DNA from: Moraxella sp. K1664
GTDB taxonomy: Bacteria; Pseudomonadota; Gammaproteobacteria; Pseudomonadales; Moraxellaceae
Direction of reading: 5' to 3'
Length of the DNA stretch: 64,000 bases
Assembly (NCBI RefSeq): GCF_039693965.1
Contig: NZ_CP155576.1
Coordinates: 2,046,001-2,110,000 of the forward strand
The translations under genes and the position numbers were made by a program. Below are positions 1 to 64,000 of the stretch, one piece after another. The notes beneath the pieces were generated by a model, which made no database searches, was not told where the DNA came from, and saw only the letters and a program-made list of their open reading frames with translations. How positions within the stretch are numbered: the first letter of the stretch is position 1; the number at the start of each line of letters is the position of its first letter.

Positions 1-151
1 CCCTTATCCTTTTGCTAATTTGACAGCGTTATGGTCATTGATTAACCAAAAATCTGGCATTGAGGCACAGACGGCGGATAAATGGCTTGGTATTGACTGC
101 CTAGAAATCAGCTGGAAAAAGAAAATTCACGACAAACGTAAAGCTCATTGA
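1..151 (+). CDS. C-terminal end of an unidentified protein (partial)
   Basis: An open frame runs in from the left edge (first full codon at base 2) and stops at TGA 149-151. The visible 49 residues include a hydrophobic stretch near the start, a WLGIDCLEISW segment and a basic tail ending in KRKAH. I do not recognise the family. It lies 34 bases upstream of moaB on the same strand, so it could belong to the molybdenum cofactor cluster, but that rests on position only. The rest of the gene lies outside the window. Confidence 0.6.
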   Translation, partial: PYPFANLTALWSLINQKSGIEAQTADKWLGIDCLEISWKKKIHDKRKAH

Positions 152-185
152 TATTTCATTTATTTTTATTTAAAAGGGCAATCCT

Positions 186-752
186 ATGTGCGAACTTTGC
201 AACAACCTCAACCACATCGCTCCGCCAAAAGCGGACAAGCCATTTATTCCGCTCAACATTGCCGTGCTGACCGTCTCCGACACTCGCACGCTGGACGAAG
301 ACACGTCAGGGCAATATCTGGCGGACAGTATCAAAAAGGCAGGGCATACGCTCATCGACCGCAAGCTCACAACAGACGACATCTACCAAATCCGTGCCGT
401 GATGAGTGCGTGGATTGCCGACCCTGATGTTCATGCCGTCATCAGCACGGGCGGTACGGGCTTTTATCATCGGGACAATATGCCAGAGGCGGTGTCGGTG
501 CTGTTTGACAAAGAAGTGGCGGGCTTTGGCGAGATGTTTCGCCTGCTCTCCAAAGACGACATTGGTATGTCCACCTTGCAATCTCGGGCGGTGGCAGGCA
601 TGGCAAACAGCACAGCGATTTTTTGCTTGCCAGGTTCGACAGGGGCGTGCCGTACGGGCTGGGAAGGCATTTTGTTAGAACAGCTTGATAACCGCACACG
701 TCCTTGCAACTTTGTGCCACATCTTATGCGTCAAAATCCCACGCACGGCTAA
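186..752 (+). CDS. moaB: Molybdenum cofactor biosynthesis protein B (MoaB/MogA family)
   Basis: The 188-residue product belongs to the MoaB/MogA family of cytosolic proteins that bind molybdopterin; MogA-type members adenylate it before molybdate insertion. Visible motifs are LTVSDTRTLDEDTSG (residues 28-42), the pterin/nucleotide loop STGGTGFYHRD (87-97) and a C-terminal LPGSTGACRTGWEGIL block. The length is usual for the family, with a short N-terminal extension containing CELC. AAAAGGGCAATCCT upstream supplies a plausible ribosome binding site. The mobA-like gene, moaC, moaD and moaE follow on the same strand, so the context agrees with the assignment. Separating MoaB from MogA function by sequence alone is uncertain. 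Confidence 0.9.
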   Translation: MCELCNNLNHIAPPKADKPFIPLNIAVLTVSDTRTLDEDTSGQYLADSIKKAGHTLIDRKLTTDDIYQIRAVMSAWIADPDVHAVISTGGTGFYHRDNMPEAVSVLFDKEVAGFGEMFRLLSKDDIGMSTLQSRAVAGMANSTAIFCLPGSTGACRTGWEGILLEQLDNRTRPCNFVPHLMRQNPTHG

Positions 753-793
753 GGCATAAATATGAAATGCAAAAAGGTAAAAAAGATAAAGCC

Positions 794-1477
794 ATGAGCG
801 TGATTGGTCTATTGATTTTGGCAGGGGGCAATTCTCGACGTATGGGTTCGCCCAAGGCGTTGTTGCCCTTGCCAAATCATCAGACATTGCTTGATTTTCA
901 TGTCAATAATGCTAAGACATTAAATCTGCCGATACTCATTGGCGATAATGACAAAGGGTTTTTGGATAAGTCTTTTTTTAATAATGCCAATTCAATCAAT
1001 TTATCTGTTGTTATCATTGATGACTATATCAAAAATGCAGGGGCGTTGTCTTGTATATTATCCGCTTTTCATTATTGCCAAAATCATTTTTTAAATAATA
1101 AAGATGAATTAGAAAATAAAAATTTATCCGATAAATTTTTAATGGTGATGAGCTGTGATAACTTGATTGATGTTAGCCAAATTTTTAATTTATTAAAAAA
1201 GGCTGATTTAAACAATCATCATGGGGCGTATTTAAAAGACACATCGGGCGATAAAGATTATCCGTTATTGGGCTGTTATTCGTTGTCTTTATATAATGAA
1301 TTAAAAGTGTATTTGGATAAGGGCGAGCGGTCTGTGATGAAATTTTTAAAGGATAAAGATATTTGCCAAATATCCATGCCAACAGATTGGCGAAATCTTG
1401 CCAATTTTAATACGCCTGATGAATTTAAATTGGCATTGTCGTATTTTAAAAACAACCCACAAAAAGAGCAATCATGA
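794..1477 (+). CDS. mobA: MobA-like nucleotidyltransferase
   Basis: This 227-residue protein begins MSVIGLLILAGGNSRRMGSPKALLP, the nucleotide-binding signature of the MobA/MocA class of NTP transferases, which attach GMP (or CMP) to molybdopterin. ATG 794 was chosen because it places the LAGG motif near the N terminus; ATG 767 in the same frame is an alternative. The body is distinctly AT-rich and Lys/Asn/Leu-rich compared with moaB and moaC on either side, perhaps reflecting relaxed constraint or a different origin. A catalytic-type VMSCDNLIDV segment is present. The stop overlaps the moaC start (ATGA), indicating translational coupling. MobA fits best by context; MocA is possible. Confidence 0.75.
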   Translation: MSVIGLLILAGGNSRRMGSPKALLPLPNHQTLLDFHVNNAKTLNLPILIGDNDKGFLDKSFFNNANSINLSVVIIDDYIKNAGALSCILSAFHYCQNHFLNNKDELENKNLSDKFLMVMSCDNLIDVSQIFNLLKKADLNNHHGAYLKDTSGDKDYPLLGCYSLSLYNELKVYLDKGERSVMKFLKDKDICQISMPTDWRNLANFNTPDEFKLALSYFKNNPQKEQS

Positions 1478-1947
1478 ATCTTACCCATTTAGACAAAGAC
1501 GGCAACATCACCATGGTGGACGTGGGCGACAAAATCGCCACCGCACGCACCGCCACCGCACAGGGCAAGGTGGTGTTCACCCCTGACGTGTACCGCCACA
1601 TCAAAGACACAGACGGCATGACCAAAAAGGGCAGTATCATTCAGACTGCCCACATCGCAGGGATTATGGCGGGCAAAAAAACGCACGAGCTGATACCCTT
1701 ATGCCATGCCTTGCCCCTTGACACCATCAAGATGAGCTTTGAGTATGCTGATGATGAGTGTGCCATCGTGGTGGGGGCGGTCGCCAAAGTTACCCACAAG
1801 ACAGGCGTTGAGATGGAAGCCTTGACCGCCGTATCTGTGGCGTGTCTGACCATCTATGACATGACCAAGGCAATCAGCCATGACATCACGATAACTGACA
1901 TTCATCTTGTCCAAAAAACAGGGGGAAAATCCGATTATGACAAATAA
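1474..1947 (+). CDS. moaC: Cyclic pyranopterin monophosphate synthase MoaC
   Basis: MoaC acts with the radical-SAM enzyme MoaA to turn GTP into cyclic pyranopterin monophosphate, the first step of molybdenum cofactor synthesis. The 157-residue length is standard. Recognisable blocks are the start LTHLDKDGNITMVDVGDK, the active-site CHALPLDTIKM, and GVEMEALTAVSVACLTIYDMTKA near the C terminus. The start codon overlaps the mobA-like stop by four bases and the 3' end overlaps moaD by eleven, so the genes form one operon. No moaA is visible in the window. Confidence 0.95.
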   Translation: MNLTHLDKDGNITMVDVGDKIATARTATAQGKVVFTPDVYRHIKDTDGMTKKGSIIQTAHIAGIMAGKKTHELIPLCHALPLDTIKMSFEYADDECAIVVGAVAKVTHKTGVEMEALTAVSVACLTIYDMTKAISHDITITDIHLVQKTGGKSDYDK

Positions 1948-2206
1948 CAATCAACCATTTGATACGATAAGCCTTACTGTGCTGTACTTTGCCAGCCTTG
2001 CCGAACAAGCAGGTAAGGATAGTGAGACTGTGCAGGTAGATAGCGATGATTTGGCAGTGATTTATAATGAGCTGTCCGCCCAATACGGCTTTGATTTACC
2101 CCAAGACAAAGTGGCGGTTGCCATCAATCACGAGTTTGGCGGTTGGGGTGATACGGTCTCATCAGGCGATACGATTGCCTTTATTCCGCCTGTGGCAGGG
2201 GGCTGA
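1937..2206 (+). CDS. moaD: Molybdopterin synthase small subunit MoaD
   Basis: MoaD is a ubiquitin-fold sulfur carrier whose C-terminal Gly-Gly is thiocarboxylated and delivers sulfur to the MoaE active site. This 89-residue product has the expected LTVLYFASLAEQAG strand/helix start and ends exactly in PPVAGG. The ATG at 1937 was preferred to upstream in-frame starts because it gives the usual family length; it lies inside the end of moaC, in another frame, consistent with coupled translation. moaE begins one base after the stop. Confidence 0.92.
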   Translation: MTNNNQPFDTISLTVLYFASLAEQAGKDSETVQVDSDDLAVIYNELSAQYGFDLPQDKVAVAINHEFGGWGDTVSSGDTIAFIPPVAGG

Positions 2207-2207
2207 T

Positions 2208-2696
2208 ATGAAAACGGTTCATGATAATGCGTTAATCACAAGCCTGCCTGTGGAGCAAGCCTATGAGCTTGCCCGAGTGGACGGTTTTGCTTTGTCGGAT
2301 TGCCCCATTGATGATAGATTGTTAAAATCGTATCTACTAAATGACACCGCAGGGGCGTTGGTAACGTTTGAAGGGTGGGTGCGTAACCATAATAACAAGC
2401 GAGCGGTGAGCCGTCTGACTTACTACGGCTATGAACAGCTCGCCATCAATCACGGGGCGAAGCTCATCCGTGAAGCCAAAGCCAACTTTGACATCACGCA
2501 CGCTGTCGCCATTCACCGCATTGGCGAGCTTGGCATTGGCGATATGGCGGTGTGGATTGGGGTGTGTGCGTCTCATCGCACGCCCGCCTTTGATGCTTGC
2601 GAATGGCTATTAAACGCCATCAAAGCCGACATTCCTGTGTGGAAGCAGGAGTTCTATGATGATGACAGCGGTTTGTGGTTGTCTAATAATGGCTAG
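2208..2696 (+). CDS. moaE: Molybdopterin synthase catalytic subunit MoaE
   Basis: MoaE forms the heterotetramer with MoaD that adds two sulfurs to precursor Z to give molybdopterin. The 162-residue protein shows GALVTFEGWVRNHNN (FxGxVR motif), LTYYGYEQLA, AIHRIGELGIGDMAVWIGVCASHR and IKADIPVWKQEFYDD, where the invariant Lys/Trp-Lys segment near the C terminus belongs to the active site. ATG 2208 follows the moaD stop directly. An upstream in-frame ATG at 2067 lies inside moaD and is unlikely. It is the last gene of the Moco cluster; the next gene, rnz, has its own promoter candidate. Confidence 0.93.
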   Translation: MKTVHDNALITSLPVEQAYELARVDGFALSDCPIDDRLLKSYLLNDTAGALVTFEGWVRNHNNKRAVSRLTYYGYEQLAINHGAKLIREAKANFDITHAVAIHRIGELGIGDMAVWIGVCASHRTPAFDACEWLLNAIKADIPVWKQEFYDDDSGLWLSNNG

Positions 2697-2775
2697 GGAC
2701 GACGAATAGTTACGTATCGGGGTGGTAAAATCGCCCTGATTTATTTTGATAAATCCCAACCCATTTTGATAAATA

Positions 2776-2784
2776 TGGTACAAT
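2776..2784 (+). promoter_or_regulatory. Extended -10 promoter candidate for rnz
   Basis: TGGTACAAT is an extended -10 (TGn plus TACAAT, one mismatch to TATAAT) placed 27 bases upstream of the rnz ATG. No good -35 hexamer sits at 17 bases, as is usual for extended -10 promoters. Prediction by eye only. Confidence 0.5.
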
Positions 2785-2811
2785 GTGCCACCATATTTAT
2801 CAATTAACCCC

Positions 2812-3831
2812 ATGTTCAAGCTCACTTTTTTAGGCACATCAAGCGGTGTGCCAACCCGTGAACGCAACGTCTCTGCTCTTGCCTTAGAATGCATTGCCAA
2901 CGCCCATGCCAAACGCCATGCTTGGCTACTCATCGACTGCGGAGAAGGTACACAGCATCAGCTCATAAAAAGCCATCTGTCGCCCAATGGCTTATCCACC
3001 ATACTCATCACTCACACGCATGGCGACCACTGTTATGGGCTGGGCGGACTTTTGGCGAGCCTTGGCATGAACAGACGCACCAAGCCTTTGACGCTCATCG
3101 CCCCAAAAGCCATCGCCAAACTGCTGGATACGCTAACCATCGTGAGCGAACTGTATTTTAATTATCCCATTGATTTTATTGCCATTGAGGATAATTTGGA
3201 GCGTGAGCTATCCCTTGATTTGGGCGATAATCATCGCATTGATATACGCCTGCACACGCTATCGCACCGCATTGCATCGTTTGGGTTTGAGATTAACCAG
3301 ACGCTTGACAAAGACAAACTTTTGACCGATAAATTAAAAGCCGATAACATCGCCAATAGGTATTGGCATGAGATTTTGAAGGCGGATACGCCCCTAACAC
3401 TTGATGATAATACCATCAATCCGCATGACTACAAAGTCAATATCCAAAGCACCACCAAAATCGTCATCGCAGGCGACAACGACACGCCAAGCCTACTGAC
3501 CCAAGCCGTCAAAGACTGCCACGCCCTCGTCCATGAGGCGACCTATACCGATGATGTCATGCAAAAAATAGTGAACAAACCTGCCGAGCTGGGCGGATTT
3601 GACCCCAAGCATTCTAGTGCCAAAATGGTTGCTCAATTTGCCCACGCCTGCCACGTTCCCATGCTGATATTGACCCATTTTAGTGCCAGATATGCCCCTT
3701 TTGATAATGACACTGCCAAACAGCCCAACATGGGGCATATCCGCAAGGAAGTGGAGCGGTATTATGACGGCAAACTGGTGCTGGCAAAGGATTTTTTGCA
3801 AGTGGCAGTGGGTTTGGATACTATCAATTAA
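2812..3831 (+). CDS. rnz: Ribonuclease Z (tRNA 3'-processing endonuclease)
   Basis: RNase Z, a metallo-beta-lactamase-fold nuclease, cleaves tRNA precursors on the 3' side of the discriminator base. The 339-residue protein starts MFKLTFLGTSSGVPTRERNVSA, the standard entry to this family, and carries the metal motif THTHGDHCYGLGGLL (HxHGDH), a later VHEATYTDD and LTHFSARY, which supply further zinc ligands. ATG 2812 was chosen over an upstream in-frame start at 2785 because FKLTFLGT is the family's N terminus. A region of about 40 residues around 170-210 looks less conserved. It stands alone between the Moco cluster and dusB. Confidence 0.93.
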   Translation: MFKLTFLGTSSGVPTRERNVSALALECIANAHAKRHAWLLIDCGEGTQHQLIKSHLSPNGLSTILITHTHGDHCYGLGGLLASLGMNRRTKPLTLIAPKAIAKLLDTLTIVSELYFNYPIDFIAIEDNLERELSLDLGDNHRIDIRLHTLSHRIASFGFEINQTLDKDKLLTDKLKADNIANRYWHEILKADTPLTLDDNTINPHDYKVNIQSTTKIVIAGDNDTPSLLTQAVKDCHALVHEATYTDDVMQKIVNKPAELGGFDPKHSSAKMVAQFAHACHVPMLILTHFSARYAPFDNDTAKQPNMGHIRKEVERYYDGKLVLAKDFLQVAVGLDTIN

Positions 3832-3851
3832 CCTAATAAAACCAACCATTT

Positions 3852-4862
3852 ATGAATAAACACATACTCTTAACTCCCCTAAATATCGGCAATCAAACCA
3901 TTGCCAATCGCCTTATCGTTGCCCCAATGGCAGGGGTAACGGACAACCCTTTTCGCCGTCTTGCTAAGTCCTTTGGGGCAGGTCATGCCGTCAGTGAGAT
4001 GATTATCGCCGATACCGCCCTATACGCCCACCAAAAGTCGCTGTATCGTGCCAACTTTTCGGGTGAGATTGCCCCTATATCCGCCCAAGTGGCAGGGGCG
4101 GAGCCTGATAAGCTCGCCCAAGCGGTACGATTTCAGGTAGAAAATGGGGCGTGTATCGTGGATATTAACATGGGTTGCCCTGCCAAAAAAGTGTGTCGCA
4201 AATTGTCGGGGTCGGCACTTTTGCAAGACTTGGATTTGGTAAAAAAATTGCTTGACAGTGCGGTGGAATCGGTTGCCGATTTGGGCGTGCCAATTACCCT
4301 AAAAACACGCTTGGGCTTTGCCAATGGACAAGAAAATATCCTAACGGTCGCCAAAATTGCCGAAAACGCAGGCATCTCCGCCCTTGCCATACATGGACGC
4401 ACCCGAGAGGATTTTTATACAGGCAATGCCCGTTATGAGCTTATCAAAGAGGTCAAGGCAACTGCCAAAATCCCTATTATTGTGAATGGCGATATTGACA
4501 GCCCCCAAAAAGCCAAATGGGTGCAAGAGTACACAGGGGCGGATGCGGTCATGATAGGGCGAGCAGGGCAGGGGCGACCGTGGATTTTTCGGGACATTGC
4601 TCATTATCTTGCCACAGGCGAGCTTTTGCCATCGCCTAGCGTGAGTGAACTGCGTGAGATTGTGCTGGCTCACTTGGACGAGCTGTATCAATTTTATGGC
4701 GAATATTCAGGCTGTCGCATTGCCCGAAAACACATCGCTTGGTACACAGGCGGACTTGCCAATTCCAACGCCTTTCGTGAGGCGATGTATCGTGAAGAGA
4801 CGACAAGCGGACAATATAAAGTGGTTGATGAGTTTTTAAAAGTCACACAGATGGATAAATAA
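3852..4862 (+). CDS. dusB: tRNA-dihydrouridine synthase B
   Basis: This FMN enzyme reduces uridine to dihydrouridine in the tRNA D-loop. The 336-residue TIM-barrel protein has NRLIVAPMAGVTDNPFRRLAKSFGAG at the N terminus, the catalytic Cys segment NMGCPAKKVCRKLSGSALLQ, the DxxxVxxK-type PITLKTRLGF, ALAIHGRTREDFYTG and IVNGDIDSPQKA followed by GADAVMIGRAGQGRPWIF for phosphate binding. DusB rather than DusA or DusC is indicated by the KKVCRKLSGSALL block and the HGRTR segment. In many gammaproteobacteria dusB is followed by fis; here it is followed by a MITE-like repeat and clpA, with no fis. Confidence 0.93.
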   Translation: MNKHILLTPLNIGNQTIANRLIVAPMAGVTDNPFRRLAKSFGAGHAVSEMIIADTALYAHQKSLYRANFSGEIAPISAQVAGAEPDKLAQAVRFQVENGACIVDINMGCPAKKVCRKLSGSALLQDLDLVKKLLDSAVESVADLGVPITLKTRLGFANGQENILTVAKIAENAGISALAIHGRTREDFYTGNARYELIKEVKATAKIPIIVNGDIDSPQKAKWVQEYTGADAVMIGRAGQGRPWIFRDIAHYLATGELLPSPSVSELREIVLAHLDELYQFYGEYSGCRIARKHIAWYTGGLANSNAFREAMYREETTSGQYKVVDEFLKVTQMDK

Positions 4863-5212
4863 TCCCATTATTCATTATTTTTGTAAAATAATCATGGTTT
4901 TTTGTGGCATTATCCCCATATTAATAGGGCGTGCCTACCCTTTATAGCACAATTTACATGTTAAAATTTATAAAACAAACCATCTGTTTTTGCATGAAAA
5001 ATGGCTATCCGACCACTTAACTGTTTGATTTTAAGATTTTTTTACTTCATTTTTAAAATTAAGCGGTCGGATGTTTTTTGCGTCAAAATCCTTGTTGATA
5101 TTGCAATATCAACTGCGGGCTTTTTCTTGAAAAACGGGCGATTTCCCCTATTTTCATGGCAAATACAAAGGGCAGACACGCCTTAATCAAAGCATTCATC
5201 AAGTAGGACTTT
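4863..5212. other. Gene-free region between dusB and clpA
   Basis: This 350-base gap is occupied mainly by a MITE-like repeat (4925-5185), whose right end lies 27 bases before the clpA start. The short open frames inside it are unrelated to any recognised protein. There is no clpS, which normally sits just upstream of clpA. AAGTAGGACTTT just before 5213 is the likely clpA ribosome binding site, so the clpA promoter must lie in or before the repeat. Confidence 0.7.
4925..5185. repeat. MITE-like element copy 1 (261 bp) with nested palindrome
   Basis: The ends are TAGGGCGTGCCTACCC and GGGCAGACACGCCTTA, imperfect inverted repeats bounded by TA. The interior shares TTTTTGCATGAAAAATGGCT and CTTGAAAAACGGGCGATTT with the copies at 9714 and 39536. 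A palindrome at 5007-5072 (ATCCGACCACTTAA paired with TTAAGCGGTCGGAT) is nested inside and is also found in copy 4. A perfect 9-bp hairpin (TTGATATTG/CAATATCAA) replaces the CTGATAG/CTATCAG hairpin of copies 2 and 3. No coding capacity; it would have to be mobilised by a transposase encoded elsewhere. Confidence 0.85.
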
Positions 5213-7552
5213 ATGTTTAATAAAACCTTTGAAAATACTCGCCAAGCGGTAGAAGATTTTGCCCACAAAGAACAGCACGAATACATCACGGTTGAGCATT
5301 TGCTACTGGGGCTTATCAGCGACCCCGAAGCACGAGAGATTTTGACGGCGTGCGGGGTGGATTTGGACTTTTTGGCAAATGAGTTGAAGCGGTATTTGCA
5401 AGTCTATATCCCACGCATTACAGGCACGCACGCCACACCGATGATGACCAAAGCCTATCAGCGAGTGCTACAACGGGCGATTTGGCACGTGCAGACCAGT
5501 GGGCAGGGGCGAGCGGTGTCGGGCATTGATGTGTTGGTGGCGATATTTAAAGAGCGAGATTCACAGGCGGTGGCACTGCTCAAATCGCAGGGCATATCGG
5601 GCTTGTCGGTCATGCGGTATCTGTCGCATGGCATGAATGAGCCTAACGATGAGCAGGACGAGAGCGAAGAAGATGAGAGTCCCAAAGCCCAAAAGTCCGC
5701 CCCCAAAAAAGACCCGCTCAAAGAGTTCGCCCAAAATCTCAACGAGCGAGCAAAACAAGGCTTGACCGACCCACTCATCGGACGCATGGCAGAGATAGAA
5801 CGCACCGCCCAAATCCTATGCCGTCGTCGTAAAAATAACCCCCTGTTGGTGGGCGACCCTGGGGTGGGTAAGACCGCCATTGCCGAAGGCTTGGCATGGC
5901 TCATCACCAGTGGCAAAGCCCCAAAAGCCCTAGCCGATACCATCATTTATAGCCTTGACATCGGTTCATTGGTGGCAGGGACGAAGTTTCGTGGCGATTT
6001 TGAAAACCGTATCAAGGACTTATTAAAAGCCATTAAAAAACAGCCCAATGCCGTGCTATTTATCGATGAGATTCACACCATCATCGGGGCAGGTTCATCG
6101 ATGAATAGCACCATGGACGTATCCAACCTTATCAAGCCTGCCTTAGCCAATGGCGAGTTACGCTGTATCGGCTCAACGACCTTTGCCGAATACCGCCAAG
6201 TCTTTGAAAAAGACCATGCCTTATCCAGACGTTTTCAAAAAATAGACATCAAAGAACCAAGCATAGAAGACAGTATTGGTATCTTACAAGGCTTAAAAGC
6301 CCAGTACGAAGCCTTTCATCGGGTCAGCTATACCGATGACGCCATCAAATCGGCGGTGGAGCTGTCCGCCAAGCACATCCATGACCGCTTTTTACCCGAT
6401 AAAGCTATTGATGTCATTGATGAAGCAGGGGCGAGAATGCGACTGCAACATGGCGAGAAGTTGGACAATGCTGACAATGACACACAAACAGCCATCATCG
6501 GTACGGTGGATGTGGCACAAGTCGAAGAAATCGTCGCTAAAATCGCCCGCATACCGCCCAAATCAGTGAGTCGTGATGATGTGGAAGTGTTGAAAAACTT
6601 AGAGCGAGATTTAAAACACGTCGTCTTTGGGCAAGATGAAGCGATTGGCAAATTAGCCGACAGTATCAAGCTGGCTCGGGCAGGACTCAAATCCGCCGAA
6701 AAACCCATCGGGGCGTTCATGTTCGCAGGCCCGACAGGGGTTGGCAAAACCGAAATCGCCCGTCAGCTTGCCTTTGCCTTGGGCGTGGAACTTATCCGTT
6801 TTGACATGAGTGAATACATGGAAGCCCACACCGCATCACGACTCATCGGAGCACCGCCGGGTTATGTCGGCTATGATCAAGGCGGGCTTTTGACCGAAAA
6901 AGTCAATCAGCACCCCCACTGCGTGCTACTGCTCGATGAAATCGAAAAAGCTCACCATGATGTTTTTAACCTACTGCTACAAGTCATGGACCACGGCACA
7001 CTGACTGACAATAACGGCAGAAGCGTGTCCTTTAAACAAGTTATCCTTATCATGACGACCAATGTCGGGGCGGAGAGTATCAGTCGTACATCGATGGGCT
7101 TTACCGAGCAAGACCACAGCAGTGATAACAGCGAAGCGATGAAACGTACCTTTACCCCAGAGTTTCGCAACCGTCTGGATGCGGTGGTGCAGTTCGCTCC
7201 GTTATCTAGTGAGACCATCGGTTCGGTAGTGGATAAATTTATCATCGAACTACAAAGCACTTTGGATGATAAAAATGTGGTATTAGAAGTCAGCGATGAC
7301 GTGCGTACATATCTGGGCGAGAAGGGCTATGATAAACTCATGGGAGCAAGACCGATGGCACGACTGGTAACCGATGAGCTTAAAAAACCCCTTGCCGAGA
7401 TGATACTCTTTGGCGAGCTGGCACAGGGTGGGGTGGTCAGAGTGCGACTGTCTGATGACTCATCCGATGACTCAACCAATGATAAGCATTCAAAACTTAT
7501 CTTTGATGTGGTAAAATCAGCAAGCCAAACCCAAACGTCAGAAATGGCATAA
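5213..7552 (+). CDS. clpA: ATP-dependent Clp protease ATP-binding subunit ClpA
   Basis: ClpA is a cytosolic AAA+ unfoldase that feeds substrates to the ClpP peptidase. The 779-residue protein has an N domain (about 1-145, two Clp repeats), an acidic linker (EQDESEEDESPKAQ), a first AAA module with Walker A GDPGVGKT near residue 213 and Walker B VLFIDEIHTIIGAG, and a second with GPTGVGKT near 507, LLLDEIEKAHHDV and the D2 C-terminal domain. There is no ClpB-type coiled-coil middle domain, which separates it from ClpB and ClpC. Its usual adaptor gene clpS is not adjacent. The length is close to the usual 750-760. Confidence 0.93.
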   Translation: MFNKTFENTRQAVEDFAHKEQHEYITVEHLLLGLISDPEAREILTACGVDLDFLANELKRYLQVYIPRITGTHATPMMTKAYQRVLQRAIWHVQTSGQGRAVSGIDVLVAIFKERDSQAVALLKSQGISGLSVMRYLSHGMNEPNDEQDESEEDESPKAQKSAPKKDPLKEFAQNLNERAKQGLTDPLIGRMAEIERTAQILCRRRKNNPLLVGDPGVGKTAIAEGLAWLITSGKAPKALADTIIYSLDIGSLVAGTKFRGDFENRIKDLLKAIKKQPNAVLFIDEIHTIIGAGSSMNSTMDVSNLIKPALANGELRCIGSTTFAEYRQVFEKDHALSRRFQKIDIKEPSIEDSIGILQGLKAQYEAFHRVSYTDDAIKSAVELSAKHIHDRFLPDKAIDVIDEAGARMRLQHGEKLDNADNDTQTAIIGTVDVAQVEEIVAKIARIPPKSVSRDDVEVLKNLERDLKHVVFGQDEAIGKLADSIKLARAGLKSAEKPIGAFMFAGPTGVGKTEIARQLAFALGVELIRFDMSEYMEAHTASRLIGAPPGYVGYDQGGLLTEKVNQHPHCVLLLDEIEKAHHDVFNLLLQVMDHGTLTDNNGRSVSFKQVILIMTTNVGAESISRTSMGFTEQDHSSDNSEAMKRTFTPEFRNRLDAVVQFAPLSSETIGSVVDKFIIELQSTLDDKNVVLEVSDDVRTYLGEKGYDKLMGARPMARLVTDELKKPLAEMILFGELAQGGVVRVRLSDDSSDDSTNDKHSKLIFDVVKSASQTQTSEMA

Positions 7553-7592
7553 ATGACCAATCTTGGCGATTGTTCAATGGTTTTTTAAACAG

Positions 7593-7712
7593 ACTTCCTG
7601 CAAAACTCCAATTGAAGAAAACCGTTCGTGGTGAGCTTGTCGAATCATAACGGTTTTCCGTCACCCGCAGGCATAGCTTAAGGCGAACGGAAAACCTAGT
7701 TTTGCAGGAAGT
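7593..7712. repeat. REP-like palindrome nested in a 15-bp inverted repeat
   Basis: The outer arms ACTTCCTGCAAAACT (7593-7607) and AGTTTTGCAGGAAGT (7698-7712) are perfectly complementary over 15 bp. Between them lies a REP-like unit (about 7619-7694) starting AACCGTTCGTGGTGAGCTTG and ending GGCGAACGGAAAAC, related to units inside mfd (47026-47094), around the IS110 element and in the MITE at 54085. The unit separates clpA from folD and could act as a terminator through its hairpin. Confidence 0.8.
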
Positions 7713-7834
7713 TTAACCAAGGTGGATTGTCATTCGCCCTTGGTTATGTAAAGCTGATAGTAGTATTTAAATAGCCAAGCCATTCCCCAACCACGGCAAA
7801 ACCACCAAACATCCATCAACACAAGGTAATCATC

Positions 7835-8689
7835 ATGACAGCGACCAAACTAGACGGCAAAGACGTTGCCAGCCAAATCGAAACTTCCCTAAAAGAGCGA
7901 GTGCAAACACTCAAAGACAAAACAGGACGTACGCCCATTTTGGCGACTATCCTAGTCGGCGATGACCCAGCGTCAGCGACTTATGTGCGTATGAAAGGCA
8001 ATGCCTGTAAGCGTGTGGGCATGGAGTCTATCCGTGTGGAAATGCCAAGCGAGACGACCACCGATGAGCTACTCGCCAAAATCCGTGAATTAAACGCCAA
8101 TCCCGATGTGCATGGTATCTTGCTACAACACCCTGTGCCTGCTCAGATTGATGAGCGTGCCTGCTTTGATGAGATTGCCTTATCTAAGGACGTGGATGGC
8201 GTGACTTGTCTGGGCTTTGGGCGTATGGCGATGGGTGAGCGTGCTTATGGCTCTGCCACACCACAAGGTATCATGCACCTGCTAAATCACTATAACGTAC
8301 CACTGGCAGGCAAGCACGCTGTGGTGGTGGGGCGTAGTGCGATTTTGGGTAAGCCGATGGCGATGATGCTCCTAAATGCCAACTGCACCGTAACCATTTG
8401 CCACTCTAAGACCGCCAATCTAGCCGACCATGTCCGCCAAGCCGACATCGTCGTGGGAGCGGTGGGTGTGCCAGAGCTTATCAAAAAAGATTGGGTAAAA
8501 CAAGGGGCGGTGGTCGTGGATGCAGGCTTTCATCCGACTGAGACAGGCGGTGTGGGCGATATTGAGCTTGATGGTATTGAGAATATTGCCAGTTTCTACA
8601 CACCTGTACCAGGGGGTGTAGGGCCGATGACCATTAACACCCTAATCCGCCAAAGTGTCGAAGCAGGCGAGTTAGAAGCAGGTTTATAA
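7835..8689 (+). CDS. folD: Bifunctional methylenetetrahydrofolate dehydrogenase/cyclohydrolase FolD
   Basis: FolD interconverts 5,10-methylene-, methenyl- and 10-formyl-tetrahydrofolate with NADP in the cytosol, supplying one-carbon units. The 284-residue protein shows [26 protein letters not shown] (catalytic Tyr/Lys), [27 protein letters not shown], the Rossmann segment [18 protein letters not shown] and [14 protein letters not shown] near the C terminus. The length is standard. It is monocistronic, with AAGGTAATCATC before the ATG and hairpin sequences on both sides. Confidence 0.96.
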
Positions 8690-8740
8690 AATAGAGCCAA
8701 AAAGCTAAAATTACCACAGGTTTATGATGTGTGGGCGTAG

Positions 8741-8765
8741 GGACGTGTTAAACACGTCCTTTGTA
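8741..8765 (+). terminator. Hairpin after folD
   Basis: GGACGTGTT and AACACGTCC form a perfect 9-bp stem around a single A, followed by TTTGTAATTTT. It lies about 50 bases after the folD stop. The arm resembles the tip of the MITE-like elements (TAGGACGTGTTG at 39536), so it may be a relic of one. The T-run is weak. Confidence 0.5.
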
Positions 8766-8793
8766 ATTTTATGTGCTAAGCTACTTATAAAAT

Positions 8794-8822
8794 AAAAACC
8801 ACAAATGTAAATTCGTGGTTTC
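8794..8822 (-). terminator. Intrinsic terminator of the rlpA-like gene
   Basis: AAACCACAAAT and ATTCGTGGTTT pair over 11 positions with one mismatch. Read on the minus strand, the hairpin is followed by TTTTTATTTT. It lies 36 bases beyond the stop of the minus-strand gene ending at 8858. Confidence 0.65.
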
Positions 8823-8857
8823 TAAGGTAAATGGGAATTTAGAAGGAAAAAAAGGGG

Positions 8858-9427
8858 TTAATCAATACGCTCAATACTGACATTGCCCACACCTTTTTGG
8901 GTTAGCCCAATGGCTTTGGCGGCACCATAAGACAAATCCAAGATGCGGTTGGCTTGGGCAGGGCGGTCATTGACTTTAACGACGACCGATTTGCCATTGT
9001 CTTTATTGGTGACCTTGATGTAGCAGTTCATCGGTAAGGAGCTGTGAGCGGCGGTCATGGCATTCATGTCAAAGGTTTCGCCACTGGCGGTAGGTTTGCC
9101 GTGGAACTGACGACCGTACCATGATGCCATGCCTGATTGTTTAAATTTGCTGACGGTATTAGAAGCAACGGCAGAGAGCTGTCCTAGCATGTCTGAGTCT
9201 TTTTGGGTGTCGCCCTTAGCATCCTTGATTAAAGAGCTTGATAACGCCAATGAAGTGTTGTCACGAGTGGATTTGACAAGGCTTGATGCGTTATTGTGCT
9301 GACGGCTAAGCTCGCCCAATACTTTATCAATATTGGCACTTGTATTTGCCGCATTGACCGCTTGAACAGGAGCGACTGTTCCTAGGGTTGTTGCAAGTGC
9401 AATCGCACCAGTTTTTAGATATTTCAT
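8858..9427 (-). CDS. rlpA: RlpA-like secreted double-psi beta-barrel protein
   Basis: The 189-residue product has a signal peptide (MKYLKTGAIALATTLGTVAPVQA) and a C-terminal RlpA/DPBB domain: GMASWYGRQFHGKPTASGETFDMNAMTAAHSSLPMNC, then VVVKVNDRPAQANRILDLSYGAAKAIGL, with the conserved catalytic-type Asp in NDRP. RlpA proteins bind or cleave denuded septal glycan. Here there is no lipobox Cys and no SPOR domain, so it is a short, soluble variant. ATG 9427 was chosen over 9466 because it starts directly at the signal peptide. Enzymatic activity is not established from sequence. Confidence 0.8.
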   Translation of the reverse strand: MKYLKTGAIALATTLGTVAPVQAVNAANTSANIDKVLGELSRQHNNASSLVKSTRDNTSLALSSSLIKDAKGDTQKDSDMLGQLSAVASNTVSKFKQSGMASWYGRQFHGKPTASGETFDMNAMTAAHSSLPMNCYIKVTNKDNGKSVVVKVNDRPAQANRILDLSYGAAKAIGLTQKGVGNVSIERID

Positions 9428-10110
9428 GTGAGAACCTATAAAGGAATGCCTGACATTTTTTGTCATTCATACTTATTCATACAAAAGCATGATGGCATTC
9501 TGGTGGGTTAATGATTGGTGTTAAGTCAATTTAAGCAAGCCAATCGTTAGTTATCTTAATAAGATGGGGGTTTCTTTTTTATTTTGCAAGGTTGCTATAT
9601 GAGTCACTTGAAAAAATAAGTTACTTTACAAATTTGCAAAGGTTAAAATGAAATCCGTCCCATAGTATAAAATTAATTGTTGCAAGTTTTATGCCAAATA
9701 ACCACAATGATGTTAGGGCGTGCCTGCCATTGATAACATTTTTATAAAATAAGATGAAAATTTAACGTTTCAATCAATTTTTGCATGAAAAATGGCTAAA
9801 TCTTGTTTTTCATCGTCAAAAACTTGTCTGATAGAATGACTATCAGCCTGCGTTTTTTCCTTGAAAAACGTGCGATTTTTCTCATTTTTCATTGCAAATA
9901 CCAAAGGCAGGCACGCCCTATTGTTTTTTCAAATTTAACAAAATAAAGGAGTTTTTTAACCATTATTTGCTAAAATAACTTCAATAAAAACCATTATTTA
10001 TGATTTTTTGTCATAAATCTGTCATGCTCTTATCTTAACATGATTTATAACAAAACCGTACATCGTTTTATGACATAAGGTCTTAAAATAGCGACAAAAG
10101 GTATTGTATC
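9428..10110. other. Gene-free region between rlpA-like gene and rodA
   Basis: This 683-base AT-rich stretch contains MITE copy 2 (9714-9920). The left part (9428-9713) should hold the promoter of the minus-strand rlpA-like gene; I saw no convincing gene there. The right part (9921-10110) contains a perfect 8-bp inverted repeat (ATTTATGA 9996-10003 with TCATAAAT 10011-10018) downstream of the minus-strand rodA. A short minus-strand open frame at 10022-10303 overlaps rodA and is judged spurious. Confidence 0.6.
9714..9920. repeat. MITE-like element copy 2 (207 bp, perfect ends)
   Basis: The ends TAGGGCGTGCCTGCC and GGCAGGCACGCCCTA are perfect 15-bp inverted repeats including the flanking TA. 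The interior from about 9776 to 9900 is nearly identical to copy 3 at 39536-39742 and contains a CTGATAG/CTATCAG hairpin. It is non-coding. The TA boundary resembles the target duplication of IS630/Tc1-mariner elements. Confidence 0.88.
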
Positions 10111-11253
10111 CTACTGCTTGGTATGAGTATGCACGCAGGTTAGCAGTCCAAAACCTGCCATTAGGGTAATCACCGCCGTACCACCATAACTGATAAATGG
10201 CAAAGGCACGCCAACCACGGGCAGTATGCCACTGACCATGCCCATATTCACAAAAATATAGACAAAAAATGACATGGTCAATGCTCCAGCGAGCAGACGA
10301 CAATAAGTGTCAGGATTGACAACGGCAATATAAAAAGAACGAGCCAACAAGCACAGATAAAAGAACAGCAACAGCCCAACGCCTGCCAGCCCAAATTCTT
10401 CGCTAAACGCTGCGATGGCAAAGTCGGTATGACCTTCGGGCAAAAAGTGTAAGTGCGACTGCGTGCCTTCTAGATAGCCTTTACCCGTCAAGCCACCCGA
10501 ACCGATGGCGGTTTTTGATTGGATGATGTTCCAGCCTGCCCCCAAGGCGTCCGCTTCGGGGTCAAATAGGGTCATGACACGGGTTTTTTGGTAGTCGTGC
10601 ATGTAAAAATTCCACAAGCCCCACACAAAAGGAATAAACACCGCAATCGCCCCACCAATCATCCACCAAGGCAACCCCGATAAAAACAGCACAAACATGC
10701 CACTGGCCGCCACCAAAATAGACGTCCCCAAATCAGGCTCTTTGGCGATGAGTATCACAGGCACAGCGATGATGGCAAGCGTGGTAAAGACCGTGGGAAT
10801 GCTTGGCGGTAGCTCCTTTCTCGACAGATACCACGCACACATCATCGGCATGCCAAGCTTCATGAATTCAGACGGCTGAACGCTACCAAAGCCGGGGATG
10901 TCAATCCAACGCCTTGCCCCCATGCGAACTTCGCCAATAATCTCAACGAGCACCAACAAAATCAGCCCCAGTACATAAAAAATGGGGCTTAGCGTGCGAT
11001 AAAAAGTTGGGGGAATCTGTGCCATGACTGCCATGACCACAAAGGCAATGCCATAACTCACCATTTGTCTGATGACCATGGCGGTGTTTTGCGTGGACGC
11101 ACTGTATAGCACCGTCAAACCCACAAAGCAGATACTGAACAAAATCAGGGTCAGCCACGGGTCGATGTGAATGCGTTGCCACACGCTCGGCTCTAAATCT
11201 CGCCCAACGAAGTGATGGCTTTGGCGTGAAAATCGGTACTGTTCTTCTCTCAT
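10111..11253 (-). CDS. rodA: Rod-shape glycosyltransferase RodA
   Basis: RodA is the SEDS-family peptidoglycan polymerase of the elongasome, an inner-membrane protein with about ten transmembrane segments. The 380-residue sequence contains FMKLGMPMMCAWYLSRKELPPS, LIAKEPDLGTSILVAASG (with the conserved catalytic-type Asp), a large periplasmic loop with YQKTRVMTLFDPEADALGAGWNIIQSKTAIGSGGLTGKGYLEGTQSHLHFLPEGHTDFAIAAFSEEFG, and GVPLPFISYGGTAVITLMAGFGLL at the end. The HLHFLPEGHTDF motif and the N-terminal length favour RodA over FtsW. It is a single gene here; its usual mrdA partner is not adjacent. Confidence 0.95.
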   Translation of the reverse strand: MREEQYRFSRQSHHFVGRDLEPSVWQRIHIDPWLTLILFSICFVGLTVLYSASTQNTAMVIRQMVSYGIAFVVMAVMAQIPPTFYRTLSPIFYVLGLILLVLVEIIGEVRMGARRWIDIPGFGSVQPSEFMKLGMPMMCAWYLSRKELPPSIPTVFTTLAIIAVPVILIAKEPDLGTSILVAASGMFVLFLSGLPWWMIGGAIAVFIPFVWGLWNFYMHDYQKTRVMTLFDPEADALGAGWNIIQSKTAIGSGGLTGKGYLEGTQSHLHFLPEGHTDFAIAAFSEEFGLAGVGLLLFFYLCLLARSFYIAVVNPDTYCRLLAGALTMSFFVYIFVNMGMVSGILPVVGVPLPFISYGGTAVITLMAGFGLLTCVHTHTKQ

Positions 11254-11469
11254 GGCAAATCGTGGTGCGGTTGGATAAACTTTTGATAAAATTTATCAAA
11301 AAATTGCTGATAGTTGGCGGATTTCATGATAAATTAATAAGATGGTCGCATGACTGCTCAATATCAGTGACCGACATTTTTATCAAAACGTACTATTTTA
11401 ATTCATCTTGATGATTTTTAACAGTAAAATTTTGTGTTAGGGCAAAATTTTATAAAATAAGGAAAAATT

Positions 11470-12060
11470 ATGGCTATCATCGTGACACTCATCATATTGG
11501 CAGTTATCATCGGCTTTTTAATAGCGGTGTATAACGCACTGGTTCGCCTAAGAAACCAAGTGGCAAACGGACTGGCACAGATTGATGTTCAGCTCAAACG
11601 TCGCCACGACCTAATACCCAATCTTGTCAATGTCGCCAAACGCTACATGACCCACGAAGAGCAGGTACTAACCCGAGTGACCGAAGCCAGAAACATCGCC
11701 AAAAGTGGATTGGATGCCCTTAAAAATACAGGGCTGTCAGGCACGGACGGGCTTGCCAAACTGGCAAATGCTGAGAGTAACCTGTCTCGGGCGTTGGGCA
11801 GTTTTTATGCCGTGGTAGAAAATTACCCCGAATTAAAAGCTGATTCTGCCCTAAAAGAGCTGTCTGATGAGATTAAAAACACCGAAAATCGCATTGGATT
11901 TGCCCGTCAGTTTTATAATGACAGCGTGATGTTTTATAATAACAAACGTGAAAGTTTTCCTAATAATTTAGTGGCAAATTGGTTTGGATTTATGCCAATA
12001 GCACAATTAGAATTTGCCGATAAATCCGCCATTGATGTTGCACCAGCAGTCAGTCTTTGA
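11470..12060 (+). CDS. lemA: LemA family membrane protein
   Basis: The 196-residue protein has one N-terminal transmembrane helix (residues 2-22) followed by the LemA domain: YNALVRLRNQVANGLAQIDVQLKRRHDLIPNLVNVAKRYMTHEEQVLTRVTEAR, mostly helical, with NTENRIGFARQFYNDSVMFYNNKRESFP and ANWFGF near the end. LemA proteins form a helical bundle presented outside the membrane; their function is poorly known. The downstream gene, 14 bases away, encodes a membrane M48 protease, a common pairing for this family. AAGGAAAAATT upstream of the ATG is a good ribosome binding site. Confidence 0.93.
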   Translation: MAIIVTLIILAVIIGFLIAVYNALVRLRNQVANGLAQIDVQLKRRHDLIPNLVNVAKRYMTHEEQVLTRVTEARNIAKSGLDALKNTGLSGTDGLAKLANAESNLSRALGSFYAVVENYPELKADSALKELSDEIKNTENRIGFARQFYNDSVMFYNNKRESFPNNLVANWFGFMPIAQLEFADKSAIDVAPAVSL

Positions 12061-12074
12061 TGTATTGGTGATGT

Positions 12075-14474
12075 ATGCCACAGCGAATTTATCAAAACTT
12101 TTTTGAATTACAACGCCATTACAAAAGAAACAGCATGGTGTTATATGCGTTATTTGTCATGGCGATGATGATTCATGTATTGCTTGCCTTATTATTTTTT
12201 ATGATAATATGGTATGTCATCTTTGGTGATTTGGGTGGTTTTGCGTGGTTTTGGGTGCTGATTCTTGTACCCAGCTATTTTATCATGAGTGTTTTATATC
12301 ATTATAATAAAATCAGCCATGATAATGACTTTTTATTAAAAGACATTGATGTCACACGCTTATTTATTAATATGTCAGGCGTGGATTTGCCTGTTAATCA
12401 TTTTAATGATGATAAAGATAATAATAAAAAGAAAAAAAGACAACAGGTAATTTATGCCAAAGACATCAAGGACTTTGAGCCAAAATATCGGCGGTATTAT
12501 GAATTTGCTGAGCAGTTAGCCATTGCGTCAAATATTACTTTACCCAAATTATACGTCATGGATGAGACGGGGGTAAATGCCTTTGTGGCAGGGGTTAATC
12601 AAGCAAATATGATGCTCGTTGTCAGTAAAGGGGCGTTAGAATTAGATAATGAAAGCCTTTATGGACTTATCGGGCATGAATATGGGCATATTTTACATGG
12701 CGATGCCAAATTAAATGTGCAAATGTATGTCTTAATGTCGGGGCTGTCATGGCTTTATGATGTTGCCGATGGCTTAGAATGGCTATCCAAATGGCGACAA
12801 AAACCCAAGGCCAAACGCTATCAATACCAAGATGATAAAGGCGAACACCAAGAATATGTGATTGTGATGGGTACGGGGCGATTGTCCATAGAGTTTATTT
12901 CTTTGGTGATTCGCTTATTGGGTTTTTTGGGTATGGCAAGTAGCGAATGGATAAAACAACATTTTAATCGTCAGCGTGAGTTTTTGGCGGATGCGACATC
13001 GGTGCAATTAACCCGTAGCGATGGCGTGGCAAAATTATTACAAACCTTACAGCGAACGCCGTATTTGGCACACGCCCAAAAACGCTATACCACGCATTTG
13101 AGTTATTTTTTCTTCCTAAACCCCCAAGATGCCCAGACATCTATTAATTGGCGTGAGCGAATGGGGCATATGGGTAGCACGCACCCGAGCAATCATGAGC
13201 GAATACTGGCGTTGAATGAGCATTATTATGATGACTTTGCCAAGATGGCGATTGATGATTTGGATGTGGATGTATTACAACAAACTCATGATAAAATGAT
13301 GCTCATCAATTGGCATAAAAAATCAGGCGTGAGTGATTATACATTTGTGGAGTTTGTATTGTGTGATGATAAAGATATAGGTAAAGATAAAAATGCTCAT
13401 TTATTTGTGAATTCTGGTGATAATAAAAAAGCGATTGACATTGCTATTTATAATAATGACATTGAAATATCACAAGATAAAGTGGTTAATGGCAGATTGG
13501 TTGTGAATAAATCATGGCAAGCCCAAAGCGAGATGATATACCCCAAGCAAGCCAGAGCCGATTATGAATTAAAAAATATTCATCATGTTAATATGACTCA
13601 TGTCAAAAACATGACATTACCCCTTGTCATCGCTCGTTATTTGCGTAATGATGACCTACATCGCCCCATGAGTAAATTGTTTTCGCTGTTTTATGCGATT
13701 ATCTTTTGTCATGATAATGATGGGTTTTATTTGTCCGATACACTGGATTTGGCAGATATTTTTTATATAAAATCAGGTAATAATGATACCATAAAAATAG
13801 ATAAGTCTTTATTAAAAACCGTGGCAGAGATGGATAGGCGTATTGATAATGGCTTATTAATTCTGATTTATCATAGTATTATCAAGGATTTGGAGCATGA
13901 TGATAAAAGAACTTTATTAAAAAATGACGTTCATCATCTATTGGGATTTATCAACAAGCCACATCATCCAGATAATCATCATAATGATTTAAGCCTATTA
14001 TGGCAGGGCGTGCATTTATATCGCTTATTGGCGATATTTGCCGATGATATGGATATTACTGATAAGCCATTGTTACAAAAGCTGACATTCATGTATCATA
14101 AATATGACATGGACATGAATGATTGGATAATGATAACAGTAATGATATATATGGTTATGGCTCATTATGATGATGGCGATGACATAAAATGCCGTGCAAG
14201 CATACAACGGCTGATTCGGCTTATCAATCATGAGATTGTGATTAATGAGATGGACATGACAAAATTAATGCAAGCCATGAATGCATTTAGTGCGATAGAT
14301 ATGGTGTTGTGGCTGTTAAAATATCAGCAGAAAAATACATTGACGGCTAAGCGATATATTGATACACTACATACCGCTTTATTGGGCGATGGGATATTGT
14401 GTGAGCGTGATTATGAAATATTATTAACCTTACATCAATATTGGTGTCCTGATGATGAATTTGTTTTGTATTGA
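12075..14474 (+). CDS. Membrane M48-family metallopeptidase, long form
   Basis: The 799-residue protein has two hydrophobic segments near residues 22-75, then a zinc protease domain with LIGHEYGHILHGDA (HExxH, about residue 200) and REFLADATSVQLTR, whose Glu is the likely third ligand. Past residue 400 it continues for about 400 Asp/Asn/His/Lys-rich residues of unknown fold, much longer than HtpX (about 290). LemA-M48 pairs are commonly linked, and this one is probably co-transcribed with lemA. Codon use is AT-rich, with many GAT/AAT codons. The substrate is unknown. Confidence 0.85.
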   Translation: MPQRIYQNFFELQRHYKRNSMVLYALFVMAMMIHVLLALLFFMIIWYVIFGDLGGFAWFWVLILVPSYFIMSVLYHYNKISHDNDFLLKDIDVTRLFINMSGVDLPVNHFNDDKDNNKKKKRQQVIYAKDIKDFEPKYRRYYEFAEQLAIASNITLPKLYVMDETGVNAFVAGVNQANMMLVVSKGALELDNESLYGLIGHEYGHILHGDAKLNVQMYVLMSGLSWLYDVADGLEWLSKWRQKPKAKRYQYQDDKGEHQEYVIVMGTGRLSIEFISLVIRLLGFLGMASSEWIKQHFNRQREFLADATSVQLTRSDGVAKLLQTLQRTPYLAHAQKRYTTHLSYFFFLNPQDAQTSINWRERMGHMGSTHPSNHERILALNEHYYDDFAKMAIDDLDVDVLQQTHDKMMLINWHKKSGVSDYTFVEFVLCDDKDIGKDKNAHLFVNSGDNKKAIDIAIYNNDIEISQDKVVNGRLVVNKSWQAQSEMIYPKQARADYELKNIHHVNMTHVKNMTLPLVIARYLRNDDLHRPMSKLFSLFYAIIFCHDNDGFYLSDTLDLADIFYIKSGNNDTIKIDKSLLKTVAEMDRRIDNGLLILIYHSIIKDLEHDDKRTLLKNDVHHLLGFINKPHHPDNHHNDLSLLWQGVHLYRLLAIFADDMDITDKPLLQKLTFMYHKYDMDMNDWIMITVMIYMVMAHYDDGDDIKCRASIQRLIRLINHEIVINEMDMTKLMQAMNAFSAIDMVLWLLKYQQKNTLTAKRYIDTLHTALLGDGILCERDYEILLTLHQYWCPDDEFVLY

Positions 14475-14532
14475 TTTTATCCTAATTCTAAATTAACTTA
14501 AAAAATAATATTGGCAAAACGCCCCATATAAC

Positions 14533-15420
14533 ATGAATACCCTGTCCGACTGTCCGCCAAAGCTTGCCCAAAGTCGCCATATCCTAGCATTGGCGGGCAT
14601 ACCTTTGTGGGCAAAAAGACATTCAGTGGTGGGGCAGAGTAGGGCAGAGATTATAACCCTACCGCCTGCGTATGACCGCTTGCAACCCAATCCACGCTTG
14701 ACTCATTTGTTGCCCGACGAGTTGCCTGCCAAGCCACATGCCAAGCCAAACACTACGCCAAACATCAAGCCAATATCTGACAAATCGCAAATCTTATCTG
14801 CCGTGGATGTCAGAGCGTTGCTCAGTCCTGCCAGTTTATCAGCCGATAATCCGTCATCTGCCGAATTAGCACCAGCCACGCCCGAATCACAAAGAGAGCT
14901 GGGGGGTAATACAACAGGCGAGCAAGCCCAATCCACAGCCCAGCCCCCAGTCCAACCAAATCCCATAACCAACCTTGCCCAAGCTCAGCCCTTTACTCCG
15001 CCTGCCCATCTTGACATCCGCTTCGCTCTACAAGGCGTGCGGTTCGGGCAGTGGGTGCTGATTGTGGATATGCTGATGATGAGCCGTGATGAGCAGTCGC
15101 TGTGGCAGTCGCTCAAAAATGCCCTAAGCAATCAAGCCAGTCATCAGCCCATTACCGCCTTTTATCGTGAGATTGGTTATCCATTGGTCAAAAACGAATT
15201 TCGCTCGGACGTGGGGCTAAATCCCGCCCAATATACCTTTGACGGCTTTGTCATTGGGCTTTGTGTGTCGCCCACCCATCATCAAGCGGTGCAAGTGGCG
15301 TTTTTGACAGATACGCCCGCAGGTGTTATCGCCCAAACCGCCCAGACCCTGCCGAGTATTCGCCAAATGATGACGAACCCTGCCCTAAAAAAGCAGTTTT
15401 GGCAAACGGTTGTGGGCTAA
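14533..15420 (+). CDS. Putative DNA polymerase III psi subunit (HolD-like) with long linker
   Basis: The 295-residue protein has two conserved-looking ends separated by a Pro/Ala/Gln/Thr-rich linker (about 65-150). Residues 10-40 read LAQSRHILALAGIPLWAKRH, which resembles the start of E. coli HolD (QLQQLGITQWSLRR). The C terminus LPSIRQMMTNPALKKQFWQTV resembles HolD SPALTDLRANPTARAALWQQI in spacing and key residues (recalled from memory). Psi links the clamp loader to chi and SSB in the replisome. It is about twice the E. coli length. No signal peptide is visible. The call is an inference; a conservative label is hypothetical protein. Confidence 0.45.
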   Translation: MNTLSDCPPKLAQSRHILALAGIPLWAKRHSVVGQSRAEIITLPPAYDRLQPNPRLTHLLPDELPAKPHAKPNTTPNIKPISDKSQILSAVDVRALLSPASLSADNPSSAELAPATPESQRELGGNTTGEQAQSTAQPPVQPNPITNLAQAQPFTPPAHLDIRFALQGVRFGQWVLIVDMLMMSRDEQSLWQSLKNALSNQASHQPITAFYREIGYPLVKNEFRSDVGLNPAQYTFDGFVIGLCVSPTHHQAVQVAFLTDTPAGVIAQTAQTLPSIRQMMTNPALKKQFWQTVVG

Positions 15421-15507
15421 GTTGTGGCTAAATATGCCGATAACTGTTAAAATTTTACCAAAAATCTGCTACAATGCCGTATTCTCACCCACCTTTAAAG
15501 GATAGCT

Positions 15508-16590
15508 ATGAACCGTCTTGCCAATTTTTGTGCTGGCCCTGCCACCATGCCCACCGAAGTCCTACAAAAAGCCCAAACCGAGCTGTTAGACTGGCGTGGC
15601 AGGGGCACCTCCGTCATGGAGATTAGCCACCGCAGTGCCGATTATATTGAGATTGCCACCAAAGCCGAGCAGGATTTACGCACGCTCATGGGTATCTCGG
15701 ACGACTATGCCGTGCTGTTTTTGCAAGGCGGTGCGTCATTGCAATTTTCTGCCATTCCCTTTAACCTGCTAAATGGCGGTACGGCTGATTATCTAAATAC
15801 TGGCACATGGTCAGAAAAGGCTTATAAAGAAGCCAAACGCTATGAAACGCTAGGCTTGGGTAAGATTAACCTAGTCGCACAAGGGGGTGGCAAGGACGTA
15901 CCCATGCCCGACACTTGGGAGCTAACAGACGGTGCGTCCTATTTTCACTACTGCCCCAACGAGACCATTCATGGCGTGCAGATTTTTGATACGCCAAAAG
16001 TAAACGCTCCTATCGTGGCGGATATGTCGTCTTGTATCCTATCTGAGCCGATTAACGTGAATGATTTTGGGCTCATCTATGCAGGGGCTCAAAAGAACAT
16101 TGGACCTGCTGGCTTGACCCTTGTCATCGTCCGCAAAGACCTAATGGAGCAGGCAAGTGCGTGGTGTCCCAGCATTTTAAATTATAAAAATCAAGCAGAT
16201 AGCGACAGTATGCTCAACACCCCGTCCACGTTTGCGTGGTATTTGTCGGGCTTGGTGTTTGAATGGCTACTGGCAAATGGCGGGGTAGAAGGCATTGCCA
16301 AAACCAACCGAGCCAAAGCCGAGCTACTATATCAAGTCATTGATAATTCTAGCTTTTATGACAATGCCGTCAATCCACGCCACCGTTCTATCATGAACGT
16401 GCCGTTTACGCTTGCCGATAGCGAGCTTGATAAAGTCTTTTTGGAAAAATCTAAAAATGCAGGGCTGTTAAATCTAAAAGGTCATCGTGTCGTTGGTGGT
16501 ATGCGAGCAAGTATCTATAATGCCGTAACCTATGAGCAGGTGCAGGCGTTGGCGGACTTTATGAAAGAATTTGAAAAAACGCACGCTTGA
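15508..16590 (+). CDS. serC: Phosphoserine aminotransferase SerC
   Basis: SerC is a PLP enzyme converting 3-phosphohydroxypyruvate to phosphoserine, and it also serves the pyridoxal phosphate pathway. The 360-residue protein shows the start NRLANFCAGPATMPTEVLQKAQTELLDWRGRGTSVMEISHRS, LQGGASLQFSAIPFNLL, DMSSCILSEPINVNDFGLIYAGAQKNIGPAGL with the PLP-binding Lys in AQKN, and KGHRVVGGMRASIYNAVTYEQVQALADFM. The length is exactly typical. AAAGGATAGCT precedes the ATG. A hairpin terminator follows, shared with the gloB upstream region. Confidence 0.96.
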   Translation: MNRLANFCAGPATMPTEVLQKAQTELLDWRGRGTSVMEISHRSADYIEIATKAEQDLRTLMGISDDYAVLFLQGGASLQFSAIPFNLLNGGTADYLNTGTWSEKAYKEAKRYETLGLGKINLVAQGGGKDVPMPDTWELTDGASYFHYCPNETIHGVQIFDTPKVNAPIVADMSSCILSEPINVNDFGLIYAGAQKNIGPAGLTLVIVRKDLMEQASAWCPSILNYKNQADSDSMLNTPSTFAWYLSGLVFEWLLANGGVEGIAKTNRAKAELLYQVIDNSSFYDNAVNPRHRSIMNVPFTLADSELDKVFLEKSKNAGLLNLKGHRVVGGMRASIYNAVTYEQVQALADFMKEFEKTHA

Positions 16591-16610
16591 TTTTATGATA
16601 ATTTGACGTA

Positions 16611-16638
16611 GGGGCGGATTTGGTTCGCCCTTATTTTT
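16611..16638 (+). terminator. serC terminator hairpin
   Basis: GGGCG (16612-16616) pairs with CGCCC (16626-16630), followed by TTATTTTT. The GTAGGGGCG arm recurs in several repeats of this window (21255, 37311). It lies about 20 bases after the serC stop and just upstream of the palindrome before gloB. Confidence 0.6.
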
Positions 16639-16640
16639 AC

Positions 16641-16656
16641 AACCGACCAGTCGGTT
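16641..16656. promoter_or_regulatory. TetR-type operator candidate upstream of gloB
   Basis: AACCGACCAGTCGGTT is a palindrome with perfect 7-bp arms (AACCGAC/GTCGGTT) around CA. The identical 16-bp core occurs at 36200-36215 in front of the SMR efflux gene, which is followed by a tetR-family gene. It ends 20 bases before the gloB ATG, a position fit for repression. The GACC/GGTC half-sites recall NemR-type boxes (from memory). Confidence 0.6.
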
Positions 16657-16676
16657 TTTATATTTTGGAAAAACTC

Positions 16677-17462
16677 ATGCACATTACCCCCATTCCGATT
16701 TTAAATGACAATTATGTTTGGCTTATCGCGAAGGACGACAACGCCATTGCCGTGGATATTGGCGATGATAAGCCCGTGCTGGATTATCTAAATCAGCATA
16801 ATCTCAACCTATCTGCCATTTTAATCACCCATCATCACGATGACCACATTGGCGGTGTGGCAAGTGTCAAATCCGCTTATCCCAATGCCCGTATTTACGC
16901 CCATAAGTCGCACCTTAACGCCATTGGCATGACCCCTGATGTGGCGTGCGATGAGAATAGCGAATTTGAACTGCTCGGCTTGACTTTTAAAGTATGGAAA
17001 ACGGCAGGACATACCGACACGCATTTGTCCTATTTGTGTGATATGGACGACAAGACCCATGTATTTTGTGGCGATACGCTATTTAGTGGCGGTTGTGGAC
17101 GGGTGTTTACAGGGACGATTGGGAAGTTATTTGATAGCATGGAGCGGTTTGATACCTTGCCTGCTGATACGCTGTTTTATCCCACGCATGAATATACGCT
17201 CTCCAATCTCAACTTTGGCTTGTCGGTATGTGATGAGACGACCAAAAAAGAGATTTTGAGTTATAAAAATACTGTGGAAAATGAATTAAAAGACAATATT
17301 CCGTCCTTGCCAACATCTTTAAAGCAAGAACGGCTAATCAACGTCTTTTTGCAAACCGATAATCCAGCGATGATAAATAACATTAAGCAAATTTATCCCT
17401 TAAATCATGATGATAAATTATCGGTGTTTTCGGCACTGCGTGAATTAAAAAATAAGTTTTGA
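16677..17462 (+). CDS. gloB: Hydroxyacylglutathione hydrolase (glyoxalase II)
   Basis: GloB hydrolyses S-lactoylglutathione, the product of glyoxalase I, to lactate and glutathione, completing methylglyoxal detoxification in the cytosol. The 261-residue metallo-beta-lactamase protein carries LITHHHDDHIGG (binuclear metal site), TAGHTDTHLSYL, FCGDTLFSGGCGRVFTGT and YPTHEYTLSNLNF, with a C-terminal HAGH-type segment LPTSLKQERLINVFLQT. ATG 16677 was chosen because MHITPIPILNDNYVW is the family start; the in-frame extension to 16620 would run through the palindromic operator candidate and the terminator. Confidence 0.93.
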   Translation: MHITPIPILNDNYVWLIAKDDNAIAVDIGDDKPVLDYLNQHNLNLSAILITHHHDDHIGGVASVKSAYPNARIYAHKSHLNAIGMTPDVACDENSEFELLGLTFKVWKTAGHTDTHLSYLCDMDDKTHVFCGDTLFSGGCGRVFTGTIGKLFDSMERFDTLPADTLFYPTHEYTLSNLNFGLSVCDETTKKEILSYKNTVENELKDNIPSLPTSLKQERLINVFLQTDNPAMINNIKQIYPLNHDDKLSVFSALRELKNKF

Positions 17463-17501
17463 TAATAGGCGTTATTAAAAAACATTTTACCATTTTTAAA
17501 T

Positions 17502-17524
17502 TTGGGCGAAACACATTCGCCCAA
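17502..17524. terminator. Convergent hairpin between gloB and the J-protein gene
   Basis: TTGGGCGAA and TTCGCCCAA form a perfect 9-bp stem around a 5-base loop between two convergent genes. Neither strand has a strong T-run, so terminator function is a suggestion. The arms resemble the GGGCGAAT/ATTCGCCC repeats at 21255. Confidence 0.45.
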
Positions 17525-17544
17525 CATTCATAGATTTTTATTTA

Positions 17545-19416
17545 TCACTCTTCTTCTGTCTCATAAGTAAATGATTTAAACAATAAAAATATCCCAAAAG
17601 CGACAATCACACTAAGTAACGGCAATGACAATAATAAGCATAAAGCATAAATCATTGCAAAAAACATAAATAGCATGGAGACACCAACCAGTATTTGTAG
17701 GCTTAAATTCGCCATAGGGTGTAGCCAGTGCATTTTGTCATTATGGGCAAATAGATGAATACCAATCGGCAAACAAATAATAACCCACAATAAAGGCGTA
17801 TATGCCATAATGGCATCTTTAAATTCCAAATCCTGAGTTAATAAGACCACACTCGGATAAAATACCGCCAATATCAAAAACACAAATACCGCCACCCAAT
17901 ACGCCTGTATGACAAAAGGATTGCCATAGCGATTGGCTCGCATGAGCGACCACCACAGTCCAAATCCTGCCAAATGAGCCAAGAAATAGCTTGGTTTGTC
18001 ATACAGCTCGGTAATATTCGTTACGCCGTCTATGACAACTTCATGTTCTTTCCAAACCCGATAAAATGAAAATGACAGAATGCCAAAAATTAACGGCAAT
18101 GAAATATATAAACTTCTTAAAAAATGAGCATTGGGCTGATAGACATAATCTTGATAAGAAAACTCACTGGGATTGGTAAATAAATGCCAACGTAATTGCC
18201 AAAAAATCATCATGGCAAATACAAATAAAGCAATCGGCAAAACATGGCGATTTAACCATGACAAATCGCCAGCAATGATTAAAGAGAATATTGAACCTAT
18301 TAAAAACACCCCACCAAAAGCAAATGCCAGATAAATGGGTCTAAATACGCCTTTATTGACACATTGATTTAATAAGCCATATTCTTTATCATGATTTAGG
18401 ATATTGTGATACAGGTTATTACCATTTGAGTTTTCTTGTTCTTGATTGGCGTGTCGGGTTAATAATTCATTGACCTTTTGTAAATCATGGTTTAATACAA
18501 GCAGATATTCAGGATAAAAAGATTTTTTGATAAAATGCCATAAAAACACCGCCCGATTTCTGGGTTTTGGCGAATAATAATAATTATATAAGACAGGGTA
18601 ATTATCCATTAAAAATTCATGGAATTTACCATAAGTCGAAAAGGGCGGTGCTTGGTATTGATACCGCTCTTGTAAATCAATCAACCGAGACCACGGATAA
18701 CGCTCTATTTGCCATGATTGTATGATTTCATGCCACGCAAATGTCCCAAACGCATGGCGATAGCTTTTGGGATATTCGGCATTTGACCATGTCAAAAAGT
18801 CCAACAATGCCTGTTCATAATCCATACGTTCATCAAGGGCGAATGTGTACAAACTGTCGGTTTGGGCGTAGAGTACGTCAAGTAGGGCTTGGTCTTTGTC
18901 TGCCACGTCATCATCATTGTCAATGTCATACCACAACGAGCTAAAATGTGGGCTGTTGTCCACGTCCTGCCAATCATCATCGCTGTTATGGCTGTCATCG
19001 GCTGTCTTATCATAAGGCGTATCGTGCGAATGCTCGTCATCGTCCGCCAATGGCGATTTATCCAGTAGCGACTCATCAAACGCACTGATATAATTTGTGA
19101 TGATAAGCCCGTGTTGGCTAGGCTTGGCTATGTCCTTTGTGTCATCATGATTGTTATCAAGATGATTAGCCTTGTCATCGTCCGCACATTCATCGCCCAC
19201 GCTGTCATCTTGCCAATCATCATCTTGATAATCATCATCGTCATCATTGGCATAATAATAGCGTGTGGCAAGGGCGGTTTCATAGGCTTCACGCAACGCC
19301 TTAAAGCCGTCTGGATTTTTGTCGGGTTTGTTGTGTTTGAGCTGTTTGGCATAAGCCTTTTTAATGGCGGATTCGTCATCGGTCGGCTCTATGCCCAGTA
19401 TTTGCCATGCCGTCAT
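17545..19416 (-). CDS. Membrane-anchored J-domain protein, HscC partner
   Basis: The 623-residue protein starts with a J-like domain (MTAWQILGIEPTDDESAIKKAYAKQLKHNKPDKNPDGFKALREAYETAL), followed by a very acidic region (about 55-165, Asp/Asn runs), a globular stretch, and about seven hydrophobic segments after residue 360. It resembles the DjlB/DjlC group, J-proteins known to work with HscC in E. coli. In place of the HPD tripeptide it has KPD. Its ATG overlaps the last base of the hscC stop (TGATG), and a GTG one codon upstream is an alternative. So it is co-expressed with the Hsp70 gene. Confidence 0.8.
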   Translation of the reverse strand: MTAWQILGIEPTDDESAIKKAYAKQLKHNKPDKNPDGFKALREAYETALATRYYYANDDDDDYQDDDWQDDSVGDECADDDKANHLDNNHDDTKDIAKPSQHGLIITNYISAFDESLLDKSPLADDDEHSHDTPYDKTADDSHNSDDDWQDVDNSPHFSSLWYDIDNDDDVADKDQALLDVLYAQTDSLYTFALDERMDYEQALLDFLTWSNAEYPKSYRHAFGTFAWHEIIQSWQIERYPWSRLIDLQERYQYQAPPFSTYGKFHEFLMDNYPVLYNYYYSPKPRNRAVFLWHFIKKSFYPEYLLVLNHDLQKVNELLTRHANQEQENSNGNNLYHNILNHDKEYGLLNQCVNKGVFRPIYLAFAFGGVFLIGSIFSLIIAGDLSWLNRHVLPIALFVFAMMIFWQLRWHLFTNPSEFSYQDYVYQPNAHFLRSLYISLPLIFGILSFSFYRVWKEHEVVIDGVTNITELYDKPSYFLAHLAGFGLWWSLMRANRYGNPFVIQAYWVAVFVFLILAVFYPSVVLLTQDLEFKDAIMAYTPLLWVIICLPIGIHLFAHNDKMHWLHPMANLSLQILVGVSMLFMFFAMIYALCLLLSLPLLSVIVAFGIFLLFKSFTYETEEE

Positions 19417-21140
19417 CACCAGTCGTCCCTGCTTTCTATGTTATCCAAAAATTCACCAAATTTGACTTGGGCGTGGCGGATTTTGTCGGTGTCTTGGCTG
19501 TCAAGCACGCTCTCAAACCATGCGATGAGTCGCCCCACTTCGTCCCTGTCATGTCCTAGCCGTTGAGAGTACAAGCGTTCGGATCGTGCGATGAGCGTGC
19601 GACTTTCTAGCGTGTCTCGTGGGTGGATTTTTAGGGCGGAAAGTTTGTCTTTAGACGCTTTTAGCTCGGTGTCGGTTAGGCGTTTTGCCCCATTTTCTAT
19701 CACAAGATTGTGCTGATTGCCCCCTGCGTCTATGTCCACTTCCAAAAGCCCGTTCACGTCATAAGAAAAACGCACGTCTATGGATAGCTCGGTGGCTTTG
19801 CCTTTGTAGGTGTGGGGGACTTTGACGGTGATTTCGCCCAGTTTGATATTATCCTTGACCAGCCGAGCTTCGCCTTGATAAATGCCAAATCGCACTTCGG
19901 TTTGGTCATTATAAACAGGGCTAAAATTTTGCACACGACTGGTAGGAATGACCGTATTTCGCTCAATGATAGGGGCAAAAATGCCGTCCCGTCTCTCGGT
20001 TTCACTTATCTGCATACTGGTCTGCACCCCAAGCGAATAGGGCGATACGTCTGTCAGAACCAGCTCATCTAAGGCAGAATCTTCGGCGATAAGTCCCGCC
20101 TGAATGCTCGCCCCAATGCCAATGGCTTCATCAGGATTTAGGCTTGCGGTGGGAAAACGCCCAAGCAGACGGGCAATCATCTTTTTAAACATGGGCATAC
20201 GAGTAGAACCGCCAACCAACACAATCGCGTCCAACTCTCGCACTTTTAGCCCTGCATCTCGCACCGTGCGTTCTATGGGAGCGGTGATTTTGGCAAATAG
20301 GGACTGGCAGAGTGTCTCAAACTCATCGTCATTTAGTGTATAACTGTACTCTTTTTCATCAAGCGTTAGACGAATCTCGGTGCTATTTTGGGTGGATAAG
20401 GTGCGTTTGGCAGACTCACAAGCATCGTACAGCAGAGCGTAATGACGTTGCCAAAAGTCGGCAGGCGTGCCTTGTTTTTCGTGATGAGCGATAAAATCTT
20501 TGATGATGATGTCGGTAAAATCTTCTCCGCCCAACAGGTTATCCCCTGCGGACGCTTTGACTTCCATGACCCCTGCAAACAGTTCAAGCAAGGTAACGTC
20601 AAACGTCCCCCCGCCCAAATCCAGCACCAAAAATTTGCGTTCATCATCGTCATCATACTCATGCAAGCCATACGCCATAGCGGCGGCGGTCGGCTCGTTG
20701 ATGAGACGGACGACATTTAGCCCTGCAAGTGTTGCCGATGTTTTGGTGGCTTCTCGTTGGTGGTCGTTAAAATAGGCAGGCACTGTGATGACCACGTCCG
20801 TAACGTCATGTCCCAGATGTGTTTGTGCGTCTTGTTTGAGTGATTTTAGGATAAGTGCCGACAGCTCTTCGGGGCTAAACTTTTGGCTATGTTTGCCTGT
20901 GGTGAGCGTGTAGGTTTTTTGGCTTCCCATAAAGCGTTTAAAGGTGCTGGCGGTGGCGGTCGGGTGGCTAATTAGACGTTCTTTGGCAGGTTCACCAACT
21001 AAAATCCGCCCGTCATCGTCCACGCTCACCACAGACGGCGTTAGCACCTTGCCAAGTGCGTTTGGGATAAGTGTGGGTTTGCCGTCTTTAAAATAACTGA
21101 TGAGACTGTTGGTCGTCCCCAAATCAATACCGACTATCAT
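19416..21140 (-). CDS. hscC: Hsp70-family chaperone HscC
   Basis: The 574-residue protein is a short Hsp70. It has the ATPase phosphate loops VGIDLGTTNSLISYF at the N terminus and FLVLDLGGGTFDVTLLELF, INEPTAAAMAYGL, VGGSTRMPMFKKMIARLLG, and a reduced substrate-binding region after LTDVSPYSLGVQT. The length and lack of the long DnaK lid match HscC (about 556 in E. coli). It forms an operon with the J-protein gene on the minus strand. HscC is a specialised chaperone, proposed in E. coli to affect sigma70-dependent transcription through Rsd; whether that holds here is unknown. Confidence 0.88.
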   Translation of the reverse strand: MIVGIDLGTTNSLISYFKDGKPTLIPNALGKVLTPSVVSVDDDGRILVGEPAKERLISHPTATASTFKRFMGSQKTYTLTTGKHSQKFSPEELSALILKSLKQDAQTHLGHDVTDVVITVPAYFNDHQREATKTSATLAGLNVVRLINEPTAAAMAYGLHEYDDDDERKFLVLDLGGGTFDVTLLELFAGVMEVKASAGDNLLGGEDFTDIIIKDFIAHHEKQGTPADFWQRHYALLYDACESAKRTLSTQNSTEIRLTLDEKEYSYTLNDDEFETLCQSLFAKITAPIERTVRDAGLKVRELDAIVLVGGSTRMPMFKKMIARLLGRFPTASLNPDEAIGIGASIQAGLIAEDSALDELVLTDVSPYSLGVQTSMQISETERRDGIFAPIIERNTVIPTSRVQNFSPVYNDQTEVRFGIYQGEARLVKDNIKLGEITVKVPHTYKGKATELSIDVRFSYDVNGLLEVDIDAGGNQHNLVIENGAKRLTDTELKASKDKLSALKIHPRDTLESRTLIARSERLYSQRLGHDRDEVGRLIAWFESVLDSQDTDKIRHAQVKFGEFLDNIESRDDW

Positions 21141-21254
21141 AATAATCCTATTTTTAAAATGAAAATAAGAATTATAACAGATTTTTGGCGGTAAAATGGG
21201 TTATTTTAAGAGTTTGGGATTGTTAAATAAAAATATATTTTAAAATTTGAATGT

Positions 21255-21366
21255 GTAGGGGCGAATTGCAATTCGCCCAAAAATCAACATCTTATCAAAG
21301 GGCAAATGTGATTTTCCCCTACAAATTTATCCAAAGGTATAGTTAATGAATAATACCAAAAGTTTA
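21255..21366. repeat. Interspersed repeat of about 111 bp, copy A
   Basis: It begins GTAGGGGCGAATTGCAATTCGCCC, continues AAAAATCAACATCTTATCAAAGGG and CCCCTAC (68 bp), then a shared tail TCCAAAxGTAT...TACCAAAA. Copy B with the same order and length lies at 63698-63808. The first 68 bp have inverted ends (GTAGGGG/CCCCTAC). It is non-coding and lies between the hscC operon and the membrane protein gene at 21388. Confidence 0.75.
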
Positions 21367-21387
21367 AATCATGCCATTTTACCAAAA

Positions 21388-21966
21388 CTATGCCGTCAGA
21401 TAAATTACCGCCCAAAATATGCCTAAGACAGCACAAGCAATAAGTAGATTTTTAGCCAATTCTTTATGATAACTTATCATCGCTTGTTTGTCTTTTCTGA
21501 TTTGAAAAATGCTAAACAAGTATTTTAAAAATCCCCTGACAAAAAACGCCCCAATCATACCGACAAATATATGCCCTAGATGATAGGTTTTAAAAGATAT
21601 GGGTATAATTTTATTGCCCTTAATCTGATATTCAGAATGGCTCATATACATAGCACTTTCATTGATAAACAGATAGTTGCCATTATCCAACTGTTTTAAA
21701 CAATCTTCTATGCAATCCTTGTCAGGTATGGTTAATGGCAGTTTGGGATTGGTTTGATATTCTTGCCACGTTTGACGATAATAGCCATTATCGGCATCTG
21801 TACCAATTATCATAAATCCATCATGGGGCGTATCATTGAGCTGATAACGCTCTGTGTTTAATTCGCTGATACCATGAGAAATGACACCTGCTAAAACAAA
21901 CCATAGGATAATTAAGCCTATGGTTTTGATAGTGGCATAAAGGAATAATAAAAAGGCTTTTAGCAT
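21388..21966 (-). CDS. Small membrane protein of unknown function
   Basis: The 192-residue protein has an N-terminal transmembrane segment (about 4-30, LLFLYATIKTIGLIILWFVLAGVISHGI), a soluble middle with two cysteines (DKDCIEDCLKQLDNG), and two more hydrophobic segments (about 130-150 and 170-190). I do not recognise a family. It ends with VLGIFWAVIYLTA. The XRE-type regulator starts 12 bases upstream on the same strand, suggesting an operon of unknown role. Confidence 0.65.
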   Translation of the reverse strand: MLKAFLLFLYATIKTIGLIILWFVLAGVISHGISELNTERYQLNDTPHDGFMIIGTDADNGYYRQTWQEYQTNPKLPLTIPDKDCIEDCLKQLDNGNYLFINESAMYMSHSEYQIKGNKIIPISFKTYHLGHIFVGMIGAFFVRGFLKYLFSIFQIRKDKQAMISYHKELAKNLLIACAVLGIFWAVIYLTA

Positions 21967-21978
21967 AATAATGTAAAA

Positions 21979-22371
21979 CTAGGCAAGTTTTTCTTGGAGT
22001 AATGCCAAAATTCCTTTTAAGGTTTTTAATTCATCATCTTTTTGGGCAAGTAATTCATCTTTATGAGCGATAATGAGTTGCAATTTTTCAATTTCAGCTT
22101 GTGATTTATCTCCGCTATAATAATTGCCTTGAAAATTATTGTATCCACCATTCAACTCATAGATAATATTATGTTCTTTATTTGGGATTAAATCAAAGAT
22201 ATTAACTTCCAAAATATCAGCAATCTGTTGTAGGCGGTCAATGCTAATCCTAGTTTCACCACGTTCAATCTTAGAATAACCACTTGGGGAGATTTCCAAC
22301 GCATTTGCAATCTCTTCTTGTGTAAACCCCTTGGTTTCTCTTATGTCTTTTATTTTTTCAAAAACCAGCAT
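21979..22371 (-). CDS. XRE-family HTH regulator with coiled-coil tail
   Basis: The 130-residue protein has a Cro/C1-type helix-turn-helix at residues 5-60 (IKDIRETKGFTQEEIANALEISPSGYSKIERGETRISIDRLQQIADILEVNIFDLI). An Asn/Tyr-rich stretch (YELNGGYNNFQGNYYSGD) follows, then a predicted coiled coil (AEIEKLQLIIAHKDELLAQKDDELKTLKGILALLQEKL), likely for dimerisation. ATG 22371 was chosen because GGAG lies seven bases upstream; the longer frame to 22404 lacks such a site. It probably regulates itself and the downstream membrane protein gene. Confidence 0.8.
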   Translation of the reverse strand: MLVFEKIKDIRETKGFTQEEIANALEISPSGYSKIERGETRISIDRLQQIADILEVNIFDLIPNKEHNIIYELNGGYNNFQGNYYSGDKSQAEIEKLQLIIAHKDELLAQKDDELKTLKGILALLQEKLA

Positions 22372-22474
22372 ACAATTCTCCACTTTTTCGCCAGTAAATT
22401 TCACTTTTTGGAATGGTTAAGCATATCACGAAATGATAAAATCATCAATATATTCAATCTTGGAGAAATTTACC

Positions 22475-22690
22475 ATGAAAAAACCTTCTTTGGCTATTGT
22501 GGCGGTTTTGCCATTATTTTTAACAGCGTGTTCTGACCCAACATGGAATAAAGCAGGTGTTAATCTATACGAAACCCAAAACCAGTTGGCAAAATGTCAA
22601 TATGAAATTGGATTGGCAAAGGTCAGTAAAGACGAAAAAACTGCTTTACTAAATCAATGCATGAAATCAAAAGGATTTAGATATAACTAA
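22475..22690 (+). CDS. Small lipoprotein of unknown function
   Basis: The 71-residue product begins MKKPSLAIVAVLPLFLTACSDPTW, a lipoprotein signal with lipobox LTAC (Cys 19). The mature part is about 53 residues and has two further Cys (KCQYE and NQCMKSKGFRYN). Many short outer-membrane lipoproteins end in a similar CMxxKGF/Y motif. TGGAGAAATTTACC before the ATG gives a clear ribosome binding site, which decides the start over 22433. It is divergent from the XRE regulator gene and followed by a strong terminator. Confidence 0.75.
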   Translation: MKKPSLAIVAVLPLFLTACSDPTWNKAGVNLYETQNQLAKCQYEIGLAKVSKDEKTALLNQCMKSKGFRYN

Positions 22691-22729
22691 TCTAATTTGA
22701 AAATTCCAACCATTAAATTTTACCTAATA

Positions 22730-22762
22730 AAAAACTGGACAATCAACCTTGTCCAGTTTTTT
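22730..22762. terminator. Bidirectional intrinsic terminator
   Basis: AAAAAACTGGACA pairs with TGTCCAGTTTTTT around a short loop. It lies between the plus-strand lipoprotein gene and the minus-strand ilvD gene, with T-runs on both strands. Confidence 0.85.
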
Positions 22763-22777
22763 ATGCCAAATTGACAA

Positions 22778-24676
22778 TCACTCAACTTGACTCACATCTC
22801 TCACTGCCCCTGTATCGGCACTTGTCGCCATAGCGGCATAGGCTCGCAAGGCTTGGGACACATAGCGTTCACGGTCTACAGGTTTCCACGCTTGTTTGCC
22901 ACGCTCGTTCATGGCGGCACGGCGTTTGGCAAGCTCATCGTCCGATACGTCCAGATGAATGGTGCGGTTTGGAATGTCAATCTTGATGATGTCAAACTCT
23001 TCCACAAGCCCAATCGCACCACCTTCGGCAGCCTCAGGGCTTGCGTGTCCGATAGACAGCCCCGATGTACCACCGCTAAATCTGCCGTCCGTGAGCAACG
23101 CACACGCCTTGCCTAGACCTTTGGATTTTAGATAAGACGTGGGGTAGAGCATTTCTTGCATACCAGGCCCGCCTTTGGGGCCTTCATAGCGGATAATGAC
23201 GATGTCGCCTGCCACGATTTTGTCCGCCAAAATTGCTTCTACTGCACTGTCTTGGCTTTCAAAGACTCTGGCACGCCCTGTAAAGGTCAAAATGCTCTCG
23301 TCCACGCCTGCGGTTTTGACCACACAGCCACGCTCGGCAATGTTGCCAAACAGCACCGCCAAACCGCCGTCTTGACTGTACGCAAATTCTTTGGAGCGGA
23401 TACAGCCCGATTCACGGTTCAAATCAAGATTGCCCCAGACTTTGTTTTGGCTAAATGCCTGCGTGGTGCGTACGCCAGCAGGGGCGGCAATGTACAGCTC
23501 TCGGGCGGTTTGGTTATCAGGGTTCATTACGTCCCATTTGGCAAGGGCGTCCGCTAGGGTCGGGCTATGCACGGTTGGCACGTTGGTGCGGATTAGTCCT
23601 GCTCTATCAAGCTCCGCCAAAATCCCCATCACGCCCCCTGCACGGTGCACGTCTTCCATGTGGTATTTTTGCGTGGCAGGGGCGACTTTGGATAGGCACG
23701 GCACGGCACGAGATAGACGGTCAATGTCCGCCATTTTAAAGTCCACGCCTGCTTCATTTGCCGCCGCCAATAGGTGCAAAATGGTGTTGGTACTACCGCC
23801 CATGGCAATATCAAGGCTCATGGCGTTTAAAAATGCATCTTTGGTAGCGATAGAGCGTGGCAAAACGCTATAATCATCTTGTTCATAATGGCGTTTGGCA
23901 AGCTCAACAATCAGCCGACCTGCTTCCAAGAAAAGCTCTTTACGCTTGGCGTGCGTGGCAAGTAGTGAGCCGTTGGCAGGCAATGACAGCCCCAATGCTT
24001 CGGTTAGGCAGTTCATGGAGTTGGCGGTAAACATACCCGAGCATGAGCCACAAGTTGGGCAAGCAGAACGCTCCACATTTGCCACGTCTTCATCGCTGAT
24101 AAGGTCATCGGCGGCATCAATCATCGCATCGACTAGGTCAAGTTTACGTATCTTTTTACCACTCTCATCGGTAATGGTCTCGTGCGTCATGTGTCCGTCA
24201 TGTACTTCGCTTGCCAGCACCTTGCCAGCTTCCATAGGGCCGCCTGAGACAAAGACCACAGGGATATTTAGGCGTAAGGCAGCCATGAGCATACCAGGGG
24301 TGATTTTATCGCAGTTGGAGATACACACAAGGGCATCTGCACAGTGGGCGTTTACCATATATTCCACGCTGTCGGCAATCAAATCACGGCTTGGCAAGCT
24401 ATACAGCATACCGCCATGCCCCATGGCAATGCCGTCATCCACGGCAATGGTGTTAAATTCTTTGGCAACGCCCCCTGCCTTTTCAATCTCACGGGCGACA
24501 AGTTGCCCCATGTCTTTTAGATGAACATGACCCGGCACAAACTGCGTGAATGAGTTGGCAATGGCAATGATTGGCTTATTAAAATCATCGTCCGTCATGC
24601 CTGTGGCACGCCATAAGGCTCTTGCCCCTGCCATGTTGCGACCGTGTGTGGAAGTTTTTGAGCGGTATTGTGGCAT
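22778..24676 (-). CDS. ilvD: Dihydroxy-acid dehydratase IlvD
   Basis: IlvD dehydrates dihydroxy acids in isoleucine and valine synthesis using an iron-sulfur cluster. The 632-residue protein begins [27 protein letters not shown] and contains the cluster motifs [13 protein letters not shown] and [20 protein letters not shown], then [74 protein letters not shown]. It is some 15 residues longer than E. coli IlvD. Single gene; the upstream region (24677-24820) must contain its promoter. Confidence 0.96.
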
Positions 24677-25027
24677 AATTTTTTTTCCTAAATTGGCGGT
24701 TGGCTAAAAGGGTTATTTTAGCACTTTTTAAAGGATAATATTTGACAAATTTTATTTATAATTTTTATAAATTTACAAACTTTTAATTATAAAAATACAA
24801 TCATTTAACTTTAAAATGCACCAATGGCAGTAAGGTGTGTATTACGCACCCTGCCATACGACAAATGAATTGTTTAAAAGTTAGCATTGGTGCAAATTGG
24901 GATAATTGACCATAAATCAGCATTTTACAAAAATCCCTTGCCAAATTCGCCATTTTGGGCTACATTTGCACTTTTATTTATCCAATCTGCATCAAACCAA
25001 TTTAGCCCATTCATCTAAGTGCCTGCC
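24677..25027. other. Gene-free region between ilvD and the permease gene
   Basis: This AT-rich divergent region holds the promoters for the minus-strand ilvD and the plus-strand permease. A 76-base palindromic unit lies at 24818-24893. I see no other gene or RNA in it. GTG 25019 is an alternative start for the permease. Confidence 0.6.
24818..24893. repeat. Palindromic unit with two nested stems
   Basis: The outer arms GCACCAATG (24818-24826) and CATTGGTGC (24885-24893) are perfect 9-bp complements. Inside, GGCAG (24826-24830) pairs with CTGCC (24851-24855) and GGTG with CACC around the TGTATTACG loop. It is probably another small mobile or regulatory repeat, but no second copy was found in this window. 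Confidence 0.55.
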
Positions 25028-26224
25028 ATGACCACATCTTACAAATCCGCCATTGTCTTTTTTGTCACCCTTGTCCTATTTTTGATGAGTTTTTATTATC
25101 TTATCCAAGTGTGGCTTATGGTATTTGCGTCCATTTTGGTGGCGGTGTTTTTGCTAAGTTTGGCACGGCTCACCTGCCAAATTCCCAAAGTGGGCGACTA
25201 CTTTGCCAAACTGCCCCACGGCGTGCAAGTCGGTGCGGTAACGGTGGCGGTGCTGTCGGTGGTGGCAGGGTTTTTGGCGATGTTTGGCTCGGAGCTTGTC
25301 GCCCAATTTCAAGACATGAAAGAGCTTGCCCCCAAGTCCTTTGATGCCATAAAAGAGTACGCCAAGGGCTATCCTGTCATCTATGAATGGCTGACCCAAA
25401 ATGCGTGGGCAGTGGAATTTCAACAAGACCCCAAGGCATTTTTTGCCAAATTCCAAGAAAACATTGTCGGCGGATTGCCTGCATTTTTTGGGGGTATGTT
25501 AAGCGGTTTGGGGACGTTTTTTGTGATTTTGGTGGTGGGGCTGTTTTTGGCATTATCGCCAAGCGTGTACACCAAAAGTGCCATTGCCCTTGTGCCAAAG
25601 CCGTATCGAGACAAGGGCGAATACCTGCTAAAACGCAGTTATGGAGCGATAGAGCAATGGCTCATCGGGCAGTTTGTGGTCATGGCGTTTGTGGGTGTGG
25701 CGACAGGGGTGGCGTTGTGGCTTATGGGCATTCCGTTTGCGTTGGCAATGGGCGTGATTGCCTTTGTGCTGGATTTTGTGCCTGTGATTGGTCCTTGGCT
25801 GTCGGCGGTGCCGATTTTGCTCCTTGTGCTGATTGTCTCGCCTGATTTGTTACTGTGGACACTTGTTATGATTGTCGTGGTTCAGCAGTTAGAAAGCTAT
25901 GTGGTCGCCCCAATGGTGCAACAACGACTCATCGACCTGCCCCCTGTGGCTCTGCTACTTTCGCAAATCATCATGGGAACGCTTACTGGCGTGCTTGGCA
26001 TTGCCATGGCGACACCGCTTATGGTGGTAGCGATTGTGTGGGTGCAGGTGGTGTATGTGAAGTTTGTCTTACAAGATTATTCAATCAAAGTGCTTGACCA
26101 AAACGAAAACGACATGAAAACCGACCCCTATGCCGATTATGACGCTTATAAGGCAAAAAGCGAGCCGAAAGTGGTGGTGTTATCTCCAAAGCAAGAAACG
26201 GACGACACGGACGAGAAATCTTAA
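25028..26224 (+). CDS. AI-2E family (PerM-like) permease
   Basis: The 398-residue inner-membrane protein has about eight hydrophobic segments and the family pattern: an N-terminal pair of helices, an amphipathic region (residues 90-140), GGLPAFFGGMLSGLGTFFVILVVGLFLALSP, YGAIEQWLIGQFVVMAFVGVATGVALWLMGIPFALAMGVIAFVLDFVPVIGPWLSAVP and QQLESYVVAPMVQQRLIDLPPVALLLSQIIMGTLTGVLGIAMATPL. The P-V-I-G-P segment and the QxxExxxxxPxxQ motif are diagnostic. The C-terminal 45 residues are charged and cytosolic. The substrate is unknown. ATG 25028 was chosen over GTG 25019 as the ordinary start. Confidence 0.88.
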   Translation: MTTSYKSAIVFFVTLVLFLMSFYYLIQVWLMVFASILVAVFLLSLARLTCQIPKVGDYFAKLPHGVQVGAVTVAVLSVVAGFLAMFGSELVAQFQDMKELAPKSFDAIKEYAKGYPVIYEWLTQNAWAVEFQQDPKAFFAKFQENIVGGLPAFFGGMLSGLGTFFVILVVGLFLALSPSVYTKSAIALVPKPYRDKGEYLLKRSYGAIEQWLIGQFVVMAFVGVATGVALWLMGIPFALAMGVIAFVLDFVPVIGPWLSAVPILLLVLIVSPDLLLWTLVMIVVVQQLESYVVAPMVQQRLIDLPPVALLLSQIIMGTLTGVLGIAMATPLMVVAIVWVQVVYVKFVLQDYSIKVLDQNENDMKTDPYADYDAYKAKSEPKVVVLSPKQETDDTDEKS

Positions 26225-26295
26225 TTGTGAAATTTTTAAAAATAATCATTCTTAACCCCTTGCAATTTGTACAAAATTTAAGATAATATACCGAT

Positions 26296-26310
26296 TGATA
26301 ATTGTTATCG
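26296..26310. promoter_or_regulatory. Fur box candidate upstream of tonB
   Basis: TGATAATTGTTATCG matches the 7-1-7 Fur motif (TGATAAT-N-ATTATCA) at 12 of 14 informative positions. It lies about 90 bases before the tonB start, within promoter range, and implies iron repression of tonB-exbB-exbD. Confidence 0.7.
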
Positions 26311-26401
26311 TTTCTTACTTTTTTATCCGTTTTGTATAACTTTTTGTTATGATCAATGCTGTTTAAACCCAAAAACAGCGTTTTTCTTTTGTGGGCTTGT
26401 G

Positions 26402-27448
26402 ATGATGACTTTTGAGCATTCTAATAAATACAAGGTGTTGGCGGCGGCTGTGGCGATTATTTTGCATGGCGTGGCAGGCGTGGGTTTGGCGACCATGCAA
26501 ATGCTCCATATCGAGCCACCCAAAATCACGCCACCGCTTGAAATTCAGATGATTAAGCTTAATAACGAAGAGTCGCCCGAGCCACCAACTCCCATACCTG
26601 CTCCTGAGCCAACGCCCACCCCTGCACAGTCTGTGGCAGCACCTGCCCCACCAAAGGCAAGTCCACCACCACCAAAAGCTCCCAAGCCTGAGTCTAGACC
26701 TGAACCCAAAAAAGAATCTGTTAAACTCGAATCCAAAGAACCGCCCAAGGTTACAGAGCCACAGGTGGACATCATCGCTCAGGAGCGGGCTCAAAAAGCC
26801 TTTGAACTACAACAGCAAAGAGAGCGAGAACAGCGTGAGCGTGAGCAACAAGAAAGAGAACGCCAAGCTGAGCGAGACAGACAAGCTGAGTTAGCACGCC
26901 AACAAGCTGAGCGAGACAGACAGGCAGAATTGGCACGCCAAAAAGCCGAAGCCGATGCCAAAGCCCGTGCCGAAGCGGACGCAAGAGCAAAAGCCAAGGC
27001 AGAAGCCGATGCTCGTGCCAAAGCCGAAGCCGATGCCAAAGCCCGTGCCGAACAAGGTCAAGGCAGGGGCGGTGATGGTAAAGACACCAAAACCGACAAT
27101 AAAACTGGCAATAAAGACACGACAAAAAGTGGTGGTACTGGCGGCGGCGAGCTAAAAGGTCAAAATCTTGGCACTGTCTCCAATGCCAGTTGGCAAAGAC
27201 CGCCGAATTTTCGTGGGCTTGATTTTAGTGAAGTGTCGGGTACACCACCACCTTTTACAGTAACACTGACGGTAGATGCCACTGGTAAAATTACGAATAT
27301 ATCTGGTATTAATACGGGTAATGCAAACCTAAACAGACAAATCAGGCGAGCATTAACACAAGCCAGATTACATCCCTTTAAATCAGCAAGTGGTCAGCCG
27401 ATGTCAGGTACTGCAAGCTATGGGATTAATTTTAATGAAAAAAATTAG
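26402..27448 (+). CDS. tonB: Energy transducer TonB with TolA-like linker
   Basis: TonB spans the periplasm to pass proton-motive energy from ExbBD to outer-membrane iron transporters. The 348-residue protein has an N-terminal anchor (about 12-36, containing ILHG), a Pro-rich region (PPTPIPAPEPTPTPAQ), then a long Arg/Gln/Ala/Glu/Lys helical tract (about 120-225, repeats of RQAELARQ and AEADAKARA) more typical of TolA, a Gly/Lys/Thr segment, and a C-terminal TonB domain with FTVTLTVDATGKITNISGINTG. ExbB and ExbD follow directly and a Fur box precedes it, which supports TonB over TolA. ATG 26402, ATG 26405 and GTG 26399 are all possible starts. Confidence 0.85.
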   Translation: MMTFEHSNKYKVLAAAVAIILHGVAGVGLATMQMLHIEPPKITPPLEIQMIKLNNEESPEPPTPIPAPEPTPTPAQSVAAPAPPKASPPPPKAPKPESRPEPKKESVKLESKEPPKVTEPQVDIIAQERAQKAFELQQQREREQREREQQERERQAERDRQAELARQQAERDRQAELARQKAEADAKARAEADARAKAKAEADARAKAEADAKARAEQGQGRGGDGKDTKTDNKTGNKDTTKSGGTGGGELKGQNLGTVSNASWQRPPNFRGLDFSEVSGTPPPFTVTLTVDATGKITNISGINTGNANLNRQIRRALTQARLHPFKSASGQPMSGTASYGINFNEKN

Positions 27449-27491
27449 CATACAACAATTTTACTTAACCCATTCTTTATAAGGAATGATT

Positions 27492-28046
27492 ATGGATTTT
27501 GCACATTATTGGCAATATACTGACATGGTCAGTAAAACATTATTTTTTATCTTGATTGCTTTGTCATTGGTTTCATGGTTTGTGGGTATTACTCGCCTGC
27601 TTAGCTCTCGCCAAATGGCAGGCGTGATTGGCGATGAGCTCACTGCCGAGATTGATAACGTCAGCAAAGATTTTGGCGAGCTTGATTTTAATCAACGCAA
27701 AATCATCACCGAGCAGAGCCTGTTACAGAACATCGCTCGCTACCGTTTTGAGCTTGAAAAGGGCTTATCGGTACTGGGTACGACCGCTGCCATTGCCCCA
27801 TTTATCGGGCTGTTTGGGACGGTGTGGGGGATTTTTCATGCCTTGCATTCTATCGGTCAGAGCGGGCAGGCAGGACTTGCCCAAGTGGCAGGGCCGGTGG
27901 GTGAAGCCTTGATTATGACAGGTTTAGGTCTGGCGGTGGCGATTCCTGCGGTGGTGTTTTTTAACATCATCACACGTATCAATAAGCGTGCCATTCATCA
28001 CGCCAACGATACCGCTCACGCACTGCTTGCCCGTGTGGCTCGCTAA
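27492..28046 (+). CDS. exbB: Biopolymer transport protein ExbB
   Basis: ExbB forms the pentameric inner-membrane core of the TonB energising complex. The 184-residue product has three transmembrane segments: LFFILIALSLVSWFVGI (near 15-33), GTTAAIAPFIGLFGTVWGIFHAL (near 92-115) and GEALIMTGLGLAVAIPAVVFFNII (near 138-160), the last two containing the family's conserved Pro, Gly and Thr. It is shorter than E. coli ExbB (244), lacking its longer N terminus. ATG 27492 was chosen over 27486 because AAGGA sits at proper spacing for it only. exbD follows after 9 bases. Confidence 0.92.
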   Translation: MDFAHYWQYTDMVSKTLFFILIALSLVSWFVGITRLLSSRQMAGVIGDELTAEIDNVSKDFGELDFNQRKIITEQSLLQNIARYRFELEKGLSVLGTTAAIAPFIGLFGTVWGIFHALHSIGQSGQAGLAQVAGPVGEALIMTGLGLAVAIPAVVFFNIITRINKRAIHHANDTAHALLARVAR

Positions 28047-28055
28047 GGGGGCGAT

Positions 28056-28457
28056 ATGGCATTTGAGCTAGGCGACAACGACAATGGGGGCATGAATGAG
28101 ATTAACCTTATTCCCTTGATTGACATCATGCTGGTACTCATGATTATCTTTTTGGTTACGGCAACGGTGCTAAACCCGACCGTACCGCTTGATTTACCAA
28201 AGACATCGGCACAGGTCAATGACATGCCCCCCGATGTGATACAGGTGAGTATCAATGACAAGGGCGAGATTTTTTGGGACGAGACCAAACTGAGCCTAGA
28301 TGAGCTTTCCGCTCGTTTTGGCGAAGAAGTGGCAAAAGGTAAAGACCCACAGGTTCATCTGCGTGCTGATAAAGAAGGCAAATATGACACAGTCGCCCAA
28401 GTGCTGGCAACGGCAAGTGGGGCAGGGCTGACTAAGATTGCTTTTGTCAATGAATAA
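28056..28457 (+). CDS. exbD: Biopolymer transport protein ExbD
   Basis: ExbD works with ExbB in the proton channel energising TonB. The 133-residue protein has the standard layout: a short cytosolic N terminus, one transmembrane helix with the proton-carrying Asp (INLIPLIDIMLVLMIIFLVTATVL, about 20-43) and a periplasmic domain ending VLATASGAGLTKIAFVNE. It starts MAFELGDNDNGGMNEINLIPL. It is the last gene of the operon, followed by an intrinsic terminator at 28474-28499. Confidence 0.94.
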   Translation: MAFELGDNDNGGMNEINLIPLIDIMLVLMIIFLVTATVLNPTVPLDLPKTSAQVNDMPPDVIQVSINDKGEIFWDETKLSLDELSARFGEEVAKGKDPQVHLRADKEGKYDTVAQVLATASGAGLTKIAFVNE

Positions 28458-28473
28458 ATACTTTTCAATCAAT

Positions 28474-28499
28474 AAAGCCCTGCATTATGTGGGGTTTTA
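28474..28499 (+). terminator. Terminator of the tonB-exbB-exbD operon
   Basis: AAAGCCCTGC pairs with ATGTGGGGTTTT around ATT, with one bulge or wobble, followed by T-rich sequence. It lies 16 bases beyond the exbD stop. Confidence 0.65.
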
Positions 28500-28511
28500 T
28501 TTATTTGGGCT

Positions 28512-28594
28512 AAAAATGCGTATCCGTCCAAAACCCAAATTTCATGATATAATACAAAAAATTAACTACACAACATTCAAAAATGCGTATCCGT
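28512..28594. repeat. 16-nt direct repeat flanking the queD promoter
   Basis: AAAAATGCGTATCCGT occurs exactly at 28512-28527 and again at 28579-28594. The second copy covers the queD start codon and first codons; the first lies upstream of the -10 element. The spacing is 67 bases. It may come from a small local duplication. Confidence 0.7.
28545..28553 (+). promoter_or_regulatory. Extended -10 promoter candidate for queD
   Basis: TGATATAAT is an extended -10 with a perfect TATAAT hexamer, 30 bases upstream of the queD ATG. No convincing -35 is visible at 17 bases. Confidence 0.6.
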
Positions 28595-29179
28595 AAACTC
28601 TTTAAATTTGAAAATGCCCACATCGTCCGTAACTGCACGTCCGACCGTTGTAGTCGTTCCATTCATGGGCATAGCTACCAAGTGGAGCTGATTTTAGAAG
28701 CCCACGCCCTTGACAATGGGCAAATGGTCTATGATTTTGGGCTATTAAAGTCGCACATCAAGGACTTGATTGACAGCTTTGACCATGCCATTACCTTTTG
28801 GGATAAGGACGATAGCGATTATATCCGTGCGTGCAAGGACTTTTCGGCTCGCTGGATAAGCCTGCCTGTGTCGCCGTCTGCCGAGCAGTTTAGCCGTGTG
28901 ATTTTTTATTGGGCGGACAAAGTCATGCAAAATACCACCACCCAAAATGGCGAAACAGGCGTATCTGTCTATTCGGTCATCGTCCACGAGACCGCCACAG
29001 GCTATGCTCAGTGTTTTAAAGAAGATGTGGAAAACGAACGCATGGGCAAATTGTCGCTGGATATGTTTGATTTTAGCGAACAAGTCAAAGCCGAGTGGGG
29101 CGATAGCGAGCTGTTTGATAAGCTAAAACGTGGTGAGAAATTTGTCAATCCACAGCCGTTAAGACAGGTTAAAGTATGA
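28583..29179 (+). CDS. queD: 6-carboxy-tetrahydropterin synthase family protein (QueD-like)
   Basis: QueD makes 6-carboxy-5,6,7,8-tetrahydropterin from dihydroneopterin triphosphate in queuosine synthesis. The 198-residue protein has the zinc His in FENAHIVRN and in IHGHSYQVEL, a Cys-containing loop (NCTSDRCSRS) just before, and VYDFGLLKSHIKDLIDSFDHAI with the conserved Asp-His. It is much longer than E. coli QueD (120), like the subgroup with a C-terminal extension. queC lies 6 kb away in the same orientation; queE and queF were not seen. Confidence 0.85.
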   Translation: MRIRKLFKFENAHIVRNCTSDRCSRSIHGHSYQVELILEAHALDNGQMVYDFGLLKSHIKDLIDSFDHAITFWDKDDSDYIRACKDFSARWISLPVSPSAEQFSRVIFYWADKVMQNTTTQNGETGVSVYSVIVHETATGYAQCFKEDVENERMGKLSLDMFDFSEQVKAEWGDSELFDKLKRGEKFVNPQPLRQVKV

Positions 29180-29352
29180 CGGATAAGGGTGTTTATTTAA
29201 ATGAACAAGAATGGGAACGAATGTTGCAAATTCTACAAAATCCGCCCGAACCCAATGAAAAAATGAAAGCTCTTTTTGAACGTGGCAAAACATTATTTGC
29301 CAATTGTGATGATACTCTTAGCGATGATGAATACCATTATTTTAAACAATGA
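29176..29352 (+). CDS. Short protein resembling the tail of DUF1778 antitoxins
   Basis: This 58-residue frame starts within the queD stop (ATGA) and ends inside the tsaE start region (overlap of 26 bases). It reads MTDKGVYLNEQEWERMLQILQNPPEPNEKMKALFERGKTLF, then an acidic tail. The pattern L-x-x-x-x-W-x-x-x-L-x-x-PPxPNxxLxxLF is the C-terminal half of the DUF1778 (TacA-type) antitoxins. The ribbon-helix-helix DNA-binding half is missing and no GNAT toxin gene follows. It could be a decayed antitoxin, or a short stand-alone protein. Overlaps on both sides suggest it is translated with its neighbours. Confidence 0.55.
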   Translation: MTDKGVYLNEQEWERMLQILQNPPEPNEKMKALFERGKTLFANCDDTLSDDEYHYFKQ

Positions 29353-29761
29353 AACCGACACCGAGCGTCTTGCCAACGCCCTTGCCAAAATCAATCCCAC
29401 AGGCAGTCTGTGGCTATCGGGCGATTTGGGGGCGGGCAAGACGACCTTTACCCGTTATCTTTTGCGTGCATTAGGGCATACAGGGGCGGTAAAAAGCCCA
29501 ACTTATACCCTAGTTGAGCCGTATAACATCAACGGCAAGCCCGTGTACCATGCCGACCTATATCGCCTAAATGACCCAGAAGAGCTGGATTTTATTGGCT
29601 TTTTTGAATATTTTGATGAGTCAAATTCGCTGGTTGTCATCGAATGGGCAAGTCGTGCCGAGAGCATTTTACCAAAGCCTGATATAACGATAAACATTAC
29701 AAGACAAGCCGATGAGAGTAGGGCGGTTCAGATTGTTGGGATTGAGCTAGAGTTGTCATGA
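29327..29761 (+). CDS. tsaE: tRNA threonylcarbamoyladenosine ATPase TsaE
   Basis: TsaE is the ATPase of the t6A tRNA-modification complex with TsaB and TsaD. The 144-residue protein has Walker A LWLSGDLGAGKTTFTRYLLRALG, VKSPTYTLVEPY, HADLYRLNDPEELDFIGFFEYF and VVIEWASRAESILPKPDI. ATG 29327 (or 29324) gives the usual start and length; upstream in-frame codons would run further into the 58-residue frame. The stop overlaps the miaA start (ATGA). tsaE-miaA-hfq is a compact tRNA/RNA operon; E. coli has amiB and mutL between tsaE and miaA. Confidence 0.93.
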   Translation: MNTIILNNETDTERLANALAKINPTGSLWLSGDLGAGKTTFTRYLLRALGHTGAVKSPTYTLVEPYNINGKPVYHADLYRLNDPEELDFIGFFEYFDESNSLVVIEWASRAESILPKPDITINITRQADESRAVQIVGIELELS

Positions 29762-30897
29762 ATTTACATTATCAATCCCTGCCTGATAACACCGTCCTAT
29801 CCCTTATCGCCCCGACTGCTAGCGGTAAGACCGATTTGGCGTGCCGTCTGTATGAGACGGGGCGGTTTGAGCTGATTTCGGTGGACAGTGCGTTGATTTA
29901 TCAGGACATGAACATCGGCACAGCAAAACCGACCGATGATGAGCTTGCCCGTTTTCCGCATCATCTCGTTAATATCATCAAGCCAACCGAAACTTATAAT
30001 GTGGCGACTTTTGTGGCGGACGTGGAGCGACTCATTGGCGACGTTCACACACGGGGTAAGATTCCGCTACTTGTGGGCGGTACGATGATGTATTATATGG
30101 CACTACTTGACGGCTTGTCCGCCGTGCCTGACACCGACCCCGTCATTCGTGGACAGGTCATGGCGTGGCTGTCTGACAAAGGCATTGGCGAGTTGTACGC
30201 TTATCTGCAAATGCACGACCCTAAGATTTGTCAGCGTCTAAAAATATCCGACACCCAGCGTATCACAAGGGCAGTAGAAGTGCATATGCAGACAGGCACG
30301 CCCATGAGTGTTTGGCAAGATACGCCCAAAGTCGCCCCGTGCCAAAATCCGCACCAATATTGGCTAACCCTATCGGTAGAGCCTGAGCGTGCGTGGTTAC
30401 ATGAGCGTATCGCCAAACGCCTTGATATCATGTGGGAGCAGGGTCTGGTAGATGAAGTGATTTATCTTTTGCAAAAATACCCCGACCTAACGCCTGATAT
30501 GCCGTCCATGCGGTGCGTGGGCTATCGGCAGGTATTGGAATTTTTGGCGATAACCGACCATGAGATTATGCAAATTTCCCCCATTTGGCAAGCGTTTGCT
30601 CTAAATTTACAAAAAAACAACAAAATGACTGCCGAAAATGGCAAGAATTTTGTAACAAAAGGGCAAAATATGCATGATATGGCTTGCCAAGACATGAAAA
30701 ATAAGGCATTATATGCAACAAGGCAACTGGCAAAACGCCAATCAACATGGCAAAAACAACTGACCAGTTTACCCCAATTTATAAACGCCAACGAAATGAA
30801 TAAAACAAAGGCCAGCATAACAAGTGACCCCCAATCACAGCAACGGATTTTTTCATTTGCAAGCATGAAAGACGCACAAAATGAGCTTTTGGCGTGA
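29758..30897 (+). CDS. miaA: tRNA dimethylallyltransferase MiaA
   Basis: MiaA transfers the dimethylallyl group to A37 of tRNAs reading UNN codons. The 379-residue protein shows IAPTASGKTDLACRLYE, ISVDSALIYQDMNIGTAKP, HHLVNIIKPTETYNVATF, LLVGGTMMYYMALLDGLS and SMRCVGYRQVLEFL. After the last motif an insertion of about 50 residues (about 270-320, Asn/Lys/Met-rich, KNNKMTAENGKNFVTKGQNMHDMACQ) separates it from the conserved ALYATRQLAKRQSTW. E. coli MiaA has 316 residues. ATGA overlap with tsaE; hfq starts 65 bases downstream. Confidence 0.95.
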   Translation: MNLHYQSLPDNTVLSLIAPTASGKTDLACRLYETGRFELISVDSALIYQDMNIGTAKPTDDELARFPHHLVNIIKPTETYNVATFVADVERLIGDVHTRGKIPLLVGGTMMYYMALLDGLSAVPDTDPVIRGQVMAWLSDKGIGELYAYLQMHDPKICQRLKISDTQRITRAVEVHMQTGTPMSVWQDTPKVAPCQNPHQYWLTLSVEPERAWLHERIAKRLDIMWEQGLVDEVIYLLQKYPDLTPDMPSMRCVGYRQVLEFLAITDHEIMQISPIWQAFALNLQKNNKMTAENGKNFVTKGQNMHDMACQDMKNKALYATRQLAKRQSTWQKQLTSLPQFINANEMNKTKASITSDPQSQQRIFSFASMKDAQNELLA

Positions 30898-30962
30898 TTT
30901 TTTAACGTATTTTTCCAAGCACCGCTGGTTGCTTTTTCTTGTGTTAATTTTGGAGAACAACA

Positions 30963-31565
30963 ATGTCAAAAGGGCAAAGCCTACAAGACCCCTTCCTAAA
31001 CGCTCTGCGTAAAGACCGCATTCCTGTATCTATTTTTTTGGTGAATGGTATCAAGCTACAAGGTCAGATTGAGTCATTTGACCAGTATGTCGTATTGCTT
31101 AAAAATACCGTCAGCCAAATGGTCTATAAGCACGCCATTTCTACCGTTGTCCCCACTCGCAACCCACGCACAGATGGTGCAACCCCTAGCACAGGTACGG
31201 GTTATCCGTCATCGGTGGGCGTGATGAGTGGCAATAACTATCAAGGCACAGGCTATCCTAATGCAGGCTTTGACCGTCAAGGCTTTGGCGGTGGGGCGGG
31301 CACGACCCGTCCTGTGGGTGGCTTTACTCGCACTCCGCCAAACCAAGGTTTTAGCGGTCAAGGCTTTGAACGTGGTGGCTATCCACAAGGGGGCATGGGC
31401 TTTAATCAGGGCTTTGAGCGTTCAGGTTTTGAAGAGCGTGGTTTTGATGGTAAAGGCTTTGAGAAAAATGAACGTGGTTTTGATGGCAAGGGATTTGATA
31501 ATAAAGCCTTTGACAACAGCACCTTTGACCGCCAAGGGTTTGACAAAACCAATGACGATGAATGA
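30963..31565 (+). CDS. hfq: RNA chaperone Hfq with long Gly/Phe-rich tail
   Basis: Residues 1-70 form a canonical Sm-like Hfq core: [65 protein letters not shown], containing Sm1 and the YKHAIST Sm2 segment. The remaining 130 residues are a low-complexity tail with Gly, Phe, Asn and charged residues, including repeats such as [32 protein letters not shown]. coli Hfq has 102 residues; long glycine-rich tails are known in Acinetobacter and Moraxella. A good terminator follows. The upstream region between miaA and hfq has GGAG as ribosome binding site. Confidence 0.95.
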
Positions 31566-31591
31566 CGTCACTCGTGGTAATTAACCATGCC

Positions 31592-31619
31592 AAAAAGCTC
31601 ACATGATGTGGGCTTTTTT
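31592..31619 (+). terminator. hfq intrinsic terminator
   Basis: AAAAAGCTCACAT and ATGTGGGCTTTTT pair with one mismatch around a single G, ending in a T-run. It lies 27 bases beyond the hfq stop. Confidence 0.8.
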
Positions 31620-31688
31620 ATCGTAAAAGTTTTTATGATAAAAGTTATCGCAGTTTGATAAAAATTTGCCATAAAACATCGTCAAATA

Positions 31689-31697
31689 TGGTATCAT
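31689..31697 (+). promoter_or_regulatory. Extended -10 promoter candidate for the kdsD operon
   Basis: TGGTATCAT (TGn plus TATCAT) lies 33 bases before the kdsD ATG and resembles the rnz promoter candidate (ATATGGTA in both). It would serve kdsD-kdsC-lptC-lptA-lptB. Confidence 0.45.
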
Positions 31698-31729
31698 ACC
31701 TATTTTATTTTATAGACTATCTGCCACTC

Positions 31730-32719
31730 ATGAATGACCAAACCCCGAACACAGCCGACCTTGATACTGACTTTATCAGCGTGGGCTTGACCGCCATTAA
31801 TACCGAACAAGAAGCATTGGCACTACTTAAAAATGAGCTTGATGAGCGTTTTGTGCAGGCGTGTCAGGCGATTTTGGCGTGTCGGGGGCGTGTCGTGGTG
31901 ACAGGCATGGGCAAAAGCGGGCATATCGGGCGTAAGATAGCGGCGACATTGGCAAGCACAGGCACGCCTGCGTTTTTTATGCACCCAGGGGAAGCAGGGC
32001 ATGGCGATTTGGGCATGTTGGTACAGGGCGATGTACTGATTGCCATTTCTAATTCAGGGCAGTCTGATGAGATTAAAATGCTCATCCCTGTCGTCAAACA
32101 GTTGGGCATTCCCCTAATCAGTATCAGCCGTGACCGTCGTGGGTTTTTACCCAAATCTGCCAATATCGCTTTGACCCTTGGTAATTTTGAAGAAGCCTGT
32201 CCGCTCGGATTGGCACCGACATCAAGCACGACTGCCACACTGGCATTAGGCGATGCGTTGGCGGTGGCACTGTTGCATGCTCGGGGTTTTACCAGTAATG
32301 ATTTTGCCTTGTCGCACCCAGCAGGGGCATTGGGGCGTAAACTATTGACCCGTGTCAAGGATGTCATGCACACTGAGAATCTGCCCGTGGTGCGAGCCGA
32401 TACCAGTCTTGATAAGGCTCTGCTTGTGATGACGGGGGGGCGACTGGGCTTGGCGGTGGTGGCTGATGAACAAGATGATGTGGTGGGTATTTTTACCGAT
32501 GGCGATTTACGGCGTAAACTGGCGGATAACGTGTCGCTATCCGCCCCCATGAGTACACTCATGACCAAGCACCCTAAGCACACCACAGGCGAGATGCGAG
32601 CGTCTGATGCCCTAACGCTGATGAATGAGCATGCCATTAGTCAGTTATTGGTACTGGATAATGGTAGGCTTGCGGGTGTGATTAGCATTCATGATTTGCT
32701 AAAAGCAGGCGTAAGCTAA
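31730..32719 (+). CDS. kdsD: Arabinose-5-phosphate isomerase KdsD
   Basis: KdsD converts ribulose-5-phosphate to arabinose-5-phosphate, the first step of Kdo synthesis for lipooligosaccharide. The 329-residue protein has a SIS domain (VVVTGMGKSGHIGRKIAATLASTGTPAFFMHPGEAGHGDLGML, SNSGQSDEI, PTSSTTATLALGDALAVAL) and two CBS domains (VKDVMHTENLPVV... and APMSTLMTKHPKHT...). ATG 31730 was chosen as the family start; the in-frame extension to 31655 overlaps the promoter candidate. kdsC follows, and the block matches the standard kdsD-kdsC-lpt order. Confidence 0.95.
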   Translation: MNDQTPNTADLDTDFISVGLTAINTEQEALALLKNELDERFVQACQAILACRGRVVVTGMGKSGHIGRKIAATLASTGTPAFFMHPGEAGHGDLGMLVQGDVLIAISNSGQSDEIKMLIPVVKQLGIPLISISRDRRGFLPKSANIALTLGNFEEACPLGLAPTSSTTATLALGDALAVALLHARGFTSNDFALSHPAGALGRKLLTRVKDVMHTENLPVVRADTSLDKALLVMTGGRLGLAVVADEQDDVVGIFTDGDLRRKLADNVSLSAPMSTLMTKHPKHTTGEMRASDALTLMNEHAISQLLVLDNGRLAGVISIHDLLKAGVS

Positions 32720-32745
32720 ATTTGCAAAACAACAAAAGGAAAAAC

Positions 32746-33267
32746 ATGAGCGACTTAACCAAACGATTGCGAGCAGTCAAACTTTTTGCCATGGATGTGG
32801 ATGGGATTTTGTCAGACGGACAAATCATCTATGATGCCAATGGGGTGGAGACCAAAGCCTTTTATGTCCAAGATGGTGTGGGATTAAAGGCACTAAAAGA
32901 GCAGGGTATTATCCTTGCCATCATCACAGGTAGAAGCTCGCCCATGGTGGCACGTCGTGCTGATGAGCTGGGCATTGACCATGTGGTGCAGGGGCGAGAT
33001 GATAAATTTACTGCTTTATCTGCCCTTGTCGATGAGCTTGGATTGTCTATGAGTGAGTGTATGTATATGGGCGATGATTTGCCCGACTTAAAAGCTGTGC
33101 GTGAAGCGGGTGTGGGTGTGTCTGTACCAAATGGCTGTGCCCAGATACAAGCGGTGGCGGATATTATAACCATCAAAACAGGTGGGCATGGTGCGGTGCG
33201 TGAAGTGTGTGAGCAGTTATTAAAAGCAAAAGGCGTTTATGATGCTTTTATCGCCCAATATACCTAG
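32746..33267 (+). CDS. kdsC: 3-deoxy-D-manno-octulosonate 8-phosphate phosphatase KdsC
   Basis: KdsC is a HAD-family phosphatase that releases Kdo from its 8-phosphate. The 173-residue protein has the DxD nucleophile motif KLFAMDVDGILSDGQIIYDANG, motif II in IITGRSSPMVARRADELGI and the acidic motif YMGDDLPDLKAVREAGVGVSVPNG. The short cap-less form and tetramer-type sequence are typical. AAAGGA before ATG 32746 decides the start. It lies 26 bases after kdsD. Confidence 0.95.
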   Translation: MSDLTKRLRAVKLFAMDVDGILSDGQIIYDANGVETKAFYVQDGVGLKALKEQGIILAIITGRSSPMVARRADELGIDHVVQGRDDKFTALSALVDELGLSMSECMYMGDDLPDLKAVREAGVGVSVPNGCAQIQAVADIITIKTGGHGAVREVCEQLLKAKGVYDAFIAQYT

Positions 33268-33324
33268 CCTAATACGCTTAGATTGATATCAATCAGAATT
33301 GGTAATAATAAGAGACAATCACTC

Positions 33325-33900
33325 ATGAATCTAAAAATTATTAGCGTGCTGGGTGTGATGGCACTCATGGTTGGGGTGTGGTTTTTTTATAAAGAAGACG
33401 TCAAAATTGAACCTACCGTACCATCTGCTCCTACTGTCTCCTATGAGGTAACCGAAATTAAAGCGGTGCAGACCAATCCCAAAACAGGTGAGATTGAATA
33501 CACGTTAATGGCAGACAGTTTGATAAAAAATAGTGCAGGCATGGATGAGATGAGAAATGCCAAAATGGACTGGACACCCCCAAATGGGCAAAGCCATTAT
33601 TTAGAAGCCAATCTTGCCATTTTGGAGCAGACCACGGGCGATTTGTTATTGCAAGAGGGTTTTGTGTTGGTACGACAAGGCGATGATACCAAACCTAAGA
33701 TGACCATCAAAGGCGACTTGCTAACAGCCAATACCAAACAGTATCAAGTGGCAAGCAACAAACCCATCAGTATCACCCAAGGTGCGGATAGTTTTATAGC
33801 ACAGGGCTTTACTGGGGATTTGCAGACAGGTGAATATGAATTTTACCACATTCAGATGGAATTTACTCCGCCTAAGCGTGTAGATAAATCATTATTTTAA
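33325..33900 (+). CDS. lptC: LPS export protein LptC
   Basis: LptC is a bitopic inner-membrane protein that receives lipooligosaccharide from the LptB2FG transporter and passes it to LptA. The 191-residue protein has an N-terminal transmembrane helix (LKIISVLGVMALMVGVWFFY) and a periplasmic beta-jellyroll domain with repeated strands (TVSYEVTEIKAVQTNPKTGEIEYTLMADSL, YLEANLAILEQTTGDLLLQEG, GDLLTANTKQYQVASNKPISITQGADSFIAQGF). ATG 33325 was chosen because it directly precedes the membrane helix. lptA begins 14 bases downstream. Confidence 0.9.
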   Translation: MNLKIISVLGVMALMVGVWFFYKEDVKIEPTVPSAPTVSYEVTEIKAVQTNPKTGEIEYTLMADSLIKNSAGMDEMRNAKMDWTPPNGQSHYLEANLAILEQTTGDLLLQEGFVLVRQGDDTKPKMTIKGDLLTANTKQYQVASNKPISITQGADSFIAQGFTGDLQTGEYEFYHIQMEFTPPKRVDKSLF

Positions 33901-33914
33901 CCATTGGACAGTTT

Positions 33915-34445
33915 ATGAGAACATCACACTTAATATCACCCAAAATGTTGCTGGCTGTGGCAGGTATTGGCATGGCATCATCCGCCCATGCACTGCCATC
34001 GGATGCCAATCAGCCCATTCGTCTGCTTGCCGATAAAGCAACATATAGTGAGCGTACAGGTGTAACCAATTATTTGGGTAATGTCATCATTGAACAAGGC
34101 ACGCTTAAAATCACCGCTGACAACATTACGCTAAACTTAGATGATAAGCGTAGCATTAAAACTGCTGTGGCAACAGGTCGCCCTGCAACCATGCAACAAA
34201 TCGTTACCCAAGAAAAGGGGCTTGCCAAGGGGCGAGCAAATAGGATTGATTATAATGCACTGACGGGCATCATCACGCTTACAGGCAATGCCAAACTGAC
34301 CCAAGCAGGGGCGAGCTTTTCAGGTAATACCATCCGTTATAGCCTAAAACTGGGCGATGTGGAGGCTAATGCTGGCGATGGTCGCCGTGTAGAGTTGGTG
34401 TTTCCGCCGAGCGAGTCCAACAGTCAAACAGGTGTTCGCCCATGA
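33915..34445 (+). CDS. lptA: LPS transport periplasmic protein LptA
   Basis: LptA forms the periplasmic bridge between LptC and LptD. The 176-residue protein has a signal peptide ([19 protein letters not shown]) and the OstA-type repeats: [86 protein letters not shown]. Its stop overlaps the lptB start (ATGA). Length and context (lptC before, lptB after) are standard. Confidence 0.93.
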
Positions 34446-35167
34446 CCACACTTGCCATGCACCATTTGGGCAAACGTTATGGACAGCGTTGGGTGGTCAA
34501 AGATGTCTCCTTTGAGATAGATGAAGGACAAGTGGTGGGTATTTTAGGGCCTAACGGAGCAGGCAAGACCACAAGTTTTTATATGGTCATTGGGCTTGTG
34601 CCGATGGATAAAGGACAAATCATGTTGGGTGATATTGATTTGTCCAAAAAAGCCATGCATGAACGTGCCAAAGCAGGTGTTGGTTATCTGCCCCAAGAAA
34701 GCTCTATTTTTCGTAAACTGACCATTGAGCAAAATATTTTGGCGATATTACAAACCCGTCAAGATTTGGATAAATATGCCCAGCTGACCGAACTTGAAAA
34801 GCTCATTGGTGAGTTTCATTTAGAGCATGTGCGTCATTCGCTGGGTATGAGTGTGTCAGGTGGTGAGCGTCGTCGCTGTGAGATTGCCAGAGCGTTGGCA
34901 GCTAACCCTAAATTTATCCTGCTAGATGAGCCGTTTGCAGGAGTTGACCCTATTTCGGTGGGTGACATTAAGGATGTCATTACTGCTTTAAAGCAGCGAG
35001 GTATTGGCGTACTCATTACCGACCATAATGTGCGTGAAACCTTATCCATCTGCCAGAAGGCTTATATCGTGTCCGAAGGCAATATCATCGCCCAAGGTTC
35101 GCCCAATGACATCTTACAAAATGAGTTGGTGAAAAAGGTTTATTTGGGCAAAGATTTTATGGTGTAG
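34442..35167 (+). CDS. lptB: LPS export ATPase LptB
   Basis: LptB is the ATPase of the LptB2FG lipooligosaccharide exporter on the cytosolic face of the inner membrane. The 241-residue ABC protein has Walker [22 protein letters not shown]-loop [23 protein letters not shown], signature [20 protein letters not shown], Walker [17 protein letters not shown] and H-loop [19 protein letters not shown], all typical of LptB. It ends the operon; lptF and lptG are not in the window. Confidence 0.96.
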
Positions 35168-35386
35168 ACTAGGATGTCTCTACCACTGATGAGTAAAAAG
35201 ATGAGCGAGATGCAAAATACCAATAAAAATCTCGTTTTCTACAACCATTGTATTTATAAAACTTTCTAAATGATGTAAAGGTTGAATACATTCTAGACTT
35301 GTTAAAAATAAAACTGCCACAATTGAAGAATTTTTTGAATTTTGTGTTAAAATTGACCGTTTGATTATTTGCATGGTTTGTATTTT

Positions 35387-36160
35387 ATGATGACATTTTG
35401 TCCCTATGACCCCAAGAATAATGACCCCAAGAATAATGACCTTAACATTCCCCATTCTGACGATTTTGCAAGTCAAAAGGCGGTCGTTTTGTTCTCAGGA
35501 GGGCTTGACTCCACTACTTGTCTGTATTGGGCAAAGGCTGTTTTTAAAGAGGTTACCGCCATCAGTTTTTGCTACGGACAACGTCATTTAAGCGAACTTG
35601 CTTTTTCATCCGCCATTGCCCAGATGCTTGGTGTGTCGCACCGCATCATTGATATTGACATCGCTCAGCTTGGTGGCTCGGCACTGACTGACAGTAGTAT
35701 TGAGGTGCCTGACCATCAAGCAGACAGCGATGCTGTGCCTGTCACGTACGTCCCTGCACGTAATACCATTTTTCTGTCTTATGCCTTGGCTGTGGCAGAA
35801 GTAACCGAAGCCTGTGCCATCATCATCGGGGTAAGTTCGGTTGATTTTTCAGGCTATCCTGACTGCCGAGATGACTATATTCGTGCCTTTGAGACCATGG
35901 CAAATCTTGCCACCGTGGCAGGGCGAGCAGGCAGACGCTTATCCATCATCGCCCCTTTGCAATATTTATCCAAAGCCCAAACTCTAAAACTTGGATTGTC
36001 GTTGGGTGTGGACTATGCCCAAACCGTGTCATGCTACCGTGCCGACAGTGATGGGAGAGCCTGTGGCGAGTGTGACAGCTGTGTGTTACGCCATCAAGGC
36101 TTTGTGCAAGCAGGCATATCCGACCCCACTCGTTATCAAGATAAGACAGGGATAAATTAA
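35387..36160 (+). CDS. queC: 7-cyano-7-deazaguanine synthase QueC
   Basis: QueC uses ATP and ammonia to make preQ0 from 7-carboxy-7-deazaguanine, a queuosine step. The protein (257 residues from ATG 35387) has the PP-loop [78 protein letters not shown] and the zinc motif [24 protein letters not shown]. The first 25 residues precede the usual family start and contain a duplicated NDPKN unit from a 15-base tandem repeat at 35408-35437. ATG 35390 and TTG 35369 are alternative starts. Confidence 0.93.
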
Positions 36161-36197
36161 AAAAACTTGCACTTAGCTATGATTTTTTGTAAAATAT

Positions 36198-36217
36198 AAA
36201 ACCGACCAGTCGGTTTT
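36198..36217. promoter_or_regulatory. TetR-type operator candidate before the SMR gene
   Basis: AAAACCGACCAGTCGGTTTT is a 20-bp palindrome with perfect 9-bp arms around CA. It lies 28 bases before the SMR ATG, shares its 16-bp core with the palindrome before gloB (16641-16656), and is the likely binding site of the TetR-type regulator encoded at 36633. Confidence 0.7.
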
Positions 36218-36245
36218 ATTCATCATAGTTAACATTGAAATCATC

Positions 36246-36587
36246 ATGCAACTACCCACCGCTTACGCCTTGCTCGCCCTTGCCATCATCAGCGAAGTAA
36301 CAGGTTCGACTTTTTTAGTAAAATCAGACGGATTTAGCAGGTTCATTCCCACTTGTATTACGCTCATCTGTTTTGCCATCGCTTTTTACCTTCTGTCTCA
36401 TGTCGTCAAGGTCATTCCCCTTGGCATGACCTATGCCATTTGGTCGGGCGTGGGCATTGTCTTGACCGCCTTGATTGGCGTGTTTATCCTAAAACAGCCC
36501 TTAGACACGCCTGCGATGATTGGCATTGGTTTTATCTTGGCGGGTGTGGTGATTATGAATGTCTTTTCATCCGCCGCTACTCATTAG
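36246..36587 (+). CDS. SMR-family multidrug/guanidinium efflux transporter
   Basis: The 113-residue protein has four transmembrane helices and the small multidrug resistance signature: the charged Glu in LAIISEVTGSTFLVKSDGF (residues 10-28), FYLLSHVVKVIPLGMTYAIWSGVGIVLTALIGVFILKQPLD, and GIGFILAGVVIMNVFS. EmrE-like members exchange protons for quaternary ammonium cations or related toxicants as a dual-topology dimer. The downstream tetR-like gene and the palindrome upstream suggest inducible expression. SugE/Gdx-type substrate choice cannot be excluded. Confidence 0.93.
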   Translation: MQLPTAYALLALAIISEVTGSTFLVKSDGFSRFIPTCITLICFAIAFYLLSHVVKVIPLGMTYAIWSGVGIVLTALIGVFILKQPLDTPAMIGIGFILAGVVIMNVFSSAATH

Positions 36588-36632
36588 CTTTCAAGATTAT
36601 TTTTTAAATCATTTTAACCCCAAGAGATTCTT

Positions 36633-37220
36633 ATGAATGACTTATTTACCGCCGACATCCCTACGCCCACATCGGATGATAAAACCAACAAACGCAAAAA
36701 TAACCCCGAGCTGTTACGCCACACCATTCTAGTCTGTGCCAAAAATCTCATGCTTGATGCCCCCATTGGCAATTTATCCATGCAAAAAGTGGCAGACATG
36801 GCAGGTGTGAGCAAGGGTGGGCTGTTTCATCATTTCAAATCCAAAGATGAACTCATCACCAGCGTGGTGGAGCTGTTTATTGCTCAAATTAACACCGCCA
36901 TCTTAGCCGACATGGACGCCCATTCTGATAAGATGGGGGCATTTACCAAAGCCTATGTTCGGGTGATGTTTGACAATCAAGAGATTGGACTAAAAAGCGA
37001 CTGGGCAGGTCTTATTAGAGCCATGACCACCAATGTGCAGATGTATGGGCTATGGAGAACTTGGCTTGCCCAAAAAATCAAAACTCATGCAGGCACCGAC
37101 AGCAACCCACGTTTATCCGCCATACGCTGTGCCGTAGATGGTGCATGGCTCAATGGCATCCCCCATGATGAATTGCCTGCCATGCGGACGTATTTGCTGG
37201 CATTGGCGGATGATGTTTAG
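36633..37220 (+). CDS. TetR-family transcriptional regulator
   Basis: The 195-residue protein has a disordered 25-residue N-terminal tail followed by a TetR helix-turn-helix: LLRHTILVCAKNLMLDAPIGNLSMQKVADMAGVSKGGLFHHFKSKDELITSVVELFI, then a helical ligand-binding domain with PRLSAIRCAVDGAWLNGIPHDELPA. It is 45 bases after the SMR gene, likely in the same transcript, and probably represses it through the palindrome at 36198. The same palindrome core before gloB makes gloB a second likely target. The ligand is unknown. Confidence 0.9.
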   Translation: MNDLFTADIPTPTSDDKTNKRKNNPELLRHTILVCAKNLMLDAPIGNLSMQKVADMAGVSKGGLFHHFKSKDELITSVVELFIAQINTAILADMDAHSDKMGAFTKAYVRVMFDNQEIGLKSDWAGLIRAMTTNVQMYGLWRTWLAQKIKTHAGTDSNPRLSAIRCAVDGAWLNGIPHDELPAMRTYLLALADDV

Positions 37221-37292
37221 CCAAATCTTTAAAATCATGACAAGCTCAATGATGTGTGAACATAAGGGCTAAAAATAACACCATTAAAAAAA

Positions 37293-37311
37293 GGGCGTGA
37301 TGAGCACGCCC
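37293..37311 (-). terminator. Terminator hairpin for the minus-strand gene at 37372
   Basis: GGGCGTG pairs with CACGCCC around ATGAG; on the minus strand it is followed by a T-run (TTTTTTT). It lies between the convergent tetR-like gene and the hypothetical gene. The arms resemble the ends of the MITE-like elements. Confidence 0.65.
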
Positions 37312-37371
37312 CTACAAGCCTGTGGCAAATATCAAATTCGTTAGCCATAAAGTTAAAATCAGACAGACCCA

Positions 37372-37932
37372 TCAACCTGCTGATACCGTCACATCATAAT
37401 TGGCAAAGGCTTCGGTGAGCTTTTTGATGTCGTCATCATTGTTATGTACCAGTAGAAAAAAGGCATTTTCATGCGAGCCAAGTTCCACCAATTTTAGCCC
37501 ATGCCCTGCCAATTGCTCATTAAAATAGTTAAAAAACAGCTCACGCATGGCTTCAAATCGTGCTATCTGTTTTTGTATCATGGCATCAAACATCATGTTA
37601 ATGTCAGCACCATCAAAATCATCATCTTCATCATCGTCATCGCCACATATTTGGGCATAATGCTCCAAAAACTCATCTTCAATGGCAATGTCACGCTGTT
37701 TGACCAAGGCAAATTTGTCAAAATCCAAATAAGGCTCTTTCCACTCCATGTATTCCATAAATTGCCCATCGGCAGGGGTTTGATAGTTATTATCGCTATC
37801 CCAACCCAGCACAGGAAACAGCACATCCGCCACCAAATCACATTTGCCATCATAACCAATGCCATCTAGTAGCGATGTTGGTACACTTGCACACTGCTGT
37901 AATACTTCTTTGATGTCGGTCAAGTCAGACAT
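37372..37932 (-). CDS. Hypothetical acidic protein
   Basis: The 186-residue soluble protein has no signal peptide or membrane segment. It contains GYDGKCDLVADVLFPVLGWDSDNNYQ, an acidic run (CGDDDDEDDDFDGADIN, near 95-112) and a C-terminal segment LVELGSHENAFFLLVHNNDDDIKKLTEAFANYDVTVSAG that looks like an alpha/beta fold. I do not recognise the family with certainty. It stands alone between convergent tetR and the co-oriented permease gene. Confidence 0.7.
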   Translation of the reverse strand: MSDLTDIKEVLQQCASVPTSLLDGIGYDGKCDLVADVLFPVLGWDSDNNYQTPADGQFMEYMEWKEPYLDFDKFALVKQRDIAIEDEFLEHYAQICGDDDDEDDDFDGADINMMFDAMIQKQIARFEAMRELFFNYFNEQLAGHGLKLVELGSHENAFFLLVHNNDDDIKKLTEAFANYDVTVSAG

Positions 37933-38021
37933 AAATTTACTCCCAGTTAATATTTAAAAACAATTCTCATTGTAGCATGGCAAATAAAGCTTGTAAATCC
38001 ATCAATGTCATTAATAACACC

Positions 38022-38062
38022 AACAAAAAAACCATTCACCGCATGGCAAATGGTTTTTGTTG
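38022..38062 (-). terminator. Terminator of the purine permease gene
   Basis: AACAAAAAAACCATT pairs with AATGGTTTTTGTT around CACCGCATGGCA. It lies just beyond the stop of the minus-strand permease gene, with a T-run on that strand. Confidence 0.75.
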
Positions 38063-38077
38063 TTACCATACTCAAAT

Positions 38078-39391
38078 CTAAATGGCATAGCCCAACGCAT
38101 AAAACGCCACCAAGGCAATGGCAATGATGACCGTACCGACATTGAGCTTTTTAAACTCGCCAGAGATGACACGACCCAGCACGAGCGAGCCAAAGCCAAG
38201 CATGATACCTGTAACGATGTTGGCGGTCAAAACAATAAACACCGCACAAATAAGTCCGCTCATCGCTCCCACAAAGTCATCAAAATCAAGTTTAGAGACG
38301 TTACTTAGCATGAGCAGTCCCACATACATAAGTGCAGGAGCGGTGGCATAGTTTGGCACCAAAAATGCCAATGGCTGAAAGAACAGCATGAGCAAGAACA
38401 GACCGCCCACGACCACTGCCGTCAGTCCCGTTTTACCACCGACTGCCGTACCTGCCGCTGACTCGATATAGACCGCTGCAGGGGCAGTACCGAACACGCC
38501 CGACATGAGCGATGACACTGAGTCTGCCGTGAGAGCTTTACCGCCATTAACGATTTGCCCGTCTTTGTCAATCAAACCTGCCTGTCCCGCCACCGCACGA
38601 ATCGTCCCTGTGGCATCAAACACCGCCGTCATGACAAGGGCAAACACCGCAGGCAACACCACCGCATTTAACGCTCCCATGACATCCATCGCCCCAAACA
38701 GCGACTCATTGCCAAAGCTTGGCAGTTTAAAAATAGAACCGCCAAATTTGACATTCGGGTCAAAAATCAGCCCGATGATGGTAATGGCGATAATCACCCA
38801 CAGGATACCGCCCTTGACTTGGCGTTTTTCAAGACCGACAATCGCTGCCAGACCGATGAGCGACATGATGACCCCGAAGGATGTAAACTCGCCCATCTTG
38901 ACAGGCAGTCCTGCATCATTTTTGATGACAAGCCCCACGCCATTGGCAGCGATGAGTAGCAAAAATAAGCCAATGCCAATCCCTGCCCCGTGAGCGATAG
39001 AACTGGGTAGATTCTTTAAAATCCACGCCCGAATGCCTGTGACCGATATCAGCGTAAACAGCACCCCCATTAAAAAAATCGCTCCTAAGGCGACAGGAAT
39101 GCTAATGCCTTGACCCAGCACCAAGCTAAACGCGGTAAATGCTGTCAAGCTAATGGCACAGCCGATTGCCATTGGTACATTGGCAAACACGCCAATCAAA
39201 ATAGAGCCAAGCCCCGCCACAAGACAGGTGGCAATAAATACCGACTCGGCAGGAAAGCCAGCATCAGCAAGCATCCCCGGAACGACAATCACCGAATACA
39301 CCATCGCCAAAAACGTGGTCAAGCCTGCGATGATTTCTTGGCGTACCGTTGAGCCACGCTCATTGATGTTAAAAAAAGAAAGCAAAGACAT
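38078..39391 (-). CDS. NCS2-family purine permease (AzgA-like)
   Basis: The 437-residue inner-membrane protein has about 12-14 hydrophobic segments. It opens [43 protein letters not shown], typical of the AzgA branch of proton-purine symporters for adenine, guanine or hypoxanthine, and contains [27 protein letters not shown] and [32 protein letters not shown], the conserved transport-core motifs. Its exact base specificity is not clear. It is a single gene, divergent from bcp across MITE copy 3. Confidence 0.92.
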
Positions 39392-39788
39392 AAATCGCCT
39401 TATCTTAAATTGCCCAAAAAATTAGCGGGTAATTTTACCGTATAATTACAATTTTTACAAATATTAACGAAAATTTTTTTCATTATGTATGCTTTTTTAA
39501 CATTGGTAATTTAGGCGGTTTTTGGGTAAAATAGATAGGACGTGTTGAACATTGATAACATTATTTATTAAAATGATGAAAATTTAACGCTTTTATCAAT
39601 TTTTGCATGAAAAATGGCTAAATCTTGTTTTTCATCGTCAAAAACTTGTCTGATAGAATGACTATCAGCCTGCGTTTTTTCCTTGAAAAACGGGCGATTT
39701 TTCTCATTTTTCATGGCAAATACCAATATTCAGCACGCCCTAGATTGTTTTTATCATCTTTTGCCCACTTAAATTACAAAACACCATC
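39392..39788. other. Gene-free divergent region between permease and bcp
   Basis: The 397 bases contain MITE copy 3 (39536-39742). The part next to the permease gene (39392-39535) is AT-rich and should carry its promoter. I see no purine riboswitch fold there by eye. The bcp promoter would have to lie in or right after the MITE, leaving 46 bases to its ATG. Confidence 0.6.
39536..39742. repeat. MITE-like element copy 3 (207 bp)
   Basis: It has the same length as copy 2 and a nearly identical interior from about 39598 to 39720. The ends TAGGACGTGTTGAACATT and AATATTCAGCACGCCCTA pair at 15 of 18 positions. It includes the CTGATAG/CTATCAG hairpin. It lies in the divergent promoter region of the purine permease and bcp. 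Confidence 0.88.
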
Positions 39789-40286
39789 ATGAAAAACTCC
39801 CAAGAAAATATCCGCCTACCCAACTTTAATGTTCATCTGGTTCGTCAGCATGATGATGACTTTATTAATGAAGACATTAATTTGGCAGAGTATATCAGCA
39901 CCTATGGTCAAGGCTTGATTTTGTATTTTTATCCCAAAGACAACACCCAAGGATGTAGCGTGCAGGCGAGTGACTTTACCGCCTTGTCCGATGAGTTTGC
40001 CAAACTTGGCTATGTGGTGCTTGGCGTGTCTCGTGACAGCGTACGCTCACATCAGAATTTTATCAGCAAAAAAGAGCTGGGTATTGGGCTTATCAGCGAC
40101 CCTGATGAGACGCTGTGCCAACATTTTGATGTCATCAAAGAAAAAATGATGTATGGCAAAACCCACCTAGGCGTGGTGCGTTCAACATTCGTGTTTGACA
40201 AAACAGGGGAGATGGTCGCAAGTTTTCGCAACGTCAAAGCCAAAGAACACGCCAACGCCCTATTGGACTTTTTAAAACCCCTATGA
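39789..40286 (+). CDS. bcp: Peroxiredoxin, Bcp/PrxQ type
   Basis: Bcp is a thioredoxin-dependent thiol peroxidase of the cytosol. The 165-residue protein has LILYFYPKDNTQGCSVQASDFTALSDEFAKLGYVVLGVSRDSVRSHQNFISKKELGIGLISDPDETLCQHFDV. The peroxidatic Cys lies in NTQGC (family usually NTPGCT). The resolving Cys five residues later is replaced by Ser (GCSVQAS), so this is a one-Cys variant. The N terminus is about 10 residues longer than usual. Its stop overlaps the glycosyltransferase start (ATGA). Confidence 0.9.
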   Translation: MKNSQENIRLPNFNVHLVRQHDDDFINEDINLAEYISTYGQGLILYFYPKDNTQGCSVQASDFTALSDEFAKLGYVVLGVSRDSVRSHQNFISKKELGIGLISDPDETLCQHFDVIKEKMMYGKTHLGVVRSTFVFDKTGEMVASFRNVKAKEHANALLDFLKPL

Positions 40287-41491
40287 AAGTCATGCACTTA
40301 TCATCATCGTTAAAGCACGATGAATCCGAACGGGGTATTTTTGCCATCACGCACGCCCTGTCCAAAGCGGGGCATGAATCCGTGGTCATCGGCTCTGCCA
40401 CCACTGATGATGAGCTTGTGCTTCGCCTGCTTCGTGATGACACCGAGTATTATCGCATTCCCATGGCAAAAAAATCGTGGCTGTCATTGGTACACGTCCT
40501 AAAACTTAGACGACTCATCAGCGAACACGAACCCGACATCGTCCACGTCCATTCTCGCACGCCTGCATGGGTGCTACATTGGGCAATCCGTCCGCTACCT
40601 GACGACAAAAAACCCAAAATCGTGGCGACCATCTATGGCTTTTATCCGTTTAACAACTACGGCAAAGCCCTGTTTTTCTCTGATGTTATCATCAGTGCGT
40701 CTCGCAGTATTGATAAATATCTCAAAGAAAAGCTCGCCATCAAAAAAGAAGAATACAACATCCAAGAATTCCCCTTTAAAATCGTCTGCGTCCGCCGTGG
40801 CGTGGACACTCGTAAATACCCCTATCGCCATCATGCGTCCGTGCATTGGCTTCATGGCGTGTTTGCCGAATATCCCGAACTTGAACACAAAAAATGGCTC
40901 GTATTCCCCACGCCTGTCGGGCATGAATACGGTCAAGACTGGCTTGTGGACATTTTGGGCAACTTACAAGAGAAATTCCCCAACATCCACGCCATCATCA
41001 TGGAAGATGATTTGGCAAACGTCACCGACCAAGACGTCGCCCACGAAGAGTTCGTCCAACGCCTGCATGCCTTAGGACTAAACAGCCGTGTGACGTTCAT
41101 CGGACGGCGACCCCCCGACATGAAAGAATGGCTGTCATCTGCCAACGTGGTGCTTGCCCTTGCCGAACGCCCCGAGAGTATTGGCATTACCGCCATTCAA
41201 GCGATACATCTTGGCACGCCTGTCATCGGCTGGGCAAAGGGGGCTTTTGCCGACATCCTACAAACCACCTACCCTCAAGGACTGGTCAAAGAAGAGACCG
41301 CCCTTGTCCTGTGCAAAAACATCAAATTCCACCTACAAAACAAAACTCGCCCCCCAATGACGCACGAATACACCATCGAGCAGATGACCGCTGAGACTTT
41401 GGCGGTGTATCAGTCGCTCGTGCCAGACTGTCATTTGGTTGATAAAGATAAACATGATAATCTGGTCTGTGTCAAATCCGAAAGTGCCTAA
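40283..41491 (+). CDS. Glycosyltransferase family 4 protein, probably for LOS
   Basis: The 402-residue cytosolic protein has a GT-B fold: an N-terminal half (MKVMHLSSSLKHDESERGIFAITHALSKAGHESVVIG, DIVHVHSRTPAWVLHW) and a C-terminal nucleotide-sugar half with KIVCVRRGVDTRKYPYR, RVTFIGRRPPDMKEWLSSANVVLALAERPESIGITAIQAIHLGTPVIGWAKGAFADIL (the ExxGxxxxEA-like motif is here PESIGITAIQA). It is translationally coupled to bcp. In Moraxellaceae such isolated enzymes often take part in lipooligosaccharide core assembly, but donor and acceptor cannot be read from sequence. Confidence 0.83.
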   Translation: MKVMHLSSSLKHDESERGIFAITHALSKAGHESVVIGSATTDDELVLRLLRDDTEYYRIPMAKKSWLSLVHVLKLRRLISEHEPDIVHVHSRTPAWVLHWAIRPLPDDKKPKIVATIYGFYPFNNYGKALFFSDVIISASRSIDKYLKEKLAIKKEEYNIQEFPFKIVCVRRGVDTRKYPYRHHASVHWLHGVFAEYPELEHKKWLVFPTPVGHEYGQDWLVDILGNLQEKFPNIHAIIMEDDLANVTDQDVAHEEFVQRLHALGLNSRVTFIGRRPPDMKEWLSSANVVLALAERPESIGITAIQAIHLGTPVIGWAKGAFADILQTTYPQGLVKEETALVLCKNIKFHLQNKTRPPMTHEYTIEQMTAETLAVYQSLVPDCHLVDKDKHDNLVCVKSESA

Positions 41492-41623
41492 AAATCATGG
41501 GTTTGCAAGTTATTTTTATGCGGAGCGTTTACAGGCGTTTTAAAATTATTTATAATCGGTTTTGTAGATTATTTGGTTTTATAAAAATAATCTACCTTTT
41601 TATTGGTTATATAAGGCTGTTTT

Positions 41624-42331
41624 ATGAAAAAACTAAGCAAGCTTGGCAAAATCGCCCTAACATCCGCCCTATCAGCAACCCTACTATCAGGCTGTGCAAC
41701 CAGTGCATTGTTAGAAAAGGACTCAGGCGGTACTTACACCACCACCCAAAAGAAAGTACTCACCAATGATGTCGTTGTGGCATTTGGTAAGCCGTCATTA
41801 AAGCTACCCAACATCCCATCGGATGCGATCGTGATTGTCGGTCAGCGTAACAGCTATGTGTTGGTTGAAGGCGGTACTCGCTTTAACAATCTCATCACTC
41901 GCCTTGACCCACGCCACATCAATCTCACCAAAGGCTTGGACTTTTATTCTGCCAATAATGACGGCAGTTTTACTGGTGAGCTTGCCTTTAAATACACCAA
42001 GCTAAAAGCCGAAGTGACCAACGAAGAACTAAACTTCTTTTTGCAAAATGGCGTCAAAGAATGCACCAGCCACAGCGAATCACAGCTTGGGGCTCAAAGC
42101 TACTGCTTCGACATCCCCCTAAAAGGTCACACCTATCCTGCCGTGAGCAATCAGTCTAGCCTAAAAGCACTGAGCAAAGCCTACCCTGTCACCATCTACA
42201 CCAACGAGCAAACCACAGCTTACCGTGAAGGGCAAAGCAACCCTGTTGAAAAACTGGTGCTGTTTCCTTTCGCCGCCGCTTTTGACGTGGTCACCTTGCC
42301 ACTGCAAATCATCGGGCAAATTTTTGACTGA
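41624..42331 (+). CDS. Hypothetical lipoprotein
   Basis: The 235-residue protein has a lipoprotein signal (MKKLSKLGKIALTSALSATLLSGCATSALL, Cys 24 in the lipobox LSGC). The mature part includes VVVAFGKPSLKLPNIPSDAIVIVGQRNSYVLVEGGTRFNNLITRLD, two Cys likely forming a disulfide (KECTSHSESQLGAQSYCFDIPL), and a hydrophobic end LVLFPFAAAFDVVTLPLQIIGQIFD. This resembles a group of small lipoproteins I cannot name with confidence. A terminator follows at 42354. Confidence 0.75.
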   Translation: MKKLSKLGKIALTSALSATLLSGCATSALLEKDSGGTYTTTQKKVLTNDVVVAFGKPSLKLPNIPSDAIVIVGQRNSYVLVEGGTRFNNLITRLDPRHINLTKGLDFYSANNDGSFTGELAFKYTKLKAEVTNEELNFFLQNGVKECTSHSESQLGAQSYCFDIPLKGHTYPAVSNQSSLKALSKAYPVTIYTNEQTTAYREGQSNPVEKLVLFPFAAAFDVVTLPLQIIGQIFD

Positions 42332-42353
42332 TATTAAAGTTTATGGTTGATAC

Positions 42354-42384
42354 ATAGGACGTATTTGGCTGCGTCCTATTTTTA
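42354..42384 (+). terminator. Terminator after the lipoprotein gene
   Basis: ATAGGACG (42354-42361) pairs with CGTCCTAT around a ten-base loop, followed by TTTTTA. The arm again resembles MITE ends (TAGGACGT). Confidence 0.7.
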
Positions 42385-42511
42385 TGCCTATCTCATGTAC
42401 CATAAGTTTTTGCGGATGATTGCCCTGTGATGGCGATGATTGTCATAGGAAAAACAAAGAAGTCATGATAAAATACGCTCTTTGCCATGACAACGACATC
42501 AAGGACATCTT

Positions 42512-43141
42512 GTGGACACCGAACTCATCAAAATCATTCTTGCCTTTGTGGTGTTGATAAACCCATTTAGTGCTTTGGGGCTTTTTTTAAATCTAACCAA
42601 AGGCTATCCTGCCAAAGACCGCCAAAAAGTCGCCCAAATCGCCTGTTTGACGGTGTTTGTGGGCATCACTTTTTTTACCATTTTAGGCGAGAGTTTGCTA
42701 AAAGTACTGGGCATCTCGGTGGGGTCGTTTCAGGTGGCAGGCGGGGTGTTGGTGTTTTTGATTGCCATTAATATGATGAATGGCGGTGGTAATCCTGTCA
42801 AGCCCAACGAAGAAGATGTGGAAGTCAGCTCGTCTTTGACAGCATCAGCGGTGGTGCCCCTAGCCATTCCCATGATGATAGGGCCGGGGGGTATCTCAAC
42901 GGTCATCATTTATTCAAGTCAGGTCAAAGGCGTGTTTCAGGTGGGCATGATTTTGGCGGCAGGGCTGTGTATCAGTGTGTTTTGTTATGCATCGCTCATG
43001 GCGGCAGGTAAAATCAGTCGCTTTTTGGGCGATACAGGGCTCAATATCCTAAGTCGTATCATGGGCATGCTACTTGCGGCGGTGGCGATTGAGATTTTGA
43101 TTAATGGATTGCGAACCTTGTTTCCACAGCTGATGAGCTAA
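42512..43141 (+). CDS. MarC-family membrane protein
   Basis: The 209-residue protein has six transmembrane segments and the UPF0056/MarC pattern: AFVVLINPFSALGLFLNLTKGYP, SFQVAGGVLVFLIAINMMNGG, VVPLAIPMMIGPGGISTVIIYSSQ and a final segment LSRIMGMLLAAVAIEILINGLRTL. The family's function is unknown despite the historical link to multiple antibiotic resistance. The start codon is GTG at 42512. It stands alone. Confidence 0.88.
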   Translation: MDTELIKIILAFVVLINPFSALGLFLNLTKGYPAKDRQKVAQIACLTVFVGITFFTILGESLLKVLGISVGSFQVAGGVLVFLIAINMMNGGGNPVKPNEEDVEVSSSLTASAVVPLAIPMMIGPGGISTVIIYSSQVKGVFQVGMILAAGLCISVFCYASLMAAGKISRFLGDTGLNILSRIMGMLLAAVAIEILINGLRTLFPQLMS

Positions 43142-43217
43142 CCACACTACAAAAACCAAACATGCCAAGATGGGGCTTGTGTTATAATTTTTGCCTTTTT
43201 GTTTTTTGAACGCATCC

Positions 43218-43943
43218 ATGTCAATATTTAATATCAAAACACCCAAAAAAGGCACCTTGCTTTATAAAATCTATGACTTTTTGCGGGACAACATCAATCT
43301 TGTTATCTCGGTCATCGTCGCCATTTGTGTGTATTTTTCTTTATCCGATGTGCGTTTTCTAAAGCGGTTTGTGCCAAGCATCAACATGGAGACGGTGTAT
43401 TTGCTGGCGTGGGACAGCTTTTTGGTGGCATATTTGCTACTGGCACTTAGAATGTTCATCACAACGAACTCCGAAGATATCAAAAAACGAGCCCATGAGC
43501 AGTATGAACGCAAACGCACCATGCTCATTTTGATTCTTATCACGTCTTTTATTAGCATGATTGCCATCATCAATGAGATGCGTATCAGTGCTCAGTACGA
43601 AGGCTGGCTCTCTACTTTGCATGTTTGTATCACTTTTGGTACACTGATTGTCTCATGGCTGTTTATCCACACCTTATTTGCCTTGTATTATGCTCATGGC
43701 TATTATGACACCACACATGATGACAAGTATCCGCTTGATTTTCCTTATGAAAACAACCCTGATTATTGGGATTTTTTGTATTTTGCCTTGGGCATTGGGG
43801 CGACAGGGGGTGTGCCTGACGTCTCATTTACCAGCAAAAAACTGCGTCGTGTGGGAACGTTTCATAGCGTATTGTCCTTTTTCTTTAATACGGCAGTGCT
43901 GTCGCTGGTGATGGAGATGATGGGGTCGCTGGTTTCGCCATAA
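43218..43943 (+). CDS. DUF1345-like membrane protein
   Basis: The 241-residue protein has about five transmembrane segments (near 20-40, 55-75, 98-118, 132-155 and 215-235). It contains the block STLHVCITFGTLIVSWLFIHTLFALYYAHGYY and YPLDFPYENNPDYWDFLYFALGIGATGGVPDVSFTSKKLRRVGTFHSVLSFFFNTAVLSLVMEMMGSL, which fits DUF1345, a family of unknown function. ATG 43218 was chosen over TTG 43191. It lies between marC and ppiD. Confidence 0.8.
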   Translation: MSIFNIKTPKKGTLLYKIYDFLRDNINLVISVIVAICVYFSLSDVRFLKRFVPSINMETVYLLAWDSFLVAYLLLALRMFITTNSEDIKKRAHEQYERKRTMLILILITSFISMIAIINEMRISAQYEGWLSTLHVCITFGTLIVSWLFIHTLFALYYAHGYYDTTHDDKYPLDFPYENNPDYWDFLYFALGIGATGGVPDVSFTSKKLRRVGTFHSVLSFFFNTAVLSLVMEMMGSLVSP

Positions 43944-44043
43944 AATGATTTTATGTGGTCAAATGGGCGTGAAAAGTGGTGGAGAATTTTGCCAAAATGT
44001 TGTATCATAAAGAGTTTTTATGATTTTAAAAAAGTGATGTATT

Positions 44044-45873
44044 ATGGAACAGATGCGTAATTTTATGCAGAGTTGGGTGGGTAAGGCGGTACTTGTCATC
44101 ACGCTCATTCCCATGGCATTTTTGGGCGTGCAGTCATTTAGCGGTGGCGGACAGATTGCTCCCAACCAAATCGTCAAAGTGGGCGATACCGCCATTGATA
44201 CCGCAACCTTTCAGTCAGAAGTCAATAACTATCGGGCTCGCCTGCTTGAACAAGTGGATGGCAGTCTGATTAATAACAAAGCTCTAAATGATGAAGTGCT
44301 AGACAGTATGATTGACAGAGCGTTGCTAGAAAACCAAGCTCAGTTTTTTGGCATGACTGTCTCTGATGATGCCATCACTCGCCTGCTACAAGCTGACCCG
44401 ACTTTCCATGATGCTAATGGTAGATTTTCTAATGACATCTTTGCTCATTATCTACAAAGCCGTGGCATGAATAAGGACATGCTCTTTGCCATGTTCCGCA
44501 CGCAGTTGTCGCTACGACAGCTGACAAACAGTATTTTGGGAACGGCTGTTTATCCTGACAGCCAAATCAGTCGCTTGATAGATTTGCAAACCCAAAGCCG
44601 TGAAGCGTGGGTGGTGCGTTACAACTGGCAGGATTTTGCCAACCAAGTAACGGTCAGCCCTGCCGAGATTGAGACCTATTATAACGCCAATAAGCAGGAC
44701 ATGATTCAGTCGCCAAGCGTGGATTTGGCTTATGTAACTCTAAGCGATGCTGACATTAAAGTGGATGCCGTGAGTGAAGATGAGATTCGTGTAGAATATC
44801 AAGCCAGCCTACAAGGTCAAGGCGATGGCAGACAGCTGTCGCACATCTTGCTAACAGGCGATGATGCTGAGAGTCGTGCCAAAGACATCAAGGCAAAACT
44901 CGATGCAGGCGAGTCTTTTGAAGCACTTGCCAAGGCACATTCAGATGACCCCACGGGCGAGAGCGGTGGCGACATCGGAAGCTATAACCCTGCCTTTTTT
45001 GGCGACAGTAGCAGTGCTGTGGAGAATGCCATCAGTGGGCTGACGGCAGGGGGTGTGAGTGAGCCTGTGCAGACAGGGTTTGGTTATCACATCTTTAAAG
45101 TCACCAAAATGGGTGACGCTCCAAGTCTTGATAGCATGCGTGATGAGCTGACCAAACGAGCGACCGAGCGTAAGCGTGCCAATGCCATGAACGAGATGAT
45201 TACCAAAATCAACACCATGGCGACCGACAGCATGGGCATTAGCGACATCGCCCAAGAGACGGGACTGACCGCCCGTAGCATTAAGGGTTACACCGAGGAC
45301 AATAACACCAGCGAGCTGTCCGCTCCTGTGGTGGTATCGGCGGCCTTTGATGACTTTGCCATCAGCGACCAGTCGGTCAGCCCCAACATCACGCTCGCTG
45401 ACAAAACGGTGTGGGTACAGCCGACCAACTACCAAGATGCCAGAGAGCTGACATTGGCAGAAGCGAGTGAGCAAATCAAGGCGACCCTAACCAAGCAAAA
45501 AGCCATCAAACTTGCCTTAGACACAGCCAATGCCCGTGCCAAAGAAGACCCAGCGACCCTTACCAAGTCTGCCCAGCGTTTGGGTGTGGTTACTCGCCAA
45601 AGCCCAGAGCTACTGCCTGCCGAGCGTGCCAGCCTGTTTGTGCATAATAAAGACGGCATGAGTGCATGGGTGGTAGAGACGGACGCAGGGGCGAGTGTCA
45701 TGGTGGGCGATAAAGCCCAAAGCACGGCAACCGCCCAAATCTCGGATGCAGAACGTCTGTCAGCATCACAAATCATCCGTGATAATGTCGGTCAAGACCA
45801 ACTCCAAGACTATTTGCACTACTTGCGTGACACCAAAGAAGTACAAATCAACGAACAAGCCATGTCGCACTAA
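44044..45873 (+). CDS. ppiD: Periplasmic folding chaperone PpiD (SurA-like, parvulin domain)
   Basis: PpiD is anchored in the inner membrane near the Sec translocon and helps outer-membrane proteins fold. The 609-residue protein has an N-terminal cytosolic stretch and membrane helix (about 10-32, WVGKAVLVITLIPMAFLGVQSF), a SurA-like N domain (NQIVKVGDTAIDTATFQSEVNNYRARLLEQV, residues 40-190) and one parvulin PPIase domain (about 255-350: RQLSHILLTGDDAESRAKDIKAKLDAGESFEALAKAHSDDPTGESGGDIGSYN... GYHIFKVT), plus a C-terminal helical part. A terminator separates it from mfd. Confidence 0.9.
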   Translation: MEQMRNFMQSWVGKAVLVITLIPMAFLGVQSFSGGGQIAPNQIVKVGDTAIDTATFQSEVNNYRARLLEQVDGSLINNKALNDEVLDSMIDRALLENQAQFFGMTVSDDAITRLLQADPTFHDANGRFSNDIFAHYLQSRGMNKDMLFAMFRTQLSLRQLTNSILGTAVYPDSQISRLIDLQTQSREAWVVRYNWQDFANQVTVSPAEIETYYNANKQDMIQSPSVDLAYVTLSDADIKVDAVSEDEIRVEYQASLQGQGDGRQLSHILLTGDDAESRAKDIKAKLDAGESFEALAKAHSDDPTGESGGDIGSYNPAFFGDSSSAVENAISGLTAGGVSEPVQTGFGYHIFKVTKMGDAPSLDSMRDELTKRATERKRANAMNEMITKINTMATDSMGISDIAQETGLTARSIKGYTEDNNTSELSAPVVVSAAFDDFAISDQSVSPNITLADKTVWVQPTNYQDARELTLAEASEQIKATLTKQKAIKLALDTANARAKEDPATLTKSAQRLGVVTRQSPELLPAERASLFVHNKDGMSAWVVETDAGASVMVGDKAQSTATAQISDAERLSASQIIRDNVGQDQLQDYLHYLRDTKEVQINEQAMSH

Positions 45874-45888
45874 GACAAGCACAATACC

Positions 45889-45917
45889 AAAAACCCATAT
45901 GCCAAATATGGGTTTTT
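45889..45917 (+). terminator. Intrinsic terminator after ppiD
   Basis: AAAAACCCATAT and the complementary ATATGGGTTTTT form a 12-bp stem with a 5-base loop and a terminal T-run. It lies 15 bases after the ppiD stop and 14 before the mfd start. Confidence 0.85.
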
Positions 45918-45930
45918 CATTAGACGAGTC

Positions 45931-48900
45931 ATGTTAATGATAAATATCAATATCAATACCCCTACTCATAAACCCAACTTCCACACCCACTTTACCACCC
46001 AAGCGGATGCAAGTTTCGCCCTGTGGCTTGCTACCCTTGCCAAAGACGGCACGGATTTGACCTTAGTCATTTGCCAATCCCAAAGCGAACTGCAACGCCT
46101 TGCCGATGAGCTACATTTTTTTGGGGTATCCGCTCATGTGTTTGCCGATTATGAGACGCTTGTTTATGACAATCTGTCGGTACACCAAGACATCATCTCC
46201 GAGCGGATTGACCTTTTGACGCATATGCCAACAAGGGGTGTGCTACTGGTGAGCGTACAGACACTCATGCAAAAAATCACACCGCCAAGCTATCTGTTGG
46301 GGCGGTTTTTTGATTTGAATGTGGGCGATAACTTTGATATAGAGCGTGAGCGTGAACGCCTTGCCAAGGCAGGCTACAAGGCGGTGGACAACGTCTATAT
46401 GGCAGGCGAATTTGCCGTGCGTGGGAGCATTGTGGATATTTTTGCGGTGGGGCAAGCCTTGCCGTTTCGTTTGGAATTATTTGATGATGAGATAGAAACG
46501 ATTAAATTTTTTAATCCTGATACTCAGCGAACCGTTACCGATGAAGAGCTTGATAAGCTCAAAAAAGACGGCGTATTTGACGACAAAACCGCCCCAACGT
46601 CGCCCAAAGTGGCAAGTTTTCGCCTGTTGCCTGCCCGTGAATTTGACCTAGACGACAAAGAGACGTTCCGCCAGAATTTTGCAAGCCTTTTTCCCAATGC
46701 GTCGGCTCGCAAGGTGGAATTTTATAATGACGTTATGAATGGCATACAGCCGTCTGGGGTGGAGTATTATGCACCGCTGTTTTTTGATTTGCATGAATGG
46801 CAGACGACAGGCACGCTGTTTCATTATCTACCCAAAAATACGCTGGTTGTCTGTGATGACAATTTGTCCGCTCATCATCACAACTTTTGGGAGCAGGTAA
46901 ACGCACGCTATCATTCTCGGGCGTTTGATAAGGACGTGCCGATTTTACCGCCTGATTATTTGTATTTGCCAAGCAATGAATTTTTTCAAGCCTTAAAAAC
47001 TTACCCAAGAGCAGTATTCCAACAACCGTTCGTGATGAGCCTGTCGAACCATGACGGTTTTCCGCCACCCGCAGGCATGGCTCAGGGCGAACGGAAAACA
47101 GCGAATGGCAACAAAGAAAATCCGCTTTCCTTATTTCGCCAATTTACCGCCCACACCGTCCCCAATTTGCCAATCAATCATCAAAAAGACAAACCATTGG
47201 GCGAATTTTTGGACTTTGTGGGGGCGTGCGATGAGCCGATTTTATTGGTGTGTGAAAGTGCTGGTCGCCGTGAGATTATTTTGGAATTATTAAAGGGCAA
47301 ACTTGACAGCGACACGGTGGCGGATTTTGGTGAGTTTTTGGCAAATTTGGATAAATTTAACCCTAACAAAACCGTTCGCCCTGAGCCTGTCGAAGGGTAC
47401 GGTTTTGGCAAAATTGCCCTAACCGTTGCTCCGATAGAGCGTGGATTATGGCTAAAAAATGAGCAAAATCAAGGCTTTTGTGTCATCAGTGAAACCCAAA
47501 TTTTTGGGCGAGTGGTCGCAACCACCAAACGCAAACGCCAAAATGTCTTATCGCAAGCCTTTTTGATAAAATCGGTAAGCGAGATGACCGAGGGGTCGCT
47601 TGTCGTGCATTTGTCCTATGGTATTGGGCGGTATCAAGGGCTTGTTGTGCTTGACGTGGGCGAGGGCGAGCAGGAATTTATCCATATCAAATATGCCGAT
47701 GATGCCAACGTCTATGTACCGATTACCAATCTTGCTTTGATTGGGCGGTATAGTGGTACCGATAGCGAGGCGGTGCAGTTGTCAAAACTTGGCTCGGGCA
47801 AGTGGGATAAGGCACGCCAAAAGAGCCTGACCGACATTTATGACGTGGCAGCAGAGCTGTTGAATGTGCAAGCAAGGCGAAATGCCAAACAGGGCATTCG
47901 TTTTGACATTGACATGGCAAGCTATGAGCTGTTTGCCAGTGGTTTTGCCTATGATGAAACCCCCGACCAACAAAGTGCCATAGAGGCGGTGATGTTTGAC
48001 ATGAAGCAGACCAAGCCCATGGATAGGCTTATCTGTGGTGATGTGGGTTTTGGCAAGACAGAGGTTGCCATGCGTGCAGCATTTATTGCGGTGCAGGCAG
48101 GTTATCAGGTGGCACTGCTTGTGCCAACCACACTACTGGCAGGACAACACGAGGACAGTTTTAAGGACAGATTTGCCGATTGGGCGATTAAGATTGAAAG
48201 TTTGTCTCGTTTTTCGTCTAAAAAAGCCCAAGATAAGGTGCTTGCCAGCTTAGCCGATGGCAAGGTGGATATCATCATTGGCACGCACCGACTGTTACAA
48301 GATGATGTTAGATTTAAAAATTTAGGCTTGATGATTATTGATGAAGAACATCGTTTTGGCGTACGCCACAAAGAAAAAATCAAAGCCATGCAAGCGGACG
48401 TGGATACGCTCACCATGACCGCCACGCCCATTCCACGCACGCTCAACATGGCTCTGTCGGGTATGCAGGATATTTCTATCATTGCCACACCGCCTGCTAG
48501 AAGGCTTGCCATTAAAACATTTGTCGCCGAAAAAAATGAGCAGACAACCAAAGATGCGATTTTGCGTGAGATTTTGCGTGGGGGGCAGGTGTATTATTTG
48601 CACAATGACGTGGCGAGCATTGACACGGTGGCAGAGAACTTGTCCGAGCTGATTCCTGAGGTGCGTGTGGGCGTGGCTCATGGGCAAATGGCACACAAAG
48701 AACTCCACGATGTCATGAGTGATTTTTATCATAAAAAAACCAATGTGCTTGTCGCCAGTACCATTATTGAAACAGGCATTGACGTGCCAAATGCCAATAC
48801 GATTATCATCAACCGAGCCGATAAGTTTGGGCTTGCCCAGTTGCACCAACTGCGTGGGCGAGTGGGGCGGTCTCATCATCAGGCGTATTGTTATTTGTTT

Positions 48901-49605
48901 GTGCCGTCTATCAAGGGGCTGACGGCTGATGCCAAAAAACGCCTTGATGCCATTAGCCGAGCCAATACGCTTGGGGCAGGGTTTATGCTGGCGAGCGAGG
49001 ATTTGGAGATTCGTGGGGCAGGCGAGATTTTGGGCAAAGAGCAGTCGGGCAATATGCAGACCATTGGCTTTGGGCTGTATATGGATATGCTAGAACGTGC
49101 CACCAAGGCGATAAAATCGGGCAATACGCCAAGTCTCGCCACACCGCTTGATTTGGTGAGTGATATTAACATTCATGCGTCTGCCTTGATACCGAGCGAT
49201 TATTTGGCGGACGTGCATGAGAGGCTTTTGTGCTACAAGCGTATCGCCAATGCCGAGACGATGGACGAGCTAAACGAGATGCGTGCCGAGATGATTGACC
49301 GTTTTGGGGCGATGCCGACCGCCCTTGCCAATCTGTTTTTGGTACATAAAATGCGAGTGCAGAGCATACCGCTTGGCATTGGTAAAATTGACGTAACCGC
49401 TCATGGGCTTAGTATGGAATTTAAAGCGGACATGCCTGTGGACGGACTTGCAATTATCAAGCTCATTCAGTCTAATGACGGCTATCGCATGAACGGGGCG
49501 ACAGGACTAAAATACACCTTTAAAGACGAAAAAGACGTGGTGGGGCGGACGAATGCGGTGTTTGAGCTGTTAAAATATTTGCATGGGCATATCATCAAAG
49601 AATAA
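45931..49605 (+). CDS. mfd: Transcription-repair coupling factor Mfd with repeat insertions
   Basis: Mfd removes RNA polymerase stalled at DNA lesions and recruits UvrA. The 1224-residue protein has a UvrB-like N-terminal part, an RNA polymerase-interacting region (VSEMTEGSLVVHLSYGIGRYQGLVVLDVGEGEQEFIHIKYADDANVYVPI), and RecG-like helicase motors with GDVGFGKTEVAMRAAF, IIDEEHRFGV, TMTATPIPRTLNMALSGM and HQLRGRVGRSHHQAYCYL. E. coli Mfd has 1148 residues. Part of the excess comes from two in-frame REP-like insertions: 47026-47094 (about residues 366-388, SLSNHDGFPPPAGMAQGERK) and 47371-47405 (VRPEPVEGYGF, near 481). Both lie between the UvrB-like part and the polymerase-binding domain. mntP follows after 9 bases. 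Confidence 0.95.
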   Translation: MLMINININTPTHKPNFHTHFTTQADASFALWLATLAKDGTDLTLVICQSQSELQRLADELHFFGVSAHVFADYETLVYDNLSVHQDIISERIDLLTHMPTRGVLLVSVQTLMQKITPPSYLLGRFFDLNVGDNFDIERERERLAKAGYKAVDNVYMAGEFAVRGSIVDIFAVGQALPFRLELFDDEIETIKFFNPDTQRTVTDEELDKLKKDGVFDDKTAPTSPKVASFRLLPAREFDLDDKETFRQNFASLFPNASARKVEFYNDVMNGIQPSGVEYYAPLFFDLHEWQTTGTLFHYLPKNTLVVCDDNLSAHHHNFWEQVNARYHSRAFDKDVPILPPDYLYLPSNEFFQALKTYPRAVFQQPFVMSLSNHDGFPPPAGMAQGERKTANGNKENPLSLFRQFTAHTVPNLPINHQKDKPLGEFLDFVGACDEPILLVCESAGRREIILELLKGKLDSDTVADFGEFLANLDKFNPNKTVRPEPVEGYGFGKIALTVAPIERGLWLKNEQNQGFCVISETQIFGRVVATTKRKRQNVLSQAFLIKSVSEMTEGSLVVHLSYGIGRYQGLVVLDVGEGEQEFIHIKYADDANVYVPITNLALIGRYSGTDSEAVQLSKLGSGKWDKARQKSLTDIYDVAAELLNVQARRNAKQGIRFDIDMASYELFASGFAYDETPDQQSAIEAVMFDMKQTKPMDRLICGDVGFGKTEVAMRAAFIAVQAGYQVALLVPTTLLAGQHEDSFKDRFADWAIKIESLSRFSSKKAQDKVLASLADGKVDIIIGTHRLLQDDVRFKNLGLMIIDEEHRFGVRHKEKIKAMQADVDTLTMTATPIPRTLNMALSGMQDISIIATPPARRLAIKTFVAEKNEQTTKDAILREILRGGQVYYLHNDVASIDTVAENLSELIPEVRVGVAHGQMAHKELHDVMSDFYHKKTNVLVASTIIETGIDVPNANTIIINRADKFGLAQLHQLRGRVGRSHHQAYCYLFVPSIKGLTADAKKRLDAISRANTLGAGFMLASEDLEIRGAGEILGKEQSGNMQTIGFGLYMDMLERATKAIKSGNTPSLATPLDLVSDINIHASALIPSDYLADVHERLLCYKRIANAETMDELNEMRAEMIDRFGAMPTALANLFLVHKMRVQSIPLGIGKIDVTAHGLSMEFKADMPVDGLAIIKLIQSNDGYRMNGATGLKYTFKDEKDVVGRTNAVFELLKYLHGHIIKE
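47026..47094. repeat. REP-like palindrome inside mfd (full unit)
   Basis: It runs from CCGTTCGTGATGAGCCTGTC to GGCTCAGGGCGAACGG. Related units lie at 7619-7694, at 50819-50834 plus 52075-52139 (split by IS110) and at 54148-54224. It keeps the mfd frame open and adds about 23 residues. On the minus strand it contains an intact copy of the IS110 target motif (GTTCGCCCTGAGC, 47080-47092). Confidence 0.85.
47371..47405. repeat. Half-size REP-like unit inside mfd
   Basis: ACCGTTCGCCCTGAGCCTGT at 47371-47390 continues CGAAGGGTACGGT, so the outer ACCGT/ACGGT arms pair. It translates in frame as the VRPEPVEGYG peptide. It contains the 13-base IS110 target motif on the plus strand (47374-47386). Confidence 0.8.
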
Positions 49606-49614
49606 GGATAAATC

Positions 49615-50214
49615 ATGAACGCACTTACACTCACCACCCTATCTTTTGGCATGGCAATGGACGCTTTTGCGGTGGCGGTGGCAAAAGGGGCGAGCGAGCG
49701 ACATCCACGCCTATGGCAAGCGGTGCAGGGCGGGCTATTCTTTGGGGTGGTGGAAGGACTTGCTCCGTTTGTCGGTTATTGCTTGGGTAAGGCTGCTGAA
49801 AGCTGGGTGCAAGCCTTTGACCATTGGGTTGCATTTGGGCTGCTTGGGGTGTTGGGTGTGCGGTTTATTTATGGGGCGGTGTGTCATGATGAACAAGTAG
49901 ATAAGCAAACCAATGAACAACAAACCAAGCAAAAACAAGCAAACACTTCAAACATCGCCCTAATGCTCATTACCGCCATTGCCACAAGCGTTGATTCGGT
50001 GGTGGTGGGCGTGTCGCTGGCGTTTTTGGACGTGAACATCGTTTTGGCGTGCGTGCTGATAGGGCTTGCCACGACTGTTATGGCAACAGGCGGACTGTAT
50101 CTTGGCAACCGTTTGGGAGCGAGTTTTGGGCGTTATGCCATGGGCGTGGGTGGGGCGATGCTAATTGGCATTGGCATGTTTATTTTAGGGACGCATTTGG
50201 TGGAGCATGGTTAA
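49615..50214 (+). CDS. mntP: Manganese efflux pump MntP
   Basis: MntP exports Mn2+ across the inner membrane. The 199-residue protein has six transmembrane helices and the paired motifs LSFGMAMDAFAVAVAKGA (near 10-28) and LITAIATSVDSVVVGVSLAFL (near 120-141), with conserved Asp residues. The central loop is polar and Gln/Lys/Thr-rich (DEQVDKQTNEQQTKQKQANTSN). It starts 9 bases after mfd and so is likely co-transcribed, leaving no room for the yybP-ykoY manganese riboswitch that precedes many mntP genes. The 3' end overlaps the convergent Lrp-type gene by four bases. Confidence 0.93.
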   Translation: MNALTLTTLSFGMAMDAFAVAVAKGASERHPRLWQAVQGGLFFGVVEGLAPFVGYCLGKAAESWVQAFDHWVAFGLLGVLGVRFIYGAVCHDEQVDKQTNEQQTKQKQANTSNIALMLITAIATSVDSVVVGVSLAFLDVNIVLACVLIGLATTVMATGGLYLGNRLGASFGRYAMGVGGAMLIGIGMFILGTHLVEHG

Positions 50215-50675
50215 ACCGCACTTCTCTCAAACACTTCCCGTAACTCAAAACTGGTATGAAGCTGGCTGACCCCGTCAATTTTGCTAAGTCTATGAAGCAA
50301 AAACTCTTCATAATGACTCATATCACGCACCACGACCTTTAACAGATAATCTTCCGACCGCCCTGTAACAAGGCTACACGACACCACTTCATCAAAGGTT
50401 TTGATGTGATTTTCAAATTCGCCAAAGCGTTCGGCAGTGTGCTTATCCATGCTAACCGCCACAAAGACGGATAGTGTGTTACCCAGCGAGCGTGCGGACG
50501 TATGAGCGTGATAGCCTGTGATAACGCCCATGTCTTCAAGCCGTTTAATCCTGCGAATGACAGGCGTGGCGGAGAGATTGACTTGCTCAGATATGTCGGC
50601 AACGGCAAGGCGAGCATTGCCCGTGAGTAGTTTTAGGATTTTATGGTCAATGGGGTCTAGGTTAATAGCGTTCAT
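50211..50675 (-). CDS. Lrp/AsnC-family transcriptional regulator
   Basis: The 154-residue protein begins MNAINLDPIDHKILKLLTGNARLAVADISEQVNLSATPVIRRIKRLEDMGVITGYHA, the Lrp-type winged helix-turn-helix, followed by an AsnC/RAM ligand-binding domain (VFVAVSMDKHTAERFGEFENHIKTFDEVVSCSLVTGRSEDYLLKVVVRDMSHYEEFLLHRLSKIDGVSQLHTSFELREV). The amino acid it senses is not clear. Its 3' end overlaps mntP. The upstream region (50676-50818) should hold its promoter and borders the IS110 insertion. Confidence 0.93.
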   Translation of the reverse strand: MNAINLDPIDHKILKLLTGNARLAVADISEQVNLSATPVIRRIKRLEDMGVITGYHAHTSARSLGNTLSVFVAVSMDKHTAERFGEFENHIKTFDEVVSCSLVTGRSEDYLLKVVVRDMSHYEEFLLHRLSKIDGVSQLHTSFELREVFERSAV

Positions 50676-50818
50676 GTTGGGAAATTATCAAAATTTGGCG
50701 GATTTTACCATAAAATCATCATTTTTTGGTAAATATGGCTAAAATATGCCAAAAATTTTTGTAAAATTGGTAAAAATTAGTGCAAAATTTTGGTATGATA
50801 ATACAATGATTTATTAAA

Positions 50819-50834
50819 GTTTTCCGTTCGCCCT
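50819..50834. repeat. Left part of REP-like unit interrupted by IS110
   Basis: GTTTTCCGTTCGCCCT is the left end of the same unit whose remainder (CTGAGCTATGCCTG to CGAACGGTTTT, 52075-52139) lies beyond the IS110 element. Removing 50835-52076 restores GTTCGCCCT-GAGCTATGCC, matching unoccupied copies in mfd and at 54156. Confidence 0.88.
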
Positions 50835-50835
50835 T

Positions 50836-51030
50836 GTATCAACCCAACACCAAACCTAGATTATCTGCTAGAATGTTGTTGGGTTATACAAGCAAAGAGA
50901 ACACGGGTTCGCCCTTAGTGTCTTAACACTGGTGCTCAGATGGTGTCCTTTGCTTGTCATCTTAACTCTGAATGGTATCTAAGTGCGTTTATTAAAACAG
51001 ACACTGCATAAACAAGGCAAGAGACAGATG
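50836..51030 (+). ncRNA. Predicted bridge RNA of the IS110 element
   Basis: Three domains can be drawn. (1) A 5' stem: GTAT-AACCCAACA (50836-50849, one bulge) with TGTTGGGTT-ATAC (50877-50889). (2) A target loop: stem ACAAGCAAAG (50888-50897) with CTTTGCTTGT (50948-50957), ACAC/GTGT inside, left guide GTTCGCCCT (50907-50915), inner hairpin AGTGT-CTTA-ACACT (50917-50930), right guide GCTCAG (50934-50939). (3) A donor loop: CATCT/AGATG and CTCT/AGAG (50958-50969 with 51020-51030), left guide ATGGTATCT (50972-50980), inner hairpin AGTG, GTTT-ATTA-AAAC, CACT (50982-51005), right guide ACAAG (51012-51016). The guides match target and donor at the CT core. The 3' stem covers the transposase start codon. 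Confidence 0.82.
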
Positions 51031-52011
51031 ATACACTATATTGGCATAGACATCAGCAAAGCAAAGTTTGATGTTGCATTTATAAACCCAAGCACAAATA
51101 AAGTAAAAACCAAGGTTTTTAACAACAACAAAGCAGGCTTTGATTTACTGCTTGCTTGGTTAAAAACCAATGTCAGCAATCATCTTGATGAGCTACACAT
51201 CATCCTAGAAGCAACAGGGGTTTATCATGAACACCTAAGTGAGTTTCTTGATGATAATAATATCAAGCAAAGCATTGTCAATCCTAACTATGTCCGCAAA
51301 TTTGCAGACAGTTTGGGGGTAATCCATAAAACTGATAAAAAAGACAGCATTATTTTATCAAGGTATGGTTATAGCCACAAGCCTGAGGTTTGGGTAGCAC
51401 CTAGCATTGAAGCCAAACAGCTAAAAGCTCTATTGGCTCGCTTAGAAGCACTCAAAGAAGATTTGCAACGAGAGCAAAACCGACAAGAGTTGCTCTTATC
51501 ACCCAATCTGCCCGATTTGGTTAAAGCATCCATGCAAACAGTCATCAATGTCCTTCAAGAGGAAATTGCCAAACTCACCAAAGACATTGATGACTTTGTT
51601 GACAAACACCCAAGTTTAAAGCAAGACAAAACCTTACTTGAAACCATTGACGGTATTGGTTCTGTTATTGCCAAAGAAGTGGTATGCTTAATACATACCA
51701 AACAATTTAAAAAAGCCTCACAGATGGCTTCGTTTTTAGGCTTAATACCCAAACAAAGACAGTCAGGTGTCTTTAAGGGAGCAACCAAACTGTCCAAACA
51801 AGGGCAAGTCTCTTTGCGTGCTAAGCTGTATATGTCTGCAATGAGTGCCATTCGTTATAATAGCACCATTAAGGCATTTTATGAACGATTACAACAAAAC
51901 GGTAAAACCAAAATGCAAGCCTTATGTGCTTGTATGCGTAAATTGGTACATATCTGTTTTGGTGTTATCAAAACCCAAACATCCTTTGAGCAACAAGTAT
52001 CTTTAAGTTAG
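51028..52011 (+). CDS. IS110-family DEDD transposase/recombinase
   Basis: The 327-residue protein has the RuvC-like N-terminal domain HYIGIDISKAKFDVAFI (first Asp), HIILEATGVYHEHLSEFL (Glu) and KTDKKDSIILSRYG (Asp pair), a coiled-coil middle (about 125-190) and the C-terminal Transposase_20 domain with IDGIGSVIAKEVVC, ASQMASFLGLIPKQRQSGVFKGATKLSKQGQVSLRAKLYMSAMSA, where the Ser of QSG is a candidate nucleophile by analogy with IS621. ATG 51028 was chosen as start; GTG 50983 lies inside the RNA donor loop. The gene looks intact, so the element may be active. Confidence 0.93.
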   Translation: MIHYIGIDISKAKFDVAFINPSTNKVKTKVFNNNKAGFDLLLAWLKTNVSNHLDELHIILEATGVYHEHLSEFLDDNNIKQSIVNPNYVRKFADSLGVIHKTDKKDSIILSRYGYSHKPEVWVAPSIEAKQLKALLARLEALKEDLQREQNRQELLLSPNLPDLVKASMQTVINVLQEEIAKLTKDIDDFVDKHPSLKQDKTLLETIDGIGSVIAKEVVCLIHTKQFKKASQMASFLGLIPKQRQSGVFKGATKLSKQGQVSLRAKLYMSAMSAIRYNSTIKAFYERLQQNGKTKMQALCACMRKLVHICFGVIKTQTSFEQQVSLS

Positions 52012-52048
52012 TTTGTAAGATACTAGATACCAGATACTTAAAAAACCA

Positions 52049-52076
52049 TTGACTTAGGTGGGGTATCATGGTATCT
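52049..52076 (+). promoter_or_regulatory. Outward promoter half at the right end of IS110
   Basis: TTGACT (52049-52054) is followed after exactly 17 bases by TATCT (52072-52076). In a circular form the first base of the left end (T, 50835) completes a -10 of TATCTT, directly upstream of the predicted bridge RNA. In the integrated form the sixth base is G. A promoter assembled at the joined ends is known for IS110-group elements. Confidence 0.65.
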
Positions 52077-52139
52077 GAGCTATGCCTGCGGGTGGCGGAA
52101 AACCGTTATGGGCAGGCATAGCTCACCACGAACGGTTTT
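52075..52139. repeat. Right part of REP-like unit interrupted by IS110
   Basis: CTGAGCTATGCCTGCGGGTG continues to CACCACGAACGGTTTT. TGCCTGC and GGCAGGC and the outer CCGTTCG/CGAACGG (the other arm lies at 50825) make it palindromic. It ends 30 bases before leuA. Confidence 0.8.
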
Positions 52140-52168
52140 AATTTAAAAAAAATATAGCGAGCCTAGCC

Positions 52169-53899
52169 ATGCCAACACCCAAAATCACCCCCAAAAACCC
52201 CGCTTTTGACCATACCAAATACCGTCCTTTTGAATTTGCTCCCAAATTAGAAAATCGGACTTGGTGTGATAAAAGAATTGAAAAAGCCCCCATCTGGGCG
52301 AGCGTGGATTTGCGAGACGGCAACCAAGCCTTGATTGACCCCATGACCATTGAGCAAAAATTACGCTTTTTTAAATTGCTCGTAGCGGTTGGTTTCAAGG
52401 AGATTGAGATTGGCTTTCCGTCTGCCGCCCAAGTGGAATTTGACTTTACACGTCTTTTGATTGAAGGCGGTCATGTGCCTGATGACGTTACTTTGCAGGT
52501 GCTGGTGCAGGCTCGTGAGCATTTGATTGAACGCACCTTTGAGAGCCTAAAAGGGGCAAAACGTGCCATTGTTCACGTTTATAACAGCACGTCAAGGGTG
52601 CAACGTGATAAGGTCTATCAGCTTGATAAGGACGGCATTAAGGCGATTGCGGTCAATGGAGCGACCCTGCTTAGAGACATTGCCAAACGCCATCCTGAGA
52701 CCGAGTGGATTTTTCAGTACAGTCCAGAGAGTTTTAGCCAGACCGAGACTGATTTTGCCGTAGAAGTCTGCCAAGCGGTGTGCGATGTGTGGCAACCCCA
52801 AGACGGACAAAAAGTGATTTTGAACCTACCTGCCACCGTAGAAGCGTCCACGCCCAACCTGTATGCCGACCAGATTGAGTATTTTTGTCGTCATTTGCCA
52901 AGCCGTAAAGACGTGATTGTGAGCCTACACACGCACAACGACCGTGGTTGTGGCGTGGCAGCAAGTGAGCTTGGTGTTATGGCAGGGGCTGACCGCGTGG
53001 AGGGTACGCTACTGGGTAATGGCGAGCGTACGGGCAACATGGATATTTTGACCATGGCAATGAACCTGTACACGCAAGGGGTAGACCCTGAGCTTGACTT
53101 GTCGCAAGTGAGTGAGATTGTGCAAGTAGCGACTGATTGCACCAATTTGCCCGTACACCCACGCCATGCCTATGTCGGCGAACTTGTGTTTACGGCTTTC
53201 TCAGGCTCGCACCAAGATGCCATTAAAAAGTCGCTTGATTATAATGAAAAACACCCCGAAACCGAACAGCATTGGGACGTGGCATACTTGCCCATTGACC
53301 CTGTGCATATCGGGCGAAGCTATCAAGACGTGGTGCGTATCAATAGCCAGTCGGGCAAGGGTGGGGCGGCGTATATTCTGCAACGTCATTATGGTTTTGA
53401 TTTGCCACGTTGGACGCAGATTGATTTTGCCAAAGTGGTGCAAAACCAAGCCGAGAGTTTGGCTCGTGAGCTAAAAACGGACGAATTGCTTGACATTTTT
53501 ACCAAGACTTATTTAACCCAAGAAACCTTTAAACTTAGTGATTATCAGATTAACAATAAGGGCGGAGATGTGTCATTCAACGGACAAATCGCCACGCCAA
53601 CCGATGTGCTAGAAATCATCGGGCAGGGCAATGGTGCGTTGTCAGCATTTATTGACGGACTGGTCAAGGCGACAGGCAAGGACATTCACGTTACCAATTA
53701 TTCAGAACACGCCATTAACGTCAAGGCGACCGAAAGCCTGCTTGATGACGAGCTGGGCGACAACCAAACCAACTCGGCGGCGGCGGCGTATGTTCAGCTT
53801 AATGTGGCAGGCAAGGTGTATTCTGGCATTGGCGTGTGCAACAGCACTGTATCGTCCATGCTAAAAGGCGTGCTGTCGGCATTGTCGCAGGCGTGGTAA
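52169..53899 (+). CDS. leuA: 2-isopropylmalate synthase LeuA
   Basis: LeuA condenses acetyl-CoA with 2-oxoisovalerate, the committed step of leucine synthesis. The 576-residue protein has IWASVDLRDGNQALIDPMTIEQKLRFFKLLVAVGFKEIEIGFPSAAQVEFDF (catalytic DLRDGNQAL), VIVSLHTHNDRGCGVAASELGVMAGADRVEGTLLGNGERTGNMDI (metal HTHND motif) and a C-terminal regulatory domain with allosteric leucine site (VQLNVAGKVYSGIGVCNSTVSSMLKGVLSAL). The length and the RPFEFAPKLENRTWCDKRIEKAPIW start mark the long LeuA class. A (CGG)4 run encodes SAAAAY near residue 531. The IS110 element sits just upstream and may affect its expression. Confidence 0.96.
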   Translation: MPTPKITPKNPAFDHTKYRPFEFAPKLENRTWCDKRIEKAPIWASVDLRDGNQALIDPMTIEQKLRFFKLLVAVGFKEIEIGFPSAAQVEFDFTRLLIEGGHVPDDVTLQVLVQAREHLIERTFESLKGAKRAIVHVYNSTSRVQRDKVYQLDKDGIKAIAVNGATLLRDIAKRHPETEWIFQYSPESFSQTETDFAVEVCQAVCDVWQPQDGQKVILNLPATVEASTPNLYADQIEYFCRHLPSRKDVIVSLHTHNDRGCGVAASELGVMAGADRVEGTLLGNGERTGNMDILTMAMNLYTQGVDPELDLSQVSEIVQVATDCTNLPVHPRHAYVGELVFTAFSGSHQDAIKKSLDYNEKHPETEQHWDVAYLPIDPVHIGRSYQDVVRINSQSGKGGAAYILQRHYGFDLPRWTQIDFAKVVQNQAESLARELKTDELLDIFTKTYLTQETFKLSDYQINNKGGDVSFNGQIATPTDVLEIIGQGNGALSAFIDGLVKATGKDIHVTNYSEHAINVKATESLLDDELGDNQTNSAAAAYVQLNVAGKVYSGIGVCNSTVSSMLKGVLSALSQAW

Positions 53900-54084
53900 T
53901 TGTCGTAATGTAATGATAAAAAGGGCGAAAATATTCGCTCTTTTTTATTTTTACAAAAATTTATTTAACATAATCCTAATTGAATTTTTTGGGGTGGAAT
54001 TGATAGGATGGGGGATTTAATCTATCGATAACATGTAGTGGGAAATTACATTCAATTTTGATGAATTAATTATTTGTACTTGAT

Positions 54085-54588
54085 TAGGACGTGCCCACCA
54101 TTGATAACATTTTTATAAAATACAGCCAACAAAATTGTATTTTACTACGGAAACCGTTCGCCCTGAGCTTGTCGAAGGGTCGGTTTCCGTCATGGTTCGA
54201 CAGGCTCACCACGAACGGAAACCGTGGTACTTTTTCATTTTGTATAGTGTAAGATGAAAGTTTGACAATTTCAACCAATTTTTGCATGAAAAATGGCTAT
54301 CCGACCACTTAATTTAAAAAAGCTAAGTTAAAATCTTAAAATTTACCCAGTTAAGTGGTCGGATTGTTTTTTATAATAGACTTCTTTCCAAACCCCGATT
54401 TTTGTGGATTTTTAAAAACTTCAACCCTAATACTTATAAAGGTTTATTTTTAGTTTGGAAAGAGATTTAATAAAAACTTGTCTGATAGAAAACTCACAGC
54501 CTTTGTTTTTTCCTTGAAAAACGGGCGATTCCCCTGCTTTTTTAAACAGGCATTTTTTATTGCAAATACCAAAGGTAGGCACGCCCTA
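54085..54588. repeat. MITE-like element copy 4 with three nested palindromes
   Basis: The ends TAGGACGTGCCCACCATTG and CCAAAGGTAGGCACGCCCTA match the family. It is 504 bp instead of 207 because other units lie inside: a REP-like unit (54148-54224), the ATCCGACCACTTAA palindrome (54299-54364, also in copy 1) and a CTTTCCAAAC/GTTTGGAAAG inverted unit (54384-54462). The remaining segments align with copies 2 and 3 in the same order. The nesting gives a relative order of insertion. Confidence 0.82.
54148..54224. repeat. REP-like unit within MITE copy 4
   Basis: CGGAAACCGTTCGCCCTGAG leads to ACCACGAACGGAAACCG, with a central CGGTTTCCGT. It contains the 13-base IS110 target motif GTTCGCCCTGAGC at 54156-54168. 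Confidence 0.8.
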
Positions 54589-54673
54589 GAGTGTGCCTAC
54601 CTTTGATAATATTTTCATAAAATATGATGAAGACTTAACACTTCCATCAAACACCAAGGGTGGGCATGCCCTA
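54587..54673. repeat. MITE-like element copy 5 (87 bp, internally deleted)
   Basis: It starts TAGAGTGTGCCTACCTTTGA and ends AGGGTGGGCATGCCCTA. Only the outer parts of the family are kept (ATAAAATATGATGAAGACTTAACACTTCCATCA near the left). Its first TA is the last TA of copy 4, consistent with insertion at the TA flank. Confidence 0.78.
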
Positions 54674-54738
54674 CTGACATAAAGTTGAGAGTAGAGTGTA
54701 TTCTATAAAAATACCATCAATGGCAGGTGCTACTTACC

Positions 54739-55632
54739 CTAGCATTCATTTAAGCCCAATACTTGACTAATCAGCTCATAAGCAATCGTCCCTTGCTTGG
54801 GAATCAGTGGTAGGTCATCTTTGCCAAAGAACTGAGCGTGGGACAGTTCATCTTCATCGATGACGATGTTTCCCGACTTATAAGTGGCACAAAAGCCAAG
54901 CATAAGATTGGTCGGATATGGCCAGGCTTGGCTTTTGATGTAGCGGATGTTGTTCACATGAATGCCTGTCTCTTCTAGCACTTCACGATGAATGGTCATC
55001 TCGGCACTCTCGCCCACTTCCATAAATCCAGCGATGAGTCCATACATGCCTGTTGCCTGATGGCGATGATGTTGTGCTAATAGGATTTGGAGCTGACCTG
55101 TCACAGGACAGGGACGGGTGATGGCGATGATGACACAAGGCTGTATTTTAGGATAAAAATGCTGATGGCAGGCAGGACATGCCATGGTGTTTTCTTTGTG
55201 ATGGCGCACTGTTTTGGTGCCACAATAACCGCAGAATTGATTGCCCTTTTGCCATAATAACAGCTGAATGCCTGCCGAGATTTCATGGGCGGTGTGGCTG
55301 TCGGTTACGGCAACGGTATGGCGATAGGCGATGAACTCGCCATTAAGATGGTCGAGATGATTTGGTTTGGTAGGGTGTGGCTCGACCATCTTTTGATAAT
55401 CAATGGCAAACACCCGCCTGTCATCATATCTAAAATGAAGCAATTCAACCACGCCCAGTGTGTCATCTAAACCATCGTCCAAGCCGTCAATTAAACCATC
55501 TATGCCTATCTCGATATGGTCAAATGCATAAGGTTTGCCATCACGACAAAAAACACGCTCGCCATCAATGACCCATATTGTATGGGTAGTCGATGACGGA
55601 GTGCCTGTGAGAGTGATGTTCTGATGGCTCAT
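54739..55632 (-). CDS. nudC: NAD+ diphosphatase NudC
   Basis: NudC hydrolyses NAD(H) and removes NAD caps from RNA. The 297-residue protein has a zinc ribbon (FCGYCGTKTVRHHKENTMACPACHQHFYPKIQPCVIIAI), the Nudix box GLIAGFMEVGESAEMTIHREVLEETGI and the NADH-type motif SQAWPYPTNLMLGF (SQPWPFPxS in relatives). It is longer at the N terminus than E. coli NudC (257). Its start codon overlaps the stop of the FimL-like gene upstream (ATGA), so the two are co-translated. Confidence 0.93.
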   Translation of the reverse strand: MSHQNITLTGTPSSTTHTIWVIDGERVFCRDGKPYAFDHIEIGIDGLIDGLDDGLDDTLGVVELLHFRYDDRRVFAIDYQKMVEPHPTKPNHLDHLNGEFIAYRHTVAVTDSHTAHEISAGIQLLLWQKGNQFCGYCGTKTVRHHKENTMACPACHQHFYPKIQPCVIIAITRPCPVTGQLQILLAQHHRHQATGMYGLIAGFMEVGESAEMTIHREVLEETGIHVNNIRYIKSQAWPYPTNLMLGFCATYKSGNIVIDEDELSHAQFFGKDDLPLIPKQGTIAYELISQVLGLNEC

Positions 55633-57314
55633 GCCACAAGCTGATTTAAGCTATTTTGGCTGATGAGAATGCTTTGTTCATTGGTGGGTCGGTTTTCTTC
55701 GAAGTTTTCAAATTCAAAGTCCGCTGCAACCAAGACATCTGCCCAAGCATTGCTGATGCGTGCCAGCTCGCCATCAGGGGCGGTTTTGACTTTATCAAGC
55801 AGTCCATTTTCTAGGCGACGAGCCAGCAGATACAGCTGAGCCGATGTGGCAGATAGACGTAAGAATGCTGCCGCCCCTGCCACTTGGCGAATCATCTCGG
55901 GCGTGTTTTGTAGGTTCATGATGTCACGGTTACTATCTGCGATATAGTCAGTCAATGCCAAAGTTGCTGCGGTTAGATTGCTACGTGCTTCTTTAACTAG
56001 GGCTTCATAAGACGTGTCTAGCTGATGCAGGGAGATTTCACGGTTATGCAGGGGTAATTTAACCGCCCCTGGGGTGTGGCTCTTAGATAGGAAAATGGCA
56101 GCGTTCTCAGCGACCAATAGTTTGTCCAAGAAAGTATCCAAGTCTTCTAGGGTGGGATTTTGCCAGCTACCGATTTGAGATGATGCCGCTTTTAGTGCTT
56201 GGCTGGCATCGGTAAGTTCTAACAGTATCATGGTTCCAGACAGGGTGTCAAGCTCGGTTTTGATGTCATCGATACTGACCATGTCGCCAATCTCAGCCAT
56301 GCCGTTAGATGCACGCACGAATTTATCCACTTTTTGTTTGATGGCTTCTAATTGCTCTTGAATCAAGTCATTGAGCGTATCGGTGATTTCACGGTTGGGC
56401 CCGAACAAGAAACGTTGCATTTCACTAAACTTGGTGTCACTCACTCGGTTTAGGGCGTACTTTTGATTGGCAAGGGTGGCAAAGTCTTTGTTTTTGTTGC
56501 AAGCAAAGCTAACCATCTCGGCAAAACGACGGTCTTCAATCGGCAGATAGTCAGAAAATTGCTGTTCTAGATAAACCAAGATGCGCTTTTTGGCATGGCT
56601 GAGTGGTAGGTCGTTGGCGATGTTCTGGGTGATGGTCTTTGCTGACTGCCAAAATAAGGTGTCAGAATGCTGGGCAATCACAGCACAGACTTTGGTCATG
56701 CCATCTAATTTTTGGCGTTCATCATCAGAGATGATACCATCTTTGTTTTCAAGAACGACAGACAGACCGGCACGATAGGCTTGGGTTAAGGCTCTGGCAT
56801 TGAGCCCAAGCGTGCTAAGAGAAGTGTAGTTTGCTTGGGGGTCGGCGATGATAACGCTGTTAATGTTCTGGTTTAGGGTGGTGGATTCGATGGCAACATG
56901 CCCCAAATGCTCGCCCAGTTTATTAATGATGGGTAGTAGCAAGGCAGGTTCGGGTGTTTCTTTTAATAGGACAAATTCAACGTAGCGGTCTAGTAGCATG
57001 ATGGCTTCTGAGATGTCTGTCATTAGAATCTCATTTTCGTCTTCGTCGCCATCGGCATTACCGTGCAGTAGAGTGTAGCTTGCTGATAGATTCTCGGCAA
57101 GCAGCCCTGCCCCGTTAAAGGCGATCAATTTAAAAATGGCAGATAACTGTGATAAGTTACTTGCCGAGTCTAGCAGTAAGGGGGCTTGGTCGGGGTCATC
57201 ATAAAACTCACGCAAATGCGTCTCAGCATCTTTTAATACCGTACTGATTTCATTACGCAAAATATGAAGTGATGATAAGTCAAAATTGGTGGCGGTTTTG
57301 GCTGATTGAGTCAT
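55629..57314 (-). CDS. fimL: FimL-like protein related to the ChpA N terminus
   Basis: The 561-residue protein is almost entirely helical, with no membrane segment. It begins MTQSAKTATNFDLSSLHILRNEISTVLKDAETHLREFYDDPDQAPLLLDSASNLSQLSAIFKLIAFNGAGLLAENL, which resembles the N-terminal histidine-phosphotransfer-like modules of ChpA and of FimL in Pseudomonas, regulators of type IV pili and cAMP through the Pil-Chp system. FimL has about the same length. The expected phosphoacceptor His positions appear replaced, as in FimL. This call rests on recalled similarity. It is coupled to nudC. Confidence 0.6.
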   Translation of the reverse strand: MTQSAKTATNFDLSSLHILRNEISTVLKDAETHLREFYDDPDQAPLLLDSASNLSQLSAIFKLIAFNGAGLLAENLSASYTLLHGNADGDEDENEILMTDISEAIMLLDRYVEFVLLKETPEPALLLPIINKLGEHLGHVAIESTTLNQNINSVIIADPQANYTSLSTLGLNARALTQAYRAGLSVVLENKDGIISDDERQKLDGMTKVCAVIAQHSDTLFWQSAKTITQNIANDLPLSHAKKRILVYLEQQFSDYLPIEDRRFAEMVSFACNKNKDFATLANQKYALNRVSDTKFSEMQRFLFGPNREITDTLNDLIQEQLEAIKQKVDKFVRASNGMAEIGDMVSIDDIKTELDTLSGTMILLELTDASQALKAASSQIGSWQNPTLEDLDTFLDKLLVAENAAIFLSKSHTPGAVKLPLHNREISLHQLDTSYEALVKEARSNLTAATLALTDYIADSNRDIMNLQNTPEMIRQVAGAAAFLRLSATSAQLYLLARRLENGLLDKVKTAPDGELARISNAWADVLVAADFEFENFEENRPTNEQSILISQNSLNQLVA

Positions 57315-57423
57315 GATAATCCTGTTGTTTTACAGCACGCATTAATAATCGCTACATTTAACCATGTTTGGCGAAACTTGGCAAGTAAAATTATACTAAA
57401 TAGGGCAAATATCGGATAAATTG

Positions 57424-59034
57424 TTATTTAAGTACGCTCTCACGCCATGCCCCATCGGCAGAGAAGTCATCTTTTGAGCGGATTAGTTGGGCGGACAATG
57501 CACTTAAATCACTAAAACTAATCTCGCCCCTGTTGTCATCTTGGTTCACCCCTTCTTCTTCCATGCTCATGGCAATCTGCCCACTGGTCATGGCAAGATA
57601 GACTTCAAGCAAAATCTGCGAGTCTTTTAATGCCCCGTGGTAGGAACGGTCAATGTCTTGACCGACGTCTAGGCGTTTGGCAAGGGCGTCCAAATTGTTT
57701 TTTTGCCCTGCGTACATTTTGCGGGCAAGCATGAGTGAGTCGGTGACTTCCACGACATCGGCAAAGTCGGTCATGCCCACTTTATCAAACTCGTGCGATA
57801 AAAATTTCATATCAAACTGGGCGTTATGAGCGATGATTTCCGCCCCTTTCATGAACTCATAGACATAAGGAGCAACATCGGCAAATCGGGGTTTGTCTAC
57901 CAAAAATTCATTATGAATGCCGTGAACGCCAATGACTTCATCGTCCATCTCCCTGTCGGGATTTAGGTACACATGCAGTTGAACCCCAGTTGGCTTACGC
58001 TTGACCATCTCAACAATGCCAATCTCAACGATACGGTCGCCCGTGGCAGGGTCAATGCCCGTCGTCTCCGTATCCATAATCAGCTGACGCTCTGACGCCC
58101 CACGATGAATGGGGTCGGGCAGTACCGCCCAAAACGGCTCACGAATCTCATCGGTGCGTCCGTCATAGTCGGGGTTTTGGTGGTTGTGGCGAACCACTTG
58201 CATGGGGGCAGGTGGTGTTTTTTTCTTGGATTTTTTGGCGGGGGTTTTATTTTGCGTTTGGCTGACTGGCTCGCTGTCATTAATATCCGCTCCCACATCT
58301 ACCATTGGGGTAGCAGGGTCAAATTCATCATCTGCCATCATGTTTGCCATGTCTGCATAGTAATCCATGTCCTCGCCCAAATCGCTCTCATAAACGGCAT
58401 TTTCATGAATGGCATTGTCATGAAAATCATTGCCGTGAAAATTGCTGTCATCAAGGGCGTGGTTGGTGGTCTCATTCATCGTGGTTGTCTCGTCTGTCTC
58501 TTTTGATATGATGTTTGGCTCGGTATTGGTTTTGCTGTTTGTCTTGTCGCTTGCAGGGTTATTTGTTGGGGTGTGACTGATAAACAGCTCGCCACTGCCA
58601 GTAACGCCATCATTGGCAAGTTTGTCCGCCATCTCATTGCCGACATGTCCTGCATGTCCTTTTATCCATTGCCAATCAATGGTGCGACGTTGGCAGGCAT
58701 TATCTAGGCGTATCCATAGGTCTTGGTTGAGCACTGCTTTGCCGTCTGCTTTTTTCCAGCCTTTGGCTTTCCATCCGTTAATCCACTGGGTAATGCCGTT
58801 TTTGACATAGCCCGAGTCCGTCCAAATCTGTATCGGCGTATCGGCAGGCGTGCGTTCTAAGGCAGTGATTGCCCCCATAAGCTCCATGCGGTTGTTGGTG
58901 GTGTCGCTCTCACCACCCCAAATGTTTAGCACGTCGCCTGTGGGGTAGATGATGTGCGTGCCAAATCCGCCAGCGGATGCCCCTGCCTTGCCGTTGCCTT
59001 TGCACGCCCCGTCAGTATAAGCGATGATGGTCAT
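57424..59034 (-). CDS. rnhA-dnaQ: Fusion of ribonuclease HI and DNA polymerase III epsilon subunit
   Basis: The 536-residue protein has two enzymes. Residues 1-150 are RNase HI ([50 protein letters not shown]: all four acidic residues present), which degrades RNA in RNA-DNA hybrids. A linker of about 160 residues rich in Asn, Asp and Thr follows. Residues from about 312 are the DnaQ proofreading exonuclease: [26 protein letters not shown] (Exo I), [18 protein letters not shown] (Exo II), [18 protein letters not shown] (Exo III). No stop or frameshift lies between them. In E. coli the two genes are adjacent but divergent. The start overlaps aroQ. Confidence 0.92.
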
Positions 59035-59525
59035 GAGTGTACGCCATTTGTTTTATATAAATTTTTTAAAAACCATGCTAATGCCATGTCATAACCCATG
59101 TCGCCAAGCCCACAAATCACGCCCACTGCCTTGTCCGAAAAATACGAATGACTGCGAAACGGTTCACGAGCGTGGATATTGGATAAATGCACTTCAATAA
59201 AGGGTTTGCCACTGGCAAGCAGGGCGTCACGAATGGCAACGGATGTATGGGTAAAGGCGGCTGGATTGATGATGACCCCATCAAATTTGTCGTGGTCGTC
59301 CGCCAATACGCCTTGGTTGCCGATGATGTCCACGATGTCGCCTTCGTGGTTGGATTGAAAATGGTCAAGTTGGATACCGTGCTGATGAGCGGTGGTGGAT
59401 AGGCGGTGAACGATGTCTTGTAAGGTGGTCGTACCATAAATGTGCGGTTCACGCTTGCCCAGTAAGTGCAGATTGGCACCGTTTAGCACTAATAATTTAC
59501 GGTTTAGGGGTGTGGTTTGGTTCAT
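59031..59525 (-). CDS. aroQ: Type II 3-dehydroquinate dehydratase
   Basis: AroQ dehydrates 3-dehydroquinate in the shikimate pathway. The 164-residue protein starts [35 protein letters not shown] (family motif LNGPNLNLLGxREPxxYG, here with Ala and His replacing Pro and Asn), then [30 protein letters not shown] and [41 protein letters not shown]. The catalytic Tyr and His are present. Its stop overlaps the rnhA-dnaQ start (ATGA); the order aroQ then rnhA-dnaQ suggests an operon. Confidence 0.95.
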
Positions 59526-59626
59526 GGGTGCTGATGTCTGTGTGTTTTATGTTAAATGCTGATTATTTTAACAAATTTTTAAAGGTAGTGGGGCGTAAAT
59601 TTTTTGTTAATGTTTGGTTACATACG

Positions 59627-59655
59627 TTTACAGCTCTTTAAAAGTGTGCTATATT
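59627..59655 (+). promoter_or_regulatory. Promoter candidate of cspA
   Basis: TTTACA (59627-59632), 17 bases, TATATT (59650-59655) is a near-consensus sigma70 promoter. It predicts a leader of about 90 bases before the cspA ATG. Confidence 0.7.
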
Positions 59656-59710
59656 TAGGCACGAGTTTATGGTAACTGCGTAGTGCGTAGACTTATTTGG
59701 TTATTTGTAT

Positions 59711-59740
59711 CATTGTAAGTGTTACAATGTGGTATTTTTT
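59711..59740 (+). promoter_or_regulatory. Leader hairpin of cspA
   Basis: CATTGTAA and TTACAATG form an 8-bp stem with loop GTG, followed by TGGTATTTTTT. It resembles an intrinsic terminator or a temperature-sensitive leader element just before the AAGGAAG ribosome binding site and ATG 59752. Confidence 0.5.
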
Positions 59741-59751
59741 AAGGAAGTGTT

Positions 59752-59964
59752 ATGTCTGCTCGTGAACAAGGTCAGGTTAAATGGTTTAACAATGCCAAAG
59801 GTTTTGGCTTTATCCAGCGTGCCACTGGCGAAGATGTGTTTGTGCATTTTCGTTCTATTGTCGGTGACGGCTATCGCTCGCTCAGAGAAGGTGAAATGGT
59901 GGAATTTGTCGTGACCGAAGGCGATAAAGGATTGCAAGCCGAAGAAGTCACCAAATTAATGTGA
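59752..59964 (+). CDS. cspA: Cold-shock protein CspA family
   Basis: The 70-residue protein is a single cold-shock domain binding single-stranded RNA or [66 protein letters not shown], with RNP1 (KGFGFI) and RNP2 (VFVHF) intact. Such proteins melt RNA structure; not all are cold-induced. The AAGGAAG ribosome binding site, long leader and terminator mark a single-gene unit. Confidence 0.95.
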
Positions 59965-59978
59965 TATTTACGTCACGC

Positions 59979-60006
59979 AAAACCTGCCCTTGGGGTGGGT
60001 TTTTTT
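59979..60006 (+). terminator. cspA intrinsic terminator
   Basis: AAAACCTGCCC pairs with GGGTGGGTTTT (with wobble or mismatch) around a short TTGG loop, followed by TTTTTT. It lies 15 bases beyond the cspA stop. Confidence 0.75.
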
Positions 60007-60101
60007 GTGGGGGTTTTAAAATTGGGCTTTTAAATTGGGTTTTGCCTGTCATGATAAGTTATGATAGAATATAGGATTGATTCTTTTATAAAGGCGTGAT
60101 T

Positions 60102-60509
60102 ATGCAAAAGCCAAACAAACTTATCTGCACACTCGGTACCCTAGCGTTGTTCGGTATCAGTGGCACGGCTCATTCGGCAGTGACTTTGTCAGCGGACGAA
60201 TCAGCCAGAATCGAAGAGATAGCAGGGATTTGCATGGTTGCCAGTAAAGGTGTTTATGACATCGCCATCGACCATCAAAATGGGGTCAGCAAAGATAAAG
60301 CTAAGAAAAACCTTGACAAAGCCCTAAAAAGAGTGGAAAAAAGTTTTTCCAAAAAAGACATGGTGTCATTTATTGATGAGACATGGCACAACGGCTTGAA
60401 TATCATTTATAAAATGCCTGTTTATGATGACAAAGCTGACAAAGAGCGGTTTGTTCAACAAGCCGTGGAAGGCTCACTTAATGCCTGTTTTGATGATTTG
60501 GATGGATGA
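60102..60509 (+). CDS. Small secreted protein of unknown function
   Basis: The 135-residue product has a signal peptide (MQKPNKLICTLGTLALFGISGTAHSAV). The mature part is about 108 residues, helical and charged, with two Cys (AGICMVASKG and LNACFDDLDG) that may form a disulfide, and FIDETWHNGLNIIYKMP in between. I do not recognise the family. ATG 60102 was chosen over GTG 60096 because GGCG(T)GATT gives it better spacing. Single gene between cspA and rhlB. Confidence 0.7.
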   Translation: MQKPNKLICTLGTLALFGISGTAHSAVTLSADESARIEEIAGICMVASKGVYDIAIDHQNGVSKDKAKKNLDKALKRVEKSFSKKDMVSFIDETWHNGLNIIYKMPVYDDKADKERFVQQAVEGSLNACFDDLDG

Positions 60510-60638
60510 TTTAAAATTATCAAAAGATAAAAACGTAAATGTTGCCAATCACTTTTAATTTTATCATTTTTAAAAGTATCATTGGCAAGCATTTGGTAAA
60601 AATACCAAACAATATTCGCCCATTTAGCTTAAAAGGAC

Positions 60639-61814
60639 ATGCCCTTGACCGAGCAATTTAGCACGTTTCGTGACTTACCCCTAGCAGAGCCCATCCAAAA
60701 GGCAGTATCGGCTTTGGGTTTTGAGACTCTCACGCCCATTCAAGCCCAAATCTTGCCCCACACCCTAGCAGGACAAGACGCCATTGGGCAGGCACAGACA
60801 GGCACGGGCAAGACTGCCACGTTTTTGATTACCATCATCCAAAGCCTGCTGTCTCGCCCGTTTGGCGATGATGAGACACGCTATTTGGGTGAGCCACGGG
60901 CGTTAATCCTGGCACCGACCCGAGAGCTGGCACAGCAGATTTATAGCGACTGCCGAGAGCTGGTCAAAGAGAGTGGTTTGTATGCTTTGTGTATGACTGG
61001 TGGGGCGGATTATGACAAGCAGGCAAATGAGATAAACCGTCGCCCGATGGATATTTTGATTGGCACACCAGGGCGGATTATTGATTGGGTGCAAAAGGGC
61101 GTGCTGTTTCTTGACCGTGTGGAAGTGTTGGTGTTGGATGAAGCCGACCGCATGCTTGACATGGGATTCATCCCTGATGTCAAGCGACTCATCAGCAAAA
61201 TGCCTGCCAATACGCACCGCCAAAGTTTGCTGTTCTCGGCGACTTTCAACACCGATGTTATGAATTTGGCGTATCGCTGGCTATATCAGCCGACCTTTGT
61301 GGAAATCGCCCCCGAGAGTCGTACCAATAAGAACATTGAACAGCGTTTTTATCTATTAACCGACCGCCAAAAACTGACGGCATTAAAGCAGTTGCTTGGC
61401 AGTGATGATGTCAAAAAAGCCATTGTTTTTGCCAATCGCAAAGACCAAGTCAAACGCCTGTATGACAATCTACGTAAGCATGTGGATGTGACCATGCTTT
61501 CAGGCGATGTCGCCCAAGCCAAGCGAGAACGTTACCTAAAACGCTTTAAAGATGGCGAAGTTAATGTGTTGGTGGCGACCGACGTGGCAGGGCGTGGTAT
61601 TCATGTGGATGACGTGACTCATGTCATTAACTACACACTGCCTGATTTGCCCGATGATTATGTTCATCGTATCGGACGCACAGGACGAGCAGGGCAATCG
61701 GGCGTGTCTATTAGCTTGGTGGGCGAAGATGACGCCTTTAACCTGCCTGCCTTAGAGAAGCATTTGGGCATGAAGTTTGGTTTGTTGCAGTTTGATGATT
61801 TGGTGCAAGACTAG
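60639..61814 (+). CDS. rhlB: DEAD-box RNA helicase, RhlB-like
   Basis: The 391-residue protein contains all helicase motifs: FRDLPLAEPIQKAVSALGFETLTPIQAQILPHTLAGQDAIGQAQTGTGKTATFLI (Q motif, motif I), LILAPTRELAQQIY, IGTPGRIIDW, VLVLDEADRMLDMGFIPDV, LLFSATF, AIVFANRKDQVKRLYDNL, VNVLVATDVAGRGIHVDDVTHVINY and HRIGRTGRAG. It ends shortly after the core, without the RGG or Ser/Arg-rich tails of RhlE or CsdA, and the DMGFIPDVKRL segment fits RhlB, a degradosome helicase. Exact orthology is tentative. It is probably monocistronic. Confidence 0.88.
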   Translation: MPLTEQFSTFRDLPLAEPIQKAVSALGFETLTPIQAQILPHTLAGQDAIGQAQTGTGKTATFLITIIQSLLSRPFGDDETRYLGEPRALILAPTRELAQQIYSDCRELVKESGLYALCMTGGADYDKQANEINRRPMDILIGTPGRIIDWVQKGVLFLDRVEVLVLDEADRMLDMGFIPDVKRLISKMPANTHRQSLLFSATFNTDVMNLAYRWLYQPTFVEIAPESRTNKNIEQRFYLLTDRQKLTALKQLLGSDDVKKAIVFANRKDQVKRLYDNLRKHVDVTMLSGDVAQAKRERYLKRFKDGEVNVLVATDVAGRGIHVDDVTHVINYTLPDLPDDYVHRIGRTGRAGQSGVSISLVGEDDAFNLPALEKHLGMKFGLLQFDDLVQD

Positions 61815-61958
61815 GTCTAAACTGGCATGATGGCTAAATATCATGCCAAATGGTATCGCAACCTAGGTGCGATTTAATACAGAAATAAACACAAAAATCA
61901 TAACAACCAATCATTAAAAACAATAAAAGGCATGGCATGTGTCACGCCATATAAACCA

Positions 61959-63140
61959 ATGAACGAACATAGTCTAATCCTTGACCCTGCTAATATCCCA
62001 TTGTCTTTGTACATTCACATTCCGTGGTGTGTCAAAAAATGTCCATATTGTGATTTTAACTCGCACGCCTTGCCCGAGTCTGCCCCTTTTGCTGATTATG
62101 TCACAGCACTTTTGGCTGACGCTCGCTCGCAAGTCGCCTTAGCAGGGGGGCGTGCGATACAAAGTATCTTTATCGGCGGGGGAACGCCGTCGCTGTTGCC
62201 GATAGAGCAGTATCGGATGCTGTTTTTGGGGTTACGTGAGATGATCCCTTTTGCCGATGATATTGAGATTACCTTAGAAGCCAACCCCGGTACGCTAGAA
62301 CATGCCCCCTTTGCCGACTATTTGGCACTGGGTATCAACCGTTTGTCGGTGGGTGTGCAGTCCTTTGATGATGGGGCATTGACGACATTGGGGCGAATAC
62401 ATCGCCATGATGAAGCAGTCAATGCCATCAAAAATGCCAAACAAGCAGGCTTTACCCGTATCAATGCCGACCTGATGCATGGCTTGCCTAGTCAGACCGC
62501 CACGCTTGCCGTGCGTGACATTGACATGGCATTATCGGCAGGGGCAACGCACATCTCATGGTATCAGCTGACCATTGAGCCAAACACCGCCTTTTATCGC
62601 AGTCCGCCTGACTTGCCCGATGATGACGAGCTAGAACGCATAGAGAATGCAGGGCGAGAGCGACTTTTGCAAGCAGGTTTTGCCAATTATGAAGTGTCGG
62701 CATGGGTCGGGCGTGATGATGAGCCGTGTCGTCATAATGTCAACTATTGGCAATTTGGCGACTATCTTGCCATTGGGGCAGGTGGGCATGGCAAAGTAAC
62801 ACTGCGTGAGCATACCGATTATCCAGATGGTATTTATCGTTATGCCAAATCTCGCCTGCCCAAAGACTATCTAAATTATAATAATGCTCCAAAGATGGTA
62901 GGCTTTGAGCGGGTGGCGGATGAGAGTCTGCCCTTTGAATTTATGATGAATGCCCTGCGTTTGGCAGATGGCACGACAACTCGCACCTTTGAAGAGCGGA
63001 CGGGGCTACTTGTTAGCACCATTGATAATGAGCTTTTGCCCTTGCAACATCAAGGGCTGATGGTGTTTCACCCTGACATCATCGCCCCGACCAAGATGGG
63101 CTTTAAATACGTCAATCATTTGGTGCGGGCTTTTTTATAA
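61959..63140 (+). CDS. hemW: Radical SAM heme chaperone HemW
   Basis: HemW is a radical-SAM protein that binds heme and delivers it to membrane enzymes; it was earlier annotated as a coproporphyrinogen III oxidase. The protein (393 residues from 61959; 402 from ATG 61932) has the cluster motif LSLYIHIPWCVKKCPYCDFNSHAL, SIFIGGGTPSLL, ITLEANPGTLE, GINRLSVGVQSFDDGALTTLGRIHRHDEAVNAI and YQLTIEPNTAFYRSPP. It lacks the extra N-terminal region of HemN, supporting HemW. Start choice is uncertain: AAAGG lies very close to 61932. trmL follows after 19 bases. Confidence 0.92.
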   Translation: MNEHSLILDPANIPLSLYIHIPWCVKKCPYCDFNSHALPESAPFADYVTALLADARSQVALAGGRAIQSIFIGGGTPSLLPIEQYRMLFLGLREMIPFADDIEITLEANPGTLEHAPFADYLALGINRLSVGVQSFDDGALTTLGRIHRHDEAVNAIKNAKQAGFTRINADLMHGLPSQTATLAVRDIDMALSAGATHISWYQLTIEPNTAFYRSPPDLPDDDELERIENAGRERLLQAGFANYEVSAWVGRDDEPCRHNVNYWQFGDYLAIGAGGHGKVTLREHTDYPDGIYRYAKSRLPKDYLNYNNAPKMVGFERVADESLPFEFMMNALRLADGTTTRTFEERTGLLVSTIDNELLPLQHQGLMVFHPDIIAPTKMGFKYVNHLVRAFL

Positions 63141-63159
63141 AAACCATGAAATAACAACC

Positions 63160-63690
63160 ATGAAACAAATCCATATCGTTCTCTATACTCCCAAAATCCC
63201 CAATAACACCGGCAACGCCATTCGTCTGTGTGCCAATACAGGGGCAAAACTGCACCTTATCAAGCCCTTAGCTTTTGAGCTTGATGATAAAAAGCTAAGA
63301 CGGGCGGGACTGGATTATCATGAATACGCCAACATGCAAGTACATGATGACTGGCAGGCGTGCCGTGCCTATTTGACAAGTGTGGGCGTGGATACGGTCG
63401 TGGCGATGACGACCAAGTTTAGCCGTCCGTTTTATGATTATGATTTTAAAGTTGGTAACAGCTCGGTGGCACTGGTGTTCGGCTCGGAGACAGACGGACT
63501 ACCGTCTGATGTGCGTGATGACATCGGGGCGGGTAACTGGCTAAGACTGCCCATGCTCCCCGACTCTCGCAGTCTTAACCTATCTAACAGCGTGGCAATT
63601 TGTCTGTATGAAGTGTGGCGACAGCTTGGGTTTGTCGGCGATGTTGGAGAGAGCGTGGGTTATCATCGTCTGTCTAGCCGTCCCGAGTGA
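63160..63690 (+). CDS. trmL: tRNA (cytidine/uridine-34-2'-O)-methyltransferase TrmL
   Basis: TrmL methylates the ribose of wobble nucleotide 34 in leucine tRNAs, as a homodimer. The 176-residue SPOUT-family protein shows IHIVLYTPKIPNNTGNAIRLCANTGAKLHLIKPLAFELDDKKLRRAGLDYHEYA, VALVFGSETDGLP and LRLPMLPDSRSLNLSNSVAICLYEVWRQLGF, containing the trefoil-knot AdoMet site. The usual length is about 157; here there is a short C-terminal extension. It lies close behind hemW, probably in one transcript. Confidence 0.95.
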   Translation: MKQIHIVLYTPKIPNNTGNAIRLCANTGAKLHLIKPLAFELDDKKLRRAGLDYHEYANMQVHDDWQACRAYLTSVGVDTVVAMTTKFSRPFYDYDFKVGNSSVALVFGSETDGLPSDVRDDIGAGNWLRLPMLPDSRSLNLSNSVAICLYEVWRQLGFVGDVGESVGYHRLSSRPE

Positions 63691-63697
63691 GCTAGAC

Positions 63698-63808
63698 GTA
63701 TTGGGGTAATTTATTTGCCCAAAAATCAACACTTTATCAAAGGGTAAATTGCAATTTGCCCCTACAAGTCCGTCCAAAAGTATTATCGATGGAAAATACC
63801 AAAATTTA
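63698..63808. repeat. Interspersed repeat of about 111 bp, copy B
   Basis: It starts GTATTGGGGTAATTTATTTGCCC and shares AAAAATCAACAxxTTATCAAAGGG, the CCCCTAC end and the TCCAAA...TACCAAAA tail with copy A at 21255-21366. The first 68-base part has the same length in both. It lies between trmL and the lipoprotein gene. Confidence 0.75.
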
Positions 63809-63934
63809 CCCTTTGATAAATTCAACTTTTCAATTTATGCCAGCAATTGATGATTTTGCTTTTAAAATTAATAAAATCATCTAAAATCAAAAACCAACAC
63901 AAACCAATTTAACTTAACCTTTATTAGTCACACC

Positions 63935-64000
63935 ATGTCTATCAAATCTTATTCTTGTATCCTATCCATTCTCTTTGCCCTTGGCTTAACCGCCTGCAAC
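63935..64000 (+). CDS. Start of a lipoprotein gene (partial)
   Basis: The frame begins MSIKSYSCILSILFALGLTACN and runs to the window edge. It is a typical lipoprotein signal with lipobox LTAC (Cys 21). The mature protein is outside the window, so no function can be given. The ATG follows an AT-rich upstream region without a strong ribosome binding site. Confidence 0.65.
   Translation, partial: MSIKSYSCILSILFALGLTACN

What the first reader, a model, noticed from the sequence alone, without database searches (positions are those of the whole stretch)
50819..52139. IS110 element inserted at a CT core inside a REP-like palindrome
The sequence left of 50834 (GTTTTCCGTTCGCCCT) and right of 52075 (CTGAGCTATGCCTG) join to give the same unit seen uninterrupted inside mfd. 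This fixes the element at 1242 bp to the base, with CT at both junctions and no terminal inverted repeats. REP targeting is established for IS621 in E. coli; the target here is a different palindrome, so REP preference may be a recurrent strategy giving harmless, multicopy landing sites.
Basis: partly seen in the sequence, partly recalled or inferred. Interest (0 to 1): 0.75.

Follow-up and report, generated by a model that had tools for sequence, protein, structure and literature searches.

The report
RNA-guided IS110 homing to mobile palindromes
A small jumping element carries a guide RNA whose target-reading letters match a short palindromic repeat, and every full copy found in this genome sits at that same spot; the repeats it lands in appear to be mobile themselves.

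Summary
The element is an IS110-group (IS621-like) insertion sequence, 1242 bp with one CT core, window 50835-52076. The genome holds 34 full copies, all in one orientation at CCGTTC[G/A]CCCT^GAGC. Its left end encodes a legible bridge RNA: target guides GTTCGCCCT and GCTCAG plus donor guides, in the IS621 layout. Of sites with the perfect 15-mer, 32 of 57 are occupied; of sites with a mismatch other than G-to-A inside the 13-base target, 0 of 10. In 12 lineages scored (this one and 11 sisters) each guide matches its own target better than the others' (0 of 200,000 permutations as good); 8 of 11 sisters insert at the foot of a hairpin. So guide-directed homing to palindromes recurs, but IS110 targeting of REPs was published well beyond IS621 (PMC1525189). 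Beyond the finding: the landing pads are MITE-like and cleanly absent in two sister species at many loci. Occupied pads carry a rare arm variant just right of the IS (24 of 34 against 4 of 25 empty, p=5e-5), which I tentatively read as flank conversion. A new member of a known kind with an unusually clear natural record.

The parts
50835..52076 (+). IS110-group element, 1242 bp counted with one CT core
   Evidence: 34 full copies with the same ends in the genome
50833..50834 (.). left CT core
52075..52076 (.). right CT core
50824..50834 (+). left half of target, CCGTTCGCCCT (guide-matched part GTTCGCCCT from 50826)
   Evidence: CCGTTC[G/A]CCCT at 34 of 34 copies, G in 32 and A in 2
52077..52080 (+). 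right half of target, GAGC
   Evidence: 34 of 34 copies
50835..51022 (+). predicted bridge RNA region (5' stem, target-binding loop, donor-binding loop); exact ends not determined
   Evidence: fold -57.6 kcal/mol, z -3.03 against 200 shuffles; loop layout shared by 12 lineages
50907..50915 (+). left target guide GTTCGCCCT
   Evidence: 9 of 9 match to target
50934..50939 (+). right target guide GCTCAG (reverse complement of CTGAGC)
   Evidence: 6 of 6
50972..50980 (+). left donor guide ATGGTATCT, equal to the element's right end
   Evidence: 9 of 9
51011..51016 (+). candidate right donor guide AACAAG (pairs with CTTGT of the left end)
   Evidence: 5 of 6; weaker than the others
51028..52011 (+). 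transposase/recombinase, 327 aa from ATG (342 aa if the GTG at 50983 is used)
   Evidence: IS621 8wt6 E 1.8e-54; D8, E61, D103, D106, S246, G247 invariant in 6 sister proteins
50819..52139 (.). palindromic landing pad split by the element (left arm to 50834, right part from 52077)
52081..52092 (+). TATGCCTGCGGG arm variant beside the IS, enriched in occupied pads
   Evidence: 24 of 34 occupied, 4 of 25 empty
47072..47099 (-). uninterrupted unit of the same palindrome inside mfd

Best explanation
This is an IS110-group insertion sequence that works like IS621. The left end makes a bridge RNA. [quoted passage not shown] its donor loop reads the joined ends of the excised circle. The recombinase then exchanges strands at CT. 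The 13-base target occurs in a palindromic core carried by several MITE-like families, so the element spread to 34 such pads, always in the same orientation. Shown here by sequence: ends, 34 of 34 junctions, guide-target identity, co-variation of guide and target over 12 lineages, dependence of occupancy on guide match, recombinase family. Inferred from IS621: RNA expression, circle intermediate, strand exchange at CT.
For: 34 of 34 copies at one site and orientation. Guides 9/9 and 6/6. Left guide at least 7 of 9 at a fixed place in 12 of 12 lineages, 9 of 9 in 7; own targets beat swapped targets, 0 of 200,000 permutations as good (the same before one boundary was corrected by hand). Left donor guide follows the T or C of the right end in 12 of 12 (found by best match to that end, so somewhat circular). 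Perfect 15-mer sites 32 of 57 occupied; G-to-A sites, which leave a G-T wobble, 2 of 13 (p=0.012); other mismatches inside the 13-mer 0 of 10 (p=0.001). Recombinase matches the IS621 structure at E 1.8e-54 and ISCro4 at 3.5e-49. Fold z -3.03. Four congeners show the empty palindrome at leuA.
Against: No RNA, circle or transposition data. The right target guide is only modestly specific across lineages (mean 5.00 of 6 for own targets, 4.34 for swapped) and the right donor guide is short and was not found convincingly in all lineages. Two lineages have only 7 of 9 left guide matches. Four empty 13-mer matches outside the 15-mer context lower occupancy to 32 of 61. No strain of the same species without the copy was available.
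Confidence: 0.95

Rival explanations
1. The protein alone recognises the palindrome (its folded or bent form), and the match to the left-end RNA is a by-product.
For: Most targets are hairpin-forming (8 of 11 sisters), and before 2024 transposases were thought to read REPs.
Against: Guides follow targets one by one over 12 lineages at the same loop position. The other arm of the same palindrome, CCGTTCGTGGTGAGC on its own strand, is never hit (0 of 34). Occupancy falls with guide mismatch.
Confidence: 0.03
2. Many copies spread as passengers: the IS entered a few MITE pads and the IS-bearing MITEs then moved as units.
For: Pads are cleanly absent in G001 at 13 of 25 occupied loci with flank identity of at least 0.70, and IS-bearing pads can show 8-bp target duplications (OL008). 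L010, L015 and L155 have near-identical pads on both sides.
Against: The same junction occurs in at least three box families and in pads with no recognised box (AA 11, BB 9, CC 3, ?? 4 of 34), which needs repeated entry. Empty pads also are lineage-specific (8 of 19 absent), so pad mobility alone explains the pattern.
Confidence: 0.25
3. The excess of the ATGCCTGCGGG arm beside the IS reflects target preference outside the guides, not a change made after insertion.
For: 24 of 28 ATGCC sites are occupied against 10 of 31 others.
Against: The letters after GAGC do not pair with the right guide in either variant (sequence). In five congeners that hold the variant, 3 of 65 guide-perfect sites have it, so this lineage would need its own prior burst. 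At OL149 the G001 pad is otherwise the same across the printed stretch but has TTGTCGAAGGG.
Confidence: 0.35

Closest known systems
IS621 of E. coli (IS110 group; bridge RNA)
   Same: Recombinase (E 1.8e-54), long left end with two-loop RNA, CT core, REP target, tolerance of one guide mismatch at a natural site. PMC11208160 passages give 144 of 173 IS621 insertions in REPs.
   Different: Target letters and palindrome differ. IS621 inserts at the foot of the REP hairpin before AC (target ATCAGGCCTAC); here the cut lies inside the 5' arm and is followed by GAGC.
ISPpu9, ISPpu10, ISPa11, ISRm19 (REP-targeting IS110-family elements, PMC1525189)
   Same: All copies in one position of a REP.
   Different: Other genera and REPs; 4 to 7 copies listed against 34 here. 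ISPa11 is treated as an IS1111 member in PMC11187229 (passage). Not compared by sequence here.
ISEc11 / ISXne4 natural reprogramming (PMC11187229)
   Same: Related elements with changed guides go to changed targets.
   Different: IS1111 type with the RNA downstream; here an IS110 type with 12 lineages.
MITEAba12 of Moraxellaceae (PMC6382973)
   Same: Small non-coding mobile unit with terminal repeats and target duplication, like the pads.
   Different: 113 bp with 16-bp repeats and 9-bp duplications per abstract and section 8; pads here 8-bp duplications in three read examples and a different core. Sequence not compared.

Membership tests
IS110 family, IS110 group | DEDD RuvC-like N-terminal domain PF01548 and PF02371 C-terminal domain with conserved serine | tested here: met
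IS110 family, IS110 group | long non-coding left end upstream of the gene, short right end, no long sub-terminal repeats (distinguishes from IS1111) | tested here: met
   left non-coding 193 bp, right 65 bp; layout rule from PMC11187229 and PMC11208160 passages
Bridge-RNA system as in IS621 | two-loop RNA with left and right guides for target and donor, each covering the core dinucleotide | tested here: met
   by sequence and fold for three guides; right donor guide weak
Bridge-RNA system as in IS621 | RNA is made and bound by the recombinase | not testable with these tools
   no expression or binding data
Bridge-RNA system as in IS621 | scarless circular intermediate | not testable with these tools
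   only precise junctions were seen, 34 of 34
REP-targeting IS (type 1 association of PMC1525189) | 100% of copies in the same position of the repeat | tested here: met
   34 of 34
REP proper | about 20-40 bp extragenic palindrome, often RAYT-associated | tested here: inconclusive
   palindromic core shared by several MITE-like families and also inside mfd; RAYT not looked for

The most novel reading that the evidence does not exclude
Insertion or later exchange of this IS110 rewrites the target beside it: 12 to about 90 bp of palindrome to the right of the junction are replaced by the arm that sits beside other copies, so the element spreads a flank haplotype as well as itself, inside pads that are mobile too.
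Probability: 0.3. Interest if true: 0.6.

Novelty: new member of a known kind. Interest (0 to 1): 0.42.

Why it matters
It offers a natural record of guide fidelity: 34 insertions, about 25 spared perfect sites and about 21 spared one-mismatch sites in one genome. The sister set shows guides being re-aimed at different palindromes while the donor loop hardly changes. A guide aimed at a core that several MITE families share gives an element many landing sites that are renewed as the MITEs move. If the flank change is real it would bear on how IS110 junctions are resolved or exchanged between copies.

Tried and rejected
Extended pairing of the right guide beyond GAGC, as a cause of the ATGCC excess: the letters do not pair, so dropped. 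Recombination between copies judged by mismatched outer boxes: two occupied pads look chimeric (OL005 left B right C, OL152 left A right B), but one empty pad (L113) does too, so it is not diagnostic (read by eye). The box labels are rough regular expressions; L158 was labelled CB but reads as CC.

Use of congeners to test the arm change at all loci failed because most pads are absent there: same-orientation pads could be compared only at OL149 (G001), leuA and the mfd site. Of the 'pad present' calls, several (OL016, OL009, OL151, OL011, EL109, EL122, EL112) are poor or unrelated alignments by eye and were not used.

Named relatives: the genome-contig scan gave one distant Bacillota locus and plasmids only relatives under 60% identity, so the organism was not identified by a tool; that it is a Moraxella is my guess from recall. 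No structure was predicted, as the IS621 structure already covers the protein.

Rows dropped: of 24 one-mismatch empty sites, 18 were read. Of 14 sister genomes with a match 11 were scored; G001 and G018 (38% identity) lack the end motif and G286 was left out because its ends were not settled. G277's left boundary was corrected by hand. A Fisher test used 12 for the G-to-A empty sites; the right count is 11 and one search replaces it. One search failed on a script error and was rerun, whose output was cut in the middle; the counts come.

Full report
Observation. The junctions are as described: CT at 50833-50834 and 52075-52076, 1242 bp with one core. The gene is an IS110 transposase, closest among solved structures to IS621 (8wt6, E 1.8e-54) and ISCro4 (E 3.5e-49). 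The acidic residues and the SG motif aligned with the published catalytic residues (positions of IS621 recalled) are invariant in six sister proteins.

Copies. The genome (2,780,008 bp, one contig) holds 34 full copies, all close to 100% identical. All 34 have CCGTTC[G/A]CCCT on the left and TGAGC on the right, in the same orientation to the element; 32 have G and 2 have A. Six other IS110-type genes are present. All 12 variable sites among the 34 copies lie after base 553 of the element; the first 553 bases, with the whole RNA region, do not vary. Sites 714 and 820 show all four combinations, a sign of exchange between copies.

Guide RNA. The left end folds into a 5' stem and two loops (z -3.03, one of 200 shuffles as stable). 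The first loop holds GTTCGCCCT (50907-50915) and GCTCAG (50934-50939), the second ATGGTATCT (50972-50980) and AACAAG (51011-51016). This is the order given for IS621 in PMC11208160 (passages).

Occupancy. The genome has 25 empty perfect 15-mers, 24 with one mismatch and 13 with two. Occupied against all: perfect 32 of 57; G to A 2 of 13; other mismatches inside the 13-mer 0 of 10 (Fisher p 0.012 and 0.001). Counting four more empty 13-mers with other outer letters gives 32 of 61 and p 0.029 and 0.0015. None of 34 occupied sites lies in a frame open for 150 nt on both sides, against 3 of 25 empty perfect sites, two of them in mfd (p 0.07).

Sister elements. Of 57 relatives, 7 genomes including this one have a match at 1e-40 or better; of 369 genomes of the class, 9 including this one at 1e-65. 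Twelve lineages were scored (11 of 14 sister genomes, plus this element). The left guide matches 9 of 9 in 7, 8 of 9 in 3 and 7 of 9 in 2; own targets beat swapped ones (LTG 8.42 against 5.85, RTG 5.00 against 4.34; 0 of 200,000 permutations as good). G006 has nine copies: all are flanked by ...CAACC on the left, most by ACGGG on the right, with three departures (ACAAA, ACGCTC, ACAAT). In 8 of 11 sisters the left flank is a stem-loop whose 3' arm ends at the core (background 0.003 to 0.073 each); in G277 (0.16), G199 (0.58) and G186 (0.82) it is not clear. The focal element scores 0 on that test: its target is inside the 5' arm of a larger palindrome and is followed by GAGC instead of AC. Retargeting thus changed the position in the hairpin too.

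Empty sites. At leuA four congeners carry an uninterrupted palindrome. At the other loci, with flank identity of at least 0.70, the whole pad is cleanly absent in G001 at 13 of 25 occupied and 8 of 19 empty loci, and in G018 at 12 of 24 and 8 of 19. The gaps end at precise borders; three read examples have 8-bp duplications (AAAGCGTT at EL129, CAATTTTT at EL108, AAAATTTT at OL008). Two main outer boxes, TTCCTGCAAAAC and AAAAAGTATGC, and a third with a different spacer surround the same core. I therefore read the pads as MITE-like; no transposase was linked to them.

The arm variant. Right of the junction, GAGC[T/C]ATGCCTGCGGG stands at 24 of 34 occupied and 4 of 25 empty perfect sites (p 5.1e-5). 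Pads with both arms of this type are 14 of 34 and 0 of 25. Within box A it is 12 of 14 against 1 of 8, within box B 6 of 9 against 0 of 7 (hand tally, tests); box C does not show it (1 of 4 against 1 of 2, same tally). In the five congeners with any such sequence, 3 of 65 guide-perfect sites have it. At OL149 the G001 pad matches in the printed stretch but for one flank base and TTGTCGAA in place of CATGCCTGC next to the junction. The mfd pad has the ATGCC arm in both genomes without an IS, so the variant is older than the IS copies there. Sharing of IS variants in all combinations makes conversion between copies, running on into the pad, the reading I favour; preference and hitchhiking are not excluded and one orthologous case is little.

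Literature. PMC1525189, PMC11187229 and PMC11208160 were seen as passages, PMC6382973 as outline with abstract and section 8. Seven searches listed no paper whose title or abstract start describes this element, these pads or such a flank change; the library lacks most subscription papers and all preprints.

Noticed in passing
window 47060-47100 and 47369-47410: mfd carries two palindromic units read through in frame. The first is present in G001 but absent from G018 by a clean 87-base gap; the second is absent from G001 by 45 bases; both lengths are multiples of three. This recalls Rickettsia palindromic elements (recall).
   Followed up: partly
L106-L159, L220-L318: The palindromic core is shared by several box families with different ends, lineage-specific insertion and some 8-bp duplications: MITE-like pads with a common core.
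   Followed up: partly
L073-L075, L071, L072: Two other IS110 types of the same genome have copies beside GGGCGAATTGCAATTCGCCC, seen at L073 and L071, with variants at L075 and weaker at L074; L072 is elsewhere.
   Followed up: partly
window 50779-52169: The IS lies between a likely promoter region (GGTATGATAATACAATG) and leuA, probably in the leuA leader. The promoter scan did not list that site.
   Followed up: no
L001-L034: No variation in the first 553 bases of the element over 34 copies, 12 variable sites after it, with all four combinations at sites 714 and 820.
   Followed up: partly
G000, G001, G005, G006, G018: ACGCACCCTAC, target of the G005 sister element, occurs 15, 8, 6, 1 and 2 times; reversed control 0, 0, 2, 0, 0. 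This genome is thus rich in sites for an element it does not show.
   Followed up: no

What the first reader, a model, noticed from the sequence alone, without database searches (positions are those of the whole stretch)
50836..51030. A complete bridge RNA with guides matching its own target and donor can be read in the IS110 leader
Seen directly: the 5' non-coding region folds into a 5' stem, a first loop and a second loop. Loop 1 carries GTTCGCCCT (50907-50915), identical to the left target strand at 50826-50834, and GCTCAG (50934-50939), the reverse complement of the right target CTGAGC (52075-52080). Loop 2 carries ATGGTATCT (50972-50980), identical to the element's right end (52068-52076), and ACAAG (51012-51016), the reverse complement of the left junction CTTGT (50833-50837). 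Each guide includes the CT core and each pair flanks a small hairpin. This is the target-loop/donor-loop order reported for the IS621 bridge RNA. The agreement of four guides with the observed insertion makes chance unlikely. I know of no description of this particular RNA.
Basis: partly seen in the sequence, partly recalled or inferred. Interest (0 to 1): 0.93.

Follow-up and report, generated by a model that had tools for sequence, protein, structure and literature searches.

The report
IS110 bridge RNA targeting palindromic repeats
A small jumping gene in a Moraxella-like genome carries, just ahead of its recombinase gene, an RNA whose two loops spell out both its landing site and its own ends; this is a sound new example of the known IS621-type bridge RNA, with 34 natural insertions that test it.

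Summary
Window 50835-52076 is a complete IS110-group element whose recombinase is homologous to IS621 (E=1.8e-54). The genome holds 34 near-identical copies, all inserted at CCGTTC(G/A)CCCT|GAGC. The leader folds as a 5' stem-loop, a target loop and a donor loop; its four guides match this element's own target and circle junction. Real IS621 aligns motif for motif. Added here: a promoter re-formed at the circle junction, a discontiguous right donor guide with one compensatory change, and an in-genome specificity test (exact site 32 filled/29 empty; other palindrome arm 0/66). Mechanism and fold are those published for IS621 in 2024, so this is a new member of a known kind. A more novel side lead: the pilin invertase Piv in the same genome has a one-loop guide of the same geometry matching all six of its inversion sites.

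The parts
50826..50834 (+). left target (LT) GTTCGCCCT incl. CT core 50833-50834, in the palindromic repeat outside the element
   Evidence: 34 of 34 copies share it (2 with GTTCACCCT)
50835..52076 (+). IS110-group element, 1242 bp with one copy of the CT core; 34 copies in the genome
50835..51027 (+). left end / bridge RNA region (about 180-190 nt, probable start near 50841-50846)
50841..50885 (+). 5' stem-loop
   Evidence: z -3.9, 0 of 200 shuffles as stable
50888..50957 (+). target-binding loop: outer stem, left guide, small hairpin, right guide
   Evidence: z -3.1; helices 1-3
50907..50915 (+). left target guide GTTCGCCCT
50934..50939 (+). right target guide GCTCAG
50958..51029 (+). donor-binding loop
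   Evidence: helices 4-6
50972..50980 (+). left donor guide ATGGTATCT
51008..51016 (+). right donor guide AT-(AA)-ACAAG, discontiguous, pairs with CTTGTAT
   Evidence: compensatory change in L098/L102
51028..52011 (+). DEDD/serine recombinase, 327 aa (Pfam PF01548 + PF02371), IS621 homologue
52049..52054 (+). -35-like TTGACT, 17 bp before a TATCTT that exists only when 52072-52076 is joined to 50835 in the circle
52068..52076 (+). left donor (right end of element) ATGGTATCT
52075..52080 (+). right target CTGAGC (core CT + GAGC)
   Evidence: GAGC in 34 of 34

Best explanation
An IS110-group (IS621-like) transposable element whose leader encodes a bridge RNA. The excised circle joins right end to left end and thereby forms a sigma-70-like promoter (TTGACT-17-TATCTT) that transcribes the leader. 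The RNA binds the element's recombinase; loop 1 pairs with the genomic site CCGTTCGCCCT|GAGC in a palindromic repeat and loop 2 with the circle junction ATGGTATCT|TGTAT. Strands are exchanged at the CT core and the element inserts. Shown here: the guides, their agreement with 34 insertions, their covariation in homologues, the conserved fold, the split promoter motif and the recombinase homology. Inferred from IS621: transcription, RNA binding and catalysis.
For: 34 of 34 insertions at CCGTTC(G/A)CCCT|GAGC with an invariant leader. Guide-target covariation: left 6.48 of 7 non-core bases own versus 2.89 permuted (0 of 10,000), free-position control 6.5 versus 4.5 (max 5.0); right 2.77 of 4 versus 1.85 (0 of 10,000). 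Left donor guide follows A[TC][GA]GTA changes of the donor, right donor guide changes with it in L098/L102. Structure: 93.0% of cells paired versus 34-47% for slid controls, 25 of 29 pairs with double changes. Real IS621 leader (L145, annotated IS621 family) aligns with the same invariant motifs. Recombinase best PDB match IS621 8wt6, E 1.8e-54. Specificity in the genome: exact site 32 filled/29 empty; GTTCACCCT 2/11; other arm CGTTCGTGGTGAGC 0/66, Fisher p = 2e-13. -35-like TTG at 17 bp conserved across homologues, mean score 3.47 versus 2.69 shuffled, max 3.14.
Against: No transcript data. Donor loop is not unusually stable as a single sequence (z -0.5). The 34 copies are near-identical descendants, so they are one RNA tested at many sites, not 34 independent RNAs. 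No circle junction is present in the assembly, as expected but uninformative. The Rfam 15 scan has no matching family in the window.
Confidence: 0.95

Rival explanations
1. The recombinase itself recognises the palindromic repeat (protein-DNA recognition), and the leader matches are relics or regulatory.
For: The target lies in a palindrome, which proteins often read; no RNA was shown here.
Against: Guides change with targets in homologues; the other arm of the same palindrome is never used (0 of 66); the fold covaries.
Confidence: 0.02
2. The leader is only an mRNA 5' region or cis-acting end; the matches are short end repeats of the transposon.
For: The leader lies immediately before the start codon, so some RNA will be mRNA leader in any case.
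Against: The left target guide matches DNA outside the element and covaries with it; the right guides are reverse complements; the joint match is not seen in shuffles; 25 of 29 pairs have compensatory changes.
Confidence: 0.02
3. A genuine bridge RNA, but this copy or the whole family is no longer active.
For: Copies differ at only 12 sites, all in the CDS, so the expansion could have ended; no circle junction in the assembly.
Against: Open frames in all copies scored, invariant ends and leader, catalytic motif positions kept.
Confidence: 0.15

Closest known systems
IS621 and its bridge RNA (E. coli; PMC11208160, PMC11208158)
   Same: Left-end location, 5' stem-loop, target loop then donor loop, guide lengths, 29-31 nt guide spacing, CT core, discontiguous right donor guide (9 nt to 7 bases), promoter re-formed at the circle junction, homologous recombinase; both insert in REP-like palindromes.
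   Different: Different target (CCGTTCGCCCT|GAGC); right target guide GCTCAG instead of the common GTAG; left donor guide carries the full CT core (ATGGTATCT), whereas most homologues read ATGGTATCC.
ISCro4 transposase (PDB 9t56)
   Same: Recombinase homology, E 3.5e-49.
   Different: RNA not compared here.
seekRNA of IS1111/IS110 elements (PMC11187229)
   Same: Same concept of a non-coding-region RNA guiding a DEDD transposase; natural reprogramming reported there.
   Different: IS1111 elements carry the RNA downstream of the gene with sub-terminal inverted repeats; here it is upstream.
Piv pilin invertase (Moraxella)
   Same: Homologous recombinase (38% identity to this one); its leader in this genome shows one guide loop of the same geometry.
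   Different: Inverts pilin cassettes, not an insertion element; no donor loop recognised.

Membership tests
IS110-group element with IS621-type bridge RNA | DEDD RuvC domain (PF01548) plus Transposase_20 (PF02371) with conserved SG | tested here: met
IS110-group element with IS621-type bridge RNA | Long left non-coding end, short right end, no long inverted repeats | tested here: met
   193 nt left, 65 nt right; repeats judged by eye only
IS110-group element with IS621-type bridge RNA | 5' stem-loop, then target loop, then donor loop | tested here: met
IS110-group element with IS621-type bridge RNA | Loop 1 guides pair with the insertion site and covary with it | tested here: met
IS110-group element with IS621-type bridge RNA | Loop 2 guides pair with the circle junction, right guide discontiguous | tested here: met
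IS110-group element with IS621-type bridge RNA | Promoter reconstituted across the circle junction | tested here: met
   sequence motif only; activity not tested
IS110-group element with IS621-type bridge RNA | RNA is transcribed and bound by the recombinase; RNA-dependent recombination | not testable with these tools
   needs RNA-seq and biochemistry
IS1111 group | Bridge RNA in the right end, sub-terminal inverted repeats of 7-17 bp | tested here: not met
   right end is 65 nt; RNA in the left end; no such repeat seen by eye

The most novel reading that the evidence does not exclude
Bridge-type guidance in this genome is not limited to the insertion element: the related pilin invertase Piv (genome 222588-223553) also appears to use an RNA loop encoded just upstream of its gene. 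TTGGTATCCT...AGCTAGG matches both strands of all six identical pilin inversion sites (ATTGGTATCCTAGCTGC) with the 29-nt spacing of IS621. A one-loop guide would suffice because both recombining sites are the same.
Probability: 0.55. Interest if true: 0.75.

Novelty: new member of a known kind. Interest (0 to 1): 0.36.

Why it matters
It confirms a published mechanism in a new lineage with an unusually clean natural experiment: one invariant RNA, 34 insertions, and a set of empty exact, one-mismatch and other-arm sites in the same genome, which gives an in vivo specificity profile without engineering. The homologue set shows natural retargeting of both target guides and one compensatory change in the discontiguous right donor guide, independent support for that odd pairing. 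It also led to a testable idea about how the long-studied Piv invertase chooses its sites.

Tried and rejected
Rfam scan of the window: no family. Plasmid search for the element: no match, uninformative because near records may be left out. RAYT-type explanation for the palindromic repeat: the three Y1 transposases found have open frames of 145 aa, which looks like IS200 TnpA rather than RAYT (inference from length), so the repeat's origin stays open. Tandem or circular junctions in the assembly: none. Single-sequence folding of the donor loop is not significant; not used as evidence. Literature on this particular element or repeat: none found in the open-access library. Piv homologues for a covariation test: only near-identical Moraxella copies or distant IS elements.

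Full report
What is there. The window lies in a single-contig 2.78 Mb genome. The genus is inferred to be Moraxella: the genome carries a Piv invertase beside pilin cassettes, an arrangement known from M. bovis and M. lacunata, and same-family homologues of the transposase include Psychrobacter. At 50835-52076 there is a complete IS110-group element: CT core, 193-nt left end, 327-aa recombinase (51028-52011, DEDD_Tnp_IS110 8.5e-26 and Transposase_20 2.3e-21) and 65-nt right end ending ATGGTATCT. Its best solved relatives are IS621 (8wt6, E 1.8e-54) and ISCro4.

Observation. Every guide match claimed is at the stated place. Shuffles of the leader almost never give the left target 9-mer (6 of 60,000) or the left donor 9-mer (43 of 60,000), and never the left target guide with its right partner.

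Insertions. Thirty-four full copies share 100% identical leaders and ends; the 12 variable positions are all in the coding region. All 34 sit at CCGTTC(G/A)CCCT|GAGC. The site is one arm of a palindromic repeat. Counting sites over the genome: exact GTTCGCCCTGAGC 32 occupied and 29 empty; GTTCACCCT 2 and 11; GTTCTCCCT 0 and 2; the opposite arm CGTTCGTGGTGAGC 0 and 66. Exact versus other arm, Fisher p = 2e-13; exact versus GTTCACCCT, p = 0.03. The tolerated G-to-A change would leave an rG-dT wobble with the guide (inference). The copies are related by descent, but each insertion is a separate event because the flanks differ.

Homologues were taken from family genomes and from GTDB contigs. Element ends could be placed in 49. 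In 44 non-redundant cases the left target guide agrees with that element's own left target at 6.48 of 7 non-core positions; with pairings permuted the mean is 2.89 and the maximum 3.80 in 10,000. When every leader may choose its best position, own is 6.5 and permuted 4.5 (maximum 5.0), which removes the circularity of locating guides by their targets. The right guide gives 2.77 of 4 against 1.85, never reached. Most homologues use right target CTAC with guide GTAG; the window element (CTGAGC/GCTCAG), L131 (CTCTTA/TAAGAG), L133 and L115 (CTGCGT/ACGCAG) and L044 (CTCAGG/CCTGAG) are naturally retargeted on that side.

Donor loop. Left donor guide and left donor change together (ATGGTA, ACGGTA, ATAGTA). 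The right donor guide reads AT-NN-ACAAG and pairs with CTTGTAT through a two-nucleotide bulge, the 9-to-7 pattern described for IS621 (PMC11208160). In two Salinisphaera copies (L098, L102) the donor is CTTGTGT and the guide AC-GA-ACAAG, a compensatory change; the two copies come from one genome, so this is probably one event.

Structure. Alignment A3 of 20 leaders including real IS621 (L145:1559-1749, the leader of a record annotated as IS621 family) keeps 93.0% of cells paired in the RNAalifold structure against 34-47% when partners are slid by 1-3 columns; 25 of 29 pairs show double changes. The structure was predicted on this same alignment, so the percentage leans in its favour, but the size of the gap and the double changes do not depend on that. 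The IS621 leader letters were first recalled from memory as a search query and then confirmed by finding them in E. coli records; only the fetched record was used in the alignment.

Promoter. Joining right end to left end creates TTGACT-17-TATCTT, with the -10 spanning the junction. A TTG-type -35 at 16-18 bp is conserved in homologues with ATGGTATCT ends. The integrated copy lacks this promoter, so the RNA should be made mainly from the circle, as reported for IS621 (PMC11208158).

Verdict on novelty. Bridge RNAs were described in 2024 and predicted in 85.7% of IS110-group elements; seekRNA work reported natural reprogramming. No paper on this element was found in the open-access library, which does not exclude one elsewhere. 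This is a new, well-supported member of a known kind.

Side lead of greater novelty. The same genome has the Piv invertase at 222588-223553 and six identical sites ATTGGTATCCTAGCTGC in alternating orientation at 223562-233272: one complete pilin gene and five silent 3' cassettes. Sequence left of ATTGG is mostly unrelated among the sites, though two pairs share their left flank, so the shared site begins where the putative guide begins. The leader just before piv carries TTGGTATCCT, a small hairpin, then AGCTAGG (reverse complement of CCTAGCT), with 29 nt from TGGTATCCT to the core complement, as in IS621. A generic loop scan of that leader finds exactly the six sites and nothing else in 14 kb; 200,000 mononucleotide shuffles gave none. 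The open-access bridge RNA papers cite Piv only as a homologous invertase. The only Piv leaders available are near-identical, so covariation could not be tested, and the match lies in the pilin coding sequence, which is conserved for its own reasons.

Noticed in passing
genome G000:C1:222510-222545 (L149, L150, L157) and L046, L047, L059: Leader of the Piv pilin invertase carries a one-loop bridge-RNA-like guide (TTGGTATCCT ... AGCTAGG, IS621 spacing) matching all pilin inversion sites; Piv may be RNA-guided.
   Followed up: partly
genome G000:C1:223562-233272 (L157): Six identical, alternately oriented inversion sites: one full pilin gene plus five silent 3' cassettes, a pilin shufflon larger than the two-version pilA reported for M. 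bovis (PMC9585708).
   Followed up: partly
L145:1501-1749; L155, L156 (E. coli): An IS621 variant has a 72-nt tandem duplication of its leader whose junction is its own left-target-guide CT core joined to its own left end, as if it had inserted into its own guide; the same junction occurs at three different loci examined (about 46 records match at 99% or more), so the variant seems mobile.
   Followed up: partly
element positions 554-951 (window about 51388-51785), 34 copies: All 12 polymorphisms among the copies lie in the coding region, in recurring combinations, which suggests exchange between copies or hitch-hiking of a few ancestral variants.
   Followed up: no
window 47374, 54156, 16623, 47084(-): Further GTTCGCCCT arms of the same palindromic repeat; one lies inside the mfd-like gene and is translated as TVRPEPVEG.
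   Followed up: no
L056 (G135): Left flank GTATAACTCT against guide GTATAACCT: the copy's target is one base off register, possibly an imprecise or secondarily changed insertion.
   Followed up: no
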